This document shows positions 1-64,000 of a stretch of DNA of 64,000 bases, piece after piece. Source of the DNA: an archaeon (lineage in GTDB: Archaea > Nanobdellota > Nanobdellia > Woesearchaeales > GW2011-AR9); NCBI GenBank assembly GCA_018697095.1, contig JABHSG010000004.1, forward strand, positions 186,001 through 250,000. The letters run 5' to 3'. How positions within the stretch are numbered: position 1 is the stretch's first letter; each line of letters starts with the position of its first letter. The position numbers were made by a program, and so were the translations under genes. The notes under the pieces are model-generated. The model did no database searches. It saw only the letters and a list, made by a program, of their open reading frames with translations, and was not told the origin of the DNA.

Positions 1-348
1 CCAAAAAATATTCAAAACTTCTTCATACGAAACAATTGCAGGGTCAAATGTAATACGCACACTTTCTCGATGCCCAGTATCACCACCTACAACTTCATAA
101 TAAGAAGCAGTAGAAGCATCTCCACCTGTATAGCCACTTGTAGCAGAAATAATTCCATCCCCACCATCGAATGCAGCTTCAATACACCAAAAACAACCCC
201 CAGCAAGGGTTGCAACTTCATACCCACTTTCTTCCATTATCTCTTCCCAAAAATCATTATTATCAACATCACTACTACATCCAACTAACAAAAAACTTAA
301 ACTAAAAACAATCAAACACATCAAAACTATAACAAAATATTTCTTCAT
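1..348 (-). CDS. msrA: Peptide methionine sulfoxide reductase MsrA, lipoprotein form (3' end missing)
   Basis: Reduces methionine-S-sulfoxide in proteins. The 116 visible residues begin with a basic start and a hydrophobic stretch ending in LVGC (Cys24), which looks like a lipobox, so the enzyme is probably anchored outside the cytoplasmic membrane. The MsrA signature GGCFWCIE lies at residues 50-57 with the catalytic Cys52, followed by SGYTGG and the DTGHRE motif. The gene runs off the left edge of the window, so the C-terminal resolving-cysteine region cannot be judged. The translation was made by hand on the minus strand from the ATG at 346-348. The family call is secure; the lipid anchor is inferred from the signal sequence. 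Confidence 0.9.
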   Translation of the reverse strand, partial: MKKYFVIVLMCLIVFSLSFLLVGCSSDVDNNDFWEEIMEESGYEVATLAGGCFWCIEAAFDGGDGIISATSGYTGGDASTASYYEVVGGDTGHRESVRITFDPAIVSYEEVLNIFW

Positions 349-385
349 AATAACAAACAAACAATTACTCATATAAAACTAGTGA

Positions 386-634
386 TTAAGAAAAATTATC
401 TTCATGCCTAACATAAAGTCCTTGAAGTCCAGGTAATCTTTCTCCAGAAGAATGATATGCTGTACCAAAAGTGATAGAGCCACGAGCACTAAACAAATCA
501 ATAAATGGATCATCATCACTTCCACGCCGTACATTTGCAATAAAATCCCATCCATAAAGCTCAAACATTTTCTGTTGTGCAGGAACTACTTCAGAAATTG
601 GTCTTCTTATATCCCTATCTACACGTTCATACAT
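386..634 (-). CDS. Small hypothetical protein
   Basis: I do not recognise this 82-residue protein. It is rich in charged and aromatic residues (motifs such as MFELYGWDF and RGSDDDPFIDLF) and has no signal peptide or membrane segment. The ATG at 634 is preferred over an in-frame GTG at 652, because the longer form would begin with an odd run of hydrophobic residues and neither has a ribosome site. A weak TATA-like tract (about 653-665) lies some 25 nt upstream of the ATG. It sits between msrA (same strand) and the giant surface protein gene (divergent). It could still be a spurious frame. Confidence 0.5.
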   Translation of the reverse strand: MYERVDRDIRRPISEVVPAQQKMFELYGWDFIANVRRGSDDDPFIDLFSARGSITFGTAYHSSGERLPGLQGLYVRHEDNFS

Positions 635-760
635 AAAAAGCAAAAATAACACTTTCTTTAAAAACGTATTGACTAAAATTCCATATTAATTCCCACTACA
701 TTAACCGTAATCTTAATAAACAAAAACACTGTCATTCTCGAGGTAAAGGGGTGCAAAAGG

Positions 761-3700
761 GTGGTAAAACAAAAGCACATAGCTATAGCCTTAGCGCTAG
801 CCTTATGCATGGTTGCTTTTTCTTTGCCATTTCTGATAGGAAACCCTCTTGAAAACATAGGTTCTAGTATCACTGCAGCTGCTATTGGTATCCCTTCTAA
901 CATTGTAGCACTCCCTGAAGAAAATGATCAAGAGACAAAAAATTCTATAGAAATTACCCCAGATGAAGAGCAAAGTAATGATATCCCAAGCCCACAATTA
1001 CCAAATACTATAGAAGAAGAAGAAGAAACTCAAAACCCAAATGAAAGTAATTCAGAACAAATAGAAAAAGACAAATCTCAATCGCCAGGCAATTCAATTT
1101 CTGCAATAGGTGAACAACTATCAATAACAGAAGTTTCTGATATCAACCTAACAACAATCACCTTAATTTATCCTACAGAAAATATCAATGTAACACAACA
1201 CGAATTTTTTAACGTGACAGTGAATCTAACTTGTGCTAGTGGTTATTGTGGAGAACTTAATGCAACTCTTGATCCACCAGCTACAATCTACAATTTTTCT
1301 GTTTGTAGTGCAACTGGTGTTTCTGGACCAAGCGAAGCAAATTGTAACACTTCATATTCTGGAACAGATTTAGAAGGACTAGTAACAGTTTCTGGTGGGA
1401 TTCAAAACTGGACTGTTCCAAGTACTGGTACTTATACTATCTCAGCTCAAGGTGCATCAGGCGTTCAAGGTGGAAGTGGAAGTGGTGCTGGCGCACATGG
1501 GGCATTAATGATTGGTGAATTTGCATTAACTAGTGGCGATGTTATCAGCGTACTAGTTGGTCAATTAGGTTTACGCGATGGCACTTATGGTGGTGGTGGT
1601 GGTGGAGGAACTTTTGTAATAGATTCTACTAATGATGATATTTTAGTAATCGCAGGTGGTGGTGGTGGTGCAAGTATTCGTTCATCAACATATACTGCTG
1701 GCCGTGATGCGACAACTACTATAGCTGGAACAAATGGTTCTCGGGATTCAGTTTTAGATGCAAATGCACCTGGATCTAATGGTGCTGGTGGGGCAACTTC
1801 CACAAATGGTGGTGGTGCTGGTGCTGGTTACTCTGGAGATGGAGCAGATTCTCAATCCAATTCTGGTGGTCATTCCTATCTAAATGGTGCTGCAGGTGGA
1901 GATAGTAGTTCTGGAAACTCAGATGGTGGATTTGGTGGTGGAGGTGCTGGTTACGGTGGTGGCGGTGGTGGTGGTGGTTACAATGGTGCTGGTGCTGGTG
2001 GTTATGATGGTAGTGGTGGTGGCGGTGGTGGTGCTGGTTCCGTAAATAATGGTACTAATCAAAATAACACGATTGGAACTATTTCTCAAAATGGTTTTGT
2101 AACAATTGAACTTGCTAACGCTGCAAAAGGTGGAACTGTATCAATGAGTGTTAATGCATCACCCTTTTACACAAATACAACTAATCCATACAATGTCACA
2201 CTTAATGAATCAGAATCAACAATAATTACTTGGTGGGTAAACGCAACAGGTGGTCTTAATATTGACCACACTTTTTTTGCATACGTTAATAGAACAAGTG
2301 ACGGTTTAGCATATAATAATACAACTGAGATTAATATTACAATTGTTGATACAACAGCTCCACAAATAAATATCCAATATCCAGGGAACACAACTTATTC
2401 TACTGCTCTAACAGAATTAAATTATTCTTATGATGATCACAATGCTGCTGGGTTTTGCTGGTACTCTTTGAATAGTGGAGAATCTAACAGCTCAACACTA
2501 GCAAGTGCGACTAATTTTACTACTTTTTCAGCAAGTAATGGTGGAAATGACTTGATTCTTTATTGTAACGATAGTTCAAGTAACCTTGCACAAGCAAATG
2601 TTTCTTTCACCCAAGATATTCCTGAGCTTAGTTTAACTTTGGACACTCCAACTGGAGATAGTAATGCAACTCAAAATGAAACATTTACTGTAACTGTAAC
2701 TGTAACGTGTAACAATACAAACTGCGGTGAAGTAAATTTAAGCTTGGATCCAATCCCAGCACTCGACGAAGCACTATTACCAGCTGCTGAAGAAAAAATA
2801 GATGGTGCAAGTGTTGGTGTTGGAATTCAATCCGCAATATCTTTACTTGACAATAAGAGTTTCACTTATGACATTCAAGATGGTTGTGATATCTCAGATG
2901 GGCAAGGCGATGTTTTTGATGGTGGACTTAAAGCTTACATTAATCTTTCAGAATATACTGGAACTAGAAGTTCAACCCAAGACGATGGTCGAGAGGCAGT
3001 TTGTGATGCACAGACAAAGTCAAATCTCAACTTTAGTCGGCAAGTTTACGTTCCTGAAGATCAAAATTGGGCTAGGTATTTAGAGATACTGCACAACACT
3101 CAAGGCTACACTGTTTGTGTAGATGTTAGAAACTCACAAAACATGGGTTCAGATGGATCCGATTTTATGAATACTTCTGATGGTAACAACACTTGGGATT
3201 TATCAGATAATTGGATGATGTGGGATGATACTAGTGCAACTGCTGGAGATGATGCTGCTGGTTTTATTTACCAACAAATTGGAAGTAGTGAAGTTGTTGA
3301 TGTCATAACTCCAGTTACTGCTAGTGGTGGAGCTAATGCCTTTACCTGGGAAAATGTCTGTGTGCCTGCTGGAGAAACAAAAATACTAATGCACTTTTTT
3401 ACTCAATGGGATACTAGAGCTCAGTCCGAGGCTGAGGCTGATGTTATTTTGAATAATTACCTTGATGACATTTATATTGGTAATATGACTAATGCTGAAA
3501 AAGCAAATGTTGTAAACTGGGACCTTGCTTCAGTAAAAGATGGTTTAATTTCAACAACAATTGGTGATACACCATTTTATACAACCGATGACAATCCTCA
3601 AAATGTTAGTTTGAATGCTGGAGAATCTGCAACTATTAGCTGGAGCGTAAATGCAACTGGTAACATAGATAGCATTCATGAATTTTTTGCATTTGTAAAT

Positions 3701-6700
3701 ATGACCTCTGACCAAAGCGTCTCTAATGAATCAATTCACTGGAATGTTACAATAGTTGGCCAAGACGTAGCAGGTAATGATACAACGCTTCCTTACTTCT
3801 CAGACATCCCCAGCAATCAATCTATCAACTATCAACAGACTTTTGCTGGGATTCAATTTAATGGTACTGATGAAACAGCTGTAAACAATTATAGTATCGA
3901 AGCTAACACTAATTTTACTATCAATGACAGTGGTTTTCTAAACAACATCACAAAACTCTCAGCAGACACATACATAATCAACGTAACTGTAAACGACACT
4001 AGTAATAACACTAATTCTACACTTTGGCAAATTACAATAAATCAAATAGCAGCTTCGCTCAACTTAAGCATCAACGAATCACAAGCAAACCTAGTAAACC
4101 TAACACAAAATACCACCATTCCAATCAACGCCACAGTAATCAATGGTGACACAACTGCAACAATTAATCTCTACAATAATTTCACACTAATCAACTCAAA
4201 CACAACAACAATCAGCCAAATCAGTAATAACACAAATTTCACTGTGCTTGGCTACCACAATATTACTTTTGAATATCTTGCAAGTAAAAACTTCACAAGT
4301 ACAAATATCAGTTTCGCTGTGAATGTAACTCTTCCAGCAGGAGATTACACTCCAGATACAACCCCCCCATCAATTTCCTATCTTCTTCCAACTTACGTAA
4401 ACAACACAAATAGCACAAATACTAGTGTAGAAATAAATATCACAATTGAAGAAGACATCCAATTAAATTCATTTATCTATAACTGGAATAACACGAACTT
4501 TACTTTTTACAACGAATCACTAGTACTTCTTTATGATTTCAATAACATTTCAAGTCTTGGCGAAAATGATAGTAATGTAAAAGATCACTCTCTAGCTAAA
4601 AATGATGGGACTATCACAAATGCAATCCATACAAGTCAAGGAAAATATCAATCAGCTATGTATTTTAATGGGAGTGATCAATATATTGATATTGGAGATA
4701 ACATTATCGATGCAACTACGCAATTCACTTTTGCAGCTTGGGTAAAAATAGAAGACTTGGATAAAGATAACGCTCTTATTTCCAAAGGTGATTTTAACAC
4801 AAATGTTCCAATTCTAGTTTGGCGAGACGAAGTAACTAGTGCTCCTTGTTCTTCAGTTTACGACAGTATTTCACTTCTTGTATCAACTGGATCAACTGAT
4901 GCAAGGATTTGTGCACCATCTGGTTCACTAAACGATACTTCTTGGCATTTTATTGCAGGGACTTTTCAAGCAGGTTCTAGTACTGGTCTAAAATTATATA
5001 TTGATGCTGAATTAATTAACACGCCAGTTTCCACTGCTTCAATTTCTAGTTTAGAAAACTCAGCCGACAGTTTAAGAATTGGAGCTGCAACACCAACTAG
5101 TTCCTCAAAAGACCTAAATGGATCAATTGACAATTTTATGATTTGGAACAAAACTCTCTCTCAAGAAGAGATCTACACAATTTACGCTAGCAATTTTCAA
5201 AAAATAAACTCAACAAATTGGGAATTTTACATTAATCAATCCAAAAATGTAACTAACCAATTAACTCCACAAACATACACCTATCAAGTATTCACAGCAG
5301 ACAACTCCAGTAATGCTAATCAAACAGAAGAACGAACAGTAATTATCAGCGAAGCTTCCACAACAGACATAACTCCTCCGCAAATATCGTACATTTCTCC
5401 AACATACGCAAATAACACAAACACAACTAACACTAGTGTTCCAATCAATATCAGTATCTTTGAAGAAGAAAATATTAATTCATTTATCTATAACTGGAAC
5501 AATACAAATTTCACTCTTTACAACGAATCTTTAGTTTTCAAATATAATTTTAACAATATCTCAGAACTTGGCGAAGACAACACAAATATTGTTGACATTT
5601 CGCCAAGTCAAAATAACGCAACTGTTCACAACGGTACAACTATGAACCTCACAGGAGGAATTTATGGCGGCGCATTCGAATTCGATGGTGTTGACGACCA
5701 AATAGATCTTGGAACTAACCCATCTCTTAGTGGTGATGCTAACTTTTCAATTATGGCTTGGATTAAAACTAACAGTAGTGCGGGTCAAGTCATAATTAAC
5801 CAAAGAAACCCAGGTTTTGATGGTGAATATATGCTTATTGTTGGATGTAACCATGATTGTAGTACAGAAGACCCAGGAAAATTATATTTCATAATATATG
5901 GTGACAGTGAATTTCAATATGAAATTTGGTCAAGTCAAACTCTTGATGATGGTAATTGGCATCATGTAGCTGCTACTCGTAATGGTACTGGAGGTCAAAT
6001 TTACATTGATGGAGTTTTAGAAGCAAGCGCAACTGGAGCAGTAAAAAATCTGGACAATTCTTTTAGTACATATATCGGAGTAAACGCTAGAGGAGATAGT
6101 CTACATTTCAACGGTTCAATTGATGAGATTGAACTTTGGAATAAATCACTTACTACAGAACAGATATACGCAAGTTACGCTAGTAATCTCAAAAAGATCA
6201 ACACAACAAACTATCAGTTTTACATTAATCAAAGCAAAAATTCAACTGACGGGCTAAGTTTAGAAACTTACACTTACCAAGCTTTTACAACAGACAATTC
6301 CAGTAATACCAACCAAACAGAACAAAGCACAGTTATCATTAGTGAAGTAATAGTTTTAGATACTACTTTTCCATACTTTTTAGACATTCCAGTTAACAAA
6401 TCTATCAATTATCAACAGACTTTCGCTGGGATCCAATTTAATGGGACTGATGAGACTGCAGTACTAAATTACATTGTAGATGACACCAACAACTTTACAA
6501 TCAATAGCTCTGGTTTTCTAAACAACCTCTCTAACTTAGCAGCTGACAATTACATCCTAAACATCAGTGTTAACGATACTAGTGGCAATCTTAATTCAAC
6601 CCTCTGGCAAATAGTAATTAATCAAATTGCTCCATCACTCAACTTAACAATTAACCAAAGTCAAGCTAGTATCAACATCAGCCAGTATGAACTAATTCCA

Positions 6701-9700
6701 ATTAATGCAACTGTCATCACTGGTGACACAAGCGCAACTATCAATCTCTACAATAATTTCACACTAATCAACTCAAATACAACAACAAACAATCAAATCA
6801 GTAATAACACAAATTTCACCATATTAGGTGCATACAATATTACTTTTGAATATCTAGCTAGTAAAAATTTCACCAGTGCAAACGTTTCATTCATTGTAAA
6901 CGCTACAACTCCAGTGGATAAAGTAAATCCAACTATCTCTTTCATAGCTCCAACCTATGCAAATAACACAAATACAACAAATACCAGTATAGAAATCAAC
7001 ATCAGCGTATCTGAAGAAACAAATCTTTCAGAATTTATCTATAATTGGAACGGCACAAACTATACTATTCTCAACGATTCATTAGTTTTGTTCATGAATT
7101 TGGATAATATCTCAAGCCTTGGTGAAAATGACATAAGTATTCTTGACCTGAGCAGATATCAAAATAATGGAACTGTATCTGGCCCATATTCAACAGCAAG
7201 TGGAAAACATAATGGGGCATTCGAGTTTGATGCAGATAATAATGATAAAATTACAATTACTAAAACTGACAGCATAAATTCTACAAATTTCACCATCTCT
7301 GCTTGGATAAATGCTAACAATTGGAGAACAAATTATTGGCAAGGGACCATATTTTCAAATGATAATTATAATGGTAACACTGTCTTTGCAGGATATGTTC
7401 TACGCACAGGTGATGGAGGGAAATTATCTTTTACAATCAGAGATGATACTGACGATGATGGAGTTTTAAACGATGTTGGAGATGGTTGGCCTGAAATCTT
7501 AACATCCGCTGTAATGTCAACTAACTCTTGGCATCATGTAGCAGCAAGCTTTGATGGAGATACAGCTAGAATATACATTGATGGAGTGGAATATGGTTCA
7601 ACTAGTGGAGTAAATTACCTTAATAATCCAGGAGACATCTCAATAGGTAACGGTTACGACGATCAAAGAGCTTTTGATGGACAAATTGATGAAGTAAGAA
7701 TGTGGAATCAAACACTTTCTCAAGAAGAGATATACATTAGTTACATAAGCAATTTCCAAAAAATCAACTCAACAAATTGGGAATTTTACATTAACCAATC
7801 ACTTAACGCTACAAATGATCTTACAGCTCAAACCTACACTTATCAAGCATTCACAAGTGATACATCAAGTAATACAAACCAAACAGAAGAACGTACAGTT
7901 ATTATCAGTGAAAATACATCCTCGCCTGATACCACTCTCCCATATTTTTTAGACATCCCCAGCAATCAATCTATCAACTACCAACAAACTTTCGCTGGGA
8001 TCCAATTTAACGGTACTGATGATACAGCAGTAAACAATTATAGCATCGAAGCTAACACTAATTTCACAATCAACGACACTGGATTTTTGAACAACATCAC
8101 AAAACTCTCAGCAGATACTTACATAATCAATGTAACTGTGAATGACACCAGCAACAATACTAACTCCACGCTTTGGCAAATAGTAATCAATCAGATTACT
8201 CCAACACTAAACCTTACAATCAACGAATCACAAACAGATCTAGTAAACCTAACACAAAATACTACAATACCTATCAATGCTACAATAATCACTGGTGACA
8301 CTACTGCAACAATTAATCTCTACAATAATTTCACACTAATTAACAGCGCAAGCACAACAACTACTCAAATCAGCAATAACACTAATTTCACAATAGAAGG
8401 TTATCACAATATCACTTTTGAATATCTTGCTAGTAAAAACTTCACAAGCAAAAACATTTCATATTCAGTAAACGTAACCTTACCAACAATAATTATTCCA
8501 GACACAACTCTCCCTTACTTTCTAGATATCCCAAGCAACCAGACAATAAATTTCAACAATACATTCGCTGGGATCCAATTTAATGGGACTGATGAAACTG
8601 CAGTATTAAACTACACAATTGATGATACCAACAACTTCACAATTAACAGCTCTGGTTTTCTAAACAACCTAAGTAAACTAACGGCAGACACATACATCCT
8701 GAACATCAGTGTAAACGATACCAGTGGCAATCTTAACTCAACTCTTTGGCAAATTGCTGTAAACAAGATTAACCCTTCCCTCAATCTTACAATCAATGGG
8801 TCTCAAGCAGATATCATTAGCCTTACTCAAAACACAACTATTCCAATCAACGCTACAACAATCACTGGTGACACTACTGCCACAATTAACCTTTACAATA
8901 ATTTCACACTAATCAACTCAAATACAACAACAACCAACCAAATCAGTAATAACACAAATTTCACAGTGCTTGGCTACCATAACATCACATTCGAATATTT
9001 AGAAAGCCAAAATTACAGCTCATTTAACAGATCATTTTTTGTGAATGTAACTCTTTCAATCACAGAACCAGACACAACTACTCCTTATTTTTCAGACATT
9101 CCAACTAACAAATCTATCAATTATCAACAAACCTTCACTGGGATCCAATTTAATGGTACAGATGAAACTGCTGTAAACAATTATTCAATAGCAGATACAA
9201 GCAATTTCACAATCAACAGCACTGGGTTCCTTAATAACATCTCCAACTTAGCAGCAGACACATACATCATCAACGTAACTGTTAACGACACCAGTAATAA
9301 CACCAACTCCACACTTTGGCAGATAGTAATCAACCAAATAGCTCCAACACTGAATTTAACAATCAATGAAAGTCAAGCAAGTATCACAAGCTTAACTCAA
9401 AACACAACTATTCCAATTAACGCTACAATCATCAACGGTGACACTACTGCTACAATTAATCTCTACAATAATTTCACTCTAATTAACTCAAACACAACTA
9501 CAACAAGCCAAATCAGTAACAACACTAATTTCACTGTGCTTGGCTACCACAATATCACTTTTGAATATCTTGCTAGTAAAAACTTCACAAGCAAAAACAT
9601 CTCATATTCAATTAACGTAAGCTTACCAACAATAATTGCTTCAGATACTACAGCACCAAACCTAACTATCAACTCTCCAACTAACACTAATTATTCATCA

Positions 9701-11320
9701 AGTATCAATTTTAACATTTCACTTAGCGAAAATGGAACCGCTTGGTTCTCTTTAGATAATGGAATCACAAACACATCCATGACTGGAAATGGTTCAGATA
9801 ATGCATTTGGAACAGAATTCAACTATACTTACACTAACCAAACTAATGCAGTTTACACTTTTTCTGCTTTCGCAAACGACACTAGTGGTAATTTGAATAA
9901 TAATGAATCAATCTTGTTTGAAGTTTACACAACAGATGTAGATAACGATGGACATCTAGACCGTAATGACACTCTTATTGGTAACGAGTCAAACGTAGGT
10001 GGTCTTTCAGGAATCAATACTCTAAACATCACAGTAGGTGGTAACCAAACTAACGGAACTTTCACAAGAAATCAAGAAATCAGAATCATGGATAATAACA
10101 CATTACTTGTAAATTTCACTCACAATTTCTCAGCATCGAATCTTAACCTTACTTTAATCACAATCAATCAAAATGGTTCTGGTCTTTGGGTAAATCTTTC
10201 AGGACAGCTTCAAGATGACATTAACAAAACTCTTTTTGTTTCTGATAACAATTTTACAACTCTTTGCGCTAAAGACGCTGAAGTAACTTCACTTGCTGAT
10301 ATTTCAACAGCTTGTACTGGGGATTCAGAAACAAATCTAACTTCATGTCTTGGAAACAGCACAGGGATTACTATTGGTAACATTACTTGTACAGATCAAG
10401 GAACTACACTCAAAATAGAAAACTTAAGGTTTTCAGGAATTTTAGGAATTCCTAGCAGTAGTGAAAGTAGTGAAGAATCCAGCTCATCTAGTAGTGGATC
10501 TTCAGGTGGTGGCGGAGGATCATCTTCTTCAACAAAAACTACTACAGATTCAACTACCAGTGACTCATGTAAAGAAAGTTGGACTTGCTCTTCATGGTCA
10601 GAATGTGAAAGTAGCAGCAAAAATAGAGATTGTACTGATCAAAATAGCTGTGGCACAACTAGTGATAAACCAAAAGAATCCAGGTCTTGTGAAAGCGAAG
10701 AAGCAAAAGAAACAGTTGAAGAAACTGCTCAAAAAGAAGATAAGAAAGCACAAAGTGACAAAACACTCAAAAAGAAAAAAAATTGGAAAAACAGTGCATT
10801 TGCAGGAATGGCAGTAAACCTAGGTTCTGGAATCAAAAATGTAGGTAATGCCTTAACACAAACTTTCCAAACACATAGTACAAAGATTCTTTCACTAGGT
10901 GCAATTCTGATCACATCAATTGCTTTTGTAGGTTTAATCTCAAAACATAAGGTTGAACATATTCGTGTTGGAAAAAGAAAAATACTTCTTAAAAACCGTG
11001 ATGATGAAGATGAAGTCAGAGAAAAAGAAACAATCAAAGATGCAATTCATTCAGACATTTCGCTAAATCAAGAACGTAAACCAACTTGGATGCTTCTAAA
11101 AGAACAGTTAGAAGAATTAAAACAAGAAAGTGAAAAACAAAAAGAAGAGTTTGAATTAGAAAAACAAGAAAATTTAGAAGAAAAAAGAAAATTCCAGCAG
11201 CAAGAACGTCTTAGACAAAGGTACGAACAATTACATGAAGATGACACTGTTCCACAAAGAAATCTTGATCCAAAAGATAGACTTGATTGGATCAAAAGTC
11301 AACTAAAAGGATTAAAGTAG
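761..11320 (+). CDS. Giant sequon-rich surface protein with LamG-like and Ig-like repeats
   Basis: A 3519-residue cell-surface protein, probably an adhesin or S-layer-associated protein. In order it shows: a signal peptide (about 1-30); an acidic linker; a Gly-rich region (about 230-455) introduced by an NWTVPSTGTYTIS-type strand; Ig-like segments; three LamG/concanavalin-like domains (about 1251-1477, 1589-1810, 2106-2331); five copies of a roughly 190-residue two-part unit; a DVDNDGHLDRND calcium-binding-like loop; a Ser/Gly linker; a Cys-rich TSP1-like module (about 3270-3311, W-x2-CSxWSxC); one membrane helix (about 3375-3395); and a charged cytoplasmic tail with a coiled coil (about 3443-3500). 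N-x-S/T sequons are extremely dense, well over a hundred by eye. The GTG start follows a GGGGTG ribosome site at 748-753. What it binds cannot be told from the sequence. Confidence 0.9.
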   Translation: MVKQKHIAIALALALCMVAFSLPFLIGNPLENIGSSITAAAIGIPSNIVALPEENDQETKNSIEITPDEEQSNDIPSPQLPNTIEEEEETQNPNESNSEQIEKDKSQSPGNSISAIGEQLSITEVSDINLTTITLIYPTENINVTQHEFFNVTVNLTCASGYCGELNATLDPPATIYNFSVCSATGVSGPSEANCNTSYSGTDLEGLVTVSGGIQNWTVPSTGTYTISAQGASGVQGGSGSGAGAHGALMIGEFALTSGDVISVLVGQLGLRDGTYGGGGGGGTFVIDSTNDDILVIAGGGGGASIRSSTYTAGRDATTTIAGTNGSRDSVLDANAPGSNGAGGATSTNGGGAGAGYSGDGADSQSNSGGHSYLNGAAGGDSSSGNSDGGFGGGGAGYGGGGGGGGYNGAGAGGYDGSGGGGGGAGSVNNGTNQNNTIGTISQNGFVTIELANAAKGGTVSMSVNASPFYTNTTNPYNVTLNESESTIITWWVNATGGLNIDHTFFAYVNRTSDGLAYNNTTEINITIVDTTAPQINIQYPGNTTYSTALTELNYSYDDHNAAGFCWYSLNSGESNSSTLASATNFTTFSASNGGNDLILYCNDSSSNLAQANVSFTQDIPELSLTLDTPTGDSNATQNETFTVTVTVTCNNTNCGEVNLSLDPIPALDEALLPAAEEKIDGASVGVGIQSAISLLDNKSFTYDIQDGCDISDGQGDVFDGGLKAYINLSEYTGTRSSTQDDGREAVCDAQTKSNLNFSRQVYVPEDQNWARYLEILHNTQGYTVCVDVRNSQNMGSDGSDFMNTSDGNNTWDLSDNWMMWDDTSATAGDDAAGFIYQQIGSSEVVDVITPVTASGGANAFTWENVCVPAGETKILMHFFTQWDTRAQSEAEADVILNNYLDDIYIGNMTNAEKANVVNWDLASVKDGLISTTIGDTPFYTTDDNPQNVSLNAGESATISWSVNATGNIDSIHEFFAFVNMTSDQSVSNESIHWNVTIVGQDVAGNDTTLPYFSDIPSNQSINYQQTFAGIQFNGTDETAVNNYSIEANTNFTINDSGFLNNITKLSADTYIINVTVNDTSNNTNSTLWQITINQIAASLNLSINESQANLVNLTQNTTIPINATVINGDTTATINLYNNFTLINSNTTTISQISNNTNFTVLGYHNITFEYLASKNFTSTNISFAVNVTLPAGDYTPDTTPPSISYLLPTYVNNTNSTNTSVEINITIEEDIQLNSFIYNWNNTNFTFYNESLVLLYDFNNISSLGENDSNVKDHSLAKNDGTITNAIHTSQGKYQSAMYFNGSDQYIDIGDNIIDATTQFTFAAWVKIEDLDKDNALISKGDFNTNVPILVWRDEVTSAPCSSVYDSISLLVSTGSTDARICAPSGSLNDTSWHFIAGTFQAGSSTGLKLYIDAELINTPVSTASISSLENSADSLRIGAATPTSSSKDLNGSIDNFMIWNKTLSQEEIYTIYASNFQKINSTNWEFYINQSKNVTNQLTPQTYTYQVFTADNSSNANQTEERTVIISEASTTDITPPQISYISPTYANNTNTTNTSVPINISIFEEENINSFIYNWNNTNFTLYNESLVFKYNFNNISELGEDNTNIVDISPSQNNATVHNGTTMNLTGGIYGGAFEFDGVDDQIDLGTNPSLSGDANFSIMAWIKTNSSAGQVIINQRNPGFDGEYMLIVGCNHDCSTEDPGKLYFIIYGDSEFQYEIWSSQTLDDGNWHHVAATRNGTGGQIYIDGVLEASATGAVKNLDNSFSTYIGVNARGDSLHFNGSIDEIELWNKSLTTEQIYASYASNLKKINTTNYQFYINQSKNSTDGLSLETYTYQAFTTDNSSNTNQTEQSTVIISEVIVLDTTFPYFLDIPVNKSINYQQTFAGIQFNGTDETAVLNYIVDDTNNFTINSSGFLNNLSNLAADNYILNISVNDTSGNLNSTLWQIVINQIAPSLNLTINQSQASINISQYELIPINATVITGDTSATINLYNNFTLINSNTTTNNQISNNTNFTILGAYNITFEYLASKNFTSANVSFIVNATTPVDKVNPTISFIAPTYANNTNTTNTSIEINISVSEETNLSEFIYNWNGTNYTILNDSLVLFMNLDNISSLGENDISILDLSRYQNNGTVSGPYSTASGKHNGAFEFDADNNDKITITKTDSINSTNFTISAWINANNWRTNYWQGTIFSNDNYNGNTVFAGYVLRTGDGGKLSFTIRDDTDDDGVLNDVGDGWPEILTSAVMSTNSWHHVAASFDGDTARIYIDGVEYGSTSGVNYLNNPGDISIGNGYDDQRAFDGQIDEVRMWNQTLSQEEIYISYISNFQKINSTNWEFYINQSLNATNDLTAQTYTYQAFTSDTSSNTNQTEERTVIISENTSSPDTTLPYFLDIPSNQSINYQQTFAGIQFNGTDDTAVNNYSIEANTNFTINDTGFLNNITKLSADTYIINVTVNDTSNNTNSTLWQIVINQITPTLNLTINESQTDLVNLTQNTTIPINATIITGDTTATINLYNNFTLINSASTTTTQISNNTNFTIEGYHNITFEYLASKNFTSKNISYSVNVTLPTIIIPDTTLPYFLDIPSNQTINFNNTFAGIQFNGTDETAVLNYTIDDTNNFTINSSGFLNNLSKLTADTYILNISVNDTSGNLNSTLWQIAVNKINPSLNLTINGSQADIISLTQNTTIPINATTITGDTTATINLYNNFTLINSNTTTTNQISNNTNFTVLGYHNITFEYLESQNYSSFNRSFFVNVTLSITEPDTTTPYFSDIPTNKSINYQQTFTGIQFNGTDETAVNNYSIADTSNFTINSTGFLNNISNLAADTYIINVTVNDTSNNTNSTLWQIVINQIAPTLNLTINESQASITSLTQNTTIPINATIINGDTTATINLYNNFTLINSNTTTTSQISNNTNFTVLGYHNITFEYLASKNFTSKNISYSINVSLPTIIASDTTAPNLTINSPTNTNYSSSINFNISLSENGTAWFSLDNGITNTSMTGNGSDNAFGTEFNYTYTNQTNAVYTFSAFANDTSGNLNNNESILFEVYTTDVDNDGHLDRNDTLIGNESNVGGLSGINTLNITVGGNQTNGTFTRNQEIRIMDNNTLLVNFTHNFSASNLNLTLITINQNGSGLWVNLSGQLQDDINKTLFVSDNNFTTLCAKDAEVTSLADISTACTGDSETNLTSCLGNSTGITIGNITCTDQGTTLKIENLRFSGILGIPSSSESSEESSSSSSGSSGGGGGSSSSTKTTTDSTTSDSCKESWTCSSWSECESSSKNRDCTDQNSCGTTSDKPKESRSCESEEAKETVEETAQKEDKKAQSDKTLKKKKNWKNSAFAGMAVNLGSGIKNVGNALTQTFQTHSTKILSLGAILITSIAFVGLISKHKVEHIRVGKRKILLKNRDDEDEVREKETIKDAIHSDISLNQERKPTWMLLKEQLEELKQESEKQKEEFELEKQENLEEKRKFQQQERLRQRYEQLHEDDTVPQRNLDPKDRLDWIKSQLKGLK
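7928..9632 (+). repeat. Tandem block of three ~570-bp repeat units within the surface protein gene
   Basis: Three consecutive units start near 7928, 8502 and 9071. Each encodes DTT-PYF-DIP, then a TFAGIQFNGTDETAV-like strand, then a second half with INLYNNFTLINS and TNFT...GYHNITFEYL. Two further, dispersed copies start near 3779 and 6358. The DNA itself is conserved, for example CTCTACAATAATTTCAC in four of the five copies, which suggests recent duplication or ongoing gene conversion rather than protein-level constraint alone. Confidence 0.85.
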
Positions 11321-11372
11321 AATAATAATCTTAAAAAATAATATTAATCACACTAAATTCTAAAATGTGAAT

Positions 11373-12068
11373 CTATTTTCCATCTCGCGTAACAACACCA
11401 TCATGTAAAAATATCTTACGTTTAGCATACTTCACTAAATTCTGATCATGTGTAATCAAAAGTACAGTACGTCCATCTTTATTGAACTTCTCAAGCATTT
11501 GCATAACTTCTTGGCCAGTATGACTGTCCAAGTTTCCAGTAGGCTCATCAGCTAAAATCACATCAGGATCATTCACTAAAGCCCGTGCAATAGCAACTCT
11601 TTGCTGTTGTCCCCCAGATAACTCATTAGGTTTGTGATGCATCCGATCACCTAAACCAACTAATTGTAATAACTCACGAGCCTTAGTTAACCGATCTTCT
11701 GAAGGTACTCCTTGAAACATAAGTGGCAATGCAACATTCTCTTCAGCAGATAAAGTTCCAAGCAAATTAAATTGTTGAAAAATAAATCCAACACGTTTTC
11801 CACGGATTACCGCCAATTCATCGTCCGAAAGCCCACTAACATCTTCTCCTTCAAACAAGATACTACCAGATGTAGGCACATCAAGCATTCCTAGTAAATT
11901 CATAAGTGTAGATTTACCACTACCACTACTTCCAGTGATAGCCACAAATTCCCCTCGCTTAATAGACAAATCTATTCCTTTTAGAACATGAACCTGGACA
12001 GCCCCCAAGTCAAAACTACGTACAATATTCTTTAAAGAGTACAAAACCTTAGAATGTGAATCAACCAT
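11373..12068 (-). CDS. ABC transporter ATP-binding protein, MacB/LolD type
   Basis: The ATPase subunit, expected to drive the two permeases encoded upstream on the same strand. It has 231 residues, the normal size for a stand-alone LolD/MacB-type nucleotide-binding domain. Walker A is GSSGSGKST, the signature is [15 protein letters not shown], Walker B is VILADEPTG, and the H-loop lies in LLITHD. It is the last gene of the five-gene minus-strand run, 60 nt after the PP2C-like gene. In archaea such sets are usually annotated as MacB-like exporters; the substrate is unknown. Confidence 0.93.
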
Positions 12069-12128
12069 CTCATGAATAACACAATTAACAAACTTAAAAG
12101 CTTTTTGAAAGAGATCTAAAAATCAAAA

Positions 12129-13097
12129 TTATTTCTTAATGACTTTTACAAATGTAGCAGTAGTATTATCACGACCGTAAGTATAAATTCCTTCATCCAC
12201 AAGTGCTCTTGCTACATCCAAAACACTGACATCATCTTTTAAACCTAAAGCTAAAATCTCTTCCATATCAGAAATTTCAATTCTATCGTGCCCATCTGTT
12301 AAACTAGCAAATAGATCATAATTTGAAACACTTACTACTTTTCTGTCTTCATCAAACATCATAGGCAAACACTTCGACAAATTGCGTCTAAGAGTACTAA
12401 AATCTCCAGATCTAAGTCTATCTCTTCCAATAAGATTCAAAGGGAGTTTATCTCCTGAAATTTCAGCATAAGTTGCAGCTACAGTATCTTCACCTGACCA
12501 AAAAATTGATTTATTAAATGGACCTTTATTATTAAGAGCTACCAAATGACAAGTATCACCTTGATGATAAATTGTACTACGCTCTGCTTCAAATAATTGC
12601 AAAGCAACTGTTGTTCCAAATTTACTTGTTTCAGAAAATCCTAACCTATCTCTTGTATTGATCAAAACTTTTTGAATTATATGAGCTAATTCGACAAGAT
12701 CTGGTTCAGAGCTATGCTCATATTCGCCAACCATACTTTTTACAAAATCAGAAGAAGGAGTTGATCCAAATGCTTCTTGAAAATAGTTTATTCCATTAGC
12801 TCTTCCATCTAAATATTCAGCTACAGCCATAGCAGCAATCCCACTTGCAACTTCTCCTCTTTGCCCACCACCTACGCCATCAAAATTAGCAACAATTACT
12901 CCTTTAATTTCTCCCTCACGAACATATTCACCAAAAACAAAAACATCTTGATTCATATCTCTTCTACCAATATCAGAAATTCCTCCTACATCAACAACTC
13001 TACTACCTAAATCAAAGCGATGAGTTGCTTCATAACGGTCAACCACACCCATACCAAAAAGACTAGAATAAACAATTGCTTCTCTATCAATACTCAT
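12129..13097 (-). CDS. PP2C-type protein phosphatase
   Basis: A probable metal-dependent Ser/Thr protein phosphatase of 322 residues. PP2C hallmarks are visible: RRDMNQD (about 45-51, matching the family's R-x-x-N-E/Q-D), NFDGVGGG with the metal-binding D73-G74, SLTDGHD towards the C-terminus (matching the SDG motif), and a terminal GRDNTTATF matching the DN metal site. There is no signal peptide or membrane helix, so it acts in the cytoplasm. It lies between the permease and ATPase genes of a MacB-like operon, which suggests that the exporter, or its partner surface protein, is controlled by phosphorylation. No cognate kinase is encoded in the operon. Confidence 0.85.
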   Translation of the reverse strand: MSIDREAIVYSSLFGMGVVDRYEATHRFDLGSRVVDVGGISDIGRRDMNQDVFVFGEYVREGEIKGVIVANFDGVGGGQRGEVASGIAAMAVAEYLDGRANGINYFQEAFGSTPSSDFVKSMVGEYEHSSEPDLVELAHIIQKVLINTRDRLGFSETSKFGTTVALQLFEAERSTIYHQGDTCHLVALNNKGPFNKSIFWSGEDTVAATYAEISGDKLPLNLIGRDRLRSGDFSTLRRNLSKCLPMMFDEDRKVVSVSNYDLFASLTDGHDRIEISDMEEILALGLKDDVSVLDVARALVDEGIYTYGRDNTTATFVKVIKK

Positions 13098-13167
13098 TTG
13101 CTCTAAAAATAAGGCTCACTTAAAAACTTAAAGTAAAAATAAATACACTAATAACCAGTAAACATCC

Positions 13168-14400
13168 TCACTCATATCTTAAACTTTCAACTGCGTTCGC
13201 CTTAGCTGCCTTTCTAGCAGGTAAGTATCCACAAAGCCCACCAAATAATCCAGAACCCAAAACAATCACAATTAGCATCACATAAGACACATCTACAATA
13301 AACAAATTAGGAGCAACGCCGTACAAAAAGGCAAACTCAATTCCTTTTGCAAAACTAACTCCTATCAAAACACCAATCAATCCACCAATCAAACCAAACA
13401 GTGCACTTTCAAACAAAAATAACCATAATATCTGCGCCCTCTTAGCTCCAATAGCTTTCAAAACACCAATTTCCCGAGTTCGCTGCAGTACTGCTGTAAA
13501 CATTGTGTTCATAATTCCAACTCCACCAACAAACAAACTAATTCCAGCTATTCCAACAAGTACTGCTGATACAACTGAAAGTATAGCAGAAAAACTTGCA
13601 GCGAGTTGTTGTGGTGTTTGAATTTGAAAATCTTCTTTTCCTTCTTCAAGTCCTCGAGATTTACGAAGTGCTTTAGAAACCCTCTCTGAAACAACTTCTA
13701 AATCCTGGCCAGTAGACACCTCAGCCATAATAAGTCCAAGTTCATCTTTGCCTCCATATACTTCCCAATATGTTTCAAGCGGGATTGAAACTGTCCTATC
13801 ATCAGTACTACTTCCAATCGGCTGCCAAAACCCAATTACATCAAATTCATAGCCATTTACTAAAAAAGAATCACCAACATCTAAAGCACGTCCAAAAAGT
13901 TCAGAATCTAAATAATCAGTTCCAAGTACAGCTTTGTATTTGTCACCTTTTTCAAGAACCCTACCAAAATCAATTTTGTAATTTTGACTTTCACCAAGTA
14001 ATCTACGAGCTTCTGGATCTTCCTCATTTCCATAAACCAAAAAATAACGTGTTACATCATTAAATTCAATAGATCCAGTTGTATAAATAAATCCTGCAGT
14101 CATAGAAATCCCTATGACATCATCAACATCATCCTGGTCATCAATAGTTAATGAAGACGTACTTGTTGCAAGTCCAGCGCTAAGTGCACTTCCTTTTGGG
14201 CTAATAAAAAGTGTATCAGATCCAAGCGTATCTAATTGTGCGGACAATGCATTTTCAAGCCCACTTCCAACTAAAAATAAAGATACAATAGCTGTAACTC
14301 CAATTACAATCCCAAGTAGAGTAAGCCAACTTCGCTTCTTACGAGAAGTCAATTGATTCCACACAAGTCCCATGTAATCTTTAATCCATTCAATATCCAT
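13168..14400 (-). CDS. ABC transporter permease, MacB/FtsX family
   Basis: A 410-residue permease with one N-terminal membrane helix after a basic segment (SRKKRSW, then LLGIVIGVTAIVSLFLVGSG). A large extracytoplasmic MacB_PCD-like domain follows, then three C-terminal helices of the FtsX type, beginning near ISLFVGGVGIMNTMFTAVLQRTREIG. The TREIGVLKAIGA stretch is the conserved cytoplasmic loop that contacts the ATPase. It is clearly paralogous to the next permease upstream (14442-15650), so the pair can form a heterodimeric channel. 41 nt separate the two. Confidence 0.92.
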   Translation of the reverse strand: MDIEWIKDYMGLVWNQLTSRKKRSWLTLLGIVIGVTAIVSLFLVGSGLENALSAQLDTLGSDTLFISPKGSALSAGLATSTSSLTIDDQDDVDDVIGISMTAGFIYTTGSIEFNDVTRYFLVYGNEEDPEARRLLGESQNYKIDFGRVLEKGDKYKAVLGTDYLDSELFGRALDVGDSFLVNGYEFDVIGFWQPIGSSTDDRTVSIPLETYWEVYGGKDELGLIMAEVSTGQDLEVVSERVSKALRKSRGLEEGKEDFQIQTPQQLAASFSAILSVVSAVLVGIAGISLFVGGVGIMNTMFTAVLQRTREIGVLKAIGAKRAQILWLFLFESALFGLIGGLIGVLIGVSFAKGIEFAFLYGVAPNLFIVDVSYVMLIVIVLGSGLFGGLCGYLPARKAAKANAVESLRYE

Positions 14401-14441
14401 TTAATCAACCTTCAATTATCATTACAAATTAATACAATATT

Positions 14442-15650
14442 CTATCCTCTAATAGCCTCAAGCGGTGTAATTGTACTAGCTTCTTTACTTGGGAAATAAC
14501 CAGACGCTGCGCCTATAACTGTTGAAAGCAAAAGCAAAACAAAAAGCATAACATATGAAACCTGCACATCAAGAAGTTGTACATTCATATAATTTACAAG
14601 TACAAATTCTATTCCTAAAGTTATTGATACCCCAATAGCTATTCCCACAAGTCCACCAAAAAATCCAAGTATTCCAGATTCAACTAAAAATAAGATTCTT
14701 ATTTCATGACCACGTGCCCCAATTGCACGCAAAATACCAATCTCACGTGTACGTTCAACAACACTTGTATACATTGTGTTCATAATTCCAACAGACCCTA
14801 CAAATAAACTAATTCCAGCTATTCCAACAAGTACTCCTTGTACAATCACAAGTACTGTTGTGAGTGTTGCCAAAAGCGCCTCTGGACTTTGTACAGTAAA
14901 ATCCTCACTTCCTTCTTTAACTTCGCGGTAATCACGTAGTTCATCTTCAATACGTTCTTGAAGTAGAGCCATTCCATCTGTGTTATCTGTTTGTATAACA
15001 ATTCCATCATACTCATCAGAAACTCCAATTAACTCTCGTTGCGCTTTTTCAGACATCAAAATTGCATCATCAAACTCAGGGTTCCCTGTACTTTCAATAA
15101 TTCCAACAACTTCTACTTCACTACCTTCTATGATTAATATATCTCCAAGTTCAAGATCATCTTCAAATATTTCAACTGCTGATATACCTAAAACAACTTC
15201 AAATTTACCTTTGTCTCCCCATCTACCTTCTTTGAGAACATAATCTCCAAATTCAACCACTAAATCATTTTCTTTAGAATCATCAGGCATACTCGCGAGC
15301 ATTTCTGTTACAATTTCATCATCGAATTCAATTGCCAAAACTCTTAAAAGTCTTCCAGTTGCAACTTTGACACCCTTCAGATCTTCAATTATTTCTTTCT
15401 CGCGTACAGTAAGTGGTGCAGATACTGCTGTTCCTGGTGGTCCAAAACCAGCACTAGCAGCTCTCACAAATAATTTATCAGAACCAATACTTGCAAATTC
15501 ATTTGCAATTCCTGCTTGCAAACCTGAACTAAGCATCACTAAAGCCACAACTGCAGCAATACCAACACAAATACCTAAAACAGTAAGTGTAGTTCGAAGT
15601 TTACGTGCAAATAAATTTCGAATAATAAAATTAAGAAGGTCAGGGCCCAT
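14442..15650 (-). CDS. ABC transporter permease, MacB/FtsX family
   Basis: A 402-residue paralogue of the downstream permease with the same plan: a helix near residues 17-40, an extracytoplasmic domain, then ISLFVGSVGIMNTMYTSVVERTREIG and two more helices. The ATG at 15650 is preceded by GAGGT about 7 nt upstream, inside the intergenic overlap region with the preceding gene (6 nt gap), consistent with translation as part of one operon mRNA. It presumably pairs with the other permease and the ATPase encoded at 11373-12068. Confidence 0.92.
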   Translation of the reverse strand: MGPDLLNFIIRNLFARKLRTTLTVLGICVGIAAVVALVMLSSGLQAGIANEFASIGSDKLFVRAASAGFGPPGTAVSAPLTVREKEIIEDLKGVKVATGRLLRVLAIEFDDEIVTEMLASMPDDSKENDLVVEFGDYVLKEGRWGDKGKFEVVLGISAVEIFEDDLELGDILIIEGSEVEVVGIIESTGNPEFDDAILMSEKAQRELIGVSDEYDGIVIQTDNTDGMALLQERIEDELRDYREVKEGSEDFTVQSPEALLATLTTVLVIVQGVLVGIAGISLFVGSVGIMNTMYTSVVERTREIGILRAIGARGHEIRILFLVESGILGFFGGLVGIAIGVSITLGIEFVLVNYMNVQLLDVQVSYVMLFVLLLLSTVIGAASGYFPSKEASTITPLEAIRG

Positions 15651-15656
15651 TCACCC

Positions 15657-16961
15657 TTACCTCTTTTTACCTTTAGAAGAACTGCCACTAACTTTGCTAG
15701 TTGCATGATGGATACTCTTTTCAGCTAAAGATTCTTTTTGCTTTTTCTTTTTTCGCCAATACCAATAACCAGCACCAGCAAGAATCAATAAAACTACAAA
15801 TTTACCAACTCCACTTCCATTTGTAAGTCCAAGAGCAACAGCTTCAGACTTAGAAGGAACTGCCAAATTGACAATAAACTCTTCGCTTTGTTCTACATTA
15901 AGTGAATCAAGATAACTAAGCATCACGATCAATTCAACATCTTTACGTGAATTAATTTTCAAAGTTAATTCTTCAGTTTCAGTATCATCAGCGTCAACAT
16001 TTCCTAAATAAAATGAAGATTGAGAACCAATTACTTCATAAGATCCATCAGTACTATCTACTAAAGATAAAGTTGCAGATTTAATTTCACCAAGTCCTTT
16101 GTTCTGAATTTCAAATGTAACATCTCCTGTTTTTGCTCCTCTCCAAATTTCAGAATTCCTAACCTGAATATCTAAATCCAAATTAGCTCCAACTAGAATT
16201 GTAACAAGTTCTTCAGTACTGTATGAAGCCCCTGCATTGTCTGAATAATCAAGAGTCAAAGGAACTTTGTATAATCCAGGCTCAGCGCTTGGGTCAACAT
16301 AAATTTTGTATTGTAAACCAACTGCGTTACCTGCACCCAAGTTTCCAACTGTTTTTTCGCTACTTGATTGGTAAGGCGCAAATGGTAAATCATCATCATC
16401 AAAATCAAGTGACGCTGTAATGGATTTAAGTAAACTATCAGCCTTGTTTGAAAGTGTTACAATAAGGCTAGCTTCTTGCCCAGCAAGTACTGGCATTGGA
16501 TCAAGTTCCACGTTCGAAATATCAAGACGCGCATCATAAGTATCAATATCAACAGTTAATGTTGTTCTTTCAAAAGCTTCAGTTCCAGCCAACTCTAAAT
16601 AAACATCAAACTCAGCATTTCCTTCTATAGCTCCATTAGCTACTAATAAATCAAATTCTACACTTTGAGATAAAGAACCACTTCTAAGTCTTCCAATATT
16701 AACTTCGGAATCACCATAAACGGACAATGGGTAACTTGGTTCAATATGTACAATCACATCATCATCAGTACTTGTTCCATCATTTTGAATTTGAATTTCA
16801 ATACGCACAGTCTCACCAGGTTCAACAGGATCTGGATTTTGATCAAGTAAACTGATAGTAAAATCTGAAGTAGAAAGTGCTGCAAAAACTCCAACACTAG
16901 ACATAAGAACTACTAATACAAAAATAACTGACAATAAACTAAATTTAAAACGATTTACCAT
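15657..16961 (-). CDS. Membrane-anchored CARDB/COG1361-type surface protein of the MacB-like operon
   Basis: First gene of the operon. It encodes a signal peptide (about residues 1-27, ending VGVFA), then beta-rich repeats of the CARDB/NEW3 kind (motifs NPDPVEPGETVRIEIQIQN, LDPMPVLAGQEASLIVTLSN, and LRSGSLSQSV). A C-terminal membrane helix (VVLLILAGAGYWYW) and a Lys-rich cytoplasmic end complete it. Archaeal MacB-like systems often carry a COG1361 protein in the place of a bacterial membrane-fusion protein; that role here is inference. The ATG at 16961 is chosen because GGTGA lies about 7 nt upstream; a TTG at 16967 would give only two more residues. Confidence 0.8.
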   Translation of the reverse strand: MVNRFKFSLLSVIFVLVVLMSSVGVFAALSTSDFTISLLDQNPDPVEPGETVRIEIQIQNDGTSTDDDVIVHIEPSYPLSVYGDSEVNIGRLRSGSLSQSVEFDLLVANGAIEGNAEFDVYLELAGTEAFERTTLTVDIDTYDARLDISNVELDPMPVLAGQEASLIVTLSNKADSLLKSITASLDFDDDDLPFAPYQSSSEKTVGNLGAGNAVGLQYKIYVDPSAEPGLYKVPLTLDYSDNAGASYSTEELVTILVGANLDLDIQVRNSEIWRGAKTGDVTFEIQNKGLGEIKSATLSLVDSTDGSYEVIGSQSSFYLGNVDADDTETEELTLKINSRKDVELIVMLSYLDSLNVEQSEEFIVNLAVPSKSEAVALGLTNGSGVGKFVVLLILAGAGYWYWRKKKKQKESLAEKSIHHATSKVSGSSSKGKKR

Positions 16962-17046
16962 AACCAATTCACCTACAAATAAACAAGAAAACTACTATAT
17001 TAATCTAACGATAAAAACCACGAGTTACACTTCAAAAAAACATTAA

Positions 17047-17658
17047 TTAAAATTTATTACAACAAGTATAACTCACAAACCGATAACGTAATTCACCATC
17101 ATTTTGCCAAGGTCTAATACTAGGTTCATTCCAATTCGCTTTTCTACCATCTAAAATTTTTGGGAAATAACAATCACCTTCAAACTCCTTCTTATCTACT
17201 CTTTCAACTTCAGTTAACTCCAATCTATCTGCCCAAATCATAAAATCCTGATATGTTCTAGCGCCACCTAAAACACTTACACTTGAATAATCAATACCAG
17301 AAAGTCTTTTGCCACCACTTCCAATTAATTCTAAAGCCTCTCTAGAACCTCGAACAAAATCAACTTCTATTTCTGATTTTTGACACAAATCCTTAAGGCC
17401 ATTTTTCAAAGAATGACTACGCTGCGAATCACCAACAACAACTAGATGACTTCTAGGCCAACTTCGATAAATTATTTCTTCAATTCCCTTAAAAGTATTA
17501 TATCCAAGTATTACTGGTTTATTAGAAATAAAGTCTCTATGTAAACGCAATCTATCTGCTTCAATTCTTGCCCAAGGGATACTTCTCTCATTACCAATAA
17601 CCAAGTCCCCATTAGAATTCTTTCCAACTGCAGCAACTAAAACAATATCCATGCTCAT
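17047..17658 (-). CDS. folA: Dihydrofolate reductase
   Basis: Reduces dihydrofolate to tetrahydrofolate with NADPH. The 203-residue protein has the DHFR start (IVLVAAVGKN...LVIGNERSIPW), the acidic residue in the following helix (RIEADRLRLHRDF), KPVILGYNTFKGI as the cofactor/helix C motif, and VSVLGGARTYQDFM matching the GG nucleotide-binding turn. It is slightly longer than typical bacterial DHFR (about 160-170). It lies 2 nt downstream of folC on the same strand, so the two are co-transcribed. ATGs at 17658 and 17652 are both possible starts. Its presence is notable because ThyX, encoded nearby, does not produce dihydrofolate. Confidence 0.88.
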   Translation of the reverse strand: MSMDIVLVAAVGKNSNGDLVIGNERSIPWARIEADRLRLHRDFISNKPVILGYNTFKGIEEIIYRSWPRSHLVVVGDSQRSHSLKNGLKDLCQKSEIEVDFVRGSREALELIGSGGKRLSGIDYSSVSVLGGARTYQDFMIWADRLELTEVERVDKKEFEGDCYFPKILDGRKANWNEPSIRPWQNDGELRYRFVSYTCCNKF

Positions 17659-17660
17659 CC

Positions 17661-19046
17661 TTACATCACAGCTCCTTTCAAATCAACTAATTCTTTTTTC
17701 TCTTTAGCGCCATTTTTACTATTTCGCTCTTCCAGAAGTTTCATCAAATCACCAACTAAGTACAAAGATCCACAAACAAGTATCATTCCAGAATCTCCAA
17801 CTAATTCAAGCGCTCGATCCCAAGCACAAGAAAGTTCCATTGCTTGCATTTCATAAAAAACAGATTCCTTAGCAACATCTTCTTTTTTCTGTGCTCGATG
17901 CCCAGCTTCTGTAATAATAAAATGATCAAACTCTTCGGCTAAATATTCACTCATTTGCCTAGCACTCTTTCCAGTAGATAATCCAAAGATAACAACGCGA
18001 TTTTCAATTGCTGGCAAACTCTCGCGCTGTTCTTGCAAAAAAGTCTGTAAACGTTTCATGCCAGCATAGTTATGTGCCCCATCAAATATCACAAGTGGGG
18101 AATGTGAACCTTTTGGTCCCAGAAATCTTGATTTCTCAGGATACACTTGTAACCTCCCAGGCCACTTAGCATCACGCAAACCTGCAGCAATTGAATCACT
18201 ACTAACAACAAACCCAAGACCATTCAACACTTCACACACTTTAATCACAACACAAGCATTCTCTATTTGATGACTGCCTAACAAACCTAACTCATACTCC
18301 TTCCCACCCAAACTAAACTTCTGTCCACCTAAATCACTCAAACCCAGAGAATATGAATAATCAACTTTTGACAGTATACTGTCAAGTTCAGCACATATCG
18401 AACTAAACAGTTTTACAATCTCAGAGTTCTTTTCTCCACAAACCAAAGGCACACCTTTTTTTATCACACCAGCTTTCTCAATTGCAATTTTCTCGCGAGT
18501 ATCTCCCAAAACCTTTGTATGGTCAAGATCAATATTTGTAATCACTGATACCAAAGAATTCACAACATTAGTTGCATCAAGTCGGCCACCTAAACCAACC
18601 TCAAGTACAGCCACATCAACTCCCATTTTTGCAAAATACACAAACGCAGCAGCTGTAGTAAACTCAAAGAACGTTATCTCACCAAACTTCTGATCATCAT
18701 TTAAGGCAGCATTATCATAAGAATCCAACTTCTGCTTAATTTCAATCACAATCTCTCGCAGTTCAGAAACACTAATTTTCTTACTATCAATTTGTATCCG
18801 TTCACAAAAATCCACTAAATGTGGAGATGTGTACAAACCAACTTTCCTACCACTACAAGATAAAACAGAATTTAGCATAGCGCAAATAGATCCCTTACCA
18901 TTAGTACCAGCAACATGAACGCTAGCAAACACATTATGTGGATGTCCCAAAACCTCCATTAATCGCTCCATCCGCGAAAGACCAAACTTCACTCCAAAAT
19001 GCTGCAAGTTATACAAATAAGCTATCGGATCAAATGAATCTACCAC
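17661..19046 (-). CDS. folC: Folylpolyglutamate synthase / dihydrofolate synthase
   Basis: Adds glutamate to folates (and possibly to dihydropteroate) using ATP. The 461-residue protein has the FolC start NLQHFGVKFGLSRM, the Mur-ligase P-loop HVAGTNGKGS, TSPHLVDFCERI, the VLEVGLGGRLDATNV region, TNIDLDHTKVLG, and FDGAHNYAGMK towards the C-terminal domain. Length and motif order are normal. The start is a GTG at 19046. It shares an operon with dihydrofolate reductase, giving a two-gene folate unit next to the divergent thyX-glyA pair. Confidence 0.92.
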   Translation of the reverse strand: MVDSFDPIAYLYNLQHFGVKFGLSRMERLMEVLGHPHNVFASVHVAGTNGKGSICAMLNSVLSCSGRKVGLYTSPHLVDFCERIQIDSKKISVSELREIVIEIKQKLDSYDNAALNDDQKFGEITFFEFTTAAAFVYFAKMGVDVAVLEVGLGGRLDATNVVNSLVSVITNIDLDHTKVLGDTREKIAIEKAGVIKKGVPLVCGEKNSEIVKLFSSICAELDSILSKVDYSYSLGLSDLGGQKFSLGGKEYELGLLGSHQIENACVVIKVCEVLNGLGFVVSSDSIAAGLRDAKWPGRLQVYPEKSRFLGPKGSHSPLVIFDGAHNYAGMKRLQTFLQEQRESLPAIENRVVIFGLSTGKSARQMSEYLAEEFDHFIITEAGHRAQKKEDVAKESVFYEMQAMELSCAWDRALELVGDSGMILVCGSLYLVGDLMKLLEERNSKNGAKEKKELVDLKGAVM

Positions 19047-19096
19047 AAAAAATCACAAGAAAAGCACTATAAAAAAACTACTGTCAAAAAAATCAA

Positions 19097-19513
19097 TTAA
19101 ATTCTGCCTTTAGTCCATTGAAGCCTACTAAGATTATGAGAAGCTACTCTTGCAAATGGCCTAAGAGCATCCATATCAGTTGGAAGTTGCCTATAAACAG
19201 TTTTGCCATTATCTAATTTAACTGCAGCTCTAATACCAATCCAAAAATGTGTACCATAACTTCCTGGCGAACATTCTCTATTAATTGAAAAAGTACCAGT
19301 TCTATCACCAACTCTCCAATCAGCTTTTGACAAAGCATAACCAACTCTCCAAATATCTGTATGATGTGGAATTCCATCCGGAAGTTCTCCTTTTTTCCTC
19401 CAAGCATCGATATGAATTGGTCTTCCATCTGGGTTTAACAGTGAAGAATAAGCTGTGTTTGCCAACCTAGCAGCAGCAGAGTAATCTAAACCAGAGATAA
19501 TTTGTCTTACCAT
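19097..19513 (-). CDS. Hypothetical protein, 138 residues
   Basis: I do not recognise a family. The protein is soluble, with no signal peptide, and is unusually rich in Trp, His and Arg (IHIDAWRKKGELPDG, HHTDIWRVGYALSKADWRVGD, YGTHFWIGIRA). This gives the look of a folded single-domain protein. It lies just upstream of folC on the same strand (50 nt gap) and back to back with thyX. The codon pattern resembles its neighbours. No function is proposed. Confidence 0.65.
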   Translation of the reverse strand: MVRQIISGLDYSAAARLANTAYSSLLNPDGRPIHIDAWRKKGELPDGIPHHTDIWRVGYALSKADWRVGDRTGTFSINRECSPGSYGTHFWIGIRAAVKLDNGKTVYRQLPTDMDALRPFARVASHNLSRLQWTKGRI

Positions 19514-19658
19514 AACAAATCCTAATTTACAAAGCTTCTTTAAAAAGCCTGGGGCACAACTTCACCACGGTAGCAATTTCTTTTTCTTCAAATCTTACTT
19601 CTGGAAACTCATAATCCTTAAAAAGCCAAAACAAGCTAAATCTACTTGGGTGGACTAA

Positions 19659-21506
19659 GTGGAAAAGCAAAATAACAATTCTCAAACAATAAATCAAGAT
19701 AACAATAACTCCTCAGCCCAAAATAGCACTTCTTCTACAATATCTACTTCCAAAAATATCTTTGATAGAACAATTTCTCAATATACCAAACAAGCTATGC
19801 CTGAAGAACAAAACATAGCCAAAACCAAAACTTTTGGAACAACTTTGGAAACCCGTGAATTCACTGATGATGAAAAGATCGTTCTACTTCATTTCTTCAC
19901 AAATATCGACAAAAATGTTTATGCAGCTACTGATGCTATGCCAAATTCACTATGGGCACTTTTGGAAGGGGGCTACTCCAGAGCTCAAGAAAGTATGCGT
20001 ATGAGGTTTTTAAAAATATTCTCTGACATGCAAAAAGACTTAGACAAAGGCAAAATCACCCAAGATGAAATTATAACTATTGAAGACTTTGCAAAAAAGA
20101 TAAATTCAAATGATTCACTTAATCTTTCTTATTTTCTAACAAAAGCTGAAAAATTCATGCGTAAATGGGCTGTCCAATATGGTCACGACTCACTAAAAGA
20201 TTCAGACATATTAAGATTCGCAATTGAAAACGTTACTCAATTCGCAACAGGACCAATTGAAGAAGCAAGGCTAGGAGCTTACCAAGAAAAATCAACAAGA
20301 TACGTAGAATTCTCTAAAGATCATTTAGTAGTTCCAACAGACCTAAAAGAATTCGCAGAAGAAATAAGGCAATGGAATAACCTTCTAATCAAAAATTATG
20401 ATGAATCTCGCGAAATTGTTTCTAATTTTCTAAGCAAACGTATCAATCAAGAAAGTTTCAAATCAGAAGCAGCATTCAAAAGAACAATTGAAGCTAAAAC
20501 CTTTGACATCATCAGATATTTTATTCCAACTACTATGCTAACTTCAATTGGTGTAGTATGGCCAACTAGAGAAGCTGAACGTCACATTTCAAGATTAATG
20601 TCAGATCCACGCGAAGAGATCAGAAGTATCGGATTTGCCCTTCTTGAAGAAGGAAAAAAAATATCTCCAGGCCTTTTAAGTCATGTTGCAGTTAATGAAT
20701 ATCAAAAACAAAGAGAATTAGACATTACAAATATCTTACAAAAATTAAAACTAAACCAAGAACAAACAACTATTGATCGTAGCCAAGATGCTGTAAAATT
20801 ATTAAGTTTCGATCAAGACACTGAAGCTAAAATCGCAGCCGCCATTTTGTTCGAACATGATATTAAAGGACAAAGTTACGCGCAATACCTTAACCTTTGC
20901 AAACAAATCCCTCTCATCATTGAGCCAGTGATCAAATCCTATTGTGAAAGTCGTGGTAAATTCGATGCACTGCCTATCGCAACTGAGCTTGGTTCCATGC
21001 TCTTTGAAGTTACCATGGACTATGGTGGTTACCGTGACCTTAAACGTCACAGAAGAAACCTTTTACTCACAGCGCCACTTACAGCAGAGATTGGTTACGA
21101 ATATCCAGAGCACGTTACAGATTTCCCTGAATTAAAAGCAGTTAAACAACGAATCGATTTTTGTGCAGAAGCAACAACTCATCTTTATAGAAAAGTAAAA
21201 TCAAAATACCCAAAGCTCGCAGTATATCTCACCATGTTTGTACATAAACAACGTTACATCTGGCAAATGGATCCAAGGCAGCTAGCTTATGTGACAGAAT
21301 TAAGGTCAACTCCTGCTGGGCACTGGTCATACCGCGACATCGCGCAACGTATGTTTAGACTAACACAAGAGCATTTGCCAACTTTAAGTAAATACATTAA
21401 TGTAGATCTAACTTTAGGTGATGAAGGTAGGAAAAAACAAGAAGAAAAAACGGTAGAAAAACTAAAAGCACTCGGCGAAGATAATCTGCAAAAAGTCACA
21501 TTCTAA
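19659..21506 (+). CDS. thyX: Two-domain flavin-dependent thymidylate synthase (ThyX-ThyX fusion)
   Basis: Probably methylates dUMP to dTMP using methylene-tetrahydrofolate and FAD. At 615 residues it is over twice the usual 220-250, because it contains two ThyX-like halves. The family signature RHRxxSxNExSxRY is split: the first half reads EARLGAYQEKSTRY (202-215), keeping E-S-RY but losing RHR. The second has KRHRR (RHR at 463-465) but lacks the ExSxRY part. A composite active site is therefore likely. The N-terminus carries a low-complexity Asn/Ser/Gln tail of about 35 residues. The GTG start follows a strong GGGTGG ribosome site at 19648-19653. glyA follows 26 nt downstream. Confidence 0.85.
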   Translation: MEKQNNNSQTINQDNNNSSAQNSTSSTISTSKNIFDRTISQYTKQAMPEEQNIAKTKTFGTTLETREFTDDEKIVLLHFFTNIDKNVYAATDAMPNSLWALLEGGYSRAQESMRMRFLKIFSDMQKDLDKGKITQDEIITIEDFAKKINSNDSLNLSYFLTKAEKFMRKWAVQYGHDSLKDSDILRFAIENVTQFATGPIEEARLGAYQEKSTRYVEFSKDHLVVPTDLKEFAEEIRQWNNLLIKNYDESREIVSNFLSKRINQESFKSEAAFKRTIEAKTFDIIRYFIPTTMLTSIGVVWPTREAERHISRLMSDPREEIRSIGFALLEEGKKISPGLLSHVAVNEYQKQRELDITNILQKLKLNQEQTTIDRSQDAVKLLSFDQDTEAKIAAAILFEHDIKGQSYAQYLNLCKQIPLIIEPVIKSYCESRGKFDALPIATELGSMLFEVTMDYGGYRDLKRHRRNLLLTAPLTAEIGYEYPEHVTDFPELKAVKQRIDFCAEATTHLYRKVKSKYPKLAVYLTMFVHKQRYIWQMDPRQLAYVTELRSTPAGHWSYRDIAQRMFRLTQEHLPTLSKYINVDLTLGDEGRKKQEEKTVEKLKALGEDNLQKVTF

Positions 21507-21532
21507 AAACTAAACAAAAAGAGGCAAATACA

Positions 21533-23017
21533 ATGGAAGAGTACATAACAGCTAATCAGGATAATAACAACAATACTCCAAACACTACTAGCTACCAAAC
21601 TATTCAAAGCGCCAACAACCTAGCAGCTTCTACACTTCCAACACAAAACTCTACTAACCAATCACCTCTTCAAGCACAAGACCCAGAAGTTTACAATCTA
21701 ATTAAACAAGAAGAACAAAGACAACAACACAAACTTTCTATGATCGCTTCTGAAAATTTCTTCAGTAAAGCAGTACGTGAAGCAACAGGTTCAGTTCTTT
21801 CAAACAAATACTCTGAAGGGAACACTGGTAAACGTTACTACGAAGGAAACGAATTCATTGATCAAATTGAACTTCTCACAATCGCTAGAGCTAAAGAAGC
21901 GTTTAATCTACCTGATGATTGGTCAGCGAACGTTCAAACCCTTTCTGGTTCAACTGCAAACCTATCTGTATACTTAGCTCTTCTAAACATTGGAGATTTT
22001 ATCATGGGGATGTATCTTCCTGATGGTGGACATCTAAGTCACGGTTGGTCTTATACACCTAAACAACCAGCAGATCCAAAAAAAACAGTATACTATGGTG
22101 GAAAAAACAAAGTAAATATCTCATCTAAGATTTTCAACACAATTTCATACAAAGTTGATCCAGTAACAAAACAATTTGATTACGACGAAGTTGAACGTAT
22201 TGCAACTCTGCAAAAACCTAAACTTCTAATCACTGGTGGAACAGCGTATCCAAGAAACATTGATTACAAAAGGATGAAACAAATAGCAACCAAAGTTGGT
22301 GCATACTACCTTGCAGATGTTGCTCACGAAGCAGGCCTTGTAGCTGCTGGCGCAGTTCCAAGCCCAGTTGGTATCGCTGACGTTGTAACTATGACAACTC
22401 ACAAAACTTTAAGGTCAGGACGCTCAGCAATTATTTTAGCTCATAAAGACATTATCAAAAAAATCAATAAAGCAGTACTTCCTGGACTTTTAGGAGGACC
22501 ATTTAATCATGCAATCGCAGGTGTTGCTGTTGGCCTAAAAGAAGTTAATACACCGCAGTTCAAAGAGTACGCACAGCAAGTTGTCAAAAATGCACAACAC
22601 TTAGCAAATGAACTAATAACTAAATACCAATTCAACGTTGTGTCAGGCGGAACTGATAAACATCTTGTACTCATAGATCTAACAAATAAAAACGTTCCAG
22701 GTAGATTTTTCTCAAAAGCCTTGGATCACGCAGGCATTGTATCAAACTATAATACAATCCCTGGAGATTTGAAACCACCATTAAACCCAAGTGGTCTTAG
22801 AATTGGAACACCTTGGATTACAACTCGTGGTATGAAAGAAGAGCAAATAACACAAATCGCTTCTTGGATGGATCAAGTCTTAAAAATTTGTCAAGAAGAT
22901 AGATATCAAGGGATCAAATTCAAAGATTTCAAAATAGAGATAAAACAAAACATAGAAATCCAAAGAATCGCGAAGGAAGTTAAACAGTTATGTCTGCAAT
23001 TTCCACTTGACATCTAA
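21533..23017 (+). CDS. glyA: Serine hydroxymethyltransferase
   Basis: A PLP enzyme interconverting serine and glycine with transfer of the one-carbon unit to tetrahydrofolate, the methylene donor used by ThyX. The 494-residue protein has MIASENF, YYEGNEFIDQIE, NVQTLSGSTAN, DVAHEAGLVAAG and the PLP-lysine motif TTHKTLRSGR. The first 55 or so residues are an extra Asn/Thr/Gln-rich tail absent from ordinary GlyA (about 420 residues) and similar in style to that of the neighbouring ThyX; both contain NQDNNN. It sits 26 nt after thyX on the same strand, with GAGGC upstream of the ATG. Confidence 0.93.
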   Translation: MEEYITANQDNNNNTPNTTSYQTIQSANNLAASTLPTQNSTNQSPLQAQDPEVYNLIKQEEQRQQHKLSMIASENFFSKAVREATGSVLSNKYSEGNTGKRYYEGNEFIDQIELLTIARAKEAFNLPDDWSANVQTLSGSTANLSVYLALLNIGDFIMGMYLPDGGHLSHGWSYTPKQPADPKKTVYYGGKNKVNISSKIFNTISYKVDPVTKQFDYDEVERIATLQKPKLLITGGTAYPRNIDYKRMKQIATKVGAYYLADVAHEAGLVAAGAVPSPVGIADVVTMTTHKTLRSGRSAIILAHKDIIKKINKAVLPGLLGGPFNHAIAGVAVGLKEVNTPQFKEYAQQVVKNAQHLANELITKYQFNVVSGGTDKHLVLIDLTNKNVPGRFFSKALDHAGIVSNYNTIPGDLKPPLNPSGLRIGTPWITTRGMKEEQITQIASWMDQVLKICQEDRYQGIKFKDFKIEIKQNIEIQRIAKEVKQLCLQFPLDI

Positions 23018-23027
23018 ACAAACAATT

Positions 23028-24380
23028 TTATTTTTCAACTTTTTTTCTTTTTGATACTAGTGCATTTTCTAACACTTTAACAACGCCATTACTCGCATCA
23101 ACTTCTACCAAGTCACCATCATTAAGCATAACTGTCACATTTTTACATCCAATTACACAAGGAACTTTCATCTCGCGCGATACAATAGCAGCATGACAAG
23201 AAAGTCCACCTTCATCTGTTACTATTGCAGCAGCTTTTTTCATCAATAAAATGAAATCTGGTGTTGTCATAGAAGTTACAAGAATCTCACCATCAATAAA
23301 TTTAGAAAAATCATCTTTACCTAAAACTATTCGAACTCTCCCTTGAACTATCCCTGAGTAAGCAGTCCTTCCATTAACAACACCAACTTCACCACTAACT
23401 TTCTTAGAATAATATTCTAATAGTTCACTAGCTTTACTTCCGGACAAGATTATTTCTTTTCTGTCCAATTGCCCAACTACAAAACAATCCCTACGTGAAA
23501 CAACCTCACTCTCAGTAACATTAACTCTCCCTAAACTAACTGATTCACGAACTTCATTAACACTCAACATTAAAAAATCGTCACGATTTATCCCTAGCCC
23601 ATTAGCCAAACTTGCAACAACATCTTCAATATAATACCAAAGTCTTCCTGCAAGTTCTTTCATCCTGTTGCGTAAATATATCCCAATCTGAAGTCCATCT
23701 ACTAGATACTTAATCTCCTTTGGCGCATTAATACCAACACAGCTAGATTCAATATCTTCATCAGTGCTAGATTCAAAATCTTCTTTCTTAACTTCAGCAA
23801 CAATATTATAGGCAGTTTTAAGCCAAGCAAATTCTTCTAAAGGATTTTTTGAATCTGAGATATTATCAATGTCAAGGGGCGCATAAGAAACAGCATAACT
23901 AGCAATCTCTTGATCAGTCAACCCAAATTCTTTCAACTTTTCTTCACAAAAATTTGTGAGTGGGACAGCTAAGATGTAATATTTCTGAAATTTTTTCAAA
24001 GATTCAACATACTTTTCAAAATAAACTAGAAGCTCTTTCAAAGATTTACCATTCAAATCCAAATTTTTCAATTCAGTTACAAATAATAAAACTTCTTTCG
24101 AAGCAGATTGTATATTCTCAAACTGCAAAACTGGCCATTTCTTATCAATATCAAAAGCCTTCGCAAATTCTAAAGAAAACTCTTCAGTTCGCTTTTCATC
24201 ATACAAACAATAATCTTGTATCCAAAAAATATTATCATAAGTAGCAAATACCTCTTTAACAATTTCAATTTTTTGTATTTGGGCTTCGTTACAAATAGCT
24301 TTTGATTGCAAAAATCCTGTGCGACAAACACGATCATCCCATTTAATTGATTTAATCAAAGAAACTATATCATTTTCCAC
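23028..24380 (-). CDS. PEP-utilising-enzyme-like protein without an ATP-grasp domain
   Basis: The last 110 residues are a swivelling phosphohistidine domain as in PEP synthase and PPDK, with TDEGGLSCHAAIVSREM holding the catalytic His and PCVIG after it. The preceding part (LRNRMKELAGRLWYYIEDV, INRDDFLMLSVNEV) resembles the helical linker region of PEP synthase/rifampicin phosphotransferase-like proteins. The ATP-grasp domain that normally supplies the phosphoryl group is absent. I chose the GTG at 24380 because a TATA box (24403-24410) is centred 26 nt upstream; a TTG at 24386 is the alternative. It converges with glyA, 10 nt apart. A paralogue is at 37082-38530. Confidence 0.75.
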   Translation of the reverse strand: MENDIVSLIKSIKWDDRVCRTGFLQSKAICNEAQIQKIEIVKEVFATYDNIFWIQDYCLYDEKRTEEFSLEFAKAFDIDKKWPVLQFENIQSASKEVLLFVTELKNLDLNGKSLKELLVYFEKYVESLKKFQKYYILAVPLTNFCEEKLKEFGLTDQEIASYAVSYAPLDIDNISDSKNPLEEFAWLKTAYNIVAEVKKEDFESSTDEDIESSCVGINAPKEIKYLVDGLQIGIYLRNRMKELAGRLWYYIEDVVASLANGLGINRDDFLMLSVNEVRESVSLGRVNVTESEVVSRRDCFVVGQLDRKEIILSGSKASELLEYYSKKVSGEVGVVNGRTAYSGIVQGRVRIVLGKDDFSKFIDGEILVTSMTTPDFILLMKKAAAIVTDEGGLSCHAAIVSREMKVPCVIGCKNVTVMLNDGDLVEVDASNGVVKVLENALVSKRKKVEK

Positions 24381-24402
24381 AAACAATTCAAAGCAAGAAT
24401 TC

Positions 24403-24410
24403 TATATAAA
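24403..24410 (-). promoter_or_regulatory. TATA box of the PEP-utiliser-like gene
   Basis: TATATAAA on the plus strand (TTTATATA on the transcribed sense of the minus strand), centred about 26 nt from the GTG at 24380. This spacing predicts a leaderless transcript and decides the start codon. Confidence 0.55.
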
Positions 24411-24438
24411 ATAAAGTAAAGAAAAATTAAATTAAAAT

Positions 24439-25566
24439 TTATTGACCAAGATAATCATTACTAACAATTGGACTAAGTAAAAAATTATTACTAAAAGAAC
24501 CACCATCAAAACTAGCTGAATACATAGCTCCAGTTTGAACGGTACTTCCACTCGCTGCAACATCTTCAACTGCTTTATCAAGCATAGATGAAACAATTGG
24601 ATCATTATGACCAGTCACAGCTTCTGGACTACTATAAATTGCGAAGATTAATCCTTGAATTTCTGCAGAACTAGGCAAGCCAGTATCTTCAGGATTTACA
24701 ACTGAACTAACATCATAAGCACTAACAGATCCTTCACTTCTTGGGTGTGCATCAACAAAAACTTGTAATTCATTTTTATATGTTGCAAGTCCATCAGCAG
24801 ATACAGCTTCATCTAAAGCAACAGCTTTTGAAGTTTCAATAACTGCAGTAGGAATTTGGTTGTAACCATCAGCAAAAGCTGCGTTGTAGTCAGTTAGTGT
24901 TTCGGAGTCTGAACCACTGAAATCATGGATTGAAGAACTAAATTCACGAAGTAATTCAGATCCAACATCCCATTTTCTTGATCCACTAAGAGAAATGTTT
25001 GATCCTGCAACAGGAATTTGAGAGTTAATCACTCTTCCACTAGCTGAAAAAACTGCAGAACTTCCACTTCCAGTTGAAATTTTAAGATTCATACCATTAT
25101 CATAACAAGCAATAAGACTTGATGCTTCTGGTGTAGCAGAACTTCTTAATGTATCAGCTGCCCATCCAGGTAAACCACTTGAGTAAGCATCGCTAGCAAT
25201 TTCAATACACAAAGGAGTTTGTCTTGTAGCAGTCCCTTCAGTACGTCTTGCAATAAAAGCTGTTGCACGAGGTACTAATGAACTTAGTGAACTATAATCT
25301 GAAAAACTAGAATCTATAGCAGGACCAATCAAATCAGAACTTCCTGATATTTCAGTAAACTCAGTACCCAAATAACGACCAAGATCATCATCTGAAACAT
25401 GATCTAATACTTCCCATCCTTGTGTTCTATCAACAGGACTAACTTCAGCTGCATTAGCGACACTAGAACAACTAACTATTCCTGCTGCTAACAAAATCGC
25501 AGGAATCATTAATTCCTCGCTATCACTTATTTGATCTTTTGCCATATTTTTTAAATTACCATCCAT
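24439..25566 (-). CDS. Ser/Ala-rich secreted or membrane-anchored hypothetical protein
   Basis: I do not recognise a family. The 375-residue protein has a hydrophobic segment near residues 20-40 (MIPAILLAAGIVSCSSVANAA), consistent with a signal peptide with a possible lipid-attachment Cys or an N-terminal anchor. A long Ser/Asp/Ala-rich extracytoplasmic part follows. Unlike the giant surface protein it has few NxS/T sequons, so its composition is clearly different. Short cysteine pairs (PLCIEIAS, SLIACYDNG) could form disulfides. An internal ATG eight codons in is an alternative start. Confidence 0.65.
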   Translation of the reverse strand: MDGNLKNMAKDQISDSEELMIPAILLAAGIVSCSSVANAAEVSPVDRTQGWEVLDHVSDDDLGRYLGTEFTEISGSSDLIGPAIDSSFSDYSSLSSLVPRATAFIARRTEGTATRQTPLCIEIASDAYSSGLPGWAADTLRSSATPEASSLIACYDNGMNLKISTGSGSSAVFSASGRVINSQIPVAGSNISLSGSRKWDVGSELLREFSSSIHDFSGSDSETLTDYNAAFADGYNQIPTAVIETSKAVALDEAVSADGLATYKNELQVFVDAHPRSEGSVSAYDVSSVVNPEDTGLPSSAEIQGLIFAIYSSPEAVTGHNDPIVSSMLDKAVEDVAASGSTVQTGAMYSASFDGGSFSNNFLLSPIVSNDYLGQ

Positions 25567-25678
25567 TCGTTCTTTTGAAATTACTACTAATAAGGACTAA
25601 AAAGAAGCCATAGTTATAAACTTATAAGTTAATTATTACTAATAAGTAACAAAGAACACTAAATAAACCAAACTTAAA

Positions 25679-26374
25679 TCAATTAGAAGCAATATCCAAA
25701 ATCTGCTTAACTTTTACATAAACTTCATCATGAATGTCAGAAATGCAGCGAGCATTTTTCCCATCATAACATTGGATCCTATCCCAATTTTCAACCATAT
25801 CATACTTAACACAATGCAAAAATGCTGATTCTGCATTTTTTAGATGCTCCAAATCAGCTTCATGAAGGTCACGTTTTTTACCATCAATATATGCCCTAGC
25901 TTCTTTTTTATCCACTAAGCGCTGACCAATATCTGAACTCATATGCATGTACAAAGTCAAATCAGGAACTGGTAATTCAAGCGTAGAATACTCTAAGTCA
26001 TTAATCCAATTCAAAAATGTTTGACGTTCAGCAAAAGATGATAATTTTCCAAGTTGATGCCCTTTGTTAGCTGATGTATAACGGTTCGATAGCAATACAT
26101 ATCCTTCATCGAGCCATTTTTTCATCTCAAAAGAAGCCGCAAACCTATCAAGTGCGTAAAACAGTGATGCCTTTTTTGCACCAATATCACAAAGTTCTCC
26201 AAATTCTCCTCGCAAATACTTTTCAACAAACTTAGCAGACCATTGCCCATACTGAGGAAAATCTGCAGTTTTAACTCTGTAACCTTCAGACTCCAAACGC
26301 TTCTTCAAAACCCCAAGCTGCGTAGCTTTGCCAGATCCATCTCCACCATCAAGAACAATAAATACACCCACCAT
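25679..26374 (-). CDS. tmk: Thymidylate kinase
   Basis: Phosphorylates dTMP to dTDP, the step after ThyX. The 231-residue protein has the P-loop DGGDGSGKAT, the DFPQYG segment that follows strand 2 (usual DFP/REP motif), ALDRFAA, and SNRYTSANKG, which matches the conserved dTMP-site R-Y-x-x-S motif. The C-terminal part is a little longer than in bacterial Tmk. The ATG at 26374 is used instead of a TTG one codon upstream. It adds to the thymidylate neighbourhood although two unrelated genes separate it from glyA. Confidence 0.9.
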   Translation of the reverse strand: MVGVFIVLDGGDGSGKATQLGVLKKRLESEGYRVKTADFPQYGQWSAKFVEKYLRGEFGELCDIGAKKASLFYALDRFAASFEMKKWLDEGYVLLSNRYTSANKGHQLGKLSSFAERQTFLNWINDLEYSTLELPVPDLTLYMHMSSDIGQRLVDKKEARAYIDGKKRDLHEADLEHLKNAESAFLHCVKYDMVENWDRIQCYDGKNARCISDIHDEVYVKVKQILDIASN

Positions 26375-26472
26375 CAAAGAAAAAACAAACAGCTTTGCAT
26401 TTAAGTATTACCACAACTAGAAAATATACTTCACAACTCTAAAACAGATAAAAGAAACAATCATACAATAAA

Positions 26473-27186
26473 CTACTTCTTCTTCGCTATTTCCCACAAC
26501 TGATCAAAATAACCTTTGTAAGCTTTCGCGACATCAGGCTGCTTAATCACAATAGCAACTGGGTCATGTTCAAGCCAAATAATAATTGCAACTCTATCAG
26601 CGTAGATATTTGTAGAAACAATTGACTTATACTTAGCTGGCAAATAACGTGCAACAGCATACTTACTTTTCAAATCAACTTTTTTATCACAAGCAAACAA
26701 TAAATGCAATTTTTGTTTGTTAGCAACACGTTTACGTTGGTAGTGCGGCCAATAAAATTTCATAATGTCACGTGTTGATGAGTGCCCACCAATCACATAG
26801 ACATCCTCACCTTTACGCAATTGATCTTCAAATACTGATTTGAGTCCATCTTTGCCACGATAAAATAAAGTTTCTTGTTTATCTTTATGTTCCAAAAATT
26901 TGGCAGTCATTTGTGGCAAAATAGAATAGATCTCTTCTTTTTTTGCATCAATTAATTCTTGAATACGTTTTGGGTCTTCCGCAATATAAAATCGATTTCC
27001 ATTTTCAACAATGTAAGAAACAAGTCCTTTCTCAATAAGTCTATCAAGCGCATCATACACAGAGCGCCTATGAATTCCTGTTTTACGAGCAAGTACTCCT
27101 GCTTGAGCTTTCGTAATATCAATAAGCATCAAATAAATCTTAGCTTCAGTTCCTGTAAGTCCAACATGTACTAATTTCTCAAACAT
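26473..27186 (-). CDS. TrmB-family transcriptional regulator
   Basis: A 237-residue DNA-binding protein. Residues 1-70 form the winged helix typical of TrmB (GLTGTEAKIYLMLID, AGVLARKTGIHRRSVYDALDRL, KGLVSYIVENGNRFY). A coiled segment follows, then a TrmB effector-type domain (ETLFYRGKDGLKSVFEDQL). The ligand is unknown; many TrmB proteins sense sugars. The ATG lies about 26 nt from a TATA box at 27208-27216, giving a leaderless mRNA. The gene diverges from the DNA ligase gene across an inverted-repeat array that is the likely operator. Confidence 0.88.
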   Translation of the reverse strand: MFEKLVHVGLTGTEAKIYLMLIDITKAQAGVLARKTGIHRRSVYDALDRLIEKGLVSYIVENGNRFYIAEDPKRIQELIDAKKEEIYSILPQMTAKFLEHKDKQETLFYRGKDGLKSVFEDQLRKGEDVYVIGGHSSTRDIMKFYWPHYQRKRVANKQKLHLLFACDKKVDLKSKYAVARYLPAKYKSIVSTNIYADRVAIIIWLEHDPVAIVIKQPDVAKAYKGYFDQLWEIAKKK

Positions 27187-27220
27187 AAAAACATTAAACT
27201 AAATCAGTTATATAAACCTT

Positions 27221-27255
27221 GTGGGGAACTACTTCCCACTGTGGGAACATACCAC
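27221..27255. promoter_or_regulatory. Palindromic operator array between the TrmB regulator and the ligase gene
   Basis: Four half-sites of the type GTGGGAA lie in alternating orientation. The core TTCCCACTGTGGGAA (27233-27247) is a perfect 15-bp palindrome, flanked by GTGGGGAA (27221-27228) and CCAC (27252-27255). It sits between two TATA boxes, 27208-27216 reading left and 27268-27276 reading right, so one bound regulator could control both genes. Assignment to the adjacent TrmB protein is inference from position. Confidence 0.65.
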
Positions 27256-27267
27256 CCCGTAAGTCTT

Positions 27268-27276
27268 GATATACAT
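27268..27276 (+). promoter_or_regulatory. Probable TATA box of the DNA ligase gene
   Basis: GATATACAT is centred about 24 nt before the ATG at 27296, the spacing expected for a leaderless archaeal mRNA. It supports that ATG over the TTG at 27266, which would lie upstream of the predicted transcript start. Confidence 0.5.
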
Positions 27277-27295
27277 AATTCTCAAACTAATTTCT

Positions 27296-28537
27296 ATGGT
27301 AATAACAAATTTAGATGACATGACTCTCGATGTAAACGCTTTCACAGCAAAAAAACCAAAAGACTATCAAACAGATCCAGATTCACTAAAAGACTTTGAA
27401 AAACTTCTGAACTTACATGGCGGCGCAACTCATGTTGAAACCAAATATGATGGTAATGGTATTGTAATTGATACAAGAACTAGTTCTCCACAATTAAGAT
27501 CACTAAGTGGGCAAGTTTGGGACGCAAGCGCAGTTCCAGAACTTGAAAGTGCAATTCACGCGCTCCCATCCGGTCTTTACGTTGGAGAAATTGTTGGGAG
27601 ACCAACAAAGCCAGGTTTCACTGGCCGTGAAGAATTCCAAGCAGCCCAATCACGTGGACCATTTAATGCAAACAAAAAACTAAGCCAAGCTCTTGTTGAC
27701 AAATTTCCTTTAGACATTCGTCTTTATGATATGATTTTTCAAAATGGACAAGTAATTGCAAACCAATCTTTTGAAGACAGAAAAGCAAGACTTGAGGATC
27801 TCTGCGCAGCTAACGGACAAATCCTCTCTGTTGCTTATCAAACAATCACTGACCCAACTGTACTACAGAAACTAACAATGGACCAATTTGATAGAGGTCT
27901 TGAAGGTTTCATTGTCAAAAAACCTGGATCCCCCTACGCACTTAAAGCTGCAAAATCTGGTTTAGTTGGGGTTCGAAACAATGATTGGGTAAAAATCAAA
28001 GAAGCACTCACAGTTGACTTAGTTGTACTTGGCCTTAGACAAAAAGAAGGTAGACAAAATCAAGGTTGGCCCTGTTCTAATGTTTTAGCAGGAACATACA
28101 ACGACAAAACAAATCAGTTTGAAACACTTTCAATTGTTAATATTCCATCAGTTGCTCTAGCAAAACAATTTTATGATGCAGTTGCTCCTCTTTGCGCACT
28201 TAGTTATACTGAAGCTGCGCCGCACACTTGGCAAAATAAAGGTGTAGCTCCAAACAAATCAGTTCATGTTACTTATTCATCTCAACTTCAACGTGGAGCT
28301 CCTCACGGAAAAGTTCCTTTCATGTATGTGCTTGATCCTAGGGCAGCTCCTGTAATTGAAGTTAGAGCTAAAAGTATCACAGGCCCAAGATCCACTTGGC
28401 ACAGTTGTGGCGCTCAAGAAACAAACCCTCAAGCGCATTCTTTACAACAACCAAAATATCTAAATATGAGACCTGATAAAACAGCATTAATGGCAACAAC
28501 AACCAGCCAAGTTAGAGATATGTATAACGGCGTATAA
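27296..28537 (+). CDS. Small ATP-dependent DNA ligase
   Basis: A nucleotidyltransferase that seals nicks by way of an adenylated lysine. Motif I is KYDGNG with catalytic Lys50; then GLYVGEIVG (III-like), LYDMIF (IIIa), EGFIVKKP (IV) and DWVKIKE (V). A C-terminal OB-fold part follows, with IEVRA and, near the end, MRPDKTA plus ATTTSQVRDMY, which match the last motif (RxDK) of archaeal DNA ligases. The N-terminal DNA-binding domain of the usual ~560-residue archaeal enzyme is missing: only about 45 residues precede motif I. The total is 413 residues. It is divergent from the TrmB gene and followed after 41 nt by a methyltransferase. An RNA ligase role cannot be excluded. Confidence 0.8.
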   Translation: MVITNLDDMTLDVNAFTAKKPKDYQTDPDSLKDFEKLLNLHGGATHVETKYDGNGIVIDTRTSSPQLRSLSGQVWDASAVPELESAIHALPSGLYVGEIVGRPTKPGFTGREEFQAAQSRGPFNANKKLSQALVDKFPLDIRLYDMIFQNGQVIANQSFEDRKARLEDLCAANGQILSVAYQTITDPTVLQKLTMDQFDRGLEGFIVKKPGSPYALKAAKSGLVGVRNNDWVKIKEALTVDLVVLGLRQKEGRQNQGWPCSNVLAGTYNDKTNQFETLSIVNIPSVALAKQFYDAVAPLCALSYTEAAPHTWQNKGVAPNKSVHVTYSSQLQRGAPHGKVPFMYVLDPRAAPVIEVRAKSITGPRSTWHSCGAQETNPQAHSLQQPKYLNMRPDKTALMATTTSQVRDMYNGV

Positions 28538-28578
28538 AAGGACAAAAGCATTATAAAATAAGCTTAAAAAAATAACAG

Positions 28579-29319
28579 ATGTCAAATCTGATACAACCTG
28601 GATGGTCAATTAATGCTTTTTTTTACGAACTTTTACAATCCAAACTAATTCATAGTATAGATGGATATATTATTGGCGAATTATCAGGCCAAGGTATTCT
28701 CGATAAAGATAGCGTTAGAGGAGTTGATTTTGGTTCTGGTACTGGTGACTTAACTCTTAAAATTGCAAGAGACTTACTTCAAAGAGGAAGAACTGATGCA
28801 AGAGTATATTCTGTTGAAAATGATCCTTTAATGAATGAAAAATTAAAAACCAGATTAAGAAAATTAGAAAGTAGAAGTCACACAAGAGGCATAGAAAGAC
28901 TCATATCTCCAATTAGAGGAAACTTATATGGACCAATAATTGATACAATAGCTACAGAAACACAAGGAATTGACTTTGCAATTTTCAAACGTTGCCTTTA
29001 CTCTGACAAAGAAAAAGTAAAAGGAATTATCAAAAGAACATATGATCAACTAAAACCAGATGGTAATATTTTCATAGTACATCCAGAAGCAGATTTTAAC
29101 ACATACTGTGACAACGGCTTTGGAAAACTTGCACCCCTTCATGTTATGAGGTGGGCATGGGCACAACTTGGAAAAGAGTTAGGTTTAGTAGAATACCAAA
29201 GGTACACTCAATCAGAATTGGTTGATCTTTGCCAAACTGCATGCCCTGATGCAAATATAAAAAGACATTTTCCACAAAGACCAGCTTACAACTTAGTTCA
29301 AATACAAAAAGCAGCATAA
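28579..29319 (+). CDS. Class I SAM-dependent methyltransferase
   Basis: A 246-residue Rossmann-fold methyltransferase. Motif I is VDFGSGTGDLTLKIA, and the acidic end of strand 2 is VYSVENDP. Strand 4 is FAIFKRCLYS, followed by LKPDGNIFIVHPE, typical of the post-motif III region of small-molecule or tRNA methylases. The substrate is unknown. A TATA-like TTATAAAATA at 28551-28560 is centred 25 nt before the ATG, so it has its own leaderless promoter even though it follows the ligase gene closely. Confidence 0.8.
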   Translation: MSNLIQPGWSINAFFYELLQSKLIHSIDGYIIGELSGQGILDKDSVRGVDFGSGTGDLTLKIARDLLQRGRTDARVYSVENDPLMNEKLKTRLRKLESRSHTRGIERLISPIRGNLYGPIIDTIATETQGIDFAIFKRCLYSDKEKVKGIIKRTYDQLKPDGNIFIVHPEADFNTYCDNGFGKLAPLHVMRWAWAQLGKELGLVEYQRYTQSELVDLCQTACPDANIKRHFPQRPAYNLVQIQKAA

Positions 29320-29334
29320 AAATAAAATAAAAAA

Positions 29335-29706
29335 TTAAGCAAATAAACTATACAATACTAATACAGATAAACCTACCCAAATTAACCAAACAAGCCAAGT
29401 TTTACTAGTATCTTTAAACACTTCTGCTACAAATATTTTGTACAATTTTGGGTACGAAAACATAAACACACCAAATACTAAATATCCAAACACAAATGCT
29501 GGAAAAGCCTGAGTAATTGTTAAGTTAGTAAACACATAATATCCAATAACAACTAATAATGCAACCATCGGCCACTTCATCATATTGATATGTTTAACCA
29601 TATTACTTGCCATATCACTTAACAATTTTGGTTTAACTAAAAAAATCACTAGCTTTAATAAAACTGCAATTGACATAACTAAAGAAATTATTTCCATTCC
29701 ATTCAT
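29335..29706 (-). CDS. Small polytopic membrane protein
   Basis: A 123-residue protein with four probable membrane helices: ISLVMSIAVLLKLVIFLV, WPMVALLVVIGYYVF, AFPAFVFGYLVFGVFMF, and WLVWLIWVGLSVLVLYSLF. No family is recognised. A GAGGTG ribosome site lies 6 nt upstream of the ATG at 29706, so unlike many genes here it is probably translated from a leadered mRNA. It lies downstream of the acidic lipoprotein gene on the same strand (49 nt gap) and may be co-transcribed with it. Confidence 0.75.
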   Translation of the reverse strand: MNGMEIISLVMSIAVLLKLVIFLVKPKLLSDMASNMVKHINMMKWPMVALLVVIGYYVFTNLTITQAFPAFVFGYLVFGVFMFSYPKLYKIFVAEVFKDTSKTWLVWLIWVGLSVLVLYSLFA

Positions 29707-29755
29707 TTTTTACACCTCTTTTTCAATAAACTAAATAAAAAAACAATAATTAATC

Positions 29756-30373
29756 CTACTCACAACTCTCTACATAATCATCTACTGTCAATGTAAAAGA
29801 AACTCGACTTATTGTTGGGTGCGTAATAATCTCTGAACGTTCGCCTAAATCAAGTACAATTACTTCTTCTTCAAGTATTTCCCCAGTATTCTTTTTGATC
29901 AATTCAATTGCTACTGGTGTTGCAGTATCTCCTAAACAATAATCTGCTGAGCTAAGTAATTTCCATTCAAGTGCGCCAGCTGATGTATAACTGCCAGTTC
30001 CACGTGACAGAGTTAATTCTTCGCCATCACTAGTACTGATTTCAACCTCATTAAAGTTACATTTAGTTTCACATTCACCTTCAGTATCATATATAGTAGC
30101 AACAGTGCCACAAACACTTTCAATACAATGTTCATTCCATGCACACTCACTACTATCACTACAGCTAAGATCAATTTCTTCTACTACTTCTTCGATCTCA
30201 ACAACTAGTTCTTCTTCCACTCCATCGCTTTCAGAAGCCTCAACATCCAAAGCTGATTCCTCAGAGCCAGACTCATCCCATTCCAAAACAGTATCATCAG
30301 AACATGAAACCAAGAATAAAACAGACACAAACATGATACACAAAATAAATAATTTTAATTTTCCTCTTCCCAT
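29756..30373 (-). CDS. Acidic Cys-rich lipoprotein
   Basis: The N-terminus is basic, then hydrophobic, ending in FLVSC, a good lipobox. A long Glu/Ser/Val linker leads to a Cys-rich segment (LSCSDSSECAWNEHCIESVCG) resembling the short disulfide motifs common in DPANN surface proteins, and then a beta-rich C-terminal domain with two more cysteines. The ATG at 30373 is chosen because a TTTATATCTC box (30394-30403) is centred about 26 nt upstream; the upstream TTG at 30388 would add five residues. Function unknown. Confidence 0.72.
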   Translation of the reverse strand: MGRGKLKLFILCIMFVSVLFLVSCSDDTVLEWDESGSEESALDVEASESDGVEEELVVEIEEVVEEIDLSCSDSSECAWNEHCIESVCGTVATIYDTEGECETKCNFNEVEISTSDGEELTLSRGTGSYTSAGALEWKLLSSADYCLGDTATPVAIELIKKNTGEILEEEVIVLDLGERSEIITHPTISRVSFTLTVDDYVESCE

Positions 30374-30509
30374 AACTAAAATAAACAATAAGTGAGATAT
30401 AAAGGTTGTGAGTATACGAGCAACTGTTAAAAATATTTTATTTTTATAATGTTGACTCTTTAAACTAAAAACTAAAACATTTTTAAACTCAAAAGCACTC
30501 TTTCAGAAC

Positions 30510-31445
30510 ATGAAAAAAATTAACTTACTATTAGCTACTCTTCTAATCCTAACATTCACCTTACTTATTTCTTCATGTTCAATTGAATTAAACAATGACA
30601 TTGACAAAGAATATTATTTTCTAAGTAAAGAAGACCAAACAGATACAAGTAAACCGTGGTTTAGTCAAGTTAACATCGCAACCTCCACTGATGGAATTAC
30701 CTTCATAGAACAAGGTATGTTAACAAAGCAAGCAGGCGTAGCTAATTTATTAAAAACAAAAGATAATGAGTTAATTGCAATTTACCAATACTTTGATCCA
30801 TTCATTAAAGAAAATTTTGACCAAATTGCTTACCAAATATCAACTGATAATGGACAAACTTGGAGCGAAAGAGGATTTATCCAATATGAAGAATTACCAT
30901 ATAAACCTAAACCAGGTAGGCCTTCGCCTGTTGACCCAGATTTAGTCCAACTTGAAGATGGCAGTTTAAGATTATATTTTACATATCCACAGCCAGGCTA
31001 CGAATATGCTTTTATGGCAGTAAGTACCGCTGATTCAATCACTGATAACTTTGTATTCAAAGGACCAGCACTATCTCTTGATGATACACTACTACTTGAT
31101 CCTGCTATTGTTTACTTTAATGACATGTGGCATCATTACACTTGGACAAATGAAAAGAACAGTGAAGGAGTAAACATAAATGTTCATTCAACTTCAAAGG
31201 ACGGATTAACATTCGAAAGACAAGACGATATTTATTTACCAATGAACTTTTTAGGCCAAGCAATTGTAATAGATGAAGAATTATATTTTTACGGATCTGG
31301 TATGAAAGGTCCAGTTGCAAAATCCACTAACGGATTTGAATGGGAAATATCTTCTGAGACAAATGTTCTTGGAGCAGACCCAGGTATTACGCAACTTGAT
31401 GATGGCTCATTTGTTATGATTTACACCAACATGAACTTTAATTGA
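30510..31445 (+). CDS. Lipoprotein with sialidase/GH43-like beta-propeller
   Basis: A 311-residue exported protein. The signal peptide ends in LLISSC, a lipobox with Cys23. The body has repeated propeller-blade motifs: ATSTDGITF, QISTDNGQTWSERGF, STSKDGLTF and AKSTNGFEW are BNR/Asp-box-like. VDPDLVQLEDGSLRLYFT and LDPAIVYFNDMWHHY resemble the blade edges of GH43/GH32-type propellers. It probably binds or trims a surface glycan. The catalytic set cannot be assigned by eye, so the enzymatic role is open. Confidence 0.72.
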   Translation: MKKINLLLATLLILTFTLLISSCSIELNNDIDKEYYFLSKEDQTDTSKPWFSQVNIATSTDGITFIEQGMLTKQAGVANLLKTKDNELIAIYQYFDPFIKENFDQIAYQISTDNGQTWSERGFIQYEELPYKPKPGRPSPVDPDLVQLEDGSLRLYFTYPQPGYEYAFMAVSTADSITDNFVFKGPALSLDDTLLLDPAIVYFNDMWHHYTWTNEKNSEGVNINVHSTSKDGLTFERQDDIYLPMNFLGQAIVIDEELYFYGSGMKGPVAKSTNGFEWEISSETNVLGADPGITQLDDGSFVMIYTNMNFN

Positions 31446-31464
31446 TATCCATTTACGAGATAAA

Positions 31465-31479
31465 AGTTAACCACTACAA
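31465..31479 (+). repeat. 15-bp direct repeat, copy 1
   Basis: AGTTAACCACTACAA, identical to the copy at 31530-31544, 65 bp apart. It lies between the sialidase-like gene and the 3' end of xerA. It contains the palindrome GTTAAC. It may be a recombination-site half, but no strand-exchange evidence is visible. Confidence 0.6.
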
Positions 31480-31529
31480 TTTTGATAATCTCTCCTCTAC
31501 AAAAGACAAAAATACCAGAAAACAAAAAT

Positions 31530-31544
31530 AGTTAACCACTACAA
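31530..31544 (+). repeat. 15-bp direct repeat, copy 2, overlapping the xerA stop codon
   Basis: The same 15 bases as at 31465-31479. This copy includes the TAG stop of the recombinase gene (31539-31541 on the minus strand). Confidence 0.6.
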
Positions 31545-32372
31545 ATCGTCAAGTGGGTTCTTTACTTCTTCTAATTTTTTAGCACTCACATGCGTATAGA
31601 TCTCTGTTGTCGCCAAATTACTATGCCCTAGAAGTTCTTGTATCGTACGAATCGAAACACCGTTGTCATGCAAATGTGTTGCAAAAGAATGCCTAAGTTT
31701 GTGTGGTGTCACTTTTTTAGTCAGTCCAGCACGCTTAGCCGCTCCTTTCACAAGTTTTTGCACATTACGTTCACTAAGCCTCTCACTTTTACTATTTGCA
31801 AACACAAACCCACGGTCCATCATTCCTAAATGTCTTTGTAATTCAGAACATAATTCTTTTCCTAAAAAAAATAATCTGTCTTTTCCTCCTTTACCATCAC
31901 GGATATAACCTTTCCCAGAACTAAAATCAATCTCCTCAATTCTAACCCCACAAATTTCAGAAACCCGTAAACCAGAACTGTACAAAAACTGTAAAATCAA
32001 TTTAGACTTAGAAGAACCTGCTGCAGAAAACAACCGACCAATTTCATCTTTAGTCAAATAAATCGGCAAACTTTTTTGCACTTTAGGAATTTTAATTCCT
32101 GTAATTGCTTTACCCAAAACCTCATTGTGATAAAATAAAATCGCAGATCTAGCCAAATTTACTGATCGCGCAGCAGTTCCAGAAACTACTAGTTTTGCTA
32201 AGAACCTTTTAGTATCAAATTTATTAATAGAACTTAATTCTTTTGTGCCACAAAATTGCAATAATTGCGCATTAAATTTAGAGTAAGCCTTTTTTGTATG
32301 AAATGACATGCCTCGAAGCGCCATCTCTGCTTCTAAATCTTCAAGACTGTGAGAAACACCATCACTCAACAT
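31539..32372 (-). CDS. xerA: Tyrosine recombinase, XerA type
   Basis: Site-specific recombinase of the archaeal XerA kind, which in other archaea resolves chromosome dimers at dif. The N-terminal SAM-like core-binding domain (LEDLEAEMALRGMSFHTKKAY) is followed by the catalytic domain, with Arg in SSGLRVSEICG, Lys in GKGGKDR, HKLRHSFATHL, LLGHSN and the nucleophile in TEIYTHV, so all catalytic positions are present. The ATG at 32372 is preferred: GGTGA lies 4-5 nt upstream, and the longer frame from 32426 would add a hydrophobic N-terminus foreign to the family. 277 residues is the usual length. Confidence 0.9.
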   Translation of the reverse strand: MLSDGVSHSLEDLEAEMALRGMSFHTKKAYSKFNAQLLQFCGTKELSSINKFDTKRFLAKLVVSGTAARSVNLARSAILFYHNEVLGKAITGIKIPKVQKSLPIYLTKDEIGRLFSAAGSSKSKLILQFLYSSGLRVSEICGVRIEEIDFSSGKGYIRDGKGGKDRLFFLGKELCSELQRHLGMMDRGFVFANSKSERLSERNVQKLVKGAAKRAGLTKKVTPHKLRHSFATHLHDNGVSIRTIQELLGHSNLATTEIYTHVSAKKLEEVKNPLDDL

Positions 32373-32615
32373 ATTTTCACCAACCACAACAAAAAACAAA
32401 CAAAACGAATTAATAAAAGTTCGCATAATTTACTATTGGCTGTAAAATAAAACTTTTAATCAAACACTAAAACTTCAAGAAAAAGAACGCAATAAAATAT
32501 CTAAACTAAACTTAAACATTCATTGATTAAAATTTACAATCAAACGAATATGATTAACTACTAACTAAGGACAAAAAAGAAAGATTTATATATTGCTGAC
32601 ATTTCACAAGGCAAC

Positions 32616-32915
32616 ATGGAAAGAAATCCTTACAAATCACCAGACTCAAAGTTAGAAAAACTTAGTGACATCCAAAAACACAACCAAGGATATGAGCTCA
32701 TTTCAAAAATTGGGGGTGCGGCCACAATTGGTGGCATAGTTACTTCAATGATAACTCCTTTAGCAATAGCACTAATTCCTGGATCTGAGCAATATGTTGA
32801 ATCAATTGGCGATCCTACAACAGTCACTAATAACTTACTAGTCTATGGTGCACTAGCGGCTACAATTGGTGCAGCTATCGGTGCATATGCGACAGGCAAG
32901 ATTCAAAAGACTTAA
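32616..32915 (+). CDS. Small membrane protein with two helices
   Basis: A 99-residue protein with a charged N-terminal third (NPYKSPDSKLEKLSDIQKH) and two hydrophobic segments rich in Gly and Ala (IGGAATIGGIVTSMITPLAIALI, LLVYGALAATIGAAIGAYATG). No family is recognised. TTTATATA at 32585-32592 is centred 28 nt before the ATG, a clear leaderless promoter, which supports a real gene. Confidence 0.72.
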   Translation: MERNPYKSPDSKLEKLSDIQKHNQGYELISKIGGAATIGGIVTSMITPLAIALIPGSEQYVESIGDPTTVTNNLLVYGALAATIGAAIGAYATGKIQKT

Positions 32916-33220
32916 TTCCTCTTCAAATTACTTCGGATAATGCATATTATGCGAACCATTGCTTCTTTTCTAAGCTAAAACACTAAAAAACTACTCAAAA
33001 GGCCTAGTTTTTCATCAAAAAAGCCAGGCTTCAGAAACTCTGTTTTACTAAAAGTTCAAGGAACTCAGTTTTCAAAAAATAAAAGTTCTTCAAAAACACC
33101 ATGTCATAGAAAAAAATTCAAAAAGATAATCTTTTCTCAAAAATACCAATTTATTTTTTCAAAAAATGCTTCTTTCCTCTCAGATAGAACTTGTAAACTA
33201 AACTTAAATCTTAGGTTACT

Positions 33221-33263
33221 AAAACTTCTAATCAATTTTTTGCCAAGAAACGAATTAAAAAAG
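33221..33263 (+). repeat. Intergenic ~43-bp repeat, copy 1
   Basis: Starts AAAACTTCTAATCAATTTTT and continues with a CAAG-n2-A-CGAA-TTAAAAAAG-like tail. It matches 33482-33524 with only a few changes. The short core also recurs near 32449, 33403 and 33807. Confidence 0.55.
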
Positions 33264-33481
33264 AAAAAATTTCAAACACCTCTCTTTTTTGTTGAAATGT
33301 TTCTTCTTTTCTCAATTTCTAAAAATTTATCAAAAAACTCATTAAAATCTCACTTGAAAACCCTACCTTTTCTTTCAAAACTCAATACTTGCAAAAAGAA
33401 CAGAACTTTTAATCAAATCATAAATATTTGAGACTTTTTGTGTGATAAAACTTATAAAAATAGCTTAAAACATAAGGACTT

Positions 33482-33524
33482 AAAACTTCCAATCAATTTT
33501 TGTCAAGTAAGCGAAATAAAAAAG
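33482..33524 (+). repeat. Intergenic ~43-bp repeat, copy 2
   Basis: Starts AAAACTTCCAATCAATTTTT and continues TGTCAAGTAAGCGAAATAAA. It is a near copy of 33221-33263, about 260 bp apart; function unknown. Confidence 0.55.
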
Positions 33525-33691
33525 GATTTTCACTATTTTTTGAAATGACGAAAGTTTAAATGCAAGTTTTCCCTCCTAAGAATTATCGTATCTCAGCACG
33601 TACAACTGTTAGAAAATGTGGGTTAAATCAGTCACTACTTAATAATACTGATTAGAACGAAACGTTTATATAATAGTTGTTACTCTGAAGT

Positions 33692-33754
33692 ACCAACCAT
33701 CCATCACCTCTTTTCCCCAGCGAAGTGTTTCGGCATTTCGTCTGGGGTTTTTTT
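33692..33754 (+). ncRNA. Probable small RNA with terminal hairpin and T-run
   Basis: A TATA box (TTTATATAA, 33665-33673) predicts transcription from about 33692. The transcript would contain ATCACCTC (33703-33710), the same as the anti-Shine-Dalgarno end of 16S rRNA. It would end in a strong hairpin: 13 bp with one bulge, CCCCAGCGAAGTG (33715-33727), loop TTTCGG, and arm CATTTCGTCTGGGG to 33747, then seven T. No open frame is present. Promoter, hairpin and T-run together argue for an independent RNA of roughly 60 nt; its role is not known. Confidence 0.5.
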
Positions 33755-33839
33755 ACGCAAAACTCTTGCTCGAACTTCTTATTATTAATTGGAATTTTCA
33801 GATCTAAAACTTTTGATCAAAAATTAATTCTTTCATCGC

Positions 33840-34553
33840 CTAACCAACATAACTCAGATGGCTCTTTTTCTCATGTGTTTGCCTAGCTTTCTCTTTTTTC
33901 TGAACAAGTCCATGTAATTTATCTTCAAAAACACGTGCTTGTTGTCGAAGTCCATTAGGATCAACATCAAGTCCCGCATAATCATCGAGAGCCATAATTA
34001 TCTTTGCAGCAGCCTCAGAATCAGGTTTACTACCCTGTGCTTCTGCAAATAAAGCAAGTTGTGGGATCTTAGTTCCCTTAGCAAGAAGTGCTCCTGTAAC
34101 TCCTACAATCACTCCTTCTTTTAGTTCTTTGACATCGCGTCCTAATTTTTTCAAATTAGCTTTTGAAAGTCCTTGTGCACTAAAATAAACATGGCCTTCA
34201 CCACCTGGGCCTCCTACTCCTTCAAAAGAGATTACTTCTTTAGCAGAACATAATTTTGCAACTTCAAGTATCGCATCAGCAAGTTTCCATTCCATTCCTG
34301 CAGCAACATTAAGTGCATGTACAACAACTAAGTTATATCTTTTATTATAATGAAGTGAGATTGGCTCAATTATTTCACCATTATGAATCGCAATCATAGC
34401 AGGCATACCTGACATTTCAATACGACCAATTTTTTCAAAATCTAAATGTTCTAGAAGATACTCAGTAACAATTGTTCCAATAAGTCCAAAGCCTGGAAAT
34501 CCTTCCAGAAGCCTAACGCCTTTTGGTTTTTTTGATAAACTAATTTTAACCAT
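33840..34553 (-). CDS. PAC2-family proteasome assembly chaperone homologue
   Basis: A 237-residue member of the archaeal PAC2 family, related to eukaryotic proteasome assembly chaperones. The start LLEGFPGFGLIGTI is the family signature. Further motifs are GMPAMIAIHNGEI, EVISFEGVGGPG and the GVIVGVTGALLAKG strand-turn. A Lys/Arg/Gln-rich helix (EDKLHGLVQKKEKARQTHEKK) leads to the C-terminal LSYVG, reminiscent of the tails by which archaeal PAC2 proteins dock on the proteasome alpha ring; the docking role is inferred. GGTGG lies 6 nt before the ATG. Confidence 0.88.
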   Translation of the reverse strand: MVKISLSKKPKGVRLLEGFPGFGLIGTIVTEYLLEHLDFEKIGRIEMSGMPAMIAIHNGEIIEPISLHYNKRYNLVVVHALNVAAGMEWKLADAILEVAKLCSAKEVISFEGVGGPGGEGHVYFSAQGLSKANLKKLGRDVKELKEGVIVGVTGALLAKGTKIPQLALFAEAQGSKPDSEAAAKIIMALDDYAGLDVDPNGLRQQARVFEDKLHGLVQKKEKARQTHEKKSHLSYVG

Positions 34554-34676
34554 CTTTAACCACCAACCACTTTATTTGTAATTAATTATAACAAAAAATA
34601 AAGTTATAACTAATCAATAAGATATAATAAAAACAAAAGAACAAAACATGATATATAAAACATTCTATTTCAACAA

Positions 34677-35639
34677 TTAATTAAACAATTTTTTATTTTC
34701 AAACAAAACATTATTTATCTTTTCTGCCGACGACAAAAGTCCACTTTTTTCTGACTCACTTAGTGGCATTTCAACTATTTCTAAAACTCCTTTTTTCCCA
34801 AGTTTAGCAAGACATCCAATAAAAACATCATTCAATCCATATTCACCTTTAAGCATTACACTACATGGCATAACTTCTTCTTTACCTGTCAAAATACAAT
34901 TTACCATTTTTGCAATACTATAACCAGGCGCAACATAAGCACTTCCCGTTTTTAATAAAGACACAACTCTCGCTCCTCCATGTTTAACTAAAGAAACAAT
35001 ATCTTCTATCTCACTAGAATCAAATAAATCTTCTAATTTTTTTTCCATGCCTTCAACTAAAACTGTAGAAGAACTTACTACTGGTAGCATCAAGTCACCA
35101 TGCCCGCCAAGAACCACTGCCTTAACGTCTCCTCCACTAACACTAAATCCTTTCAAGCGCAATGCATTCGCAACTTCAAATTGAAACCTTGCAGTATCAA
35201 GTACACCTGCCATTCCAATAACACACGATGAATCAAAACCACTTTTTTCATACGCTAAACGAGTCATAATATCAAGTGGATTTGTAACAACAATAATAAT
35301 ACATTCAGACGATTCCTTAACAACTTCGCTTACCACACTACCAACTATTTTTGCATTAATTGCAAGTAAATCTTCGCGACTCATCCCAACTTTTCTAGCA
35401 ATCCCAGCTGTAATTACAACAACATCACTTTTAGACGATAAACTATAATCATCACCACCAACAACACTACCACTAAAATCAGTCAAACTTAGTGCAGCAG
35501 ACATATCAAGTGCTTTACCTTTTGCAAAATCGCCAGCAATATCTATCATTACGATTTCACAATCCTTTTGCAAATCTGCCACGCGTAGAGCAGCACTTGC
35601 TCCTACGTTTCCTGCACCCACAATTGTTACTTTAGTCAT
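34677..35639 (-). CDS. mdh: Malate dehydrogenase (LDH/MDH family)
   Basis: Interconverts malate and oxaloacetate with NAD(P). The N-terminus has the Rossmann motif VGAGNVGAS. AGIARKVGMSREDLL carries Arg at the specificity position, as in malate rather than lactate dehydrogenases. TNPLDIMT, VLDTARF (Arg) and VLGGHGDLMLP (catalytic His) follow. About 320 residues is normal. The ATG at 35639 is preferred over 35645 because GGTGA then lies 6 nt upstream. It is 33 nt after the aminotransferase gene on the same strand, so an oxaloacetate-linked operon is plausible. Confidence 0.9.
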   Translation of the reverse strand: MTKVTIVGAGNVGASAALRVADLQKDCEIVMIDIAGDFAKGKALDMSAALSLTDFSGSVVGGDDYSLSSKSDVVVITAGIARKVGMSREDLLAINAKIVGSVVSEVVKESSECIIIVVTNPLDIMTRLAYEKSGFDSSCVIGMAGVLDTARFQFEVANALRLKGFSVSGGDVKAVVLGGHGDLMLPVVSSSTVLVEGMEKKLEDLFDSSEIEDIVSLVKHGGARVVSLLKTGSAYVAPGYSIAKMVNCILTGKEEVMPCSVMLKGEYGLNDVFIGCLAKLGKKGVLEIVEMPLSESEKSGLLSSAEKINNVLFENKKLFN

Positions 35640-35672
35640 AATCATTCACCAATTTAATTTAATCCACATATT

Positions 35673-37010
35673 TTAACTTTGCAATTCAGAGCAAACCTGC
35701 ACTATTTTTTCAAAAACAATAGGTAAATTTGCAACAGCCACAGAACTAAAAGCAACCCGAAGTAAGTTCCCAAAAGGTAATGCAATCACAGCAATACTAT
35801 GATCATTAAGCAATTTCAAACGTACATCATCACAATCAAATGAATCATCCAATTTCAAACATAAAAAGTAACCAGAGTTAAATGGAAGTACAGTAAAATA
35901 CTCACTATAACTCTTTTTGTTTTCATCAAGCAATTTTCGGCATACACTATACCTTTCTTTTAAAATATTAAAATTATTTTTTTTTTCACCAGAGTTATTT
36001 TTTGATTTTAAAGAAGATAAGATCAAATTTTGTGATAAAGTACTCACATTCGATACTGTTTTACGTATCACTCCAGCAGCTTTTGATTCTAGTGCCTTCA
36101 AACTTTCAAGACTTGCACCTTTATTTGCAAAAGTGATACATCCAACTCTTAGGCCCCACACTAATTCTTCTTTTGTCGGCCCATCAACTTTAATTGCCGC
36201 AATATTTTCATGCAGATTAGCAAGTTTTGCAAAAATAGATTCTTTAGCAATATCCTTTTCATAAAATAATCCAAAATAAGCATCATCACAAATTACTAGT
36301 AATCTTTTCCCTTTCTTTGCAAAGTCAAGTAGCATAGAAACCATTTGTTCTTGTTCTTCCACAGTCAAAGAATAACCACTTGGGTTATTTGGAAAATTTA
36401 AACAAACAATTACTTTTTCCCTAGATGAGATTTCTTTTTTCAAAGACCCAAAATCAAATTTATACTTTTTACTTTCTTCGTCTAAAACAAAAGTAGGGAA
36501 AGTTACAAGTTTATGGCCACTTCCATTTCCAAAAATTAGATTGTAATTAGTCCAAAAAAAATCATAAGATAATATATCTCCAACATCATTTTTGCTCCCC
36601 TGAACATCAAACAAGTACCTAGCTACACTCAATGCATGTGTTAAACCACCAGTAATTACAGGCAAACTTATTTTATCATTATCCAAACTAGGATTCTTTT
36701 CAAGCATCTTTTTCTTCCAGACAACGCGAAGTTCGCTTAATCCAAAACTAGAGATATATGGGAAAACTTTTTTTCCAGGAAGATCAATTTTAGAAGCAAT
36801 TGCTGGCAAACTAAGCATATCGCCATTATCATCAAGACCAATCCCAATAGTTGCATTAATTTTAGCCCCTTTAGATGCCACAGATTGTCCAAGTACCCCA
36901 TGTGTTGGAAAAAAAGCTTCTTTTCCATTATCAGATAAGAATTCCCAAAAAACAGAACTACCATTCTCAATAGCAGAATTTAACTCATTAGCTTCAATAT
37001 CATAAACCAT
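35673..37010 (-). CDS. Class I/II PLP-dependent aminotransferase
   Basis: A fold-type I aminotransferase of 445 residues. Visible motifs are PVITGGLTHALSVARY (cofactor phosphate region), LNFPNNPSGYSLT (conserved NxPxNPTG-like), VICDDAYFGLF (Asp and Tyr contacting PLP) and DGPTKEELVWGLRVG, where the Lys of GPTK is the Schiff-base lysine and the R-x-G follows. Aspartate or aromatic amino acids are the likely donors, judged from the neighbouring malate dehydrogenase; this is inference. A TATA-like tract is centred about 27 nt before the ATG. Confidence 0.85.
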   Translation of the reverse strand: MVYDIEANELNSAIENGSSVFWEFLSDNGKEAFFPTHGVLGQSVASKGAKINATIGIGLDDNGDMLSLPAIASKIDLPGKKVFPYISSFGLSELRVVWKKKMLEKNPSLDNDKISLPVITGGLTHALSVARYLFDVQGSKNDVGDILSYDFFWTNYNLIFGNGSGHKLVTFPTFVLDEESKKYKFDFGSLKKEISSREKVIVCLNFPNNPSGYSLTVEEQEQMVSMLLDFAKKGKRLLVICDDAYFGLFYEKDIAKESIFAKLANLHENIAAIKVDGPTKEELVWGLRVGCITFANKGASLESLKALESKAAGVIRKTVSNVSTLSQNLILSSLKSKNNSGEKKNNFNILKERYSVCRKLLDENKKSYSEYFTVLPFNSGYFLCLKLDDSFDCDDVRLKLLNDHSIAVIALPFGNLLRVAFSSVAVANLPIVFEKIVQVCSELQS

Positions 37011-37081
37011 AAGTAAAAAAAGAAGATAACTAATATAAAAAGATTATGAGCTAGTAAACAAAAAAAATACCAAAAGAACCA

Positions 37082-38530
37082 TTATTTTATATTTAAAATT
37101 CTAACAATACCCTTGATGGCATCCACTTCAACCAACATTCCATCTTTCAAAACAGTTGTAGCATGTTTTGTTCCAATCACACAAGGCTTTTTCATTTCTC
37201 TACTTACAATTGCAACATGACACAAAATCCCTCCTTCATCCGTCACAAATCCAGCAGCTTTTTCCATCGCAGGCACAAAACTTGGGATTGTCATTGGTGA
37301 AACTAAAATATCACCACTACCTACTTTATTTAAATCAGATACAGACTTGACAATCTTAACAATTCCTTTAACAACTCCTTTATGTGCAACAGTTCCTTTC
37401 AAATCATTCCCAAAAGACTTACTTAAATTAGAAAAATACTTTTCTTTAAATTTCAAATAATTATCACCTGAAAAGGTTTCAACATAACCATCTTTCACAT
37501 AATAACCATAGGTTTCAAATCTTTGTTTTATTTCCACCACAGAAGCATCTAATTCACTATTAAGACAACTAATCACCTCACCTGGAGTCATATAAATCAA
37601 TTCATCAAACCCAATCTTTAATCGCTTAGCAATTTCAAACAATAAATCCCTTAACAAAAAACCAGCTTTTACAAACACATTCATCCTATAAGTTCTAAAA
37701 TACGCATATTTTTTAGCGATAGCAACTATTTTTTTTTCCTTAGCAGAAAGCTTCAATTCAGAAAGTAATCCTTTCTCACCACCAAATAAAGTTTCTTTTG
37801 TATTTTCTTTTAACTTTGAAGACAAACGATTCAAAATATCTTTTTTTGACCACGCATCCCTAAAATATCTGCCCGAATTGATATGGCCATACTCATTAAT
37901 ATGTTCTTCAATCAATTCATTAAGCCTTTCATCTGATCCATCCAAAGACAGATTTCCTTCTTTAATGAGTTCAGAAATTTTTTTGATTGATTCATATTCA
38001 AGTTCATTCTCATTTTTTTTATCTGGGCGAGTTAAAACAAAAAGTTCTCTTTCAATATCTTTTCTACCTTTATCAATAAGAAATCCTTTAATTTGTTCTT
38101 CCAGGTATTTTCCAACTGGCACAACAAGCATTAATGCTGTTGAAAGAGAATGAAACACCCCAGTTATTTTCAAGAAGAATTCAGAGACCTCACCATTACT
38201 TTTATGAACATAATCCTTAGATCCCCTAGAAGTTTCAAGAAGCCTATTTGAAACTTGATACCACTTTTCCAAAAAAGATTCTATTGAAACTAAACCTTTC
38301 TTTGAAATTAAAGAATTAAACTTCTTTTCAATATTTTTAGATGACTCTGAACTAATGTACACTTCCCCATTAAGATAAACGTAAAAGTCATAACCAAGCT
38401 CTTCGCCAAGAATTTTTTTAGTATATTCATCAGTCATCCCACTGCAAATAAGATTAAGAAATAAAGGACAGTTTTGTCTTTCTACAATTTTTATCCAACC
38501 ATAAGACTTCCCACTCACAGCTTTATTCAT
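37082..38530 (-). CDS. PEP-utilising-enzyme-like protein without an ATP-grasp domain (paralogue 2)
   Basis: Like the protein at 23028-24380, it ends in a swivelling phosphohistidine domain: FVTDEGGILCHVAIVSREM with the catalytic His, then PCVIG. A helical region (YFRTYRMNVFVKAGFLLRDL, IGFDELIYMTPGEV) resembles the linker of PEP synthase/rifampicin phosphotransferase-like proteins. The N-terminal 200 residues match no ATP-grasp motif that I can see. The ATG at 38530 is chosen because the TTTATAAATA box at 38553-38562 is centred 27 nt upstream; a GTG at 38539 is in frame. The substrate is unknown. Confidence 0.73.
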   Translation of the reverse strand: MNKAVSGKSYGWIKIVERQNCPLFLNLICSGMTDEYTKKILGEELGYDFYVYLNGEVYISSESSKNIEKKFNSLISKKGLVSIESFLEKWYQVSNRLLETSRGSKDYVHKSNGEVSEFFLKITGVFHSLSTALMLVVPVGKYLEEQIKGFLIDKGRKDIERELFVLTRPDKKNENELEYESIKKISELIKEGNLSLDGSDERLNELIEEHINEYGHINSGRYFRDAWSKKDILNRLSSKLKENTKETLFGGEKGLLSELKLSAKEKKIVAIAKKYAYFRTYRMNVFVKAGFLLRDLLFEIAKRLKIGFDELIYMTPGEVISCLNSELDASVVEIKQRFETYGYYVKDGYVETFSGDNYLKFKEKYFSNLSKSFGNDLKGTVAHKGVVKGIVKIVKSVSDLNKVGSGDILVSPMTIPSFVPAMEKAAGFVTDEGGILCHVAIVSREMKKPCVIGTKHATTVLKDGMLVEVDAIKGIVRILNIK

Positions 38531-38552
38531 AACTAACACTCATAATCTAAAC

Positions 38553-38562
38553 TTTATAAATA
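38553..38562 (-). promoter_or_regulatory. TATA box of the second PEP-utiliser-like gene
   Basis: TTTATAAATA is centred 27 nt from the ATG at 38530, implying a leaderless mRNA and fixing the start. Confidence 0.5.
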
Positions 38563-38618
38563 AATCTACCTAAAAATAAATAAGAAAAGTTATAAACAAT
38601 AACGTTTTAGAATAAACT

Positions 38619-39257
38619 ATGGATCCAGCAATAAAAACTATCTTAGAAAAAAATGAAAAAGTGAAGTGGGACGGCAAACAAGACCTAAAAACTTCAATGG
38701 TTGCAGGAATCCTAGGTTTATTGTTACTTTTCATTATTGGCAGCATATTTTATTCTATTGTAATAGGTGGAACTTGTACAATTAACGGCCAAATCAAATC
38801 AGCACAAGAATGTGCAGGGATAATGAAATATGTCGCTTATGCTTTATTTCTAGTAGGAATACTAATTCCAATATTCAAATACTTACAATATAAAGTAACT
38901 CACTATGCAGTTACTAGTAAAAGAGTATTACTAAAGTCAGGTTTAATTGGTGCAGATATGCGTTCAGTTTATTATGACCAAATCAAGAGTGCTTTTGTGA
39001 ATGTAGGTTTAATTGGAAAAATATTTGGCACAGGTTCAATTTTAATTGATACTGGTAGAATTACTCAAACTAAAAAAGGTTCAAAAACTGTCTACGATAG
39101 ATTCAATAATATCCATAACCCTTACGAAGTTTACAAAATTTTGCAAAAATATCTTTCAGGTAGAAAAGAGAGTTTACACTCTGGTAGAGCTGACCACGAG
39201 CATAATCAAAAAAAGTACAAAGAACATATCCAAAAAACAGAGAGTTATAAGAGATAA
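38619..39257 (+). CDS. Membrane protein with bacterial-type PH domain (YdbS-like)
   Basis: A 212-residue protein with two membrane helices (MVAGILGLLLLFIIGSIFY, YVAYALFLVGILIPIF) followed by a cytoplasmic bPH_2-like domain. The domain is recognisable from YKVTHYAVTSKRVLLKSGLIG, RSVYYDQIKSAFVNVGLIGK, and GTGSILIDTGR. The C-terminal tail is rich in charged residues. The family's function is unclear, probably scaffold-like at the membrane. AGTTATAAAC about 27 nt upstream of the ATG is the TATA box. Confidence 0.82.
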   Translation: MDPAIKTILEKNEKVKWDGKQDLKTSMVAGILGLLLLFIIGSIFYSIVIGGTCTINGQIKSAQECAGIMKYVAYALFLVGILIPIFKYLQYKVTHYAVTSKRVLLKSGLIGADMRSVYYDQIKSAFVNVGLIGKIFGTGSILIDTGRITQTKKGSKTVYDRFNNIHNPYEVYKILQKYLSGRKESLHSGRADHEHNQKKYKEHIQKTESYKR

Positions 39258-39353
39258 GTTAGAAGAAGCTTAAACCAAGTAGTGCTAAAACGTGTTTTTT
39301 TTTAATTAATTTCACCTAAATCAATTTATAAATTAATTAACTTCTGAAAGTTC

Positions 39354-39758
39354 ATGACTAGAATAGTTTGGCAACCTACTGCATTATATCAACCAAGTTA
39401 CAATTTTGGAATTGTTTTAGATAGAACTTTCGCTAAAGGGATGTTGGAAACTAAGTTATCTCCTGATGCTACAAGAACAATGAATCAAATGGGAACTGAA
39501 TTATTAAAAGGATTTGGCCATAATTGTCCAACCCCTTATATTTTTCATGAGGATACTGCGTTTGTAGATCAATTTTATTTAGCAGAGAATGGTGTTTGGC
39601 TAGCTAGAGACGACAGTGTTAGTGTTCTTACTAATGATACATCTGTAAACACAATTAAGTACAGTTCTCATAACGTCGATAACACTTCGCAAGCACATTC
39701 ATTAATGGCGTTAGTTGATATGTGGGTTGAATATGCTGATACTCTAAAGGAATTATAA
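39354..39758 (+). CDS. Hypothetical protein, 134 residues
   Basis: Not recognised. It is soluble, without a signal peptide, and has motifs such as IVWQPTALYQPSYNFG, HNCPTPYIFHEDTAFVDQ and NGVWLARDDSVSVL. A TATA-like TTTATAAATT (about 39324-39333) is centred 26 nt before the ATG, supporting a real leaderless gene. It stands alone between the PH-domain gene and the HEPN-like gene on the same strand. Confidence 0.65.
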   Translation: MTRIVWQPTALYQPSYNFGIVLDRTFAKGMLETKLSPDATRTMNQMGTELLKGFGHNCPTPYIFHEDTAFVDQFYLAENGVWLARDDSVSVLTNDTSVNTIKYSSHNVDNTSQAHSLMALVDMWVEYADTLKEL

Positions 39759-39931
39759 AAACAATAAATTTGTAAGCATAACGATGTTAAGTTTCCAGAA
39801 TTTCATCTCCTTGCAGAAATAAAATATGCATGGAGTTTTCTCGATGTAGCACTAAAGAGTTAATTTTAGCCAATTATAAGCTGTGCCTATTCCCAAGAAG
39901 ATTTATTAGTATGATGTTGTTCGAATTAATT

Positions 39932-40978
39932 ATGACAGAAAATAAAATTCATTTCTATAGTTATTATGGTTGTGATAAAAGTCCTAATTTTGAAGATTGC
40001 ATGACTTTTGATCATGTCAACGAAGACATCTCTTTTCCTTGTATTGTACTAATGAGGTTCAACAACTGGAACGACTATAACTATCACACTCATTTCCAGG
40101 CATTCTATTTACCTAATAAGGGAAAAATAAATAAATTAGGAACTGTGGTAATTATTCAATCAAAAGCGGAAAACAAGTATACTAAGCTCCCAGATAAATT
40201 CCATGAATTATCTAAAAAAAAATACTTCTCAAGAGGTTTTTTTGACTTCTATAAACAACTCGATTTATTTGGAAAAATAAAAGATGAAGTTTTAGGGGCA
40301 TTAAATGACATCTATTTTTTTCACTATACTAGAGAAGATATATGTAAAATTGATTTTACGCTATCAACTCCATATGACGACTCTCTATTTAGAAACAATT
40401 ACATTGATTTTGATATCTCCTCAGAATACGCAAGAGATTCAAATGATATGTTTGACAGAATAAGTAGTCTTGTATGGTCTCTTGATAAGATAGAGGGTGA
40501 AAATGATAGAAAAGTTATGTCAAGGTTACTTTTTGGCTCTATTATTACATCACTTGAAGCTTATTTAGGTGATGCCTTCAAATTCTTCATTTTTAAGCAT
40601 AAAAAACATTTTAATTCCTTTTTGAAAAATCACAAATTTCCAGAGAAGAAAATTTCTTGGGAAAAACTTGGTAGTGAAGATATAGATAGCTACATCAGAA
40701 AAAAGGTCCAGGACACAATAAATAATATTAGTTTCCATAATTTGAAAAAAGTTAATAAACTCTATAAAGATATTTTAAATGTTGATTTACCAAAAAATTG
40801 GTCTAATTTTAATGATTCCATTAGAAAAAGACATGATATCTTTCATAGAAATGGAAAAACAATCGCAGGAACTACTCTAGAGATAGAACCATCAGAGATA
40901 TCCAGTTTAATTAGAGATGCTAAGAATTTCATAAGTGAAATGGAACGTATTTTACTTACACAAATAAAGTCTCTTTAA
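39932..40978 (+). CDS. HEPN-like domain protein, possible ribonuclease
   Basis: The C-terminal third has SIRKRHDIFHRNGKTI, in which R300-x4-H305 matches the R-x4-6-H catalytic motif of HEPN ribonucleases; the RHDIFHRNG wording is typical of one HEPN group. Preceding helices (LLFGSIITSLEAYLGDAFKFF) fit the all-helical fold. The N-terminal part is not recognised. HEPN proteins often act in toxin-antitoxin or abortive-infection systems, but no partner is evident here. The frame is open from an ATG at 39830; I prefer 39932 because TTTATTAGT at 39901-39909 lies about 27 nt upstream and the extension has atypical codons. The start is uncertain. Confidence 0.65.
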   Translation: MTENKIHFYSYYGCDKSPNFEDCMTFDHVNEDISFPCIVLMRFNNWNDYNYHTHFQAFYLPNKGKINKLGTVVIIQSKAENKYTKLPDKFHELSKKKYFSRGFFDFYKQLDLFGKIKDEVLGALNDIYFFHYTREDICKIDFTLSTPYDDSLFRNNYIDFDISSEYARDSNDMFDRISSLVWSLDKIEGENDRKVMSRLLFGSIITSLEAYLGDAFKFFIFKHKKHFNSFLKNHKFPEKKISWEKLGSEDIDSYIRKKVQDTINNISFHNLKKVNKLYKDILNVDLPKNWSNFNDSIRKRHDIFHRNGKTIAGTTLEIEPSEISSLIRDAKNFISEMERILLTQIKSL

Positions 40979-41074
40979 ATATTAGATTCTACTGTTATAA
41001 CTCTTATTTTTAATAAGAATAACCCCAAAATCCAATCCAATATCTTTATAACCTGCTCTTATCAAAACACCCTT

Positions 41075-42247
41075 ATGGTACCAGAAGAAAACCCAGATTA
41101 CGGACAATTAAGTTTAGAACTCCACGAAAAGCAAAAAGGAAAACTCTCAGTAACTTCTAAAATCCCAATCAAAACAAAATACGACTTATCTATAGCTTAT
41201 ACTCCTGGAGTTGCAGCGCCTTGTCGCGAGATTGCAAAAGATAAAGACTTAGCTTACAAATATACAATCAAGCAAAACACAGTAGCAATTATTACAGATG
41301 GCTCAGCGGTCTTAGGTCTTGGAAACATCGGCCCAGAAGCAGCACTTCCAGTTATGGAAGGAAAAGCAATCCTTCTAAAGGAATTTGCAAACGTTGACGC
41401 ATTCCCAATTTGTTTAGACACTCAAGACACCGAAGAGATCATTAAAACAATCAAACACATTGCACCTACTTTTGGTGGAATTAATCTTGAAGACATCGCT
41501 GCGCCACGTTGCTTTGAAATCGAAAGAAGACTAAAAGAAGAATTAGATATTCCTGTATTTCATGATGACCAACATGGTACAGCTATTGTAACTCTTGCAG
41601 CTTTAATCAACGCTCTAAAATTTACGAAAAGATCTAAAGATACTGCTAAGATTGTTCTAAGTGGCGCAGGAGCTGCTGGTATTGCAATTGCTAAACTCTT
41701 ACTTCACTATGGCGTTCAAAACATAACACTATGCGACAGTAAAGGTATTATCCATAAAGAACGTAATAATCTAAACGATGCTAAAAAAGCAATGCTTGCT
41801 GTTACAAATAAAGATAACAAACAAGGTTCTTTAGCAGATGCTATGAAAGAAGCTGATGTGTTTGTTGGAATTTCAGCTCCAAACATTGTGAGTAAAGAAA
41901 TGGTTCAATCAATGAACGATGACCCTATTATTTTTGCAATGGCAAACCCAACTCCTGAGATCATGCCTAAACTCGCAAAAGAAGCTGGAGCTAGAGTTGT
42001 AGCAACCGGACGTAGCGATTTTCCAAACCAAATCAATAACGTTTTAGTTTTCCCAGGAATCTTTAGGGGTCTTTTGGATGTAAGAGCAAAAGAGATTACT
42101 CAGAATATGAAAATAGCAGCAGCAAAAGCAATTGCTAGTTTTGTAACAAGTCCAACTGAGGACAATGTCATTCCAGGTGCCCTTAATCTCGAAGTAGCTG
42201 AAAAAGTCGCGCAAGCAATACGTATTTGCACAATCAATGGGTGTTAA
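41075..42247 (+). CDS. Malic enzyme (malate dehydrogenase, oxaloacetate-decarboxylating)
   Basis: Oxidatively decarboxylates malate to pyruvate. The 390-residue protein corresponds to the short archaeal/bacterial malic enzyme: IAYTPGVAAPCREI, ITDGSAVLGLGNIGP, GKAILLKEFANVDAFP, IPVFHDDQHGTAIV (metal and substrate site) and the Rossmann motif LSGAGAAGIAIAKLL are all present. PNQINNVLVFPGIFRGLLD near the C-terminus is the usual NADP-enzyme motif. TTTATAACC is centred 27 nt before the ATG. With malate dehydrogenase at 34677-35639 it can link oxaloacetate, malate and pyruvate. Confidence 0.94.
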   Translation: MVPEENPDYGQLSLELHEKQKGKLSVTSKIPIKTKYDLSIAYTPGVAAPCREIAKDKDLAYKYTIKQNTVAIITDGSAVLGLGNIGPEAALPVMEGKAILLKEFANVDAFPICLDTQDTEEIIKTIKHIAPTFGGINLEDIAAPRCFEIERRLKEELDIPVFHDDQHGTAIVTLAALINALKFTKRSKDTAKIVLSGAGAAGIAIAKLLLHYGVQNITLCDSKGIIHKERNNLNDAKKAMLAVTNKDNKQGSLADAMKEADVFVGISAPNIVSKEMVQSMNDDPIIFAMANPTPEIMPKLAKEAGARVVATGRSDFPNQINNVLVFPGIFRGLLDVRAKEITQNMKIAAAKAIASFVTSPTEDNVIPGALNLEVAEKVAQAIRICTINGC

Positions 42248-42248
42248 C

Positions 42249-42638
42249 ATGGGAATAATTCCTCATGACAACCTTGCGACTTTAGTTAGAGATTTAATTG
42301 TTGAGCAAATAGAAACTTCTTATCCTGTTAGTGAAGGCAACGATGAAAGATTTTACCACAAGAAACATCCTTTAGTGGAAAAATTAAAAGAAAGATTAAG
42401 TGTAGGTGAAAATACAACTTCAATATATCTAAGGGGTATTTCTGAGGGAGTAATAAACGAATATCTCCCTAACCCAGACATACCTTTTGGAGTTACACAA
42501 CAAAAACTAGACAAACTCGCAATTCTTTTTGACGTTCTTGATGTTAGCCCAGACTTAGACATCCACAGGCAAATAGCAGCAAGATACCAGCCAACAGAGT
42601 TGAACTGGCAGTACCCTCCACCAATCCAAAACCCATAA
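42249..42638 (+). CDS. Hypothetical protein, 129 residues
   Basis: Not recognised. It is soluble, mostly helical in appearance, and ends in a Pro-rich tail (YPPPIQNP). IYLRGISEGVINEYLPNPD followed by KLDKLAILFDVLDV has the look of a small helix-turn-helix or XRE-like fold, but this is weak. The ATG at 42249, just after the malic enzyme stop, is chosen; an ATG at 42237 would overlap that gene by 11 nt. It is probably co-transcribed with malic enzyme. Confidence 0.6.
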   Translation: MGIIPHDNLATLVRDLIVEQIETSYPVSEGNDERFYHKKHPLVEKLKERLSVGENTTSIYLRGISEGVINEYLPNPDIPFGVTQQKLDKLAILFDVLDVSPDLDIHRQIAARYQPTELNWQYPPPIQNP

Positions 42639-42669
42639 CCTTTTAATCAAATAATTTCAAAAATCAGCC

Positions 42670-43380
42670 ATGAGTAGATCTTTGTTAAGAAGCATTGTAA
42701 GTAGTAACGTAACTAGTTCAGACCAAACAACCTTCACTAAAGAATATGGTGGTTTTTCTCTCCCACAGATTTGGGCATTTCTCGAAAGAAAAAAAAGATC
42801 TAACGCCAAGCAAAGATATACTAGAGAAAAAGAAGTCACTGCAAGACTATATGACCACGGGATAAATACGCATAACATTCTAGGTTTTGACAATATTGCT
42901 AGAAGATTAACTGTTGAGTATGTCCCATTAACTCCCTTCCCAGACATATTCGAAGATAGGGAAACTCATATTGATGATAAATTAGATCTTCTTTACAAAG
43001 CATTTGAAACACTAAAAGACATTCACAACGCTGGAGAATCACATGGGGACGCATATCTTAAGAATTTTTTTAGAGATGAAAGAAAGAAAAGTGATAGAAG
43101 AGGATTAGTTTATACTTGCGACTTTGAAATACAAAGAGTTTCTCCTGACCCACAAGTTACAGACATCCTACTACTAACAGCAAATGCAGCAAACACCCTT
43201 GCTAAAAGTAATGGAGTAGATCAAGCCGAAATTTTTGATTTAGTAACGCAAGCTTATGGACCAGTCCAAGGATACCAATTGCAAATAAGAGACCATTTAT
43301 TCTATAGAGCAAGATTTCTAAGAACAGACCCATTTTTTGCACACTTTGGTGATACAAGAATGATTAGTATACCACGTTAA
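42670..43380 (+). CDS. Kinase-like protein of the RIO/APH/KdkA superfamily
   Basis: A 236-residue protein with the core of a protein-kinase-like phosphotransferase. A basic N-terminal region (TREKEVTARLYDHGI) resembles the alpha-C segment, VEYVPL is the hinge, SHGDAYLKNFF carries the catalytic H-x-D and N132, and TCDFE at 149-153 is the metal-binding DFG-like motif. The Gly-rich loop and ATP-binding Lys are not clear by eye. The combination is typical of small lipopolysaccharide-kinase/RIO-like proteins rather than classical Ser/Thr kinases. TTTTAATC is centred 25 nt before the ATG. Confidence 0.7.
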   Translation: MSRSLLRSIVSSNVTSSDQTTFTKEYGGFSLPQIWAFLERKKRSNAKQRYTREKEVTARLYDHGINTHNILGFDNIARRLTVEYVPLTPFPDIFEDRETHIDDKLDLLYKAFETLKDIHNAGESHGDAYLKNFFRDERKKSDRRGLVYTCDFEIQRVSPDPQVTDILLLTANAANTLAKSNGVDQAEIFDLVTQAYGPVQGYQLQIRDHLFYRARFLRTDPFFAHFGDTRMISIPR

Positions 43381-43419
43381 ACACCTAACTTTTTAATACT
43401 TAAAAAAATTCTATACCAG

Positions 43420-43773
43420 ATGGAAAAAGAAGTACCAACAATAACTAAACTTCAAAGCGAAGCGAACGAAGGTTTAGAGAATCCATCAGATTCCCAAAAA
43501 GTAAAAGTCCCAAAACAGTGGTACGTCTATCTTCTTGAATGCCAAAATAATTCTGTATACACTGGAATCACTAATGACCTTCCTAAACGTATGCAAGCGC
43601 ATAAAAATGGAACTGGCAGCAAGTATGTTAGAGCTAAAGGATTCAAAGAACTTCTTCACGTAATCAAAGCCGAAAACAAGTCTGTTGCCGCGAAACTAGA
43701 ATACAAAATCAAACAATTAGTAAGAAACGATAAGATCACCTTCTTCATGGAGCATGAGGATTTGCAATTTTAG
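43420..43773 (+). CDS. GIY-YIG domain nuclease (YhbQ/UPF0213-like)
   Basis: A 117-residue protein. After a 30-residue hydrophilic N-terminal extension comes a single GIY-YIG domain: WYVYLLECQNNSVYTGITNDLPKRMQAHKNG, with the two Tyr motifs and the catalytic Arg, then GSKYVRAKGFKELLHV and the conserved Glu in AAKLEYKIKQL. Stand-alone members are small endonuclease-like proteins of unclear role in DNA maintenance. It lies close to uvrA but on the opposite strand. Confidence 0.88.
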   Translation: MEKEVPTITKLQSEANEGLENPSDSQKVKVPKQWYVYLLECQNNSVYTGITNDLPKRMQAHKNGTGSKYVRAKGFKELLHVIKAENKSVAAKLEYKIKQLVRNDKITFFMEHEDLQF

Positions 43774-43819
43774 ATCTTTGTTTCATAAATTTTAATAAAT
43801 TCCAAATCTATAAATAAAT

Positions 43820-43975
43820 ATGGAACAAAAAATTTTTAATGGCCTTAGTGTCCTTGGAATTGCTCTAACAGCATCAGGCTTAATAAGTATAACTGAAGGT
43901 TTAGGGAAATGGTTTTTAGTAATTGCGGCAGCTCTTTTAACGATAATTGGAATATTAGAGATTTATCAAAAATAA
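43820..43975 (+). CDS. 51-residue membrane protein
   Basis: A short frame from the ATG at 43820 encodes two hydrophobic segments (LSVLGIALTASGLIS and WFLVIAAALLTIIGILEI) with a short hydrophilic turn between them and a Lys end. TTTAATAAAT at 43791-43800 is centred 25 nt upstream, matching the leaderless promoters of this genome. The gene ends 5 nt before the 3' end of uvrA on the opposite strand. Function unknown. Confidence 0.55.
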   Translation: MEQKIFNGLSVLGIALTASGLISITEGLGKWFLVIAAALLTIIGILEIYQK

Positions 43976-43980
43976 AAACT

Positions 43981-46920
43981 TCACTTCAAAACTTTCTTCA
44001 GAAAATGCCCAGTGAAACTTTTCTTTACCTTAATCAATTCTTCAGGAGTCCCAGTTGCAATAACTTGCCCGCCTTTCTCCCCGCCCTCTGGTCCTAAGTC
44101 AATCACATAATCTGCTGATTTGATCACATCTAAATTATGTTCAATTACATATATGGAATTTCCTTTGTCAACTAAACGATTCAAAACCTGCAACAACTTA
44201 CGAACATCTTCAAAATGTAATCCTGTAGTTGGCTCATCAAGTAAATACACAGTGTGCCCTTTCTTAACTTTAGATAACTCGCGAGTAAGTTTAATCCGCT
44301 GAGATTCCCCACCTGATAGAGTTGTTGCACTTTGTCCGAGTTTAATATATCCAAGACCAACATCATAAAGTGTTTGCACCTTACGCCCAATTGAAGGATG
44401 ATTTTCAAAGAATTTCAAAGCATCATCCACAGTCATATTCAAAACATCAGCAATATTTTTCTCTTTGTACAAAATATCAAGTGTATCTTTATTGTAACGC
44501 TTACCCTTACATGAGTCGCATGTTACAAACACATCTGGCAAAAAGTTCATCTCAATTTTGATTAAACCATCACCATGACAATCCTCACAACGTCCACCAG
44601 GCATGTTAAAAGAAAAACGACCAGCTTTATACCCACGTAATTTTGATTCTTTAGTTAGAGAATATATCACTCTGATCTGATCAAATATTTTAGTATAAGT
44701 TGCTGGATTAGACCTTGGAGTTCGTCCAATTGGTTCTTGATCAATTACAATAACGCTCCTAACATCCTTTGGAATATGAATTGATTTGTGTTTCCCAATT
44801 TTATCAAAAGTCATATCTAAATGTTTCTTAACAGCAGGAATAAATGTTTGATTCATAAGCGTAGATTTCCCAGAACCAGATACACCAGTGATTGCACAAA
44901 GAACCCTTGTTGGAAATGCAACATCAACATCATGTAAATTGTTCTCACTACATCCTCGCAAAATAATTTTATCATGTTCTTCCAAATCACGCCGTTCATC
45001 AAGTTCAGGAGTTTTAATTTGCAATTTACCTAAAAGAAACTGGCCAGTCACTGAATCCCTTTGCGCCATAACTTGTTTAGGTGTACCTTGGGCAACAATT
45101 GACCCACCATGCACACCAGCGCCTGGGCCTAAATCAATTAAGTAATCAGATTCACGCATAGTGTCTTCATCATGCTCAACAACAATGAGTGTATTTCCTA
45201 AGTCACGCAAACGATGAAGTGTAGAAATTAATTTCGCATTATCTTTTTGATGCAATCCAATACTAGGCTCATCTAAGATATAGAGTACTCCCATCAAGTT
45301 CGCTCCAATTTGAGTAGCTAAACGAATACGTTGTGCTTCCCCACCACTAAGTGTTCTAGCAGCCCGACTTAAATTCAAATACCCAAGTCCCACATTTTCT
45401 AAAAAGTGTAACCTATCAATAATTTCCTTCAAAACCTGTTTTGCAATAAAAGCATCACGGTTATTCAATTTAGCAGGTAAGTCTCGAAAAAATTTAAGTG
45501 ACCTTTCAATAGATAAATCAGTAATATCAATTATAGAAACATTATCTACTTTCACAGACAAAATTGTATCTTTAAGACGTTTCCCTTCGCAAGTCTTACA
45601 ATGAAGTGCTCGCATAAACTTCTCAATTTTACTTCGACGGTAATTTGATTCTGTTTGCCTATAAAGTCTCATTGACTGAGGGATAATTCCTTCCCAGCCA
45701 TCCTTAAGATTCATATTAGCACCAGTTGACCATTTACCTACTAATGGTTCATCTGTACCATAAAGTAAAACATCAAGCTGCTTAGCAGTAAACTTTGAGA
45801 TAGGAGTAAAAATATCAAACTTGTACTTTTTACCAACAACCCCTATTTGTTGTGATCGCCATTTGTTATCCATCTTTCCATAAATAGCAATTGCACCATC
45901 GATGATAGAAAGTTTAGGGTTTGGTATCAAAAGTTCAGGATCAATTTCAAGCCGTCTTCCAATCCCAGCGCAAGTTTTACATGCACCAAACGGAGAATTG
46001 AATGAAAACATACGTGGTTCAAGTTCTTCAAAAGTAATTTCAGGATGATTTGGACAAGCACCAAAATTAGAGTAAAGTGTTTCTCCAGCACCACGGCCAA
46101 TTTCTTTTAACCCCTTAGCCTTACCACCTTTTCCCTTACCAGCTTTACCCTTTCCAGCATTTCTCTTCTTTGCTTTGATCATTTCTTCTGCACGTTTGTC
46201 AGAATCTAAAATAATGATTTTTCCTTCGCCTTTTTGTAGTGCACTCTCAACAGCTTCACTAAGACGTAATCTTGTTTCAGAATTAACTGTGATACGATCA
46301 ATTACAGCTTCAATCCAATGTTTTTCGTAGCGTTCAAGTTTAACTTCTTCTTTGATACCATCAAGTTTGTAGATTTTCCCATCAACTCGCACTCGATTAA
46401 ATCCTTCTTTAATCAAATCATCAAAGATTGCTTCATGGGTTCCTTTTTTCCCACGAGTAATTGGAGCCAAAATAATAAGCTGCTTCCCTTCTTCCGCCAT
46501 AATCATTGATGTAATAGTTTGCGCAGAAAGTGGTTTGATATGTTCACTACACTTAGGACAATGCGCAGTCCCAATTCTCGCATAAAGTAAACGAAGATAA
46601 TCGTAAATTTCAGTAACAGTTCCAACAGTTGACCTTGGATTTTTACTAGTTGTTTTTTGCTCAATAGAAATTGCTGGACTTAGTCCTTCAATAGAATCAA
46701 TATCAGGTTTGTTCATAATCCCTAAAAACTGCCTAGCGTACGCAGACAAAGACTCAACATACCTTCTTTGCCCTTCAGCATAAATGGTATCAAAAGCAAG
46801 TGATGACTTCCCAGAGCCACTTAAACCAGTAATTACAGTGAGTTTATTTCGTGGAATTTTAACGTCAATGTTCTTCAAATTGTGCTGGCGAGCACCTTTA
46901 ACAATAATATCTTTTAGCAT
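43981..46920 (-). CDS. uvrA: Excinuclease ABC subunit A
   Basis: DNA-damage recognition ATPase of bacterial-type nucleotide excision repair. Both ABC modules are complete: [14 protein letters not shown] and [14 protein letters not shown] (Walker A), [12 protein letters not shown] and [12 protein letters not shown] (signatures), and DEPSIGLHQ and DEPTTGLHF (Walker B). The second zinc finger keeps its CxxC pairs (CEDCHGDG...CDSCKGK). The first reads ACPNHPE...CKTC, with His in place of the second Cys, preceded by a Lys/Gly-rich insertion (about residues 243-273). At 979 residues it is slightly long. The promoter carries the 29-bp element shared with uvrB. Confidence 0.97.
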
Positions 46921-46944
46921 AAGACCAGCAGATTATTTACATGC

Positions 46945-46973
46945 TTTATAAGCATTTGCCGCAGTTGACCAGT
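46945..46973 (-). promoter_or_regulatory. uvrA promoter element shared with uvrB
   Basis: Read on the minus strand, ACTGG-n-CAA, five variable bases, then GCAAAtGCTTATAAA. The last seven bases are the TATA box, centred 28 nt before the uvrA ATG. The same 29-bp arrangement, 22 of 29 identical, stands at the same distance before uvrB. It is probably an operator for coordinated control; see findings. Confidence 0.7.
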
Positions 46974-46994
46974 GGAATAGTGAACATTTCTAAT

Positions 46995-47978
46995 TCAAGA
47001 GTCATAAGGTAAATAGGTGAACTTTTTGTATTCTTGTAACCAGAATATAATTTTACGGATATTTGGAAATTTTTCTCTAAGCTTTTTCAATAACAATTCT
47101 AATTGTTCTCTTGATTCTACTTCCACTTCAATTTCAATATCACAGGTACCAATAATTTTTTGTAGCCAAACCACATTAGGGTAAGTACTAGTCCAAGCTT
47201 CAATTTTTTTAATATTATCATTTGTATTCAGATAAATTTCAAGAAAATAATTGGTGTAGCCAAGTTTACTAAAGTTAATTTGCGCCCTATACCCTTGAAT
47301 AATTTGTTTACTTTGCATTAATTTAATTTTAGAGGAAATTGTGCTTTGAGGAATTTTAAGTTTTTTACTAATATCCACAGTTGTAGATTTAGCGTTTGCT
47401 GCAAGCATTTTAAGGATCGCAAAATCTTTTTCATCTATTTTCACAGCTTTCCTTGGTTCAAGTGTTCTAAATTCTTGATGCATATTTTCGCCAAACAAAT
47501 AATCTTTTGGATACTGTTTTAATGTAGAGATGATAGTATAATCATAACGTAAAAGATATTTACCCAATTTTGATTTAATTTTGTTTAAGATCTCTTCAAT
47601 ATCATAAATTGATTTAGTCCATACAAATATCCCATAATGGTAAAAATGATCCATTTTAAAAATAACTCCAGCATGAATTTCTTTATCCAAAAAAGAAACA
47701 AACTCTTTTTCTTTTTCAAAAGAAAGTTCTTCCAAGTCAAAATAAATCCTAGATGTGTGAAAACCTAACTTATACATATCAAGTACAGGAAAATAACTTT
47801 TGATAATTCCAGTTTCTTCAAGGCGTTTTATCCGATAAGCAACAACATCTTTACTAGATCCTACTTTTTTAGCGACCTTACTATTAGGCATCCTAGCATT
47901 CCAATCCAAAATCTTCAAAATTTTCAAATCAAGTTTGTCTAACTTAACACCTTGGCCAAGTTCTAATTTTTTACTCAT
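46995..47978 (-). CDS. Lrp/AsnC-type regulator with two winged-helix domains
   Basis: A 327-residue transcription regulator with a duplicated Lrp plan. The first winged helix is LDLKILKILDWNARMPNSKVAKKVG and the second, at about residues 178-240, is KDFAILKMLAANAKSTTVDISKKLKI. The C-terminal part (YTNYFLEIYLN, IIGTCDIEIEVEV) is a RAM-like ligand domain. TATTTATAAT about 27 nt before the ATG suggests a leaderless mRNA. Its stop is 74 nt upstream of the uvrA start on the same strand, with the uvrA element in between, so it is a candidate, by position only, for controlling uvrA. Confidence 0.83.
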   Translation of the reverse strand: MSKKLELGQGVKLDKLDLKILKILDWNARMPNSKVAKKVGSSKDVVAYRIKRLEETGIIKSYFPVLDMYKLGFHTSRIYFDLEELSFEKEKEFVSFLDKEIHAGVIFKMDHFYHYGIFVWTKSIYDIEEILNKIKSKLGKYLLRYDYTIISTLKQYPKDYLFGENMHQEFRTLEPRKAVKIDEKDFAILKMLAANAKSTTVDISKKLKIPQSTISSKIKLMQSKQIIQGYRAQINFSKLGYTNYFLEIYLNTNDNIKKIEAWTSTYPNVVWLQKIIGTCDIEIEVEVESREQLELLLKKLREKFPNIRKIIFWLQEYKKFTYLPYDS

Positions 47979-48109
47979 AAAACTAGATATTTACTTGTTA
48001 TTTATAATATTTTAGGTAAAAATATGAAAAAAAGACAATTAGTTTTATCATATCTTCTAAAAAGTTTGATTCTGTGGTTCTGAAATTAATAACATTAGGA
48101 AAATAGATC

Positions 48110-48463
48110 ATGGTCTGGAAAAATTTAGCACCAAAACTAACTCGTCAAAGACTTGTCATAGAAGCAACAACGAAGAGCATTGTAAGACCAAAAGAGATGA
48201 AAATATTTCTTTTAGAACTAGCTTATCTATGTAAGATGCAAGTAATTTCTGGTCCTTTCGCATACAACGCACACGAATGTGGATATGGCGGTTGGGTTCA
48301 CTGGAAAACTTCAGGAGCTCACATCTATAGCTATCCTACAAACAAGCCACTTCTAACTATTGACATCTATACTTGCAAACCTTTTGATCCACAAATTGCA
48401 ACAAAGTTCACTAGAGAATTTTTTGAAACAATTGAATTAGTCTACAAAGAAGTTGAAATATAA
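48110..48463 (+). CDS. SpeD-like protein lacking the expected pyruvoyl serine motif
   Basis: 117 residues related to S-adenosylmethionine decarboxylase: the strand-turn HIYSYPTNKPLLTIDIYTCKPFD matches the SHISIHTWPE...DIFTCG region of SpeD. The self-cleaving E-S-H site, however, reads S-G-A-H, so the Ser that forms the pyruvoyl group appears to be replaced by Ala, and the stretch is two residues shorter. It could be a pseudoenzyme or a sensor of S-adenosylmethionine, or my alignment by eye could be shifted. It is followed after 3 nt by a SET-domain gene. Confidence 0.6.
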   Translation: MVWKNLAPKLTRQRLVIEATTKSIVRPKEMKIFLLELAYLCKMQVISGPFAYNAHECGYGGWVHWKTSGAHIYSYPTNKPLLTIDIYTCKPFDPQIATKFTREFFETIELVYKEVEI

Positions 48464-48466
48464 ACA

Positions 48467-48883
48467 ATGATTCACATACAATACAAAATCAAGGAATCAA
48501 AAATTCACGGCATTGGACTTTTCACAGATCAAAATATCAAGAAAGGTGATTTAATCTATTCGCCAAGTCCACTTTTAGATGTCGACATTAATCAAAAACA
48601 ATTCGAAAAACTAAATCTGTCTGAACAAAAAGAAGTAATGTATTATGGGTATTTCCACAAAAAAACAAAAAAATGGCATGTGGCTTTTGACATGATAAGA
48701 GTTCTTAACCACAGCAAAGAAAATTCTAACGTTACCCAAGATAAAGATATGATTATGACAGCTAAAGAAGATATAAATTCAGAAGAAGAATTATTTCAAG
48801 ACTATGAAGAGATTTACCCAATAGATGGAAAACATTTCTCAAGAATTATAAATCAAAAACAGATAAAGATAATAAAAAAATAA
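48467..48883 (+). CDS. SET-domain protein, putative lysine methyltransferase
   Basis: A 138-residue minimal SET domain: KESKIHGIGLFTDQNIKKGDLIY (N-SET start), IRVLNHSKENSNV (the NHS motif that binds S-adenosylmethionine), KEDINSEEELFQDYEE (the GEEL-DY motif with the catalytic Tyr). Pre- and post-SET domains are lacking. It probably methylates a lysine in a protein. The ATG is 3 nt after the stop of the SpeD-like gene, so the two are translated from one mRNA and both handle S-adenosylmethionine or derivatives. Confidence 0.85.
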   Translation: MIHIQYKIKESKIHGIGLFTDQNIKKGDLIYSPSPLLDVDINQKQFEKLNLSEQKEVMYYGYFHKKTKKWHVAFDMIRVLNHSKENSNVTQDKDMIMTAKEDINSEEELFQDYEEIYPIDGKHFSRIINQKQIKIIKK

Positions 48884-48899
48884 AAAAAATAAATTAGGT

Positions 48900-49850
48900 T
48901 TATTCTCCCCAGATTTGAAGTTCAGCCATATCTCCTTCAAAATTTGTATTTCTACAAGGAGTATTACCAACAACTAAATGACCAACTGTTGTAATTGGAG
49001 TTCTTCCAACTTCTTTAGCATCAGCTACTAATTCACCATCTTGGTAAAGATAAAGTTCAGATCCATCCCATACACCAGTTACATAAGTCCAAGTATTAGA
49101 TTGTTCACCTGCTCCTTCATACCAAGAGGGAGTCATGAATCTAGTGTCATCTTCTCCCTCTTCAATAGTTGTGATCCCTAATTGGTATCCACCACCATTG
49201 TATTGACGCATAATGAACTCATTGTATGGTCTTTGACATTTGTCATTTTCAAACAGTTTTGTAACAAATACTCCAGTTGAATCAAGTGAATGAGTTCTAA
49301 CTTTAGCGTTAATTACAAACCAATCAGAATAATCAAAAGTACTATCTCCATCAATTTCTTCATTATAGGTTAATTGGTTACTATCAGAAAAAGTGATATA
49401 ATCAATTCCATCAGCACCAGTACTAACAGATACCCATGATGCATCATCAGCATCAATCCATGTTTTTGCAACAGTACCAGTACTTCCCATTAAATCAAGA
49501 TCAAGTGGGTCACTAAAATCATAATCTGAATGAATTGCTTCAATTCTATCATCAATTCCATTTGAATTTGCATCAGTAATTCCAGTAGCTTCTTCTTCAT
49601 CAGCATCCACTGAACTCCCAAGACCTAAGTCAAAACTGCCTCTGCCAGCACTAAGTCCAGTCCCACAATCTTCTCTACAACTTCTTGTAGATTCAAAAGC
49701 TTGACAAGTTCCATCTCCACAAAGTTTAGAAAATCTACTTGCTTCTCCAGTTGCGCTAAAATCAGAACTTCCAAAAGAAATAATCATTCCAATCACTCCT
49801 ACAATTAATACAATTGCAACAAGTGATTTTTGAGTTAATTTATCATCCAT
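48900..49850 (-). CDS. Membrane-anchored LamG-domain surface protein
   Basis: A 316-residue exported protein. A membrane helix (SLVAIVLIVGVIGMIISFG) near the N-terminus is followed by a short Cys-rich motif (CGDGTCQAFESTRSCREDC) common in archaeal surface proteins. An acidic linker with an EF-hand-like DANSNGIDDRIE comes next, then a LamG/concanavalin-like domain (WFVINAKVRT, WTYVTGVWDGSELYLYQDGEL, MAELQIWGE). The ATG at 49850 is chosen because GAGGT lies about 8 nt upstream; the frame could otherwise open at a TTG at 49865. It probably binds carbohydrate. Confidence 0.78.
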   Translation of the reverse strand: MDDKLTQKSLVAIVLIVGVIGMIISFGSSDFSATGEASRFSKLCGDGTCQAFESTRSCREDCGTGLSAGRGSFDLGLGSSVDADEEEATGITDANSNGIDDRIEAIHSDYDFSDPLDLDLMGSTGTVAKTWIDADDASWVSVSTGADGIDYITFSDSNQLTYNEEIDGDSTFDYSDWFVINAKVRTHSLDSTGVFVTKLFENDKCQRPYNEFIMRQYNGGGYQLGITTIEEGEDDTRFMTPSWYEGAGEQSNTWTYVTGVWDGSELYLYQDGELVADAKEVGRTPITTVGHLVVGNTPCRNTNFEGDMAELQIWGE

Positions 49851-49975
49851 CTTTTTATACCTCAAATATAAATATAATAAGAAAATAACGAGGTTTTGGT
49901 ATATAAGTATTACGTAGCTTCTCCCCTAAAACGCACTAAAAAACAACATCAATTAGAACAGATTATTCAATAGAA

Positions 49976-51097
49976 TCAAAATAATAATTCACTTTGCCAA
50001 TCTCTAAATATTTTTTTCCGATCAGCCACCTTACCAGGACTTGCAGTATACTCAATCATTTGTAATTTGTTAGCAATCAAATGACCATTAATTCCAAGTT
50101 CCAAAGCAACTTTGTTTCGCTTACCTTCAATTTCTTCAAGCAACTTTTTTTGTTGAATAGAAAATTTTTTTCTCTCAGGAGTTTCAATAGGAAATGTTTT
50201 CTTCTTTCCAATTTGCACTGCTTCATCCCAAAGGTTCGCTTTTGCTTTTACTTTTGGATGTAACCTTAGACGTTTCCACCCAGAGATTCCTGGTGGCGGC
50301 CTACATGCCAAATCTTTTAAAAATTTATTACTAAGAACATAGTGTGCTGGTTTATCTAATTCTTCAGCAAACTTATCTCGAAGTTGATATAATTCGTAAG
50401 CAATTGCTCGCTCTTTTTCATCAAGTGATTTAACACCTTTAAGATTAGTAAATTGCAAATCAGGATTTTTCCACTTCTGACCTGTGATCAGTTTTAATTC
50501 CTCACCAAGCCACTTGAATCTTTTCTTTTTCTTGAGTTCAGCTTCAAGTTTATTTTTTAATTCAATTAAGTAGAATGTATCTTGCACAGCGTAAGTTAAC
50601 ATATTTTCAGGAAGTGGACGTTTTGTCCAATCAGCTTTTTGAAAACCTTTTTCTAGTTTTACTCCAATATACTTCTCAATCAAATCACCTAAGCTTATTT
50701 TTTCATCGCCTAAAAGCTGAGCTGCAGCTTGTGTATCAAAAAGTTTTTGCGGAGTGATATCAAATTCAGTTCCGATAATTCTAAAATCAAAACTATAATC
50801 ATGAAAAATAACTTCAATTTTCGGGTCAGCGAGTACATCAATTATTGGTTGACGGTCTTTTTTATCTTTAATTGCAAGTAAATCAATAATAAAATTCTGA
50901 GCAGGTTTAATAATTTCTTTTGTCTTCAAATCAACCTTAGCGGGCGTTGATAATTGAATTATAGAAAGATAAGCCCCATAATGGTGCAAATTATTCTCAC
51001 ATTCTAAGTCAATTGCAAGAACTTTTTCTTTAGCCCACTGCTTTGCAAATGCAGCAAGTGCGTGTGGCGTTGAAATGTAAATAAAAGATAATTCCAT
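49976..51097 (-). CDS. rnd: Ribonuclease D
   Basis: A 3'-5' exoribonuclease of the DEDD family. LAIDLECE has the first two acidic residues, VIFHDYSFDFRI the third, and YAVQDTFYLIEL the Tyr-x3-Asp motif, in the right order within the first 190 residues. The rest contains an HRDC-like helical domain (RDKFAEELDKPAHYVLSNKFLKDLA) that helps bind RNA. 373 residues is the usual size. It acts in tRNA 3'-end maturation in bacteria. The gene stands alone on the minus strand, divergent from the aldehyde dehydrogenase. Confidence 0.9.
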   Translation of the reverse strand: MELSFIYISTPHALAAFAKQWAKEKVLAIDLECENNLHHYGAYLSIIQLSTPAKVDLKTKEIIKPAQNFIIDLLAIKDKKDRQPIIDVLADPKIEVIFHDYSFDFRIIGTEFDITPQKLFDTQAAAQLLGDEKISLGDLIEKYIGVKLEKGFQKADWTKRPLPENMLTYAVQDTFYLIELKNKLEAELKKKKRFKWLGEELKLITGQKWKNPDLQFTNLKGVKSLDEKERAIAYELYQLRDKFAEELDKPAHYVLSNKFLKDLACRPPPGISGWKRLRLHPKVKAKANLWDEAVQIGKKKTFPIETPERKKFSIQQKKLLEEIEGKRNKVALELGINGHLIANKLQMIEYTASPGKVADRKKIFRDWQSELLF

Positions 51098-51225
51098 AGT
51101 TATAAGGCAAAAACAGAACTTTCTATATTTAAACCCTAGGGTGATTATCTAAACATCACTTAATTTTAAGCATCGCCCAATTCTTCGCAGATATATTTAA
51201 TAAGCTTCTTTATTCCAATGCATTC

Positions 51226-52605
51226 ATGGCAAAATTGATCTCAACAAACCCAGCAAAGGGTTATGAAGTAATTGCAGATGTTGAAACTTCTTCTGAATCT
51301 GAAATTAAACAAAAAGTAGCTTTAGCTCAAAATGCCAAACTTCAGTGGAAAGAAACTAGTATTACAAAAAGAATTGAGATTATTAAAGAAGTATTATCCG
51401 AATTTGAAAAACATTCAGAAGAAATATCCCTACTTGTCACAAAAGAAGTAGGAAAACCAATTAGTGAAGGCAGAGGCGAAGTCAGTGATGCTTTTGGCAA
51501 GATTAATTATTTTCTGAAAAATGTAGAAAAATCATTAGCTGATGAAATTACTTTCGAAGATAACTCCTCAATTCATAGAATTACTTATGAACCAATGGGC
51601 GTTACTGCTGTAATTACCCCATGGAATTATCCTTTTGGAATGGCTATATGGGGGATAATTCCTAATCTGTTGGTAGGTAATACTGTTGTGTTCAAAACTT
51701 CTGAAGAATGTCCATTAATGGGAAAATTAATTGAAGAAATAATTGCTTCCAAAAATCTTCCAGAAGGAGTTTTTTCAACTATCCATGGTGCTGGAGATGT
51801 AGGGGAAACTTTAGCAAGATCTAATATCGATTTAATTTGGTTTACTGGAAGTTCTCACGTTGGAAAATTACTATACAAAATAGCTGCTGAAAAGTTCATT
51901 AAAGTTATTTTTGAGTTAGGTGGGTCTAACCCAGGGATTGTGTTTGAAGACGCAAATATCCCAGAAATAGTCCCTCACTTATTATCTGAACGATTCGATA
52001 ATTGTGGACAATCATGTGACGCACTAAAAAGACTAATTGTACATGAATCCATTTTTTCAAAATTGGTTGACGCTCTTAAAAAAGAAGTAGAAAATAAAAT
52101 AATCGGTGACCCACAAAATCCTAAAACTCAAATTGGATCTTTAGTTGCAAAAAGGCAAGTTGACTTATTAGATGCACAAGTCCAAGATGCTATTTCTAAA
52201 GGAGCAAAAGCTATCACTGGTGGATCTAAACCAAAAGATCTAAGTGGCGCATATTACTTACCTACTTTACTAACAAACATCACTAAAGACATGCGAGTTT
52301 GGAAAGAAGAAGTATTTGGCCCAGCACTTCCAATTATTAGTTTTAAAACTGAAGAAGAAGCTATTACACTTGCTAACGATACAGTTTATGGTCTTGGAGC
52401 CAAAGTATTTTCTTCAAACATGGATCGTGCAAAAAGAGTTGCTTCAAGAATTCAAGCAGGAACTGTAGAAATTAATGGAGTAAGTCGTTGGACTTCTTGT
52501 AACAATCCTTTTGGAGGGTACAAAATTTCAGGGATGGGCCGTGAACATGGGATTATGGGCTTTAGAGAACTTTGCCAAGTGAAAGTAATTACAATGAATA
52601 AATAA
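51226..52605 (+). CDS. NAD(P)-dependent aldehyde dehydrogenase
   Basis: Oxidises an aldehyde to the acid, most like succinate-semialdehyde or related short-chain dehydrogenases. Motifs in order: TPWNYPFGMAIWGIIPNLLVGN (cofactor), VVFKTSE (NADP-contacting Lys), WFTGSSHVGK, ELGGSNPGIV (general base Glu), DNCGQSCDALKR (catalytic Cys) and EEVFGPALPII. At 459 residues it is complete. ATATATTTAATAAG is centred about 27 nt upstream of the ATG. The specific substrate cannot be deduced. Confidence 0.93.
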   Translation: MAKLISTNPAKGYEVIADVETSSESEIKQKVALAQNAKLQWKETSITKRIEIIKEVLSEFEKHSEEISLLVTKEVGKPISEGRGEVSDAFGKINYFLKNVEKSLADEITFEDNSSIHRITYEPMGVTAVITPWNYPFGMAIWGIIPNLLVGNTVVFKTSEECPLMGKLIEEIIASKNLPEGVFSTIHGAGDVGETLARSNIDLIWFTGSSHVGKLLYKIAAEKFIKVIFELGGSNPGIVFEDANIPEIVPHLLSERFDNCGQSCDALKRLIVHESIFSKLVDALKKEVENKIIGDPQNPKTQIGSLVAKRQVDLLDAQVQDAISKGAKAITGGSKPKDLSGAYYLPTLLTNITKDMRVWKEEVFGPALPIISFKTEEEAITLANDTVYGLGAKVFSSNMDRAKRVASRIQAGTVEINGVSRWTSCNNPFGGYKISGMGREHGIMGFRELCQVKVITMNK

Positions 52606-52634
52606 TAAGAATTATAATAATCTCTTTAAATTTT

Positions 52635-54713
52635 TTATTTTTTCTTTCGCACAACCTTAACTTTTTTAGCAACGCTAGATTTATTAGAATCCTTAAACTT
52701 CATCTTCCCTCTAGTTTTTTTATCATTAGGGTTATCAGGTAACTTCTCAAAATATTTCTTCTCCTTTCCCTTACCTTCTTGTTGCTCCAAGGCATCCTCA
52801 AGTTGCTTTAATACTCCCCGAAGATCAATTGCTACTTCAAAATTTAATTCTTCAGCAGCCATTCGCATCCTAACATTCACTTCTTTAATTTGTTTTTTCA
52901 AATCAGCAAGAGGTAGATGTTTAATCCCTTTAATTTCACGAGTTTTATCTGGAATTTTTTTAATAATAGTTTTAGGAACAATCCCATATTTTTTATTATA
53001 GGCCATTTGCTTTTTACGCCTATCGCGAGTCAAACCAACAGCAGCCTTAATTGACTTAGTAATTTTATCAGCATAAAGTATCACATGTCCATTAGCGTTA
53101 CGTGCAGCACGTCCAATTGTTTGGATAAGTGAACGCTCATTACGCAAAAATCCTTCTTTATCAGCATCAAGTATAGTCACAAGCGATACCTCTGGCAAAT
53201 CAAGTCCCTCACGAAGTAAATTAATTCCAACAAGTACATCAAACTCTCCTGCACGTAAAGCGCGAATCAATTCAATCCTATCAAGCGACTCAATATCTGA
53301 ATGCATATACCTAACCCTAATATCAGCTTTAGCAAGATAGTTTGTCAAATCTTCAGCCATACGTTTAGTAAGTGTTGTCACCAAAACACGTTCAGGAACT
53401 TTTTTACCAACCCGCAATCTAATTTGCTCAATAATATCTTTTATCTGACCATCAATTGGCTTTATCTCAATTGTCGGATCAAGTAATCCAGTTGGACGAA
53501 TTATCTGCTCCACAACTTGCCCTGATTTTTCAATTTCATAAGCAGCCGGGGTTGCAGAAACAAAAATTGTATTTGTAAAATATTTTTCAAATTCCGCAAA
53601 TTTTAGTGGACGATTATCATACGCGCATGGAAGCCTAAACCCAAAATCAATTAAATTTTTCTTACGTGCTAAATCACCTTTGTACATCGCATGTGATTGA
53701 GGAATACTTTGATGGCTCTCATCAATAATAAACATAAAGTCTTTTGGAAAATAATCTAAAAGTGTAAAAGGTGGTGTCCCTTCTTTTCGTCCTTCAAAAT
53801 GTCTAGAATAATTTTCAATACCTGAACAATATCCCATCTCTTTGATCATTTCTAAGTCATATTTTGTTCGCTGCTTTATTCGCTGCCGTTCTAGTTCCTG
53901 AAGTTTTGGTGCCCAATCATGAAGTTCATCTTTGATATCTTCAATAGCGCCAACAACTTTATCTTCAGAAACAACGAACTGTTTTGCTGGAAATATTGAG
54001 ATTTCATCAACTTTTGAGATGATAGTACCAGTTACTTTGTGACGCAACGTAATTGCATCAGTTTCATCACCAAATAATTCTACTCTAATTATTTCATCAT
54101 CATAAGCTGGCCAGATTTCAAAAGTTTCACCTTTTACTCGAAATTTCCCTGGCTCCATATCTCCCATAGTACGAGTGTACTGCATTTGCACAAGCGATTT
54201 AATTATTTGAAGTCGACTTTTCTTCTCACCTTTAGTAAAAGTTAGTGAAAGGTCACGAAATTCTTTAGGGTCTCCTAAACCATAAATGCAAGAAATTGAA
54301 GAAACTACAATCACATCCTTGCGAGCCAAAAGTGAAGCTGTTGTTTTAAGTCGCATACGACCAATTTCTTCATTAATGGAAGAATCTTTTTCGATGTAAG
54401 TGTCAGTTGTTGGCAAATAAGATTCTGGTTGGTAATAATCATAATAAGAGATGAAATACTCTACGCGATTTTCAGGAAAGAATGCTTTTAATTCCTGATA
54501 CAATTGCGCGGCGAGAGTTTTGTTATGAGCTAAGATTAATGTTGGCTGTTGTACATTTTCAATCAAATTAGCCATGATAAATGTCTTACCTGAGCCAGTA
54601 ATTCCTTGCAGAGTTTGCATAGGGAATTTTTTATAGCCAGCAATTAGTTTTTTGATAGCAGCAGGTTGTCCACCAGCGGGTTTGAATTTAGAATGTAATT
54701 TGAATTTTGGCAT
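52635..54713 (-). CDS. uvrB: Excinuclease ABC subunit B
   Basis: Damage-verifying helicase-like subunit of UvrABC. GITGSGKTFIMA is Walker A; the damage-clasping beta-hairpin is YYDYYQPESYLPTTDTYIEKD-like; FIIDESHQSIPQ is Walker B; and SLIQTIGRAARN is helicase motif VI. The C-terminal UVR motif (VRMRMAAEELNFEVAIDLR) binds UvrC, which is not in the window. The ATG at 54713 is preferred over 54722 because the TATA part of the shared 29-bp element lies 27 nt upstream, as for uvrA. The C-terminus carries a Lys-rich tail. Confidence 0.97.
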   Translation of the reverse strand: MPKFKLHSKFKPAGGQPAAIKKLIAGYKKFPMQTLQGITGSGKTFIMANLIENVQQPTLILAHNKTLAAQLYQELKAFFPENRVEYFISYYDYYQPESYLPTTDTYIEKDSSINEEIGRMRLKTTASLLARKDVIVVSSISCIYGLGDPKEFRDLSLTFTKGEKKSRLQIIKSLVQMQYTRTMGDMEPGKFRVKGETFEIWPAYDDEIIRVELFGDETDAITLRHKVTGTIISKVDEISIFPAKQFVVSEDKVVGAIEDIKDELHDWAPKLQELERQRIKQRTKYDLEMIKEMGYCSGIENYSRHFEGRKEGTPPFTLLDYFPKDFMFIIDESHQSIPQSHAMYKGDLARKKNLIDFGFRLPCAYDNRPLKFAEFEKYFTNTIFVSATPAAYEIEKSGQVVEQIIRPTGLLDPTIEIKPIDGQIKDIIEQIRLRVGKKVPERVLVTTLTKRMAEDLTNYLAKADIRVRYMHSDIESLDRIELIRALRAGEFDVLVGINLLREGLDLPEVSLVTILDADKEGFLRNERSLIQTIGRAARNANGHVILYADKITKSIKAAVGLTRDRRKKQMAYNKKYGIVPKTIIKKIPDKTREIKGIKHLPLADLKKQIKEVNVRMRMAAEELNFEVAIDLRGVLKQLEDALEQQEGKGKEKKYFEKLPDNPNDKKTRGKMKFKDSNKSSVAKKVKVVRKKK

Positions 54714-54736
54714 ACACAGCACTATAAGAACTCACT

Positions 54737-54765
54737 TTTATAAGCGTTTGCAAGGCTTGTCCAGT
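54737..54765 (-). promoter_or_regulatory. uvrB promoter element shared with uvrA
   Basis: On the minus strand: ACTGG-n-CAA, five variable bases, then GCAAAcGCTTATAAA. It has the same length and layout as 46945-46973, with the TATA portion centred 27 nt before the uvrB ATG. Confidence 0.7.
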
Positions 54766-54837
54766 AGCCATCAAAAAATAAGTCAAGAGATAAACTTAAT
54801 TGGAAAACATTATATACTATTTTAAAGAATTAAATCT

Positions 54838-55311
54838 ATGAAACAAAAAAAATTAACTGTTTTAATTAACGATAATTTATATCAAGTATTTTTATTTAGT
54901 TCTGCTTGTACAATACCAATTAGTTTTGCAACTCATTCTTGGTTTGTAATTTCGAAAAAAGGAGAACTTTCAAGATGGGAAATTTTAATGATTCCAAGAG
55001 GTAATGAAACTTCATGGAAGCATTTACATTTAAATTTTTTTCCAACTACCTCTGGGATTAATATTTTACCATTTACAAAGCATAAATGGACTGGAAAATT
55101 ATTAGGATATGTTGAAGGTAACAGTAAATCTTATGTTAAAAGAATGGTTGAATTAATTGAAAGTTCTCCTGAAAAATATTCTTTTAATAATAGATATTCA
55201 CTTTTAGGCCCAAATAGTAATTCCTATATTCAATGGGTTTTAAATCAATTCCCAGAATCTAAATTAAAATTGCCTATTAATTCTTTTGGTAAAGGTTATA
55301 AATTTAAATAA
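54838..55311 (+). CDS. DUF3750-like protein
   Basis: A 157-residue protein that resembles DUF3750: FATHSWFVISKKGELSRWEI near the N-terminus and LLGPNSNSYIQWVLNQFPESKLKLPINSFGKGY at the C-terminus match the family's H-x-W and GPNSNTFV-W patterns. No signal peptide is visible. The family's role is unknown. CATTATATAC at 54808-54817 is centred 25 nt before the ATG. It is divergent from uvrB, and the two promoters lie about 50 bp apart. Confidence 0.68.
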   Translation: MKQKKLTVLINDNLYQVFLFSSACTIPISFATHSWFVISKKGELSRWEILMIPRGNETSWKHLHLNFFPTTSGINILPFTKHKWTGKLLGYVEGNSKSYVKRMVELIESSPEKYSFNNRYSLLGPNSNSYIQWVLNQFPESKLKLPINSFGKGYKFK

Positions 55312-55451
55312 AAATCGTTTTTAATTATAATCTCACTTTTCTAGGAAATTCCAAAAAAACCGTTCATTTCACTTACTAATTGTTCATACGAAATTCCAAA
55401 CTAACACAGGGTTAAAATAAAGATTTTTCTGGTAAGAAATTGAAAAAAGGT

Positions 55452-55464
55452 AAAAAAAAAAAAA
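55452..55464 (-). terminator. Oligo-T terminator of the cold-shock operon
   Basis: Thirteen A on the plus strand, so a T13 run on the minus strand, lies about 45 nt after the cold-shock gene stop. A second T-tract (AATTTTTTTTA on the plus strand) lies between. Archaeal polymerases terminate at such runs without a hairpin. Confidence 0.45.
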
Positions 55465-55509
55465 TGAATATGAATTTTTTTTAGTAATCTGAGTTATAGA
55501 TCTTGAGAT

Positions 55510-55707
55510 TTATTCTTCGCTTTTACTAACATTCACAGCTTTTGGACCACGGTCGCCTTGTTCAACGTCAAAATCGACAGCGTCGTTTTCGTTTAAAGCT
55601 ACTCCGTCTTTTAAGCCAGTTTGATGTACGAAATATTCGTTTTCATCTTCTCCAGCAATAAATCCAAATCCTTTACTATGGTTAAAAAATTTTACAGTTC
55701 CTTTCAT
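55510..55707 (-). CDS. Cold-shock domain protein
   Basis: A 65-residue CspA-like nucleic-acid-binding protein: GTVKFFNHSKGFGFI (RNP1) and EYFVHQTGL (RNP2-like) are conserved, as is DAVDFDVEQGDRGPKAVNV at the end. It acts as an RNA chaperone. A perfect GGAGGTGG ribosome site precedes the ATG, and that ATG overlaps the stop of the small zinc-ribbon gene, which suggests coupled translation. Csp genes are bacterial in origin and are found in scattered archaea. Confidence 0.95.
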   Translation of the reverse strand: MKGTVKFFNHSKGFGFIAGEDENEYFVHQTGLKDGVALNENDAVDFDVEQGDRGPKAVNVSKSEE

Positions 55708-55844
55708 TCTTCCACCTCCTTTTCTTTTTCATCATTAAATCTCTTCTGACAAGAATCACAATAATTTTTCTTAGATTCGCCTTTATTCACTACGTATCTA
55801 ACTTTACATGACCTACAGTACTTCACAATTTTATATTCTACCAC
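55704..55844 (-). CDS. 46-residue zinc-ribbon protein upstream of the cold-shock gene
   Basis: A short frame, translated by hand from the GTG at 55844: YCRSCKVRY at residues 9-17 and YCDSCQKRF at 28-36 give two CxxC knuckles 15 residues apart, a zinc ribbon, followed by an acidic/Lys tail (NDEKEKEVEE). GGTGA lies 5 nt before the start. The stop TGA shares four bases with the cold-shock ATG (ATGA). TTTATATG at 55872-55879 is the likely TATA box. It is too short to appear in most gene lists but well supported by motif, ribosome site and overlap. Confidence 0.75.
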   Translation of the reverse strand: MVEYKIVKYCRSCKVRYVVNKGESKKNYCDSCQKRFNDEKEKEVEE

Positions 55845-55948
55845 ATAATTCACCAGTCTTTCAATTAAGCATTTATATGTAAATTCTACTGATTCCTTTT
55901 TTAAAGCCTTCTATTTATTTTGAATTTTTACCAATTTGAGCTTAAATC

Positions 55949-56596
55949 CTATTTTTCTACTTTTTTTAGTTTCCAAAGCCCAACTTGAGTATATTCTATT
56001 CTTTTCTTGTGATGCTTCATTGTTTTTGGTAAAGAAAACTTGAATTCCTGCAAACTCTCAATTCTAAACTCATAATCCTTTGAAATAGCCACTACAAATT
56101 TTTCAGTAGTAATTTTATGCATAGAATAAACCAAAGGGGCAATTTTAAAGGCAGTTTCTAAAAATAACTTATCAATATGCTTTTGTTTGGTACCAAAAGG
56201 AGGATTCTGAACAACACAATCAACTTTTAGGTCAAATTCTTGAACATCCACATTATGAAACACAGCTTCCCCTAATCCAGCATTATTATGTTTAGCTAAG
56301 TCTTCTATAAATTTTAAATTTTCTTTTGCTGTGATTATAGTTTTTTCATCAATATCAACAAAATGAACCTTCTTTGCTCCCATTAGAAGTAAACCAAGTC
56401 CTAATATCCCTGGACCTGCCGCCAAATCCGCAAAAACCTTCCCTTCAACCTCACCTTGCATATGCATGCTCCAAATCCAAGAGGCAGCGATCCCAGCAGG
56501 CGTTTGATACTGCTCAAGGGAAGCACTTGGGTTCTCAAACCCAGAAAGTCTTTGTAGAACCATTTCTAGCTGCTTTTGCGATGGAATAAACGTCAT
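55949..56596 (-). CDS. METTL5-like RNA N6-adenine methyltransferase
   Basis: A 215-residue methyltransferase. SLEQYQTP is the family's N-terminal motif; FADLAAGPGILGLGLLLMGAKKVHFVDID is motif I with the acidic end of strand 2; VVQNPPFGTKQKHID carries the NPPF catalytic motif for adenine-N6 and, with the motifs around it, matches the METTL5 branch that modifies rRNA in eukaryotes. Assignment to rRNA in this organism is inference. Confidence 0.88.
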   Translation of the reverse strand: MTFIPSQKQLEMVLQRLSGFENPSASLEQYQTPAGIAASWIWSMHMQGEVEGKVFADLAAGPGILGLGLLLMGAKKVHFVDIDEKTIITAKENLKFIEDLAKHNNAGLGEAVFHNVDVQEFDLKVDCVVQNPPFGTKQKHIDKLFLETAFKIAPLVYSMHKITTEKFVVAISKDYEFRIESLQEFKFSLPKTMKHHKKRIEYTQVGLWKLKKVEK

Positions 56597-56647
56597 TGTT
56601 GTTAATTATCTGATATATTTTATAAGATTGTCTGCTTTTTTAAGAAT

Positions 56648-57286
56648 ATGCATAAAGTACAATTCAAAATTTATCATGATGTTTGTTGGGGTTCTGATAT
56701 TGGAGTTAAATTTCCTGAATTTCTACTTTCTTCTGTTGATTGTAGATGGGTAGATGGTGATGTTGTACATATCTTACTTGCCCAAGGTGATTCTAAAAAA
56801 TTTTTAGAAATAGTGAAATATTTACAATCACGCTCTGATGTACTTACTTTAGAAAAATTAAGTGAAAGTACAAATCGCCTATATCTTCGAGTTAGTGCAA
56901 AAAAGGATGAACACACGAGTCAATTTTCCGATATGTTCTTTGAGCATGCTTGTTTTCTTATAGCCCCAACACGTTTTGAAGAAAAACATGAAATCTGGAC
57001 TTTAGGAAGTTCTAATAGAGAAAATATTTCCTTAGTTTATGAAAAATTAAAAAAGAACCATCCTGTGAGTATTAGTTACCTTAAAGAAGATTCTTTTAAT
57101 GTCTTACTCACACAAAAACAACAAGAAATTCTTAATTACGCAAAACATTTCGGATATTATGAATGGCCACGCCAAAATTCAATCACTAACATTTGTTCGA
57201 TGATCAACATTCCTAAAACTGTTTTTTTATCTCATCTTCGTAAAGCAGAGAAAAAGATAATGTCACAATTTTTACAAGATTCTTAA
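56648..57286 (+). CDS. HTH protein of the bat type
   Basis: A 212-residue regulator. The C-terminal 55 residues are the HTH_10 (bacterio-opsin activator) domain: TQKQQEILNYAKHFGYYEWPRQNS, then CSMINIPKTVFLSHLRKAEKKI. The N-terminal domain (residues 1-155, with HDVCWGSDIGVKFPE and related strands) resembles the ligand-binding-like region seen in other short bat-type proteins. Its target is unknown. TTTTATAAG is centred 27 nt before the ATG. Confidence 0.85.
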   Translation: MHKVQFKIYHDVCWGSDIGVKFPEFLLSSVDCRWVDGDVVHILLAQGDSKKFLEIVKYLQSRSDVLTLEKLSESTNRLYLRVSAKKDEHTSQFSDMFFEHACFLIAPTRFEEKHEIWTLGSSNRENISLVYEKLKKNHPVSISYLKEDSFNVLLTQKQQEILNYAKHFGYYEWPRQNSITNICSMINIPKTVFLSHLRKAEKKIMSQFLQDS

Positions 57287-57339
57287 GTAGACTATAGTCT
57301 AGTAAAAATTTATGCTAAAAAAAGTTTCTATCCATTTTC

Positions 57340-57762
57340 ATGGAATATATAGAACCAAAATACAAACTTGTAGCTGTGCTGAATAAAAAAATAGAAATTG
57401 GTCGCGCAATGAATGCTCTTGCTCATATGGCTGTTGGAATTGGCGGAAGCACCAAGAGTAATTTACTTCGTTTACAAGATTACCATGATGCTGATGGAGA
57501 GAAACATCCAAGCATTTCTGATATCCCTTTTATCGTACTTCGTGCAAATTCATCACAGATACAAAAACTTAGAGAAATTGCAAAAGCAGAAAGTTTTTTG
57601 TTTACAAATTTCACTGATACGATGCTTGGTGAAACGTACGTCGATCAGCATGCAAAGACTTCTTTGACTAAAGCAGAAGATTTGCAGTATTTTGGCATTT
57701 GTTTGTTTGGTGAATCGAAGAAAGTAAGTAAAATTACCAGAAAATTTTCATTGTACAGGTGA
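57340..57762 (+). CDS. DUF2000 family protein
   Basis: A 140-residue protein with the DUF2000 pattern: YKLVAVLNKKIEIGRAMNALAHMAVGIGG at the start, FIVLRANSSQIQKLREIAK, TNFTDTMLGETYVDQ and ICLFGES. The fold is related to peptidyl-tRNA hydrolase 2, but activity is not established. Its TGA stop overlaps a GTG of the next gene, and GGTGA at 57758-57762 serves that gene's ATG. Confidence 0.82.
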   Translation: MEYIEPKYKLVAVLNKKIEIGRAMNALAHMAVGIGGSTKSNLLRLQDYHDADGEKHPSISDIPFIVLRANSSQIQKLREIAKAESFLFTNFTDTMLGETYVDQHAKTSLTKAEDLQYFGICLFGESKKVSKITRKFSLYR

Positions 57763-57767
57763 TTTTG

Positions 57768-58475
57768 ATGTTTGATGGCTCTACAATTGAAAAACGTCGC
57801 GCGGCAGCAATACACAAAGCTGCAAAACTTGGTTTTATGTTAAAATCCAAAATCCCAGGGATTGCAAATTGGTATCGCGAAGGTTTTTTTATTCGTGAGA
57901 TTGAAGAAGAATTTGGAATTGAAACTGATTATAATGTTTCGCCTTCTGTTGCTAAGCAAGCTGTTCGTTATGCTATCGTGGGATTTCCAGGTGGATTTAA
58001 AGTTGCAGCTTACACTGGTTTGATAAGTGATAAAATCGAATTAAATCAATTGTTAACTGAACACAAACTACGAAATAGTAAAGAAACTGGTCAACGAGTA
58101 GTTCAAGAAAAAATTGGTATCCATGGAAAAAGTTTAGAGCAGAGGGCAGCATATTCATCTATCGCGGGAAAAGTAGGTGGTGCAGTTTCTCGCGATAAGG
58201 GAGTTGGAATACATAGCTATGGTCTTAAAGAAAGAGTAAAAAATGCACATAAATCTCACATTGCAAGAGGTTTAATGCCTTGGTCAGATAAAGAGGCAAT
58301 CAGTTTGCAAGAGATGGTACAATCAACTGCATCTGTTAGCTCTTCTTGGAAAGAAAGATCTTCACTCATTGCTCAAGGATTGAATGAAAAATATCACAGT
58401 GGTGAATCAGTACGTTCTGCTAATGCTGTTCGTGCTAAATACAGATCAGTTAATAATGATAATAATAACAAGTAG
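57768..58475 (+). CDS. Hypothetical protein with possible DNA-binding C-terminus
   Basis: A 235-residue protein of unknown family, translationally coupled to DUF2000: GGTGA lies 5 nt before the ATG at 57768. The start RRAAAIHKAAKLGF and the middle AAYSSIAGKVGGAVSRDKGVG resemble the short HTH/NUMOD-like elements seen near homing endonucleases. The end, PWSDKEAISLQEMVQS then WKERSSLIAQGLNEKY and SANAVRAKYR, is Myb/SANT-like in spacing of Trp and basic residues. The resemblance is weak, so no function is assigned. Confidence 0.6.
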   Translation: MFDGSTIEKRRAAAIHKAAKLGFMLKSKIPGIANWYREGFFIREIEEEFGIETDYNVSPSVAKQAVRYAIVGFPGGFKVAAYTGLISDKIELNQLLTEHKLRNSKETGQRVVQEKIGIHGKSLEQRAAYSSIAGKVGGAVSRDKGVGIHSYGLKERVKNAHKSHIARGLMPWSDKEAISLQEMVQSTASVSSSWKERSSLIAQGLNEKYHSGESVRSANAVRAKYRSVNNDNNNK

Positions 58476-58485
58476 TTTTTATTTT

Positions 58486-59772
58486 TCAATACCCATTCAT
58501 AAGTTTCCAAAAGAAATATTTGTAATACTTATCTCTAGCATGCCAGGCTACTGGCTCTTTAAAGAAAATCGGACCAGCTTGCGCAAGTGCCATTTTAGTT
58601 CCAAGTTCAACAAACCATCCTTTACTTTTGTAATTAAATTCTTTAAGTTTAATTGGCACATTCAAACCTAATTTTTTGTTTTTAATCATTACAAACATAT
58701 TCTCAGATGCAAATTCCGCTTGCCTTGATGCAACTTGCGCAGTTGGGGGATAATAAGTTTTTCTTACTCTCACTGATTCCATTTTGCCACCATTTTTTTT
58801 CTTCTTAGAACTTTTCTTTTTCGAAATATCTTCAAGAAGTGTACAATCACCAGCCGCAAAAACTTCTGGAAACTTAAGTGGATAAACCTGCATACTTCTT
58901 TGAACCCTAATGTGGCCTGAATCTTCAACAACATTTGGAACTGTTAAAATCACATTAGGTGTAACACCTGCTGTCCAAATACAAATTTGCGAAGACACTT
59001 TTTTTCCAGAAACCAAATCAACATGCGCCCTATGTACTTCCTTAACTCTTTCTTTACTATGAAAAAATATTTTCTTCTTATTAGCTAAACTAGTAGACTT
59101 TTTTTGAAAATACGAAGGCAACTTTTTTAGCATGAATTCGCCACTATCAACTATATGCACCTTGATATTCTCTTTCAAACTCTTTCCTTCTTTTTTTCTT
59201 TGTTTATTAGCAGCTTTAATAGCATCAGTAATAGAAAAAGCAAGCTCAACACCAGTAGGACCAGCCCCAGCAATTGTAATGTTTAAATCTTCATCAGACT
59301 CTGAATTAAGATGCGAGAAGATTTCCAGTTTTAATTTTTGAGCGTCTGGATATTCTTTGTAGGGAAAACAAAATTTCTTAGCACCTTTAATGCCCCAAAA
59401 ATTAGTACTAGCTCCTTGCGCCAAAAGCAGATAATCATAATCAATGATTTGTCCTTTTTTCAAATTTAATTTAGAAATTATTCGATCAACTGTGATCTGT
59501 TTAGAATTCAAATTTATTTCTTTAGCACTTGCTTTGATTACATGAATTCGTTCATGATCTTTAAAAATAGATTTTGGTTTGATCATATACTTTTCTTTTG
59601 TAACGCCTGTAATTAACTCTGTAAGCCTTGGCGTAAATACAAAATTAGGATTTGGATCAATTAAAAAAAATTCAACATTTTTGTTTGACTTTAGTTTGCT
59701 ATTTAGATAATGCAAAGCAGTCATCCCAGCAACTCCTGACCCAACAATTGCTATTCGAATAGATTTGCTCAT
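58486..59772 (-). CDS. ndh: Type II NADH dehydrogenase-like FAD oxidoreductase
   Basis: A 428-residue two-dinucleotide-fold flavoprotein: IVGSGVAGMTALHYL (FAD), LTIAGAGPTGVELAFSI-type motif (NAD; written here as ITIAGAGPTG), CIWTAGVTPNVIL and VFAAGDCTLL. PPTAQVASRQAEFASENM matches the quinone-side helix of NDH-2 enzymes. It oxidises NADH and passes electrons to a membrane quinone or another acceptor; no quinone synthesis genes are visible, so the acceptor is uncertain. TTTATAAAT lies about 25 nt upstream of the ATG. Confidence 0.87.
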   Translation of the reverse strand: MSKSIRIAIVGSGVAGMTALHYLNSKLKSNKNVEFFLIDPNPNFVFTPRLTELITGVTKEKYMIKPKSIFKDHERIHVIKASAKEINLNSKQITVDRIISKLNLKKGQIIDYDYLLLAQGASTNFWGIKGAKKFCFPYKEYPDAQKLKLEIFSHLNSESDEDLNITIAGAGPTGVELAFSITDAIKAANKQRKKEGKSLKENIKVHIVDSGEFMLKKLPSYFQKKSTSLANKKKIFFHSKERVKEVHRAHVDLVSGKKVSSQICIWTAGVTPNVILTVPNVVEDSGHIRVQRSMQVYPLKFPEVFAAGDCTLLEDISKKKSSKKKKNGGKMESVRVRKTYYPPTAQVASRQAEFASENMFVMIKNKKLGLNVPIKLKEFNYKSKGWFVELGTKMALAQAGPIFFKEPVAWHARDKYYKYFFWKLMNGY

Positions 59773-59894
59773 AAAATAATTCTATTTTTTTTATTTATAA
59801 ATTATTGTTTTAACTACTTTAAATAAAATACATGCCAGCAATTAACTATTACAATGTGATTATCTAAACTGTCACATTTGTGTACTAACGAAAT

Positions 59895-59904
59895 CTATAT
59901 AAAC
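59895..59904 (+). promoter_or_regulatory. TATA box of the coiled-coil winged-helix gene
   Basis: CTATATAAAC, about 29 nt before the GTG at 59928. It excludes the upstream in-frame TTG at 59910 as the start. Confidence 0.5.
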
Positions 59905-59927
59905 TAAATTTGCACCATTATCCTTGG

Positions 59928-60455
59928 GTGGTAGAAAAGTCAAAGCGCAAGCTTTGGCATACAAACTTCATGTTAGTAGAGGTTAAGAACGGTGTTAAAG
60001 CAGTGGTAAAAACAATCAACGAATTTTCTAAAGTTAAGCAAGCTATCGAAGAGCATTTGCTAGCAATAAACGAGAACAGCTCAGAAATCACTGCACTTTT
60101 TGATTACCTTCAAGATGTAGAAGGCAAAATGGATCGCCTGTCTGCACGTCTGGACTCATTACAATTATCTCACTCTTGTGAAAAATACGAAGTATCCCCA
60201 CTAGGCTCAATGGAAAGAAAAGTTTTCGAGCTTCTATACACTAGTGCAGGAAGACTTAGTTACACTAAACTTGCAGAGAATATTGGACTTAGTGTTAGTG
60301 AAGTTTCTTCAATTCTAAGTTCCCTAGTTTCAAAAGGTGTCGTTCTCTCAAGACAACTTCTACATAAGCAAATGTTAGTATCACTTGACCCCAGATTCAA
60401 AGATCTACAAGCAAAAGAAAATTTAGTTAACTTGTCCCTTGACACTTTTTTTTAA
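59928..60455 (+). CDS. Coiled-coil winged-helix DNA-binding protein
   Basis: A regulator-like protein of about 175 residues. After a basic start comes a coiled coil (VKAVVKTINEFSKVKQAIEEH, YLQDVEGKMDRLSARLDSL), then a MarR/IclR-like winged helix (MERKVFELLYTSAGRLSYTKLAENIGLSVSEVSSIL, SSLVSKGVVLSRQL). The start is uncertain: GTG at 59928 is close to the predicted transcript start, and ATG at 59970 is an alternative. It is followed at 60547 by a pilin-like gene on the same strand. Confidence 0.68.
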   Translation: MVEKSKRKLWHTNFMLVEVKNGVKAVVKTINEFSKVKQAIEEHLLAINENSSEITALFDYLQDVEGKMDRLSARLDSLQLSHSCEKYEVSPLGSMERKVFELLYTSAGRLSYTKLAENIGLSVSEVSSILSSLVSKGVVLSRQLLHKQMLVSLDPRFKDLQAKENLVNLSLDTFF

Positions 60456-60546
60456 GCCAACATTCTAAAAATCAAATACCTTCTTCCAACACCTATAAAA
60501 TAATCAACGCAAAATATATAAGGGGGTTTTTGTTTATTTACCTACG

Positions 60547-61134
60547 ATGGCCAAACTGTTCAATACTAGATCCAATTCTTTTTTATTTAATCGTAAAGCA
60601 TCAATTAATTTAGCTATGAATACCATCGTTATGATAATCATTGGGCTTGTAATTTTAACCAGTGGAATTATTCTAATGCAAAGCTTCATCTCAGGCGCTG
60701 ATGAAATCAAAGAAAATCTTGATTCCCAAACTGAAGCTGAGCTTGAAAGATTATTAGTTGGCCAAGGTAAAAAAGTTGCTCTGCCACTTCACACTGCTTC
60801 ATTAGAAGCTGGAGAAAGCCATGTTTTTGGCCTAGGTATATTAAATCTTGAATCCGCAACATACGGAGACCAATTTAGTTTAGATGTAACTTTTTCAAAA
60901 CTATTATCAGAAGAGAATGAAATAATCTCAATAGACTCAAGTATTCCTGAATCATGGCTTCTTTTTGACAATGGCCCATTTTACATTCCTGAAAATGAAC
61001 ATTATAGTGAAGGAATATATATTGGAGTTCCAGAAGACGCTAAAAAAGGCACATACATTTTCAACGTTTATGTTTATGATGAATGGAGTCAACGTTACGA
61101 TAGCGTAAAAAAGATTTATGTTGTAGTTGATTAA
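60547..61134 (+). CDS. Type IV pilin-like membrane protein
   Basis: A 195-residue protein. The N-terminal KASINLAMNTIVMIIIGLVILTSG is the pattern of archaeal type IV pilin-like proteins: a short basic leader, a possible class III cleavage site and a long hydrophobic alpha-1 stem. The rest is a globular beta-rich extracytoplasmic domain ending in YDSVKKIYVVV. It may form a pilus or anchor a surface structure. AAATATATAAG (60512-60521) lies about 30 nt before the ATG. Confidence 0.72.
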   Translation: MAKLFNTRSNSFLFNRKASINLAMNTIVMIIIGLVILTSGIILMQSFISGADEIKENLDSQTEAELERLLVGQGKKVALPLHTASLEAGESHVFGLGILNLESATYGDQFSLDVTFSKLLSEENEIISIDSSIPESWLLFDNGPFYIPENEHYSEGIYIGVPEDAKKGTYIFNVYVYDEWSQRYDSVKKIYVVVD

Positions 61135-61217
61135 ATTGATCCATACAATAAATATTCTTAAAAAAATTATAACAGCTTTAATTTTAAACTAAAAAACAAA
61201 GCACTTCCCTAAGCAAG

Positions 61218-61225
61218 TTTTATAA
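61218..61225 (+). promoter_or_regulatory. TATA box of the 33-residue microprotein gene
   Basis: TTTATAAG, centred 28 nt before the ATG at 61249, the same spacing as for larger genes in this window. Confidence 0.5.
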
Positions 61226-61248
61226 GAGAACTTACTCTTTTACTCCCT

Positions 61249-61350
61249 ATGAACCCATTTTTAATTATATTTTTGCTAGTAGTATCTAATTTAGTTATTT
61301 ACTATATCTTTTTTGGAAAAAAGAAATTCGAAGACACAAAGAAAGCATAG
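61249..61350 (+). CDS. 33-residue single-helix microprotein
   Basis: From the ATG at 61249, one hydrophobic helix (PFLIIFLLVVSNLVIYYIFF) is followed by a Lys-rich cytoplasmic end (GKKKFEDTKKA). It has a correctly spaced TATA box. Such one-helix peptides often modulate a membrane complex, but nothing here says which. It could also be chance in an AT-rich spacer. Confidence 0.45.
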   Translation: MNPFLIIFLLVVSNLVIYYIFFGKKKFEDTKKA

Positions 61351-61405
61351 CTTTCTTGTGCAAAAGACCTTTTTAGCTCTTTTTGCAAATGGCAAGCTGG
61401 GCAAA

Positions 61406-61423
61406 GTCCAGATTTACCTGGAC
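61406..61423. other. Perfect 6-bp inverted repeat between two small genes
   Basis: GTCCAG, loop ATTTAC, CTGGAC, then CTTTTGG. It lies after the microprotein gene and before TTATAAAA (61434-61441), a TATA-like tract for the next gene. It may be an operator or weak terminator. Confidence 0.4.
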
Positions 61424-61498
61424 CTTTTGGAAAGTTATAAAACCACAAAAAAGTTAATTCATACATAAAGCGTACAAAAAATTAAAGGTTTACAAAAG

Positions 61499-62014
61499 AT
61501 GGTAGAGAGATATTTAATTGTTGATCGGCTAAAGTTCTCATATGAAGGGCTTTTGAATGTTTCAGAAACTTATGCTATGATCAGTACTTTTTTTTATGAT
61601 AAGGGTTGGGACTATCGTGAACATGTAAATCAAGAATTAGTAACTCCTAATGGAAAACAGTTTCGCTTTGTTCTTCAACCATTTAAAACAATTTCAGACT
61701 ATTTCAAAATCCATATTCACATGAAAATAAACTTTTTTGACATTAAAGAAGTGGAAGTAGAGCACGATGGACAAACAATTAGGATGGGCCAAGGTCTTAT
61801 GCGACTTATGATTGACGCATACGTACAATCAGACACTAAAGGATGGTGGCAAAATAGCCCATGGCAATGGTTCATAAAAGTTATAATCACTAAGTACTAC
61901 TTCAATCAACATTTATCTCAAGCAAAAGACTGGCTCGAAAGTGACGTTGGAGATTTATATGAAAAGCTAAGAACTTTTTTGAATGCATTTAATTACAGAT
62001 ATAAAAATAACTAA
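61499..62014 (+). CDS. Hypothetical protein, tandem paralogue 1
   Basis: A 171-residue soluble protein of unknown family. It shares its layout with the next gene: an N-terminal (Y/W)LIVD-like strand then GLLNVSETYAMISTFFYDKGWDY, ELVTPNGKQFRFVLQPFK, and HIHMKINFFDI. The rest has several Trp and Tyr residues (GWWQNSPWQWFIK). The pairing suggests a gene duplication within the genus or lineage. Function unknown. Confidence 0.72.
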   Translation: MVERYLIVDRLKFSYEGLLNVSETYAMISTFFYDKGWDYREHVNQELVTPNGKQFRFVLQPFKTISDYFKIHIHMKINFFDIKEVEVEHDGQTIRMGQGLMRLMIDAYVQSDTKGWWQNSPWQWFIKVIITKYYFNQHLSQAKDWLESDVGDLYEKLRTFLNAFNYRYKNN

Positions 62015-62090
62015 ACATAATAAATTGCGCAACAAACTAATTATAAAACAAGATACCATACATATTAAAAATTATTAAAAGAGGATTCAT

Positions 62091-62753
62091 ATGCCAGAAA
62101 AAACACATGGAGAACGGTGGTTAGTTGTTAACGGCCGAACATTGACATACTCTGGAATCTTTCACCTCAAAGAATTATTTTCTACAATTAACATCTCACT
62201 TCAAAAAAAAGGTTATACTCTAAAAGAAAAGCGTAATGAAGAAGTTGTAACTGAAAATGGGCGTAACATTTTTTTTGAACTTCGCCCATACAAAGAAATG
62301 ACAAAACAGGTCACACTTCTAATAAAATTAAAAATAAATCTAAAAAATGTAACTCAGCAAGTTCAAGAATTAAGAGGGAACATATTTAGTTTTGACAAAG
62401 GTGATATCGAAATTGTTTTTGATTCCTGGTCATACACTGATTTTGAAGATCGTTGGGCAGCAAAAGCTCTTCCTTTTACAATTTCAACTGTAATTGATAA
62501 AATATTCCTAAGATTACCTAGGCTCCAAAATTTCAGAGGCGAAGTAGCTTCAGACACAGGTTTTGTTTATAATGCAATAAAAGAATTACTTTCATCTTAT
62601 CGCCGGCGTGACGTAGCTTATGTTTCCGAAGACGAAGTGCGTAAACAAATAGAAGCTGAAATTGAAGAAGCTCAAGATATGCCTGACAGTGAAAATACTA
62701 CTTCAGCAAATGAGCAAAACAAACAGCCAAAAGACAACAAAGCTACAAACTAA
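62091..62753 (+). CDS. Hypothetical protein, tandem paralogue 2
   Basis: A 220-residue relative of the preceding protein: WLVVNGRTLTYSG, GIFHLKELFSTINISLQKKGY, EEVVTENGRNIFFELRPYK and TLLIKLKINLKNV align with it. It is 50 residues longer, with an acidic, Glu/Gln/Asn-rich tail (EAEIEEAQDMPDSEN) that looks disordered. GAGG lies about 7 nt upstream of the ATG. It may form a complex with its paralogue; this is inference. Confidence 0.75.
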   Translation: MPEKTHGERWLVVNGRTLTYSGIFHLKELFSTINISLQKKGYTLKEKRNEEVVTENGRNIFFELRPYKEMTKQVTLLIKLKINLKNVTQQVQELRGNIFSFDKGDIEIVFDSWSYTDFEDRWAAKALPFTISTVIDKIFLRLPRLQNFRGEVASDTGFVYNAIKELLSSYRRRDVAYVSEDEVRKQIEAEIEEAQDMPDSENTTSANEQNKQPKDNKATN

Positions 62754-62784
62754 ACACATTCAGAAAATTAATATTAAAAAATAA

Positions 62785-63168
62785 TTAATCATTCAAATCA
62801 GATTCTAATTCATCTTTTTCACTTTTCTTAATTAAACTCAAAAACTTAGGAAAACTTGGAGCAGTACCAACGCTCCTTCTTGGATCACGAAGATGCGCAT
62901 TTTTAACAGTGACTGGGATTATCTCATTCTCAATAAACTTTTCATCACCTATTTGCGCCTCAACTTCCTGTCCTTCGTTTTTATCCTCAATATTTTTAAA
63001 TTCAAATTTGTCTTCAATAACCAAACTAGACTTGATCTCAGAAACTTCTTCATCAAAATCATTGAAAAATATTGTTCGTTTATGATCTTCAACATGCTTC
63101 TCTAAAATATCAATGATTTTTTGAATATCTTCTATAGAATCAGAAACTGTATCAATTGTAAATATCAT
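62785..63168 (-). CDS. Hypothetical acidic protein, 127 residues
   Basis: Not recognised. The start is MIFTIDTVSDSIEDIQKIIDILEKH. The middle is acidic and probably disordered (VIEDKFEFKNIEDKNEGQEVEAQ-like), and the end is Lys-rich (FLSLIKKSEKDE). AATATTTATT is centred about 26 nt upstream of the ATG, so it appears to be an independent leaderless gene. It precedes the helicase 3' end on the same strand. Confidence 0.6.
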   Translation of the reverse strand: MIFTIDTVSDSIEDIQKIIDILEKHVEDHKRTIFFNDFDEEVSEIKSSLVIEDKFEFKNIEDKNEGQEVEAQIGDEKFIENEIIPVTVKNAHLRDPRRSVGTAPSFPKFLSLIKKSEKDELESDLND

Positions 63169-63230
63169 CTATCAATTCTCGCACAAAACTAATATTTATT
63201 ACTTTCCAGGCCACAACAGCACTAACTTAG

Positions 63231-64000
63231 CTAACAGCTTTGAATCACTTTAATAATCTCATCACCAAACTGATCTTTTTTGTAAGGATGAATACTTCCT
63301 ATTTTTTTTAGTTCCATAGCAGTAAGTGGTGCCTTACGTGAAAGTTCTTTCAAAGCTTTATTTGTCACAACAAAATAATTTGGCAAATCAAGTTCTTGCG
63401 CTCTTTGCTCTCTCCAAGACTTAAGTCTCTCATAAAGCATTTTCTCTGATCTATGTTTATCTCTAACTATTTGAGATATAGGAATCAACTTTTCAACAAG
63501 TTTTTTATTTTTATCAAGAACAGAGTATACAATATCATCTGTTAAAAAAGGAGTTTTTTTCTCACCGGTGTAAGTTAGATGCAATTTTTGCTTAGCTCTT
63601 GTTATCGCAACATAAAGTAATCGCTGCTCCTCTTCATATTTATTATACTGGTACGGTGATAAAAGATCAATTATTGGGTGTTCACTAGCCTTACAAGGAA
63701 AATATTTAGCTCCAATACCCATTACAAAAATTTCTTCAGCTTCAAGCCCCTTAGCTGCATGTACAGTTGCTAGAGTAGTGTGATTTTCTTTTTGATGTTT
63801 TTCATTGTATTCAGTCTTCAAGACATGTTTAATTCCAAATTTATTCAAAAGATCACTTAATTTTCGTAATTGTTTATTTGTTCTTGCCAAAACAAAACTA
63901 TTTTCTAAACCAGCTCCTTTCTCAAGATTTGATTGCAAACAGCGCAAGATATAATGCATTTCATCTTCTTCTGATTCAAAAGAAAACTGTTCAATTTCAT
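63231..64000 (-). CDS. UvrD/Rep-type DNA helicase, C-terminal part (runs off the window)
   Basis: The frame is open to the right edge, so only the last 256 residues are seen. They include a SEEDE-like stretch with FESEEDEMHYIL, NSFVLARTNKQLRKL (motif IV area), TLATVHAAKGLEAEEIFVMG (motif V) and EQRLLYVAITRAKQKL (motif VI), all as in superfamily 1 helicases. An HRDC-like C-terminal domain follows (RAQELDLPNYFVVTNKALKELSR), also present in the RNase D here. It is probably involved in repair or replication restart. An ATG at 63959 lies inside the gene and is not the true start. Confidence 0.87.
   Translation of the reverse strand, partial: EIEQFSFESEEDEMHYILRCLQSNLEKGAGLENSFVLARTNKQLRKLSDLLNKFGIKHVLKTEYNEKHQKENHTTLATVHAAKGLEAEEIFVMGIGAKYFPCKASEHPIIDLLSPYQYNKYEEEQRLLYVAITRAKQKLHLTYTGEKKTPFLTDDIVYSVLDKNKKLVEKLIPISQIVRDKHRSEKMLYERLKSWREQRAQELDLPNYFVVTNKALKELSRKAPLTAMELKKIGSIHPYKKDQFGDEIIKVIQSC

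Follow-up and report, generated by a model that had tools for sequence, protein, structure and literature searches.

The window analysed here, a stretch of 64,000 nucleotides of archaeal DNA, contains a gene for a protein in which the signature motif of flavin-dependent thymidylate synthase (ThyX) occurs in two separate parts. A preliminary description of the locus held that a fusion has split the functions of the motif between two domains, leaving composite sites in a pseudo-dimeric enzyme. The question raised by the locus is whether a polypeptide in which neither half carries the complete motif can be a working thymidylate synthase, and how its sites would then be put together.

Two ThyX domains in one polypeptide

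The gene occupies positions 19659..21506 (+ strand) and has a GTG start, with the sequence GGGTGG preceding it at approximately 19648-19653. That its 615-residue product is a ThyX with two halves was borne out by Pfam: the protein matched PF02511 (Thy1) with 80.4 bits, against a cut-off of 24.8, in two stretches (G000:C4:206139-206669 and 207096-207383), which places it in the ThyX superfamily. Its score with the NCBIfam ThyX equivalog model, TIGR02170, was 34.3 bits and thus below the cut-off of 87.9.

Profile–profile alignments were obtained with hhalign, using profiles of 67-68 fused relatives; canonical ThyX was represented by Thermotoga maritima (Tm) and Mycobacterium tuberculosis (Mtb) fragments and 15 single-domain proteins from the phylum. 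Both halves were matched, half 1 with an E value of 8e-21 and half 2 with one of 9e-15. Half 1 comprises residues ~60-345 (19836..20693, + strand), with its best PF02511 stretch at 161-337, and half 2, with the second PF02511 match, comprises residues ~375-585 (20781..21413, + strand). These alignments reproduced the register assumed in the preliminary description, the numbering of which proved exact: 20262-21059 encodes residues 202-467, with EARLGAYQEKSTRY at 202-215 and RHR at 463-465.

Structure prediction also assigned the protein to the ThyX fold. The AlphaFold2 monomer model, based on 62 sequences, is a confident two-domain model with a mean pLDDT of 88.3 and a pTM of 0.84; values below 50 are confined to residues 1-32. 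A search of the PDB with the model gave 150 matches at E<=0.001, the best 50 of which are all ThyX/Thy1 structures, those of canonical ThyX (2af6, 1o26/1o27 and 3gwc) being the best. No solved fused ThyX was found among the PDB relatives of the protein, all of which have 270 aa or fewer. The best viral structure matches were a 461-aa protein and gp020 of Microcystis phage Ma-LMM01, each aligned over both halves.

The N-terminus of the fused protein has a tail of ~45-60 residues, rich in Asn, Gln, Ser and Thr (INQDNNNSS...), as does that of the adjacent GlyA (ANQDNNNNT...), at 19659-19800 and 21533-21650, respectively. Such an N-terminus is found in only these two of the 51 ORFs of the window, and the tail of the fused ThyX is absent from relatives that are 60% identical to it.

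Distribution of active-site residues between the halves

Residue conservation was determined in 178 proteins, sampled as 100 fused relatives within the phylum plus 80 loci of GTDB genomes; an 80% identity filter left 157 of them as non-redundant. The percentages that follow refer to those 157 proteins.

In half 1, EARLGAYQEKSTRY (20262..20303, + strand) retains ExSxRY, as had been described: E210, S212, R214 and Y215 correspond to Tm E86, S88, R90 and Y91, with S212 and R214 each present in 99% and E210 in 90% of the proteins. Half 2 shows no conservation at the S88 and R90 positions, in keeping with the earlier statement that no ExSxRY follows the RHR there. The loss of RHR from half 1 needs a qualification, because the motif has degenerated to EAR. 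The first two positions have indeed gone (R78 is found in 6% and H79 in 11% of first halves), but the third Arg is kept as R204, and Arg occupies that position in 76% of the relatives. Half 1 further contains GHDS (residues 175-178; 20181..20192, + strand), the counterpart of Tm G52-H53-x-T55, in which G175 and S178 are invariant in A1 and A2; D283-I-I-R286 (20505..20516, + strand), the counterpart of Tm E144..R147, in which R286 (Tm R147) is present in 100% of first halves and in 6% of second halves; and R304 (20568..20570, + strand), the counterpart of Tm R165, where R is found in 71% and Q in 18%.

In half 2, RHR (residues 463-465; 21045..21053, + strand) lies in GGYRDLKRHR and aligns with Tm R78-H79-R80; R463 is present in 100%, H464 in 93% and R465 in 94%. 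R549 (21303..21305, + strand), equivalent to Tm R174, is likewise present in 100%, and the corresponding position of half 1, where it is almost never found, has L or M. Half 2 is without GHxS and often has an Arg at the R165 position. It is apparent that the fused chain as a whole holds the complete set of dUMP and FAD contacts: E210, S212, R214, Y215 and R286 in one half, and R463, H464, R465 and R549 in the other. The Q75 of ThyX is replaced by Asp in 83% of second halves, and H53 by Asp in 32% of first halves, so the fused site is not identical to that of canonical ThyX.

An actinobacterial clade of fused proteins (L165, L170-L178 and L183-L205, from Acidimicrobiia and relatives) naturally has Asp in place of the folate-stacking His (Tm H53), in the form YGDDS. 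Crystal structures of the T. maritima H53D mutant are available (4kar and 4kas).

Conservation of the division among relatives

The pattern RHRx(4-6)[EQ]xSxR in one stretch was found in none of the 178 fused relatives, compared with 14 of the 15 single-domain ThyX proteins of the same phylum. A search for a complete motif within one half, by register shift and by regular expression, also gave none; a full RHRxxSxNExSxRY in one half, the observation that the preliminary description had set against its own reading, occurs in none of the 178. The contiguous motif of canonical ThyX is thus lacking from the fused ThyX. The complete four-residue complementary pattern was present in 156 of the 178 proteins, and the opposite polarity in none, in a family whose members diverge to about 25% identity. 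Judged by these sequences, the split persists in some phages as well as in hundreds of genomes of archaea and bacteria.

Duplication often leaves a pseudo-enzyme copy behind, and one half might accordingly be a dead regulatory or structural copy, the live sites being built from the other type of half alone, as in the canonical homotetramer. That 76% of first halves retain the last Arg of RHR would fit such a scheme. It is contradicted by the absence, in virtually all members, of R78, H79 and R174 from half 1 and of E86, S88, R90, Y91 and R147 from half 2, given that canonical ThyX is crippled by mutations at such positions (S88A, R90A and Y91A), and is regarded as very improbable.

The fusion might also be decaying or artefactual in this genome, as a pseudogene or an assembly error. 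The genome is metagenome-like and in 4 contigs, and the N-terminal 45 residues of the protein are of low complexity and disordered. Against this, full-length relatives with 60% identity exist (L004, L005 and L126), of which L126 (G092), from a Candidatus Woesearchaeota MAG of the same GTDB family, is the nearest named relative. At least 585 related loci are present in GTDB species genomes (585 of the 588 matched stretches listed encode relatives), and the fused gene is intact in a complete cultured genome, that of Sorangium cellulosum So ceGT47. The conserved fused ORFs refute an artefact or pseudogene, which is hardly credible here. As to the host, the window most probably comes from a DPANN archaeon; a CPR (Patescibacteria) host was considered initially and set aside, since the closest relatives with a name are Woesearchaeota MAGs.

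Two further loci deserve mention. In two close bacterial relatives with 37-39% identity (L127:4001-5683 and L128:4001-5629, the latter from a Gracilibacteria MAG), TGA codons occur in frame at conserved Gly positions, and the fused thyX is intact solely when TGA is read as Gly (code 25). A 237-aa single-domain ThyX (L049; G179:C49:10544-11020) has RQR but no ExSxRY, its sequence there being TSSSQHY; judging from these motifs it may represent a C-type half that stands by itself. The same genome has a divergent fused ThyX elsewhere (G179:C19; L120, L209 and L210).

Comparison with solved structures and likely assembly

In the crystal structure of PolB, R86 (the first residue of RHR) and R193 (equivalent to R174) come from one monomer, and the neighbouring monomer provides E94′, S96′, R98′ and R166′ (equivalent to R147) (PMC5003785). 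In Mtb ThyX, subunit A contributes R95-97 (RHR) and R199, subunit B contributes S71 and R190, and subunit C contributes Q103, S105, R107 and Y108; Tm T55/Mtb S71 and Tm R165/Mtb R190 are the FAD contacts made by this third subunit, B (PMC6514825). The subunit division in PBCV-1 ThyX agrees (PMC3498832). The phosphate of dUMP is bound by R147, which lies on the same subunit as ExSxR (PolB R166′, PMC5003785; Mtb R172), and R174 ionises N3 of dUMP. The assignment of RHR to FAD and of the Ser/Arg part to dUMP, on which the preliminary description relied, is therefore too simple, as contacts to the nucleotide are also made by R174 and by the first Arg of RHR.

The partition in the solved ThyX and PolB structures, {E86, S88, R90, R147} versus {RHR, R174}, is exactly that between half 1 and half 2, from which it follows that half 2 has kept the role of subunit A and half 1 that of subunit C. 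The proposal that functions are split between the domains is thus supported both by the conserved complementary residues and by the published subunit assignments. The extent of the split had been understated: RHR and ExSxRY are divided as claimed, but R147 and R174 are partitioned as well. RHR and ExSxR each count as a single block, so that only a modest number of independent residues underlies the structural match; with four blocks (RHR, ExSxR, R147 and R174), a consistent sorting would arise by chance approximately 1 time in 8. The case for composite sites draws its weight from how strictly the residues are conserved and from the second fusion presented below.

Sites formed between subunits, as the preliminary description stated, are found in the solved enzymes, but three subunits contribute to each site, and the contacts of subunit B are also located in half 1 (S178 and R304). 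This points to a dimer of fusions, a pseudo-tetramer in which two sites would be live and two dead, as the likely assembly, rather than the simple pseudo-dimer originally supposed. Half 1 would supply the 'C subunit' part of a site, namely the ExSxRY nucleotide loop and R147, and probably the third-subunit contacts as well (GHxS and R165); half 2 would supply the 'A subunit' part, with RHR for FAD and nucleotide and R174 for activation of dUMP. Two polypeptides would pair as a pseudo-222 tetramer, in which the two half-1 and two half-2 domains would be so placed, within or between chains, that each half-2 domain could complete a site with the two half-1 domains. Each pair of chains would then have two complete sites, the other two potential sites being dead.

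Genomic context and thymidylate synthase function

No match to ThyA (PF00303) and no second ThyX were found in the genome that contains the window (G000, 94.5% complete), leaving the fused gene as the sole thymidylate synthase detected there. In a survey of 279 genomes of the phylum, only full-length ThyA was counted, to the exclusion of partial PF00303 matches. Full-length ThyA was present in 2 of 136 genomes with ThyX, compared with 67 of the other 143 (Fisher p=2.4e-21). The partial ThyA-like matches, used as a control, showed no exclusion of ThyX (p=0.31). Outside the phylum, full-length ThyA is missing from 38 of 39 genomes with the fused gene. The complete S. cellulosum So ceGT47 chromosome has no ThyA, and the fused gene was the only thymidylate synthase found in it. 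In a few genomes, full-length ThyA does accompany the fused gene (G052 and the Polyangium genome of L147).

The gene 26 bp downstream of the fused gene, at 21533..23017 (+ strand), was named from its sequence as glyA, encoding serine hydroxymethyltransferase (SHMT), which makes CH2-THF, the methylene donor of ThyX; in 12 of 29 relatives, too, glyA lies within 1.5 kb of the fused gene. A folC-like gene for folylpolyglutamate synthase, also named from its sequence, is located at 17661..19046 (− strand), and the fused gene has folC nearby in L004, L005, L014, L025, L029, L126 and L144 as well. Dihydrofolate reductase (DHFR, folA) is encoded at 17047..17658 (− strand; PF00186, 50.8 bits, over the cut-off). 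This neighbourhood, together with the exclusion of ThyA, fits synthesis of dTMP with CH2-THF: the fused enzyme would make dTMP from dUMP, with the CH2-THF coming from the neighbouring SHMT.

The possibility has to be weighed that the protein is a ThyX-fold flavoenzyme with another main substrate or reaction, such as methylation of UMP (as by PolB) or nucleotide modification, and not the thymidylate synthase of the cell. PolB employs the same residues for UMP (PMC5003785), and the fused ThyX scores under the equivalog cut-off, differs in some residues (Q75 to D) and coexists with ThyA in some genomes. Opposed to this are the near-perfect mutual exclusion with ThyA, the lack of another thymidylate synthase in the genome itself or in S. 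cellulosum, the clustering with folate genes and the strict retention of R174 and of the S88/R90/Y91 loop. A different main activity is considered unlikely. It is, on the contrary, highly probable that the product of the gene is a functional flavin-dependent thymidylate synthase composed of two tandem, subfunctionalized ThyX domains with composite sites. Many DPANN archaea, and bacteria such as Sorangium, probably have no thymidylate synthase other than the fused ThyX.

DHFR and folC, at 17047-19046, are divergent beside thyX-glyA, and DHFR has been retained even though the ThyX reaction involves no oxidation of THF to DHF. Separately, 61 genomes of the phylum contain only partial ThyA-like matches (profile positions ~88-230), in ORFs of ~215-230 or 470-570 aa (e.g. 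G042:C9:47520, G275:C5:9804 and G004:C1:360165). These ORFs may represent methanogen-type thymidylate synthases or a ThyA-like family of other function.

A second fused family

In a tree of the halves, a single clade with 84-88% support unites the N-halves of the window family with those of the B, C and E types, whether or not the motif columns are included; the C-halves were not resolved as one clade in the motif-free tree (46%). The D type (L109, L110, L112, L113, L121, L122 and L124, all of the same phylum) falls instead in a clade with the canonical ThyX proteins L040-L047 (RHRTANVNEYSMR) with 94-100% support, its N- and C-halves lying in separate clades, and each D half has its best match among L040-L047 (E values of 1e-24 to 1e-62). 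Since the D halves group with another canonical subfamily and not with the window family, their fusion looks independent. The polarity is the same in all seven members: half 1 has a VNEYSGRY-type sequence without RHR, and half 2 has RHRT without ExSxRY, together with R174. Unlike the window family, most D members retain R147 in both halves.

Fusion followed by complementary loss thus appears, from these sequence comparisons, to have happened at least twice, the exact count being limited by the short domain alignment (58-81 columns). We consider it probable that two independent fusions with the same polarity (ExSxRY in the N-half, RHR and R174 in the C-half) have each produced an obligate pseudo-heteromer with half of the ancestral sites, which serves as the sole thymidylate synthase in many archaea and bacteria. 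One genome (G007) carries both fused families, the main type as L077 (G007:C27) and the D type as L109 (G007:C59).

Relationship to known enzymes and implications

The fused ThyX shares its fold with canonical single-domain ThyX, or FDTS (T. maritima TM0449 and M. tuberculosis ThyX), and, as in those enzymes, E86, S88, R90, R147, R78 and R174 occur once per polypeptide. In the canonical enzyme, however, each chain has the whole RHRxxSxNExSxRY motif and forms a homotetramer with four identical sites, whereas the fused chain has two domains with complementary parts. PolB (a UMP/dUMP C5 methylase of polyoxin biosynthesis; 4p5a/4p5b) divides its substrate contacts between two monomers just as the fused halves do, but it is a single-domain, homotetrameric protein with the full set of residues in each chain, and its natural substrate is UMP.

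Fused proteins of the same two-domain length are already present in databases, deposited simply as thymidylate synthase, from phage Ma-LMM01 (gp020, 491 aa), Tunturiibacter phage Tunturi_5 and many bacteria, with ~24-28% identity to the window protein over residues 162-585. The Ma-LMM01 and Tunturi_5 proteins have GQERSTRY in half 1 and NRHR or HRHR in half 2, the same split as in the window, and three phage proteins in all show this division of motifs. No description of a fused or duplicated ThyX, or of a split site, was found in the literature searched, which covered few subscription journals; the architecture is therefore known from databases, and the split and its recurrence are without description in that literature.

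For annotation, the lesson is that these fused proteins fail the single-chain ThyX motif and yet are probably the sole thymidylate synthases of many of the genomes that carry them. ThyX is both essential and a drug target, and its site is common to three subunits. By sorting the subunit contacts into separate domains, the natural fusion provides an evolutionary dissection of which residues act together, and the fused chain allows each role to be mutated independently, as is never possible in a homotetramer. The second, separate fusion, if real, would mean that complementary degeneration after fusion is repeatable in the ThyX family.
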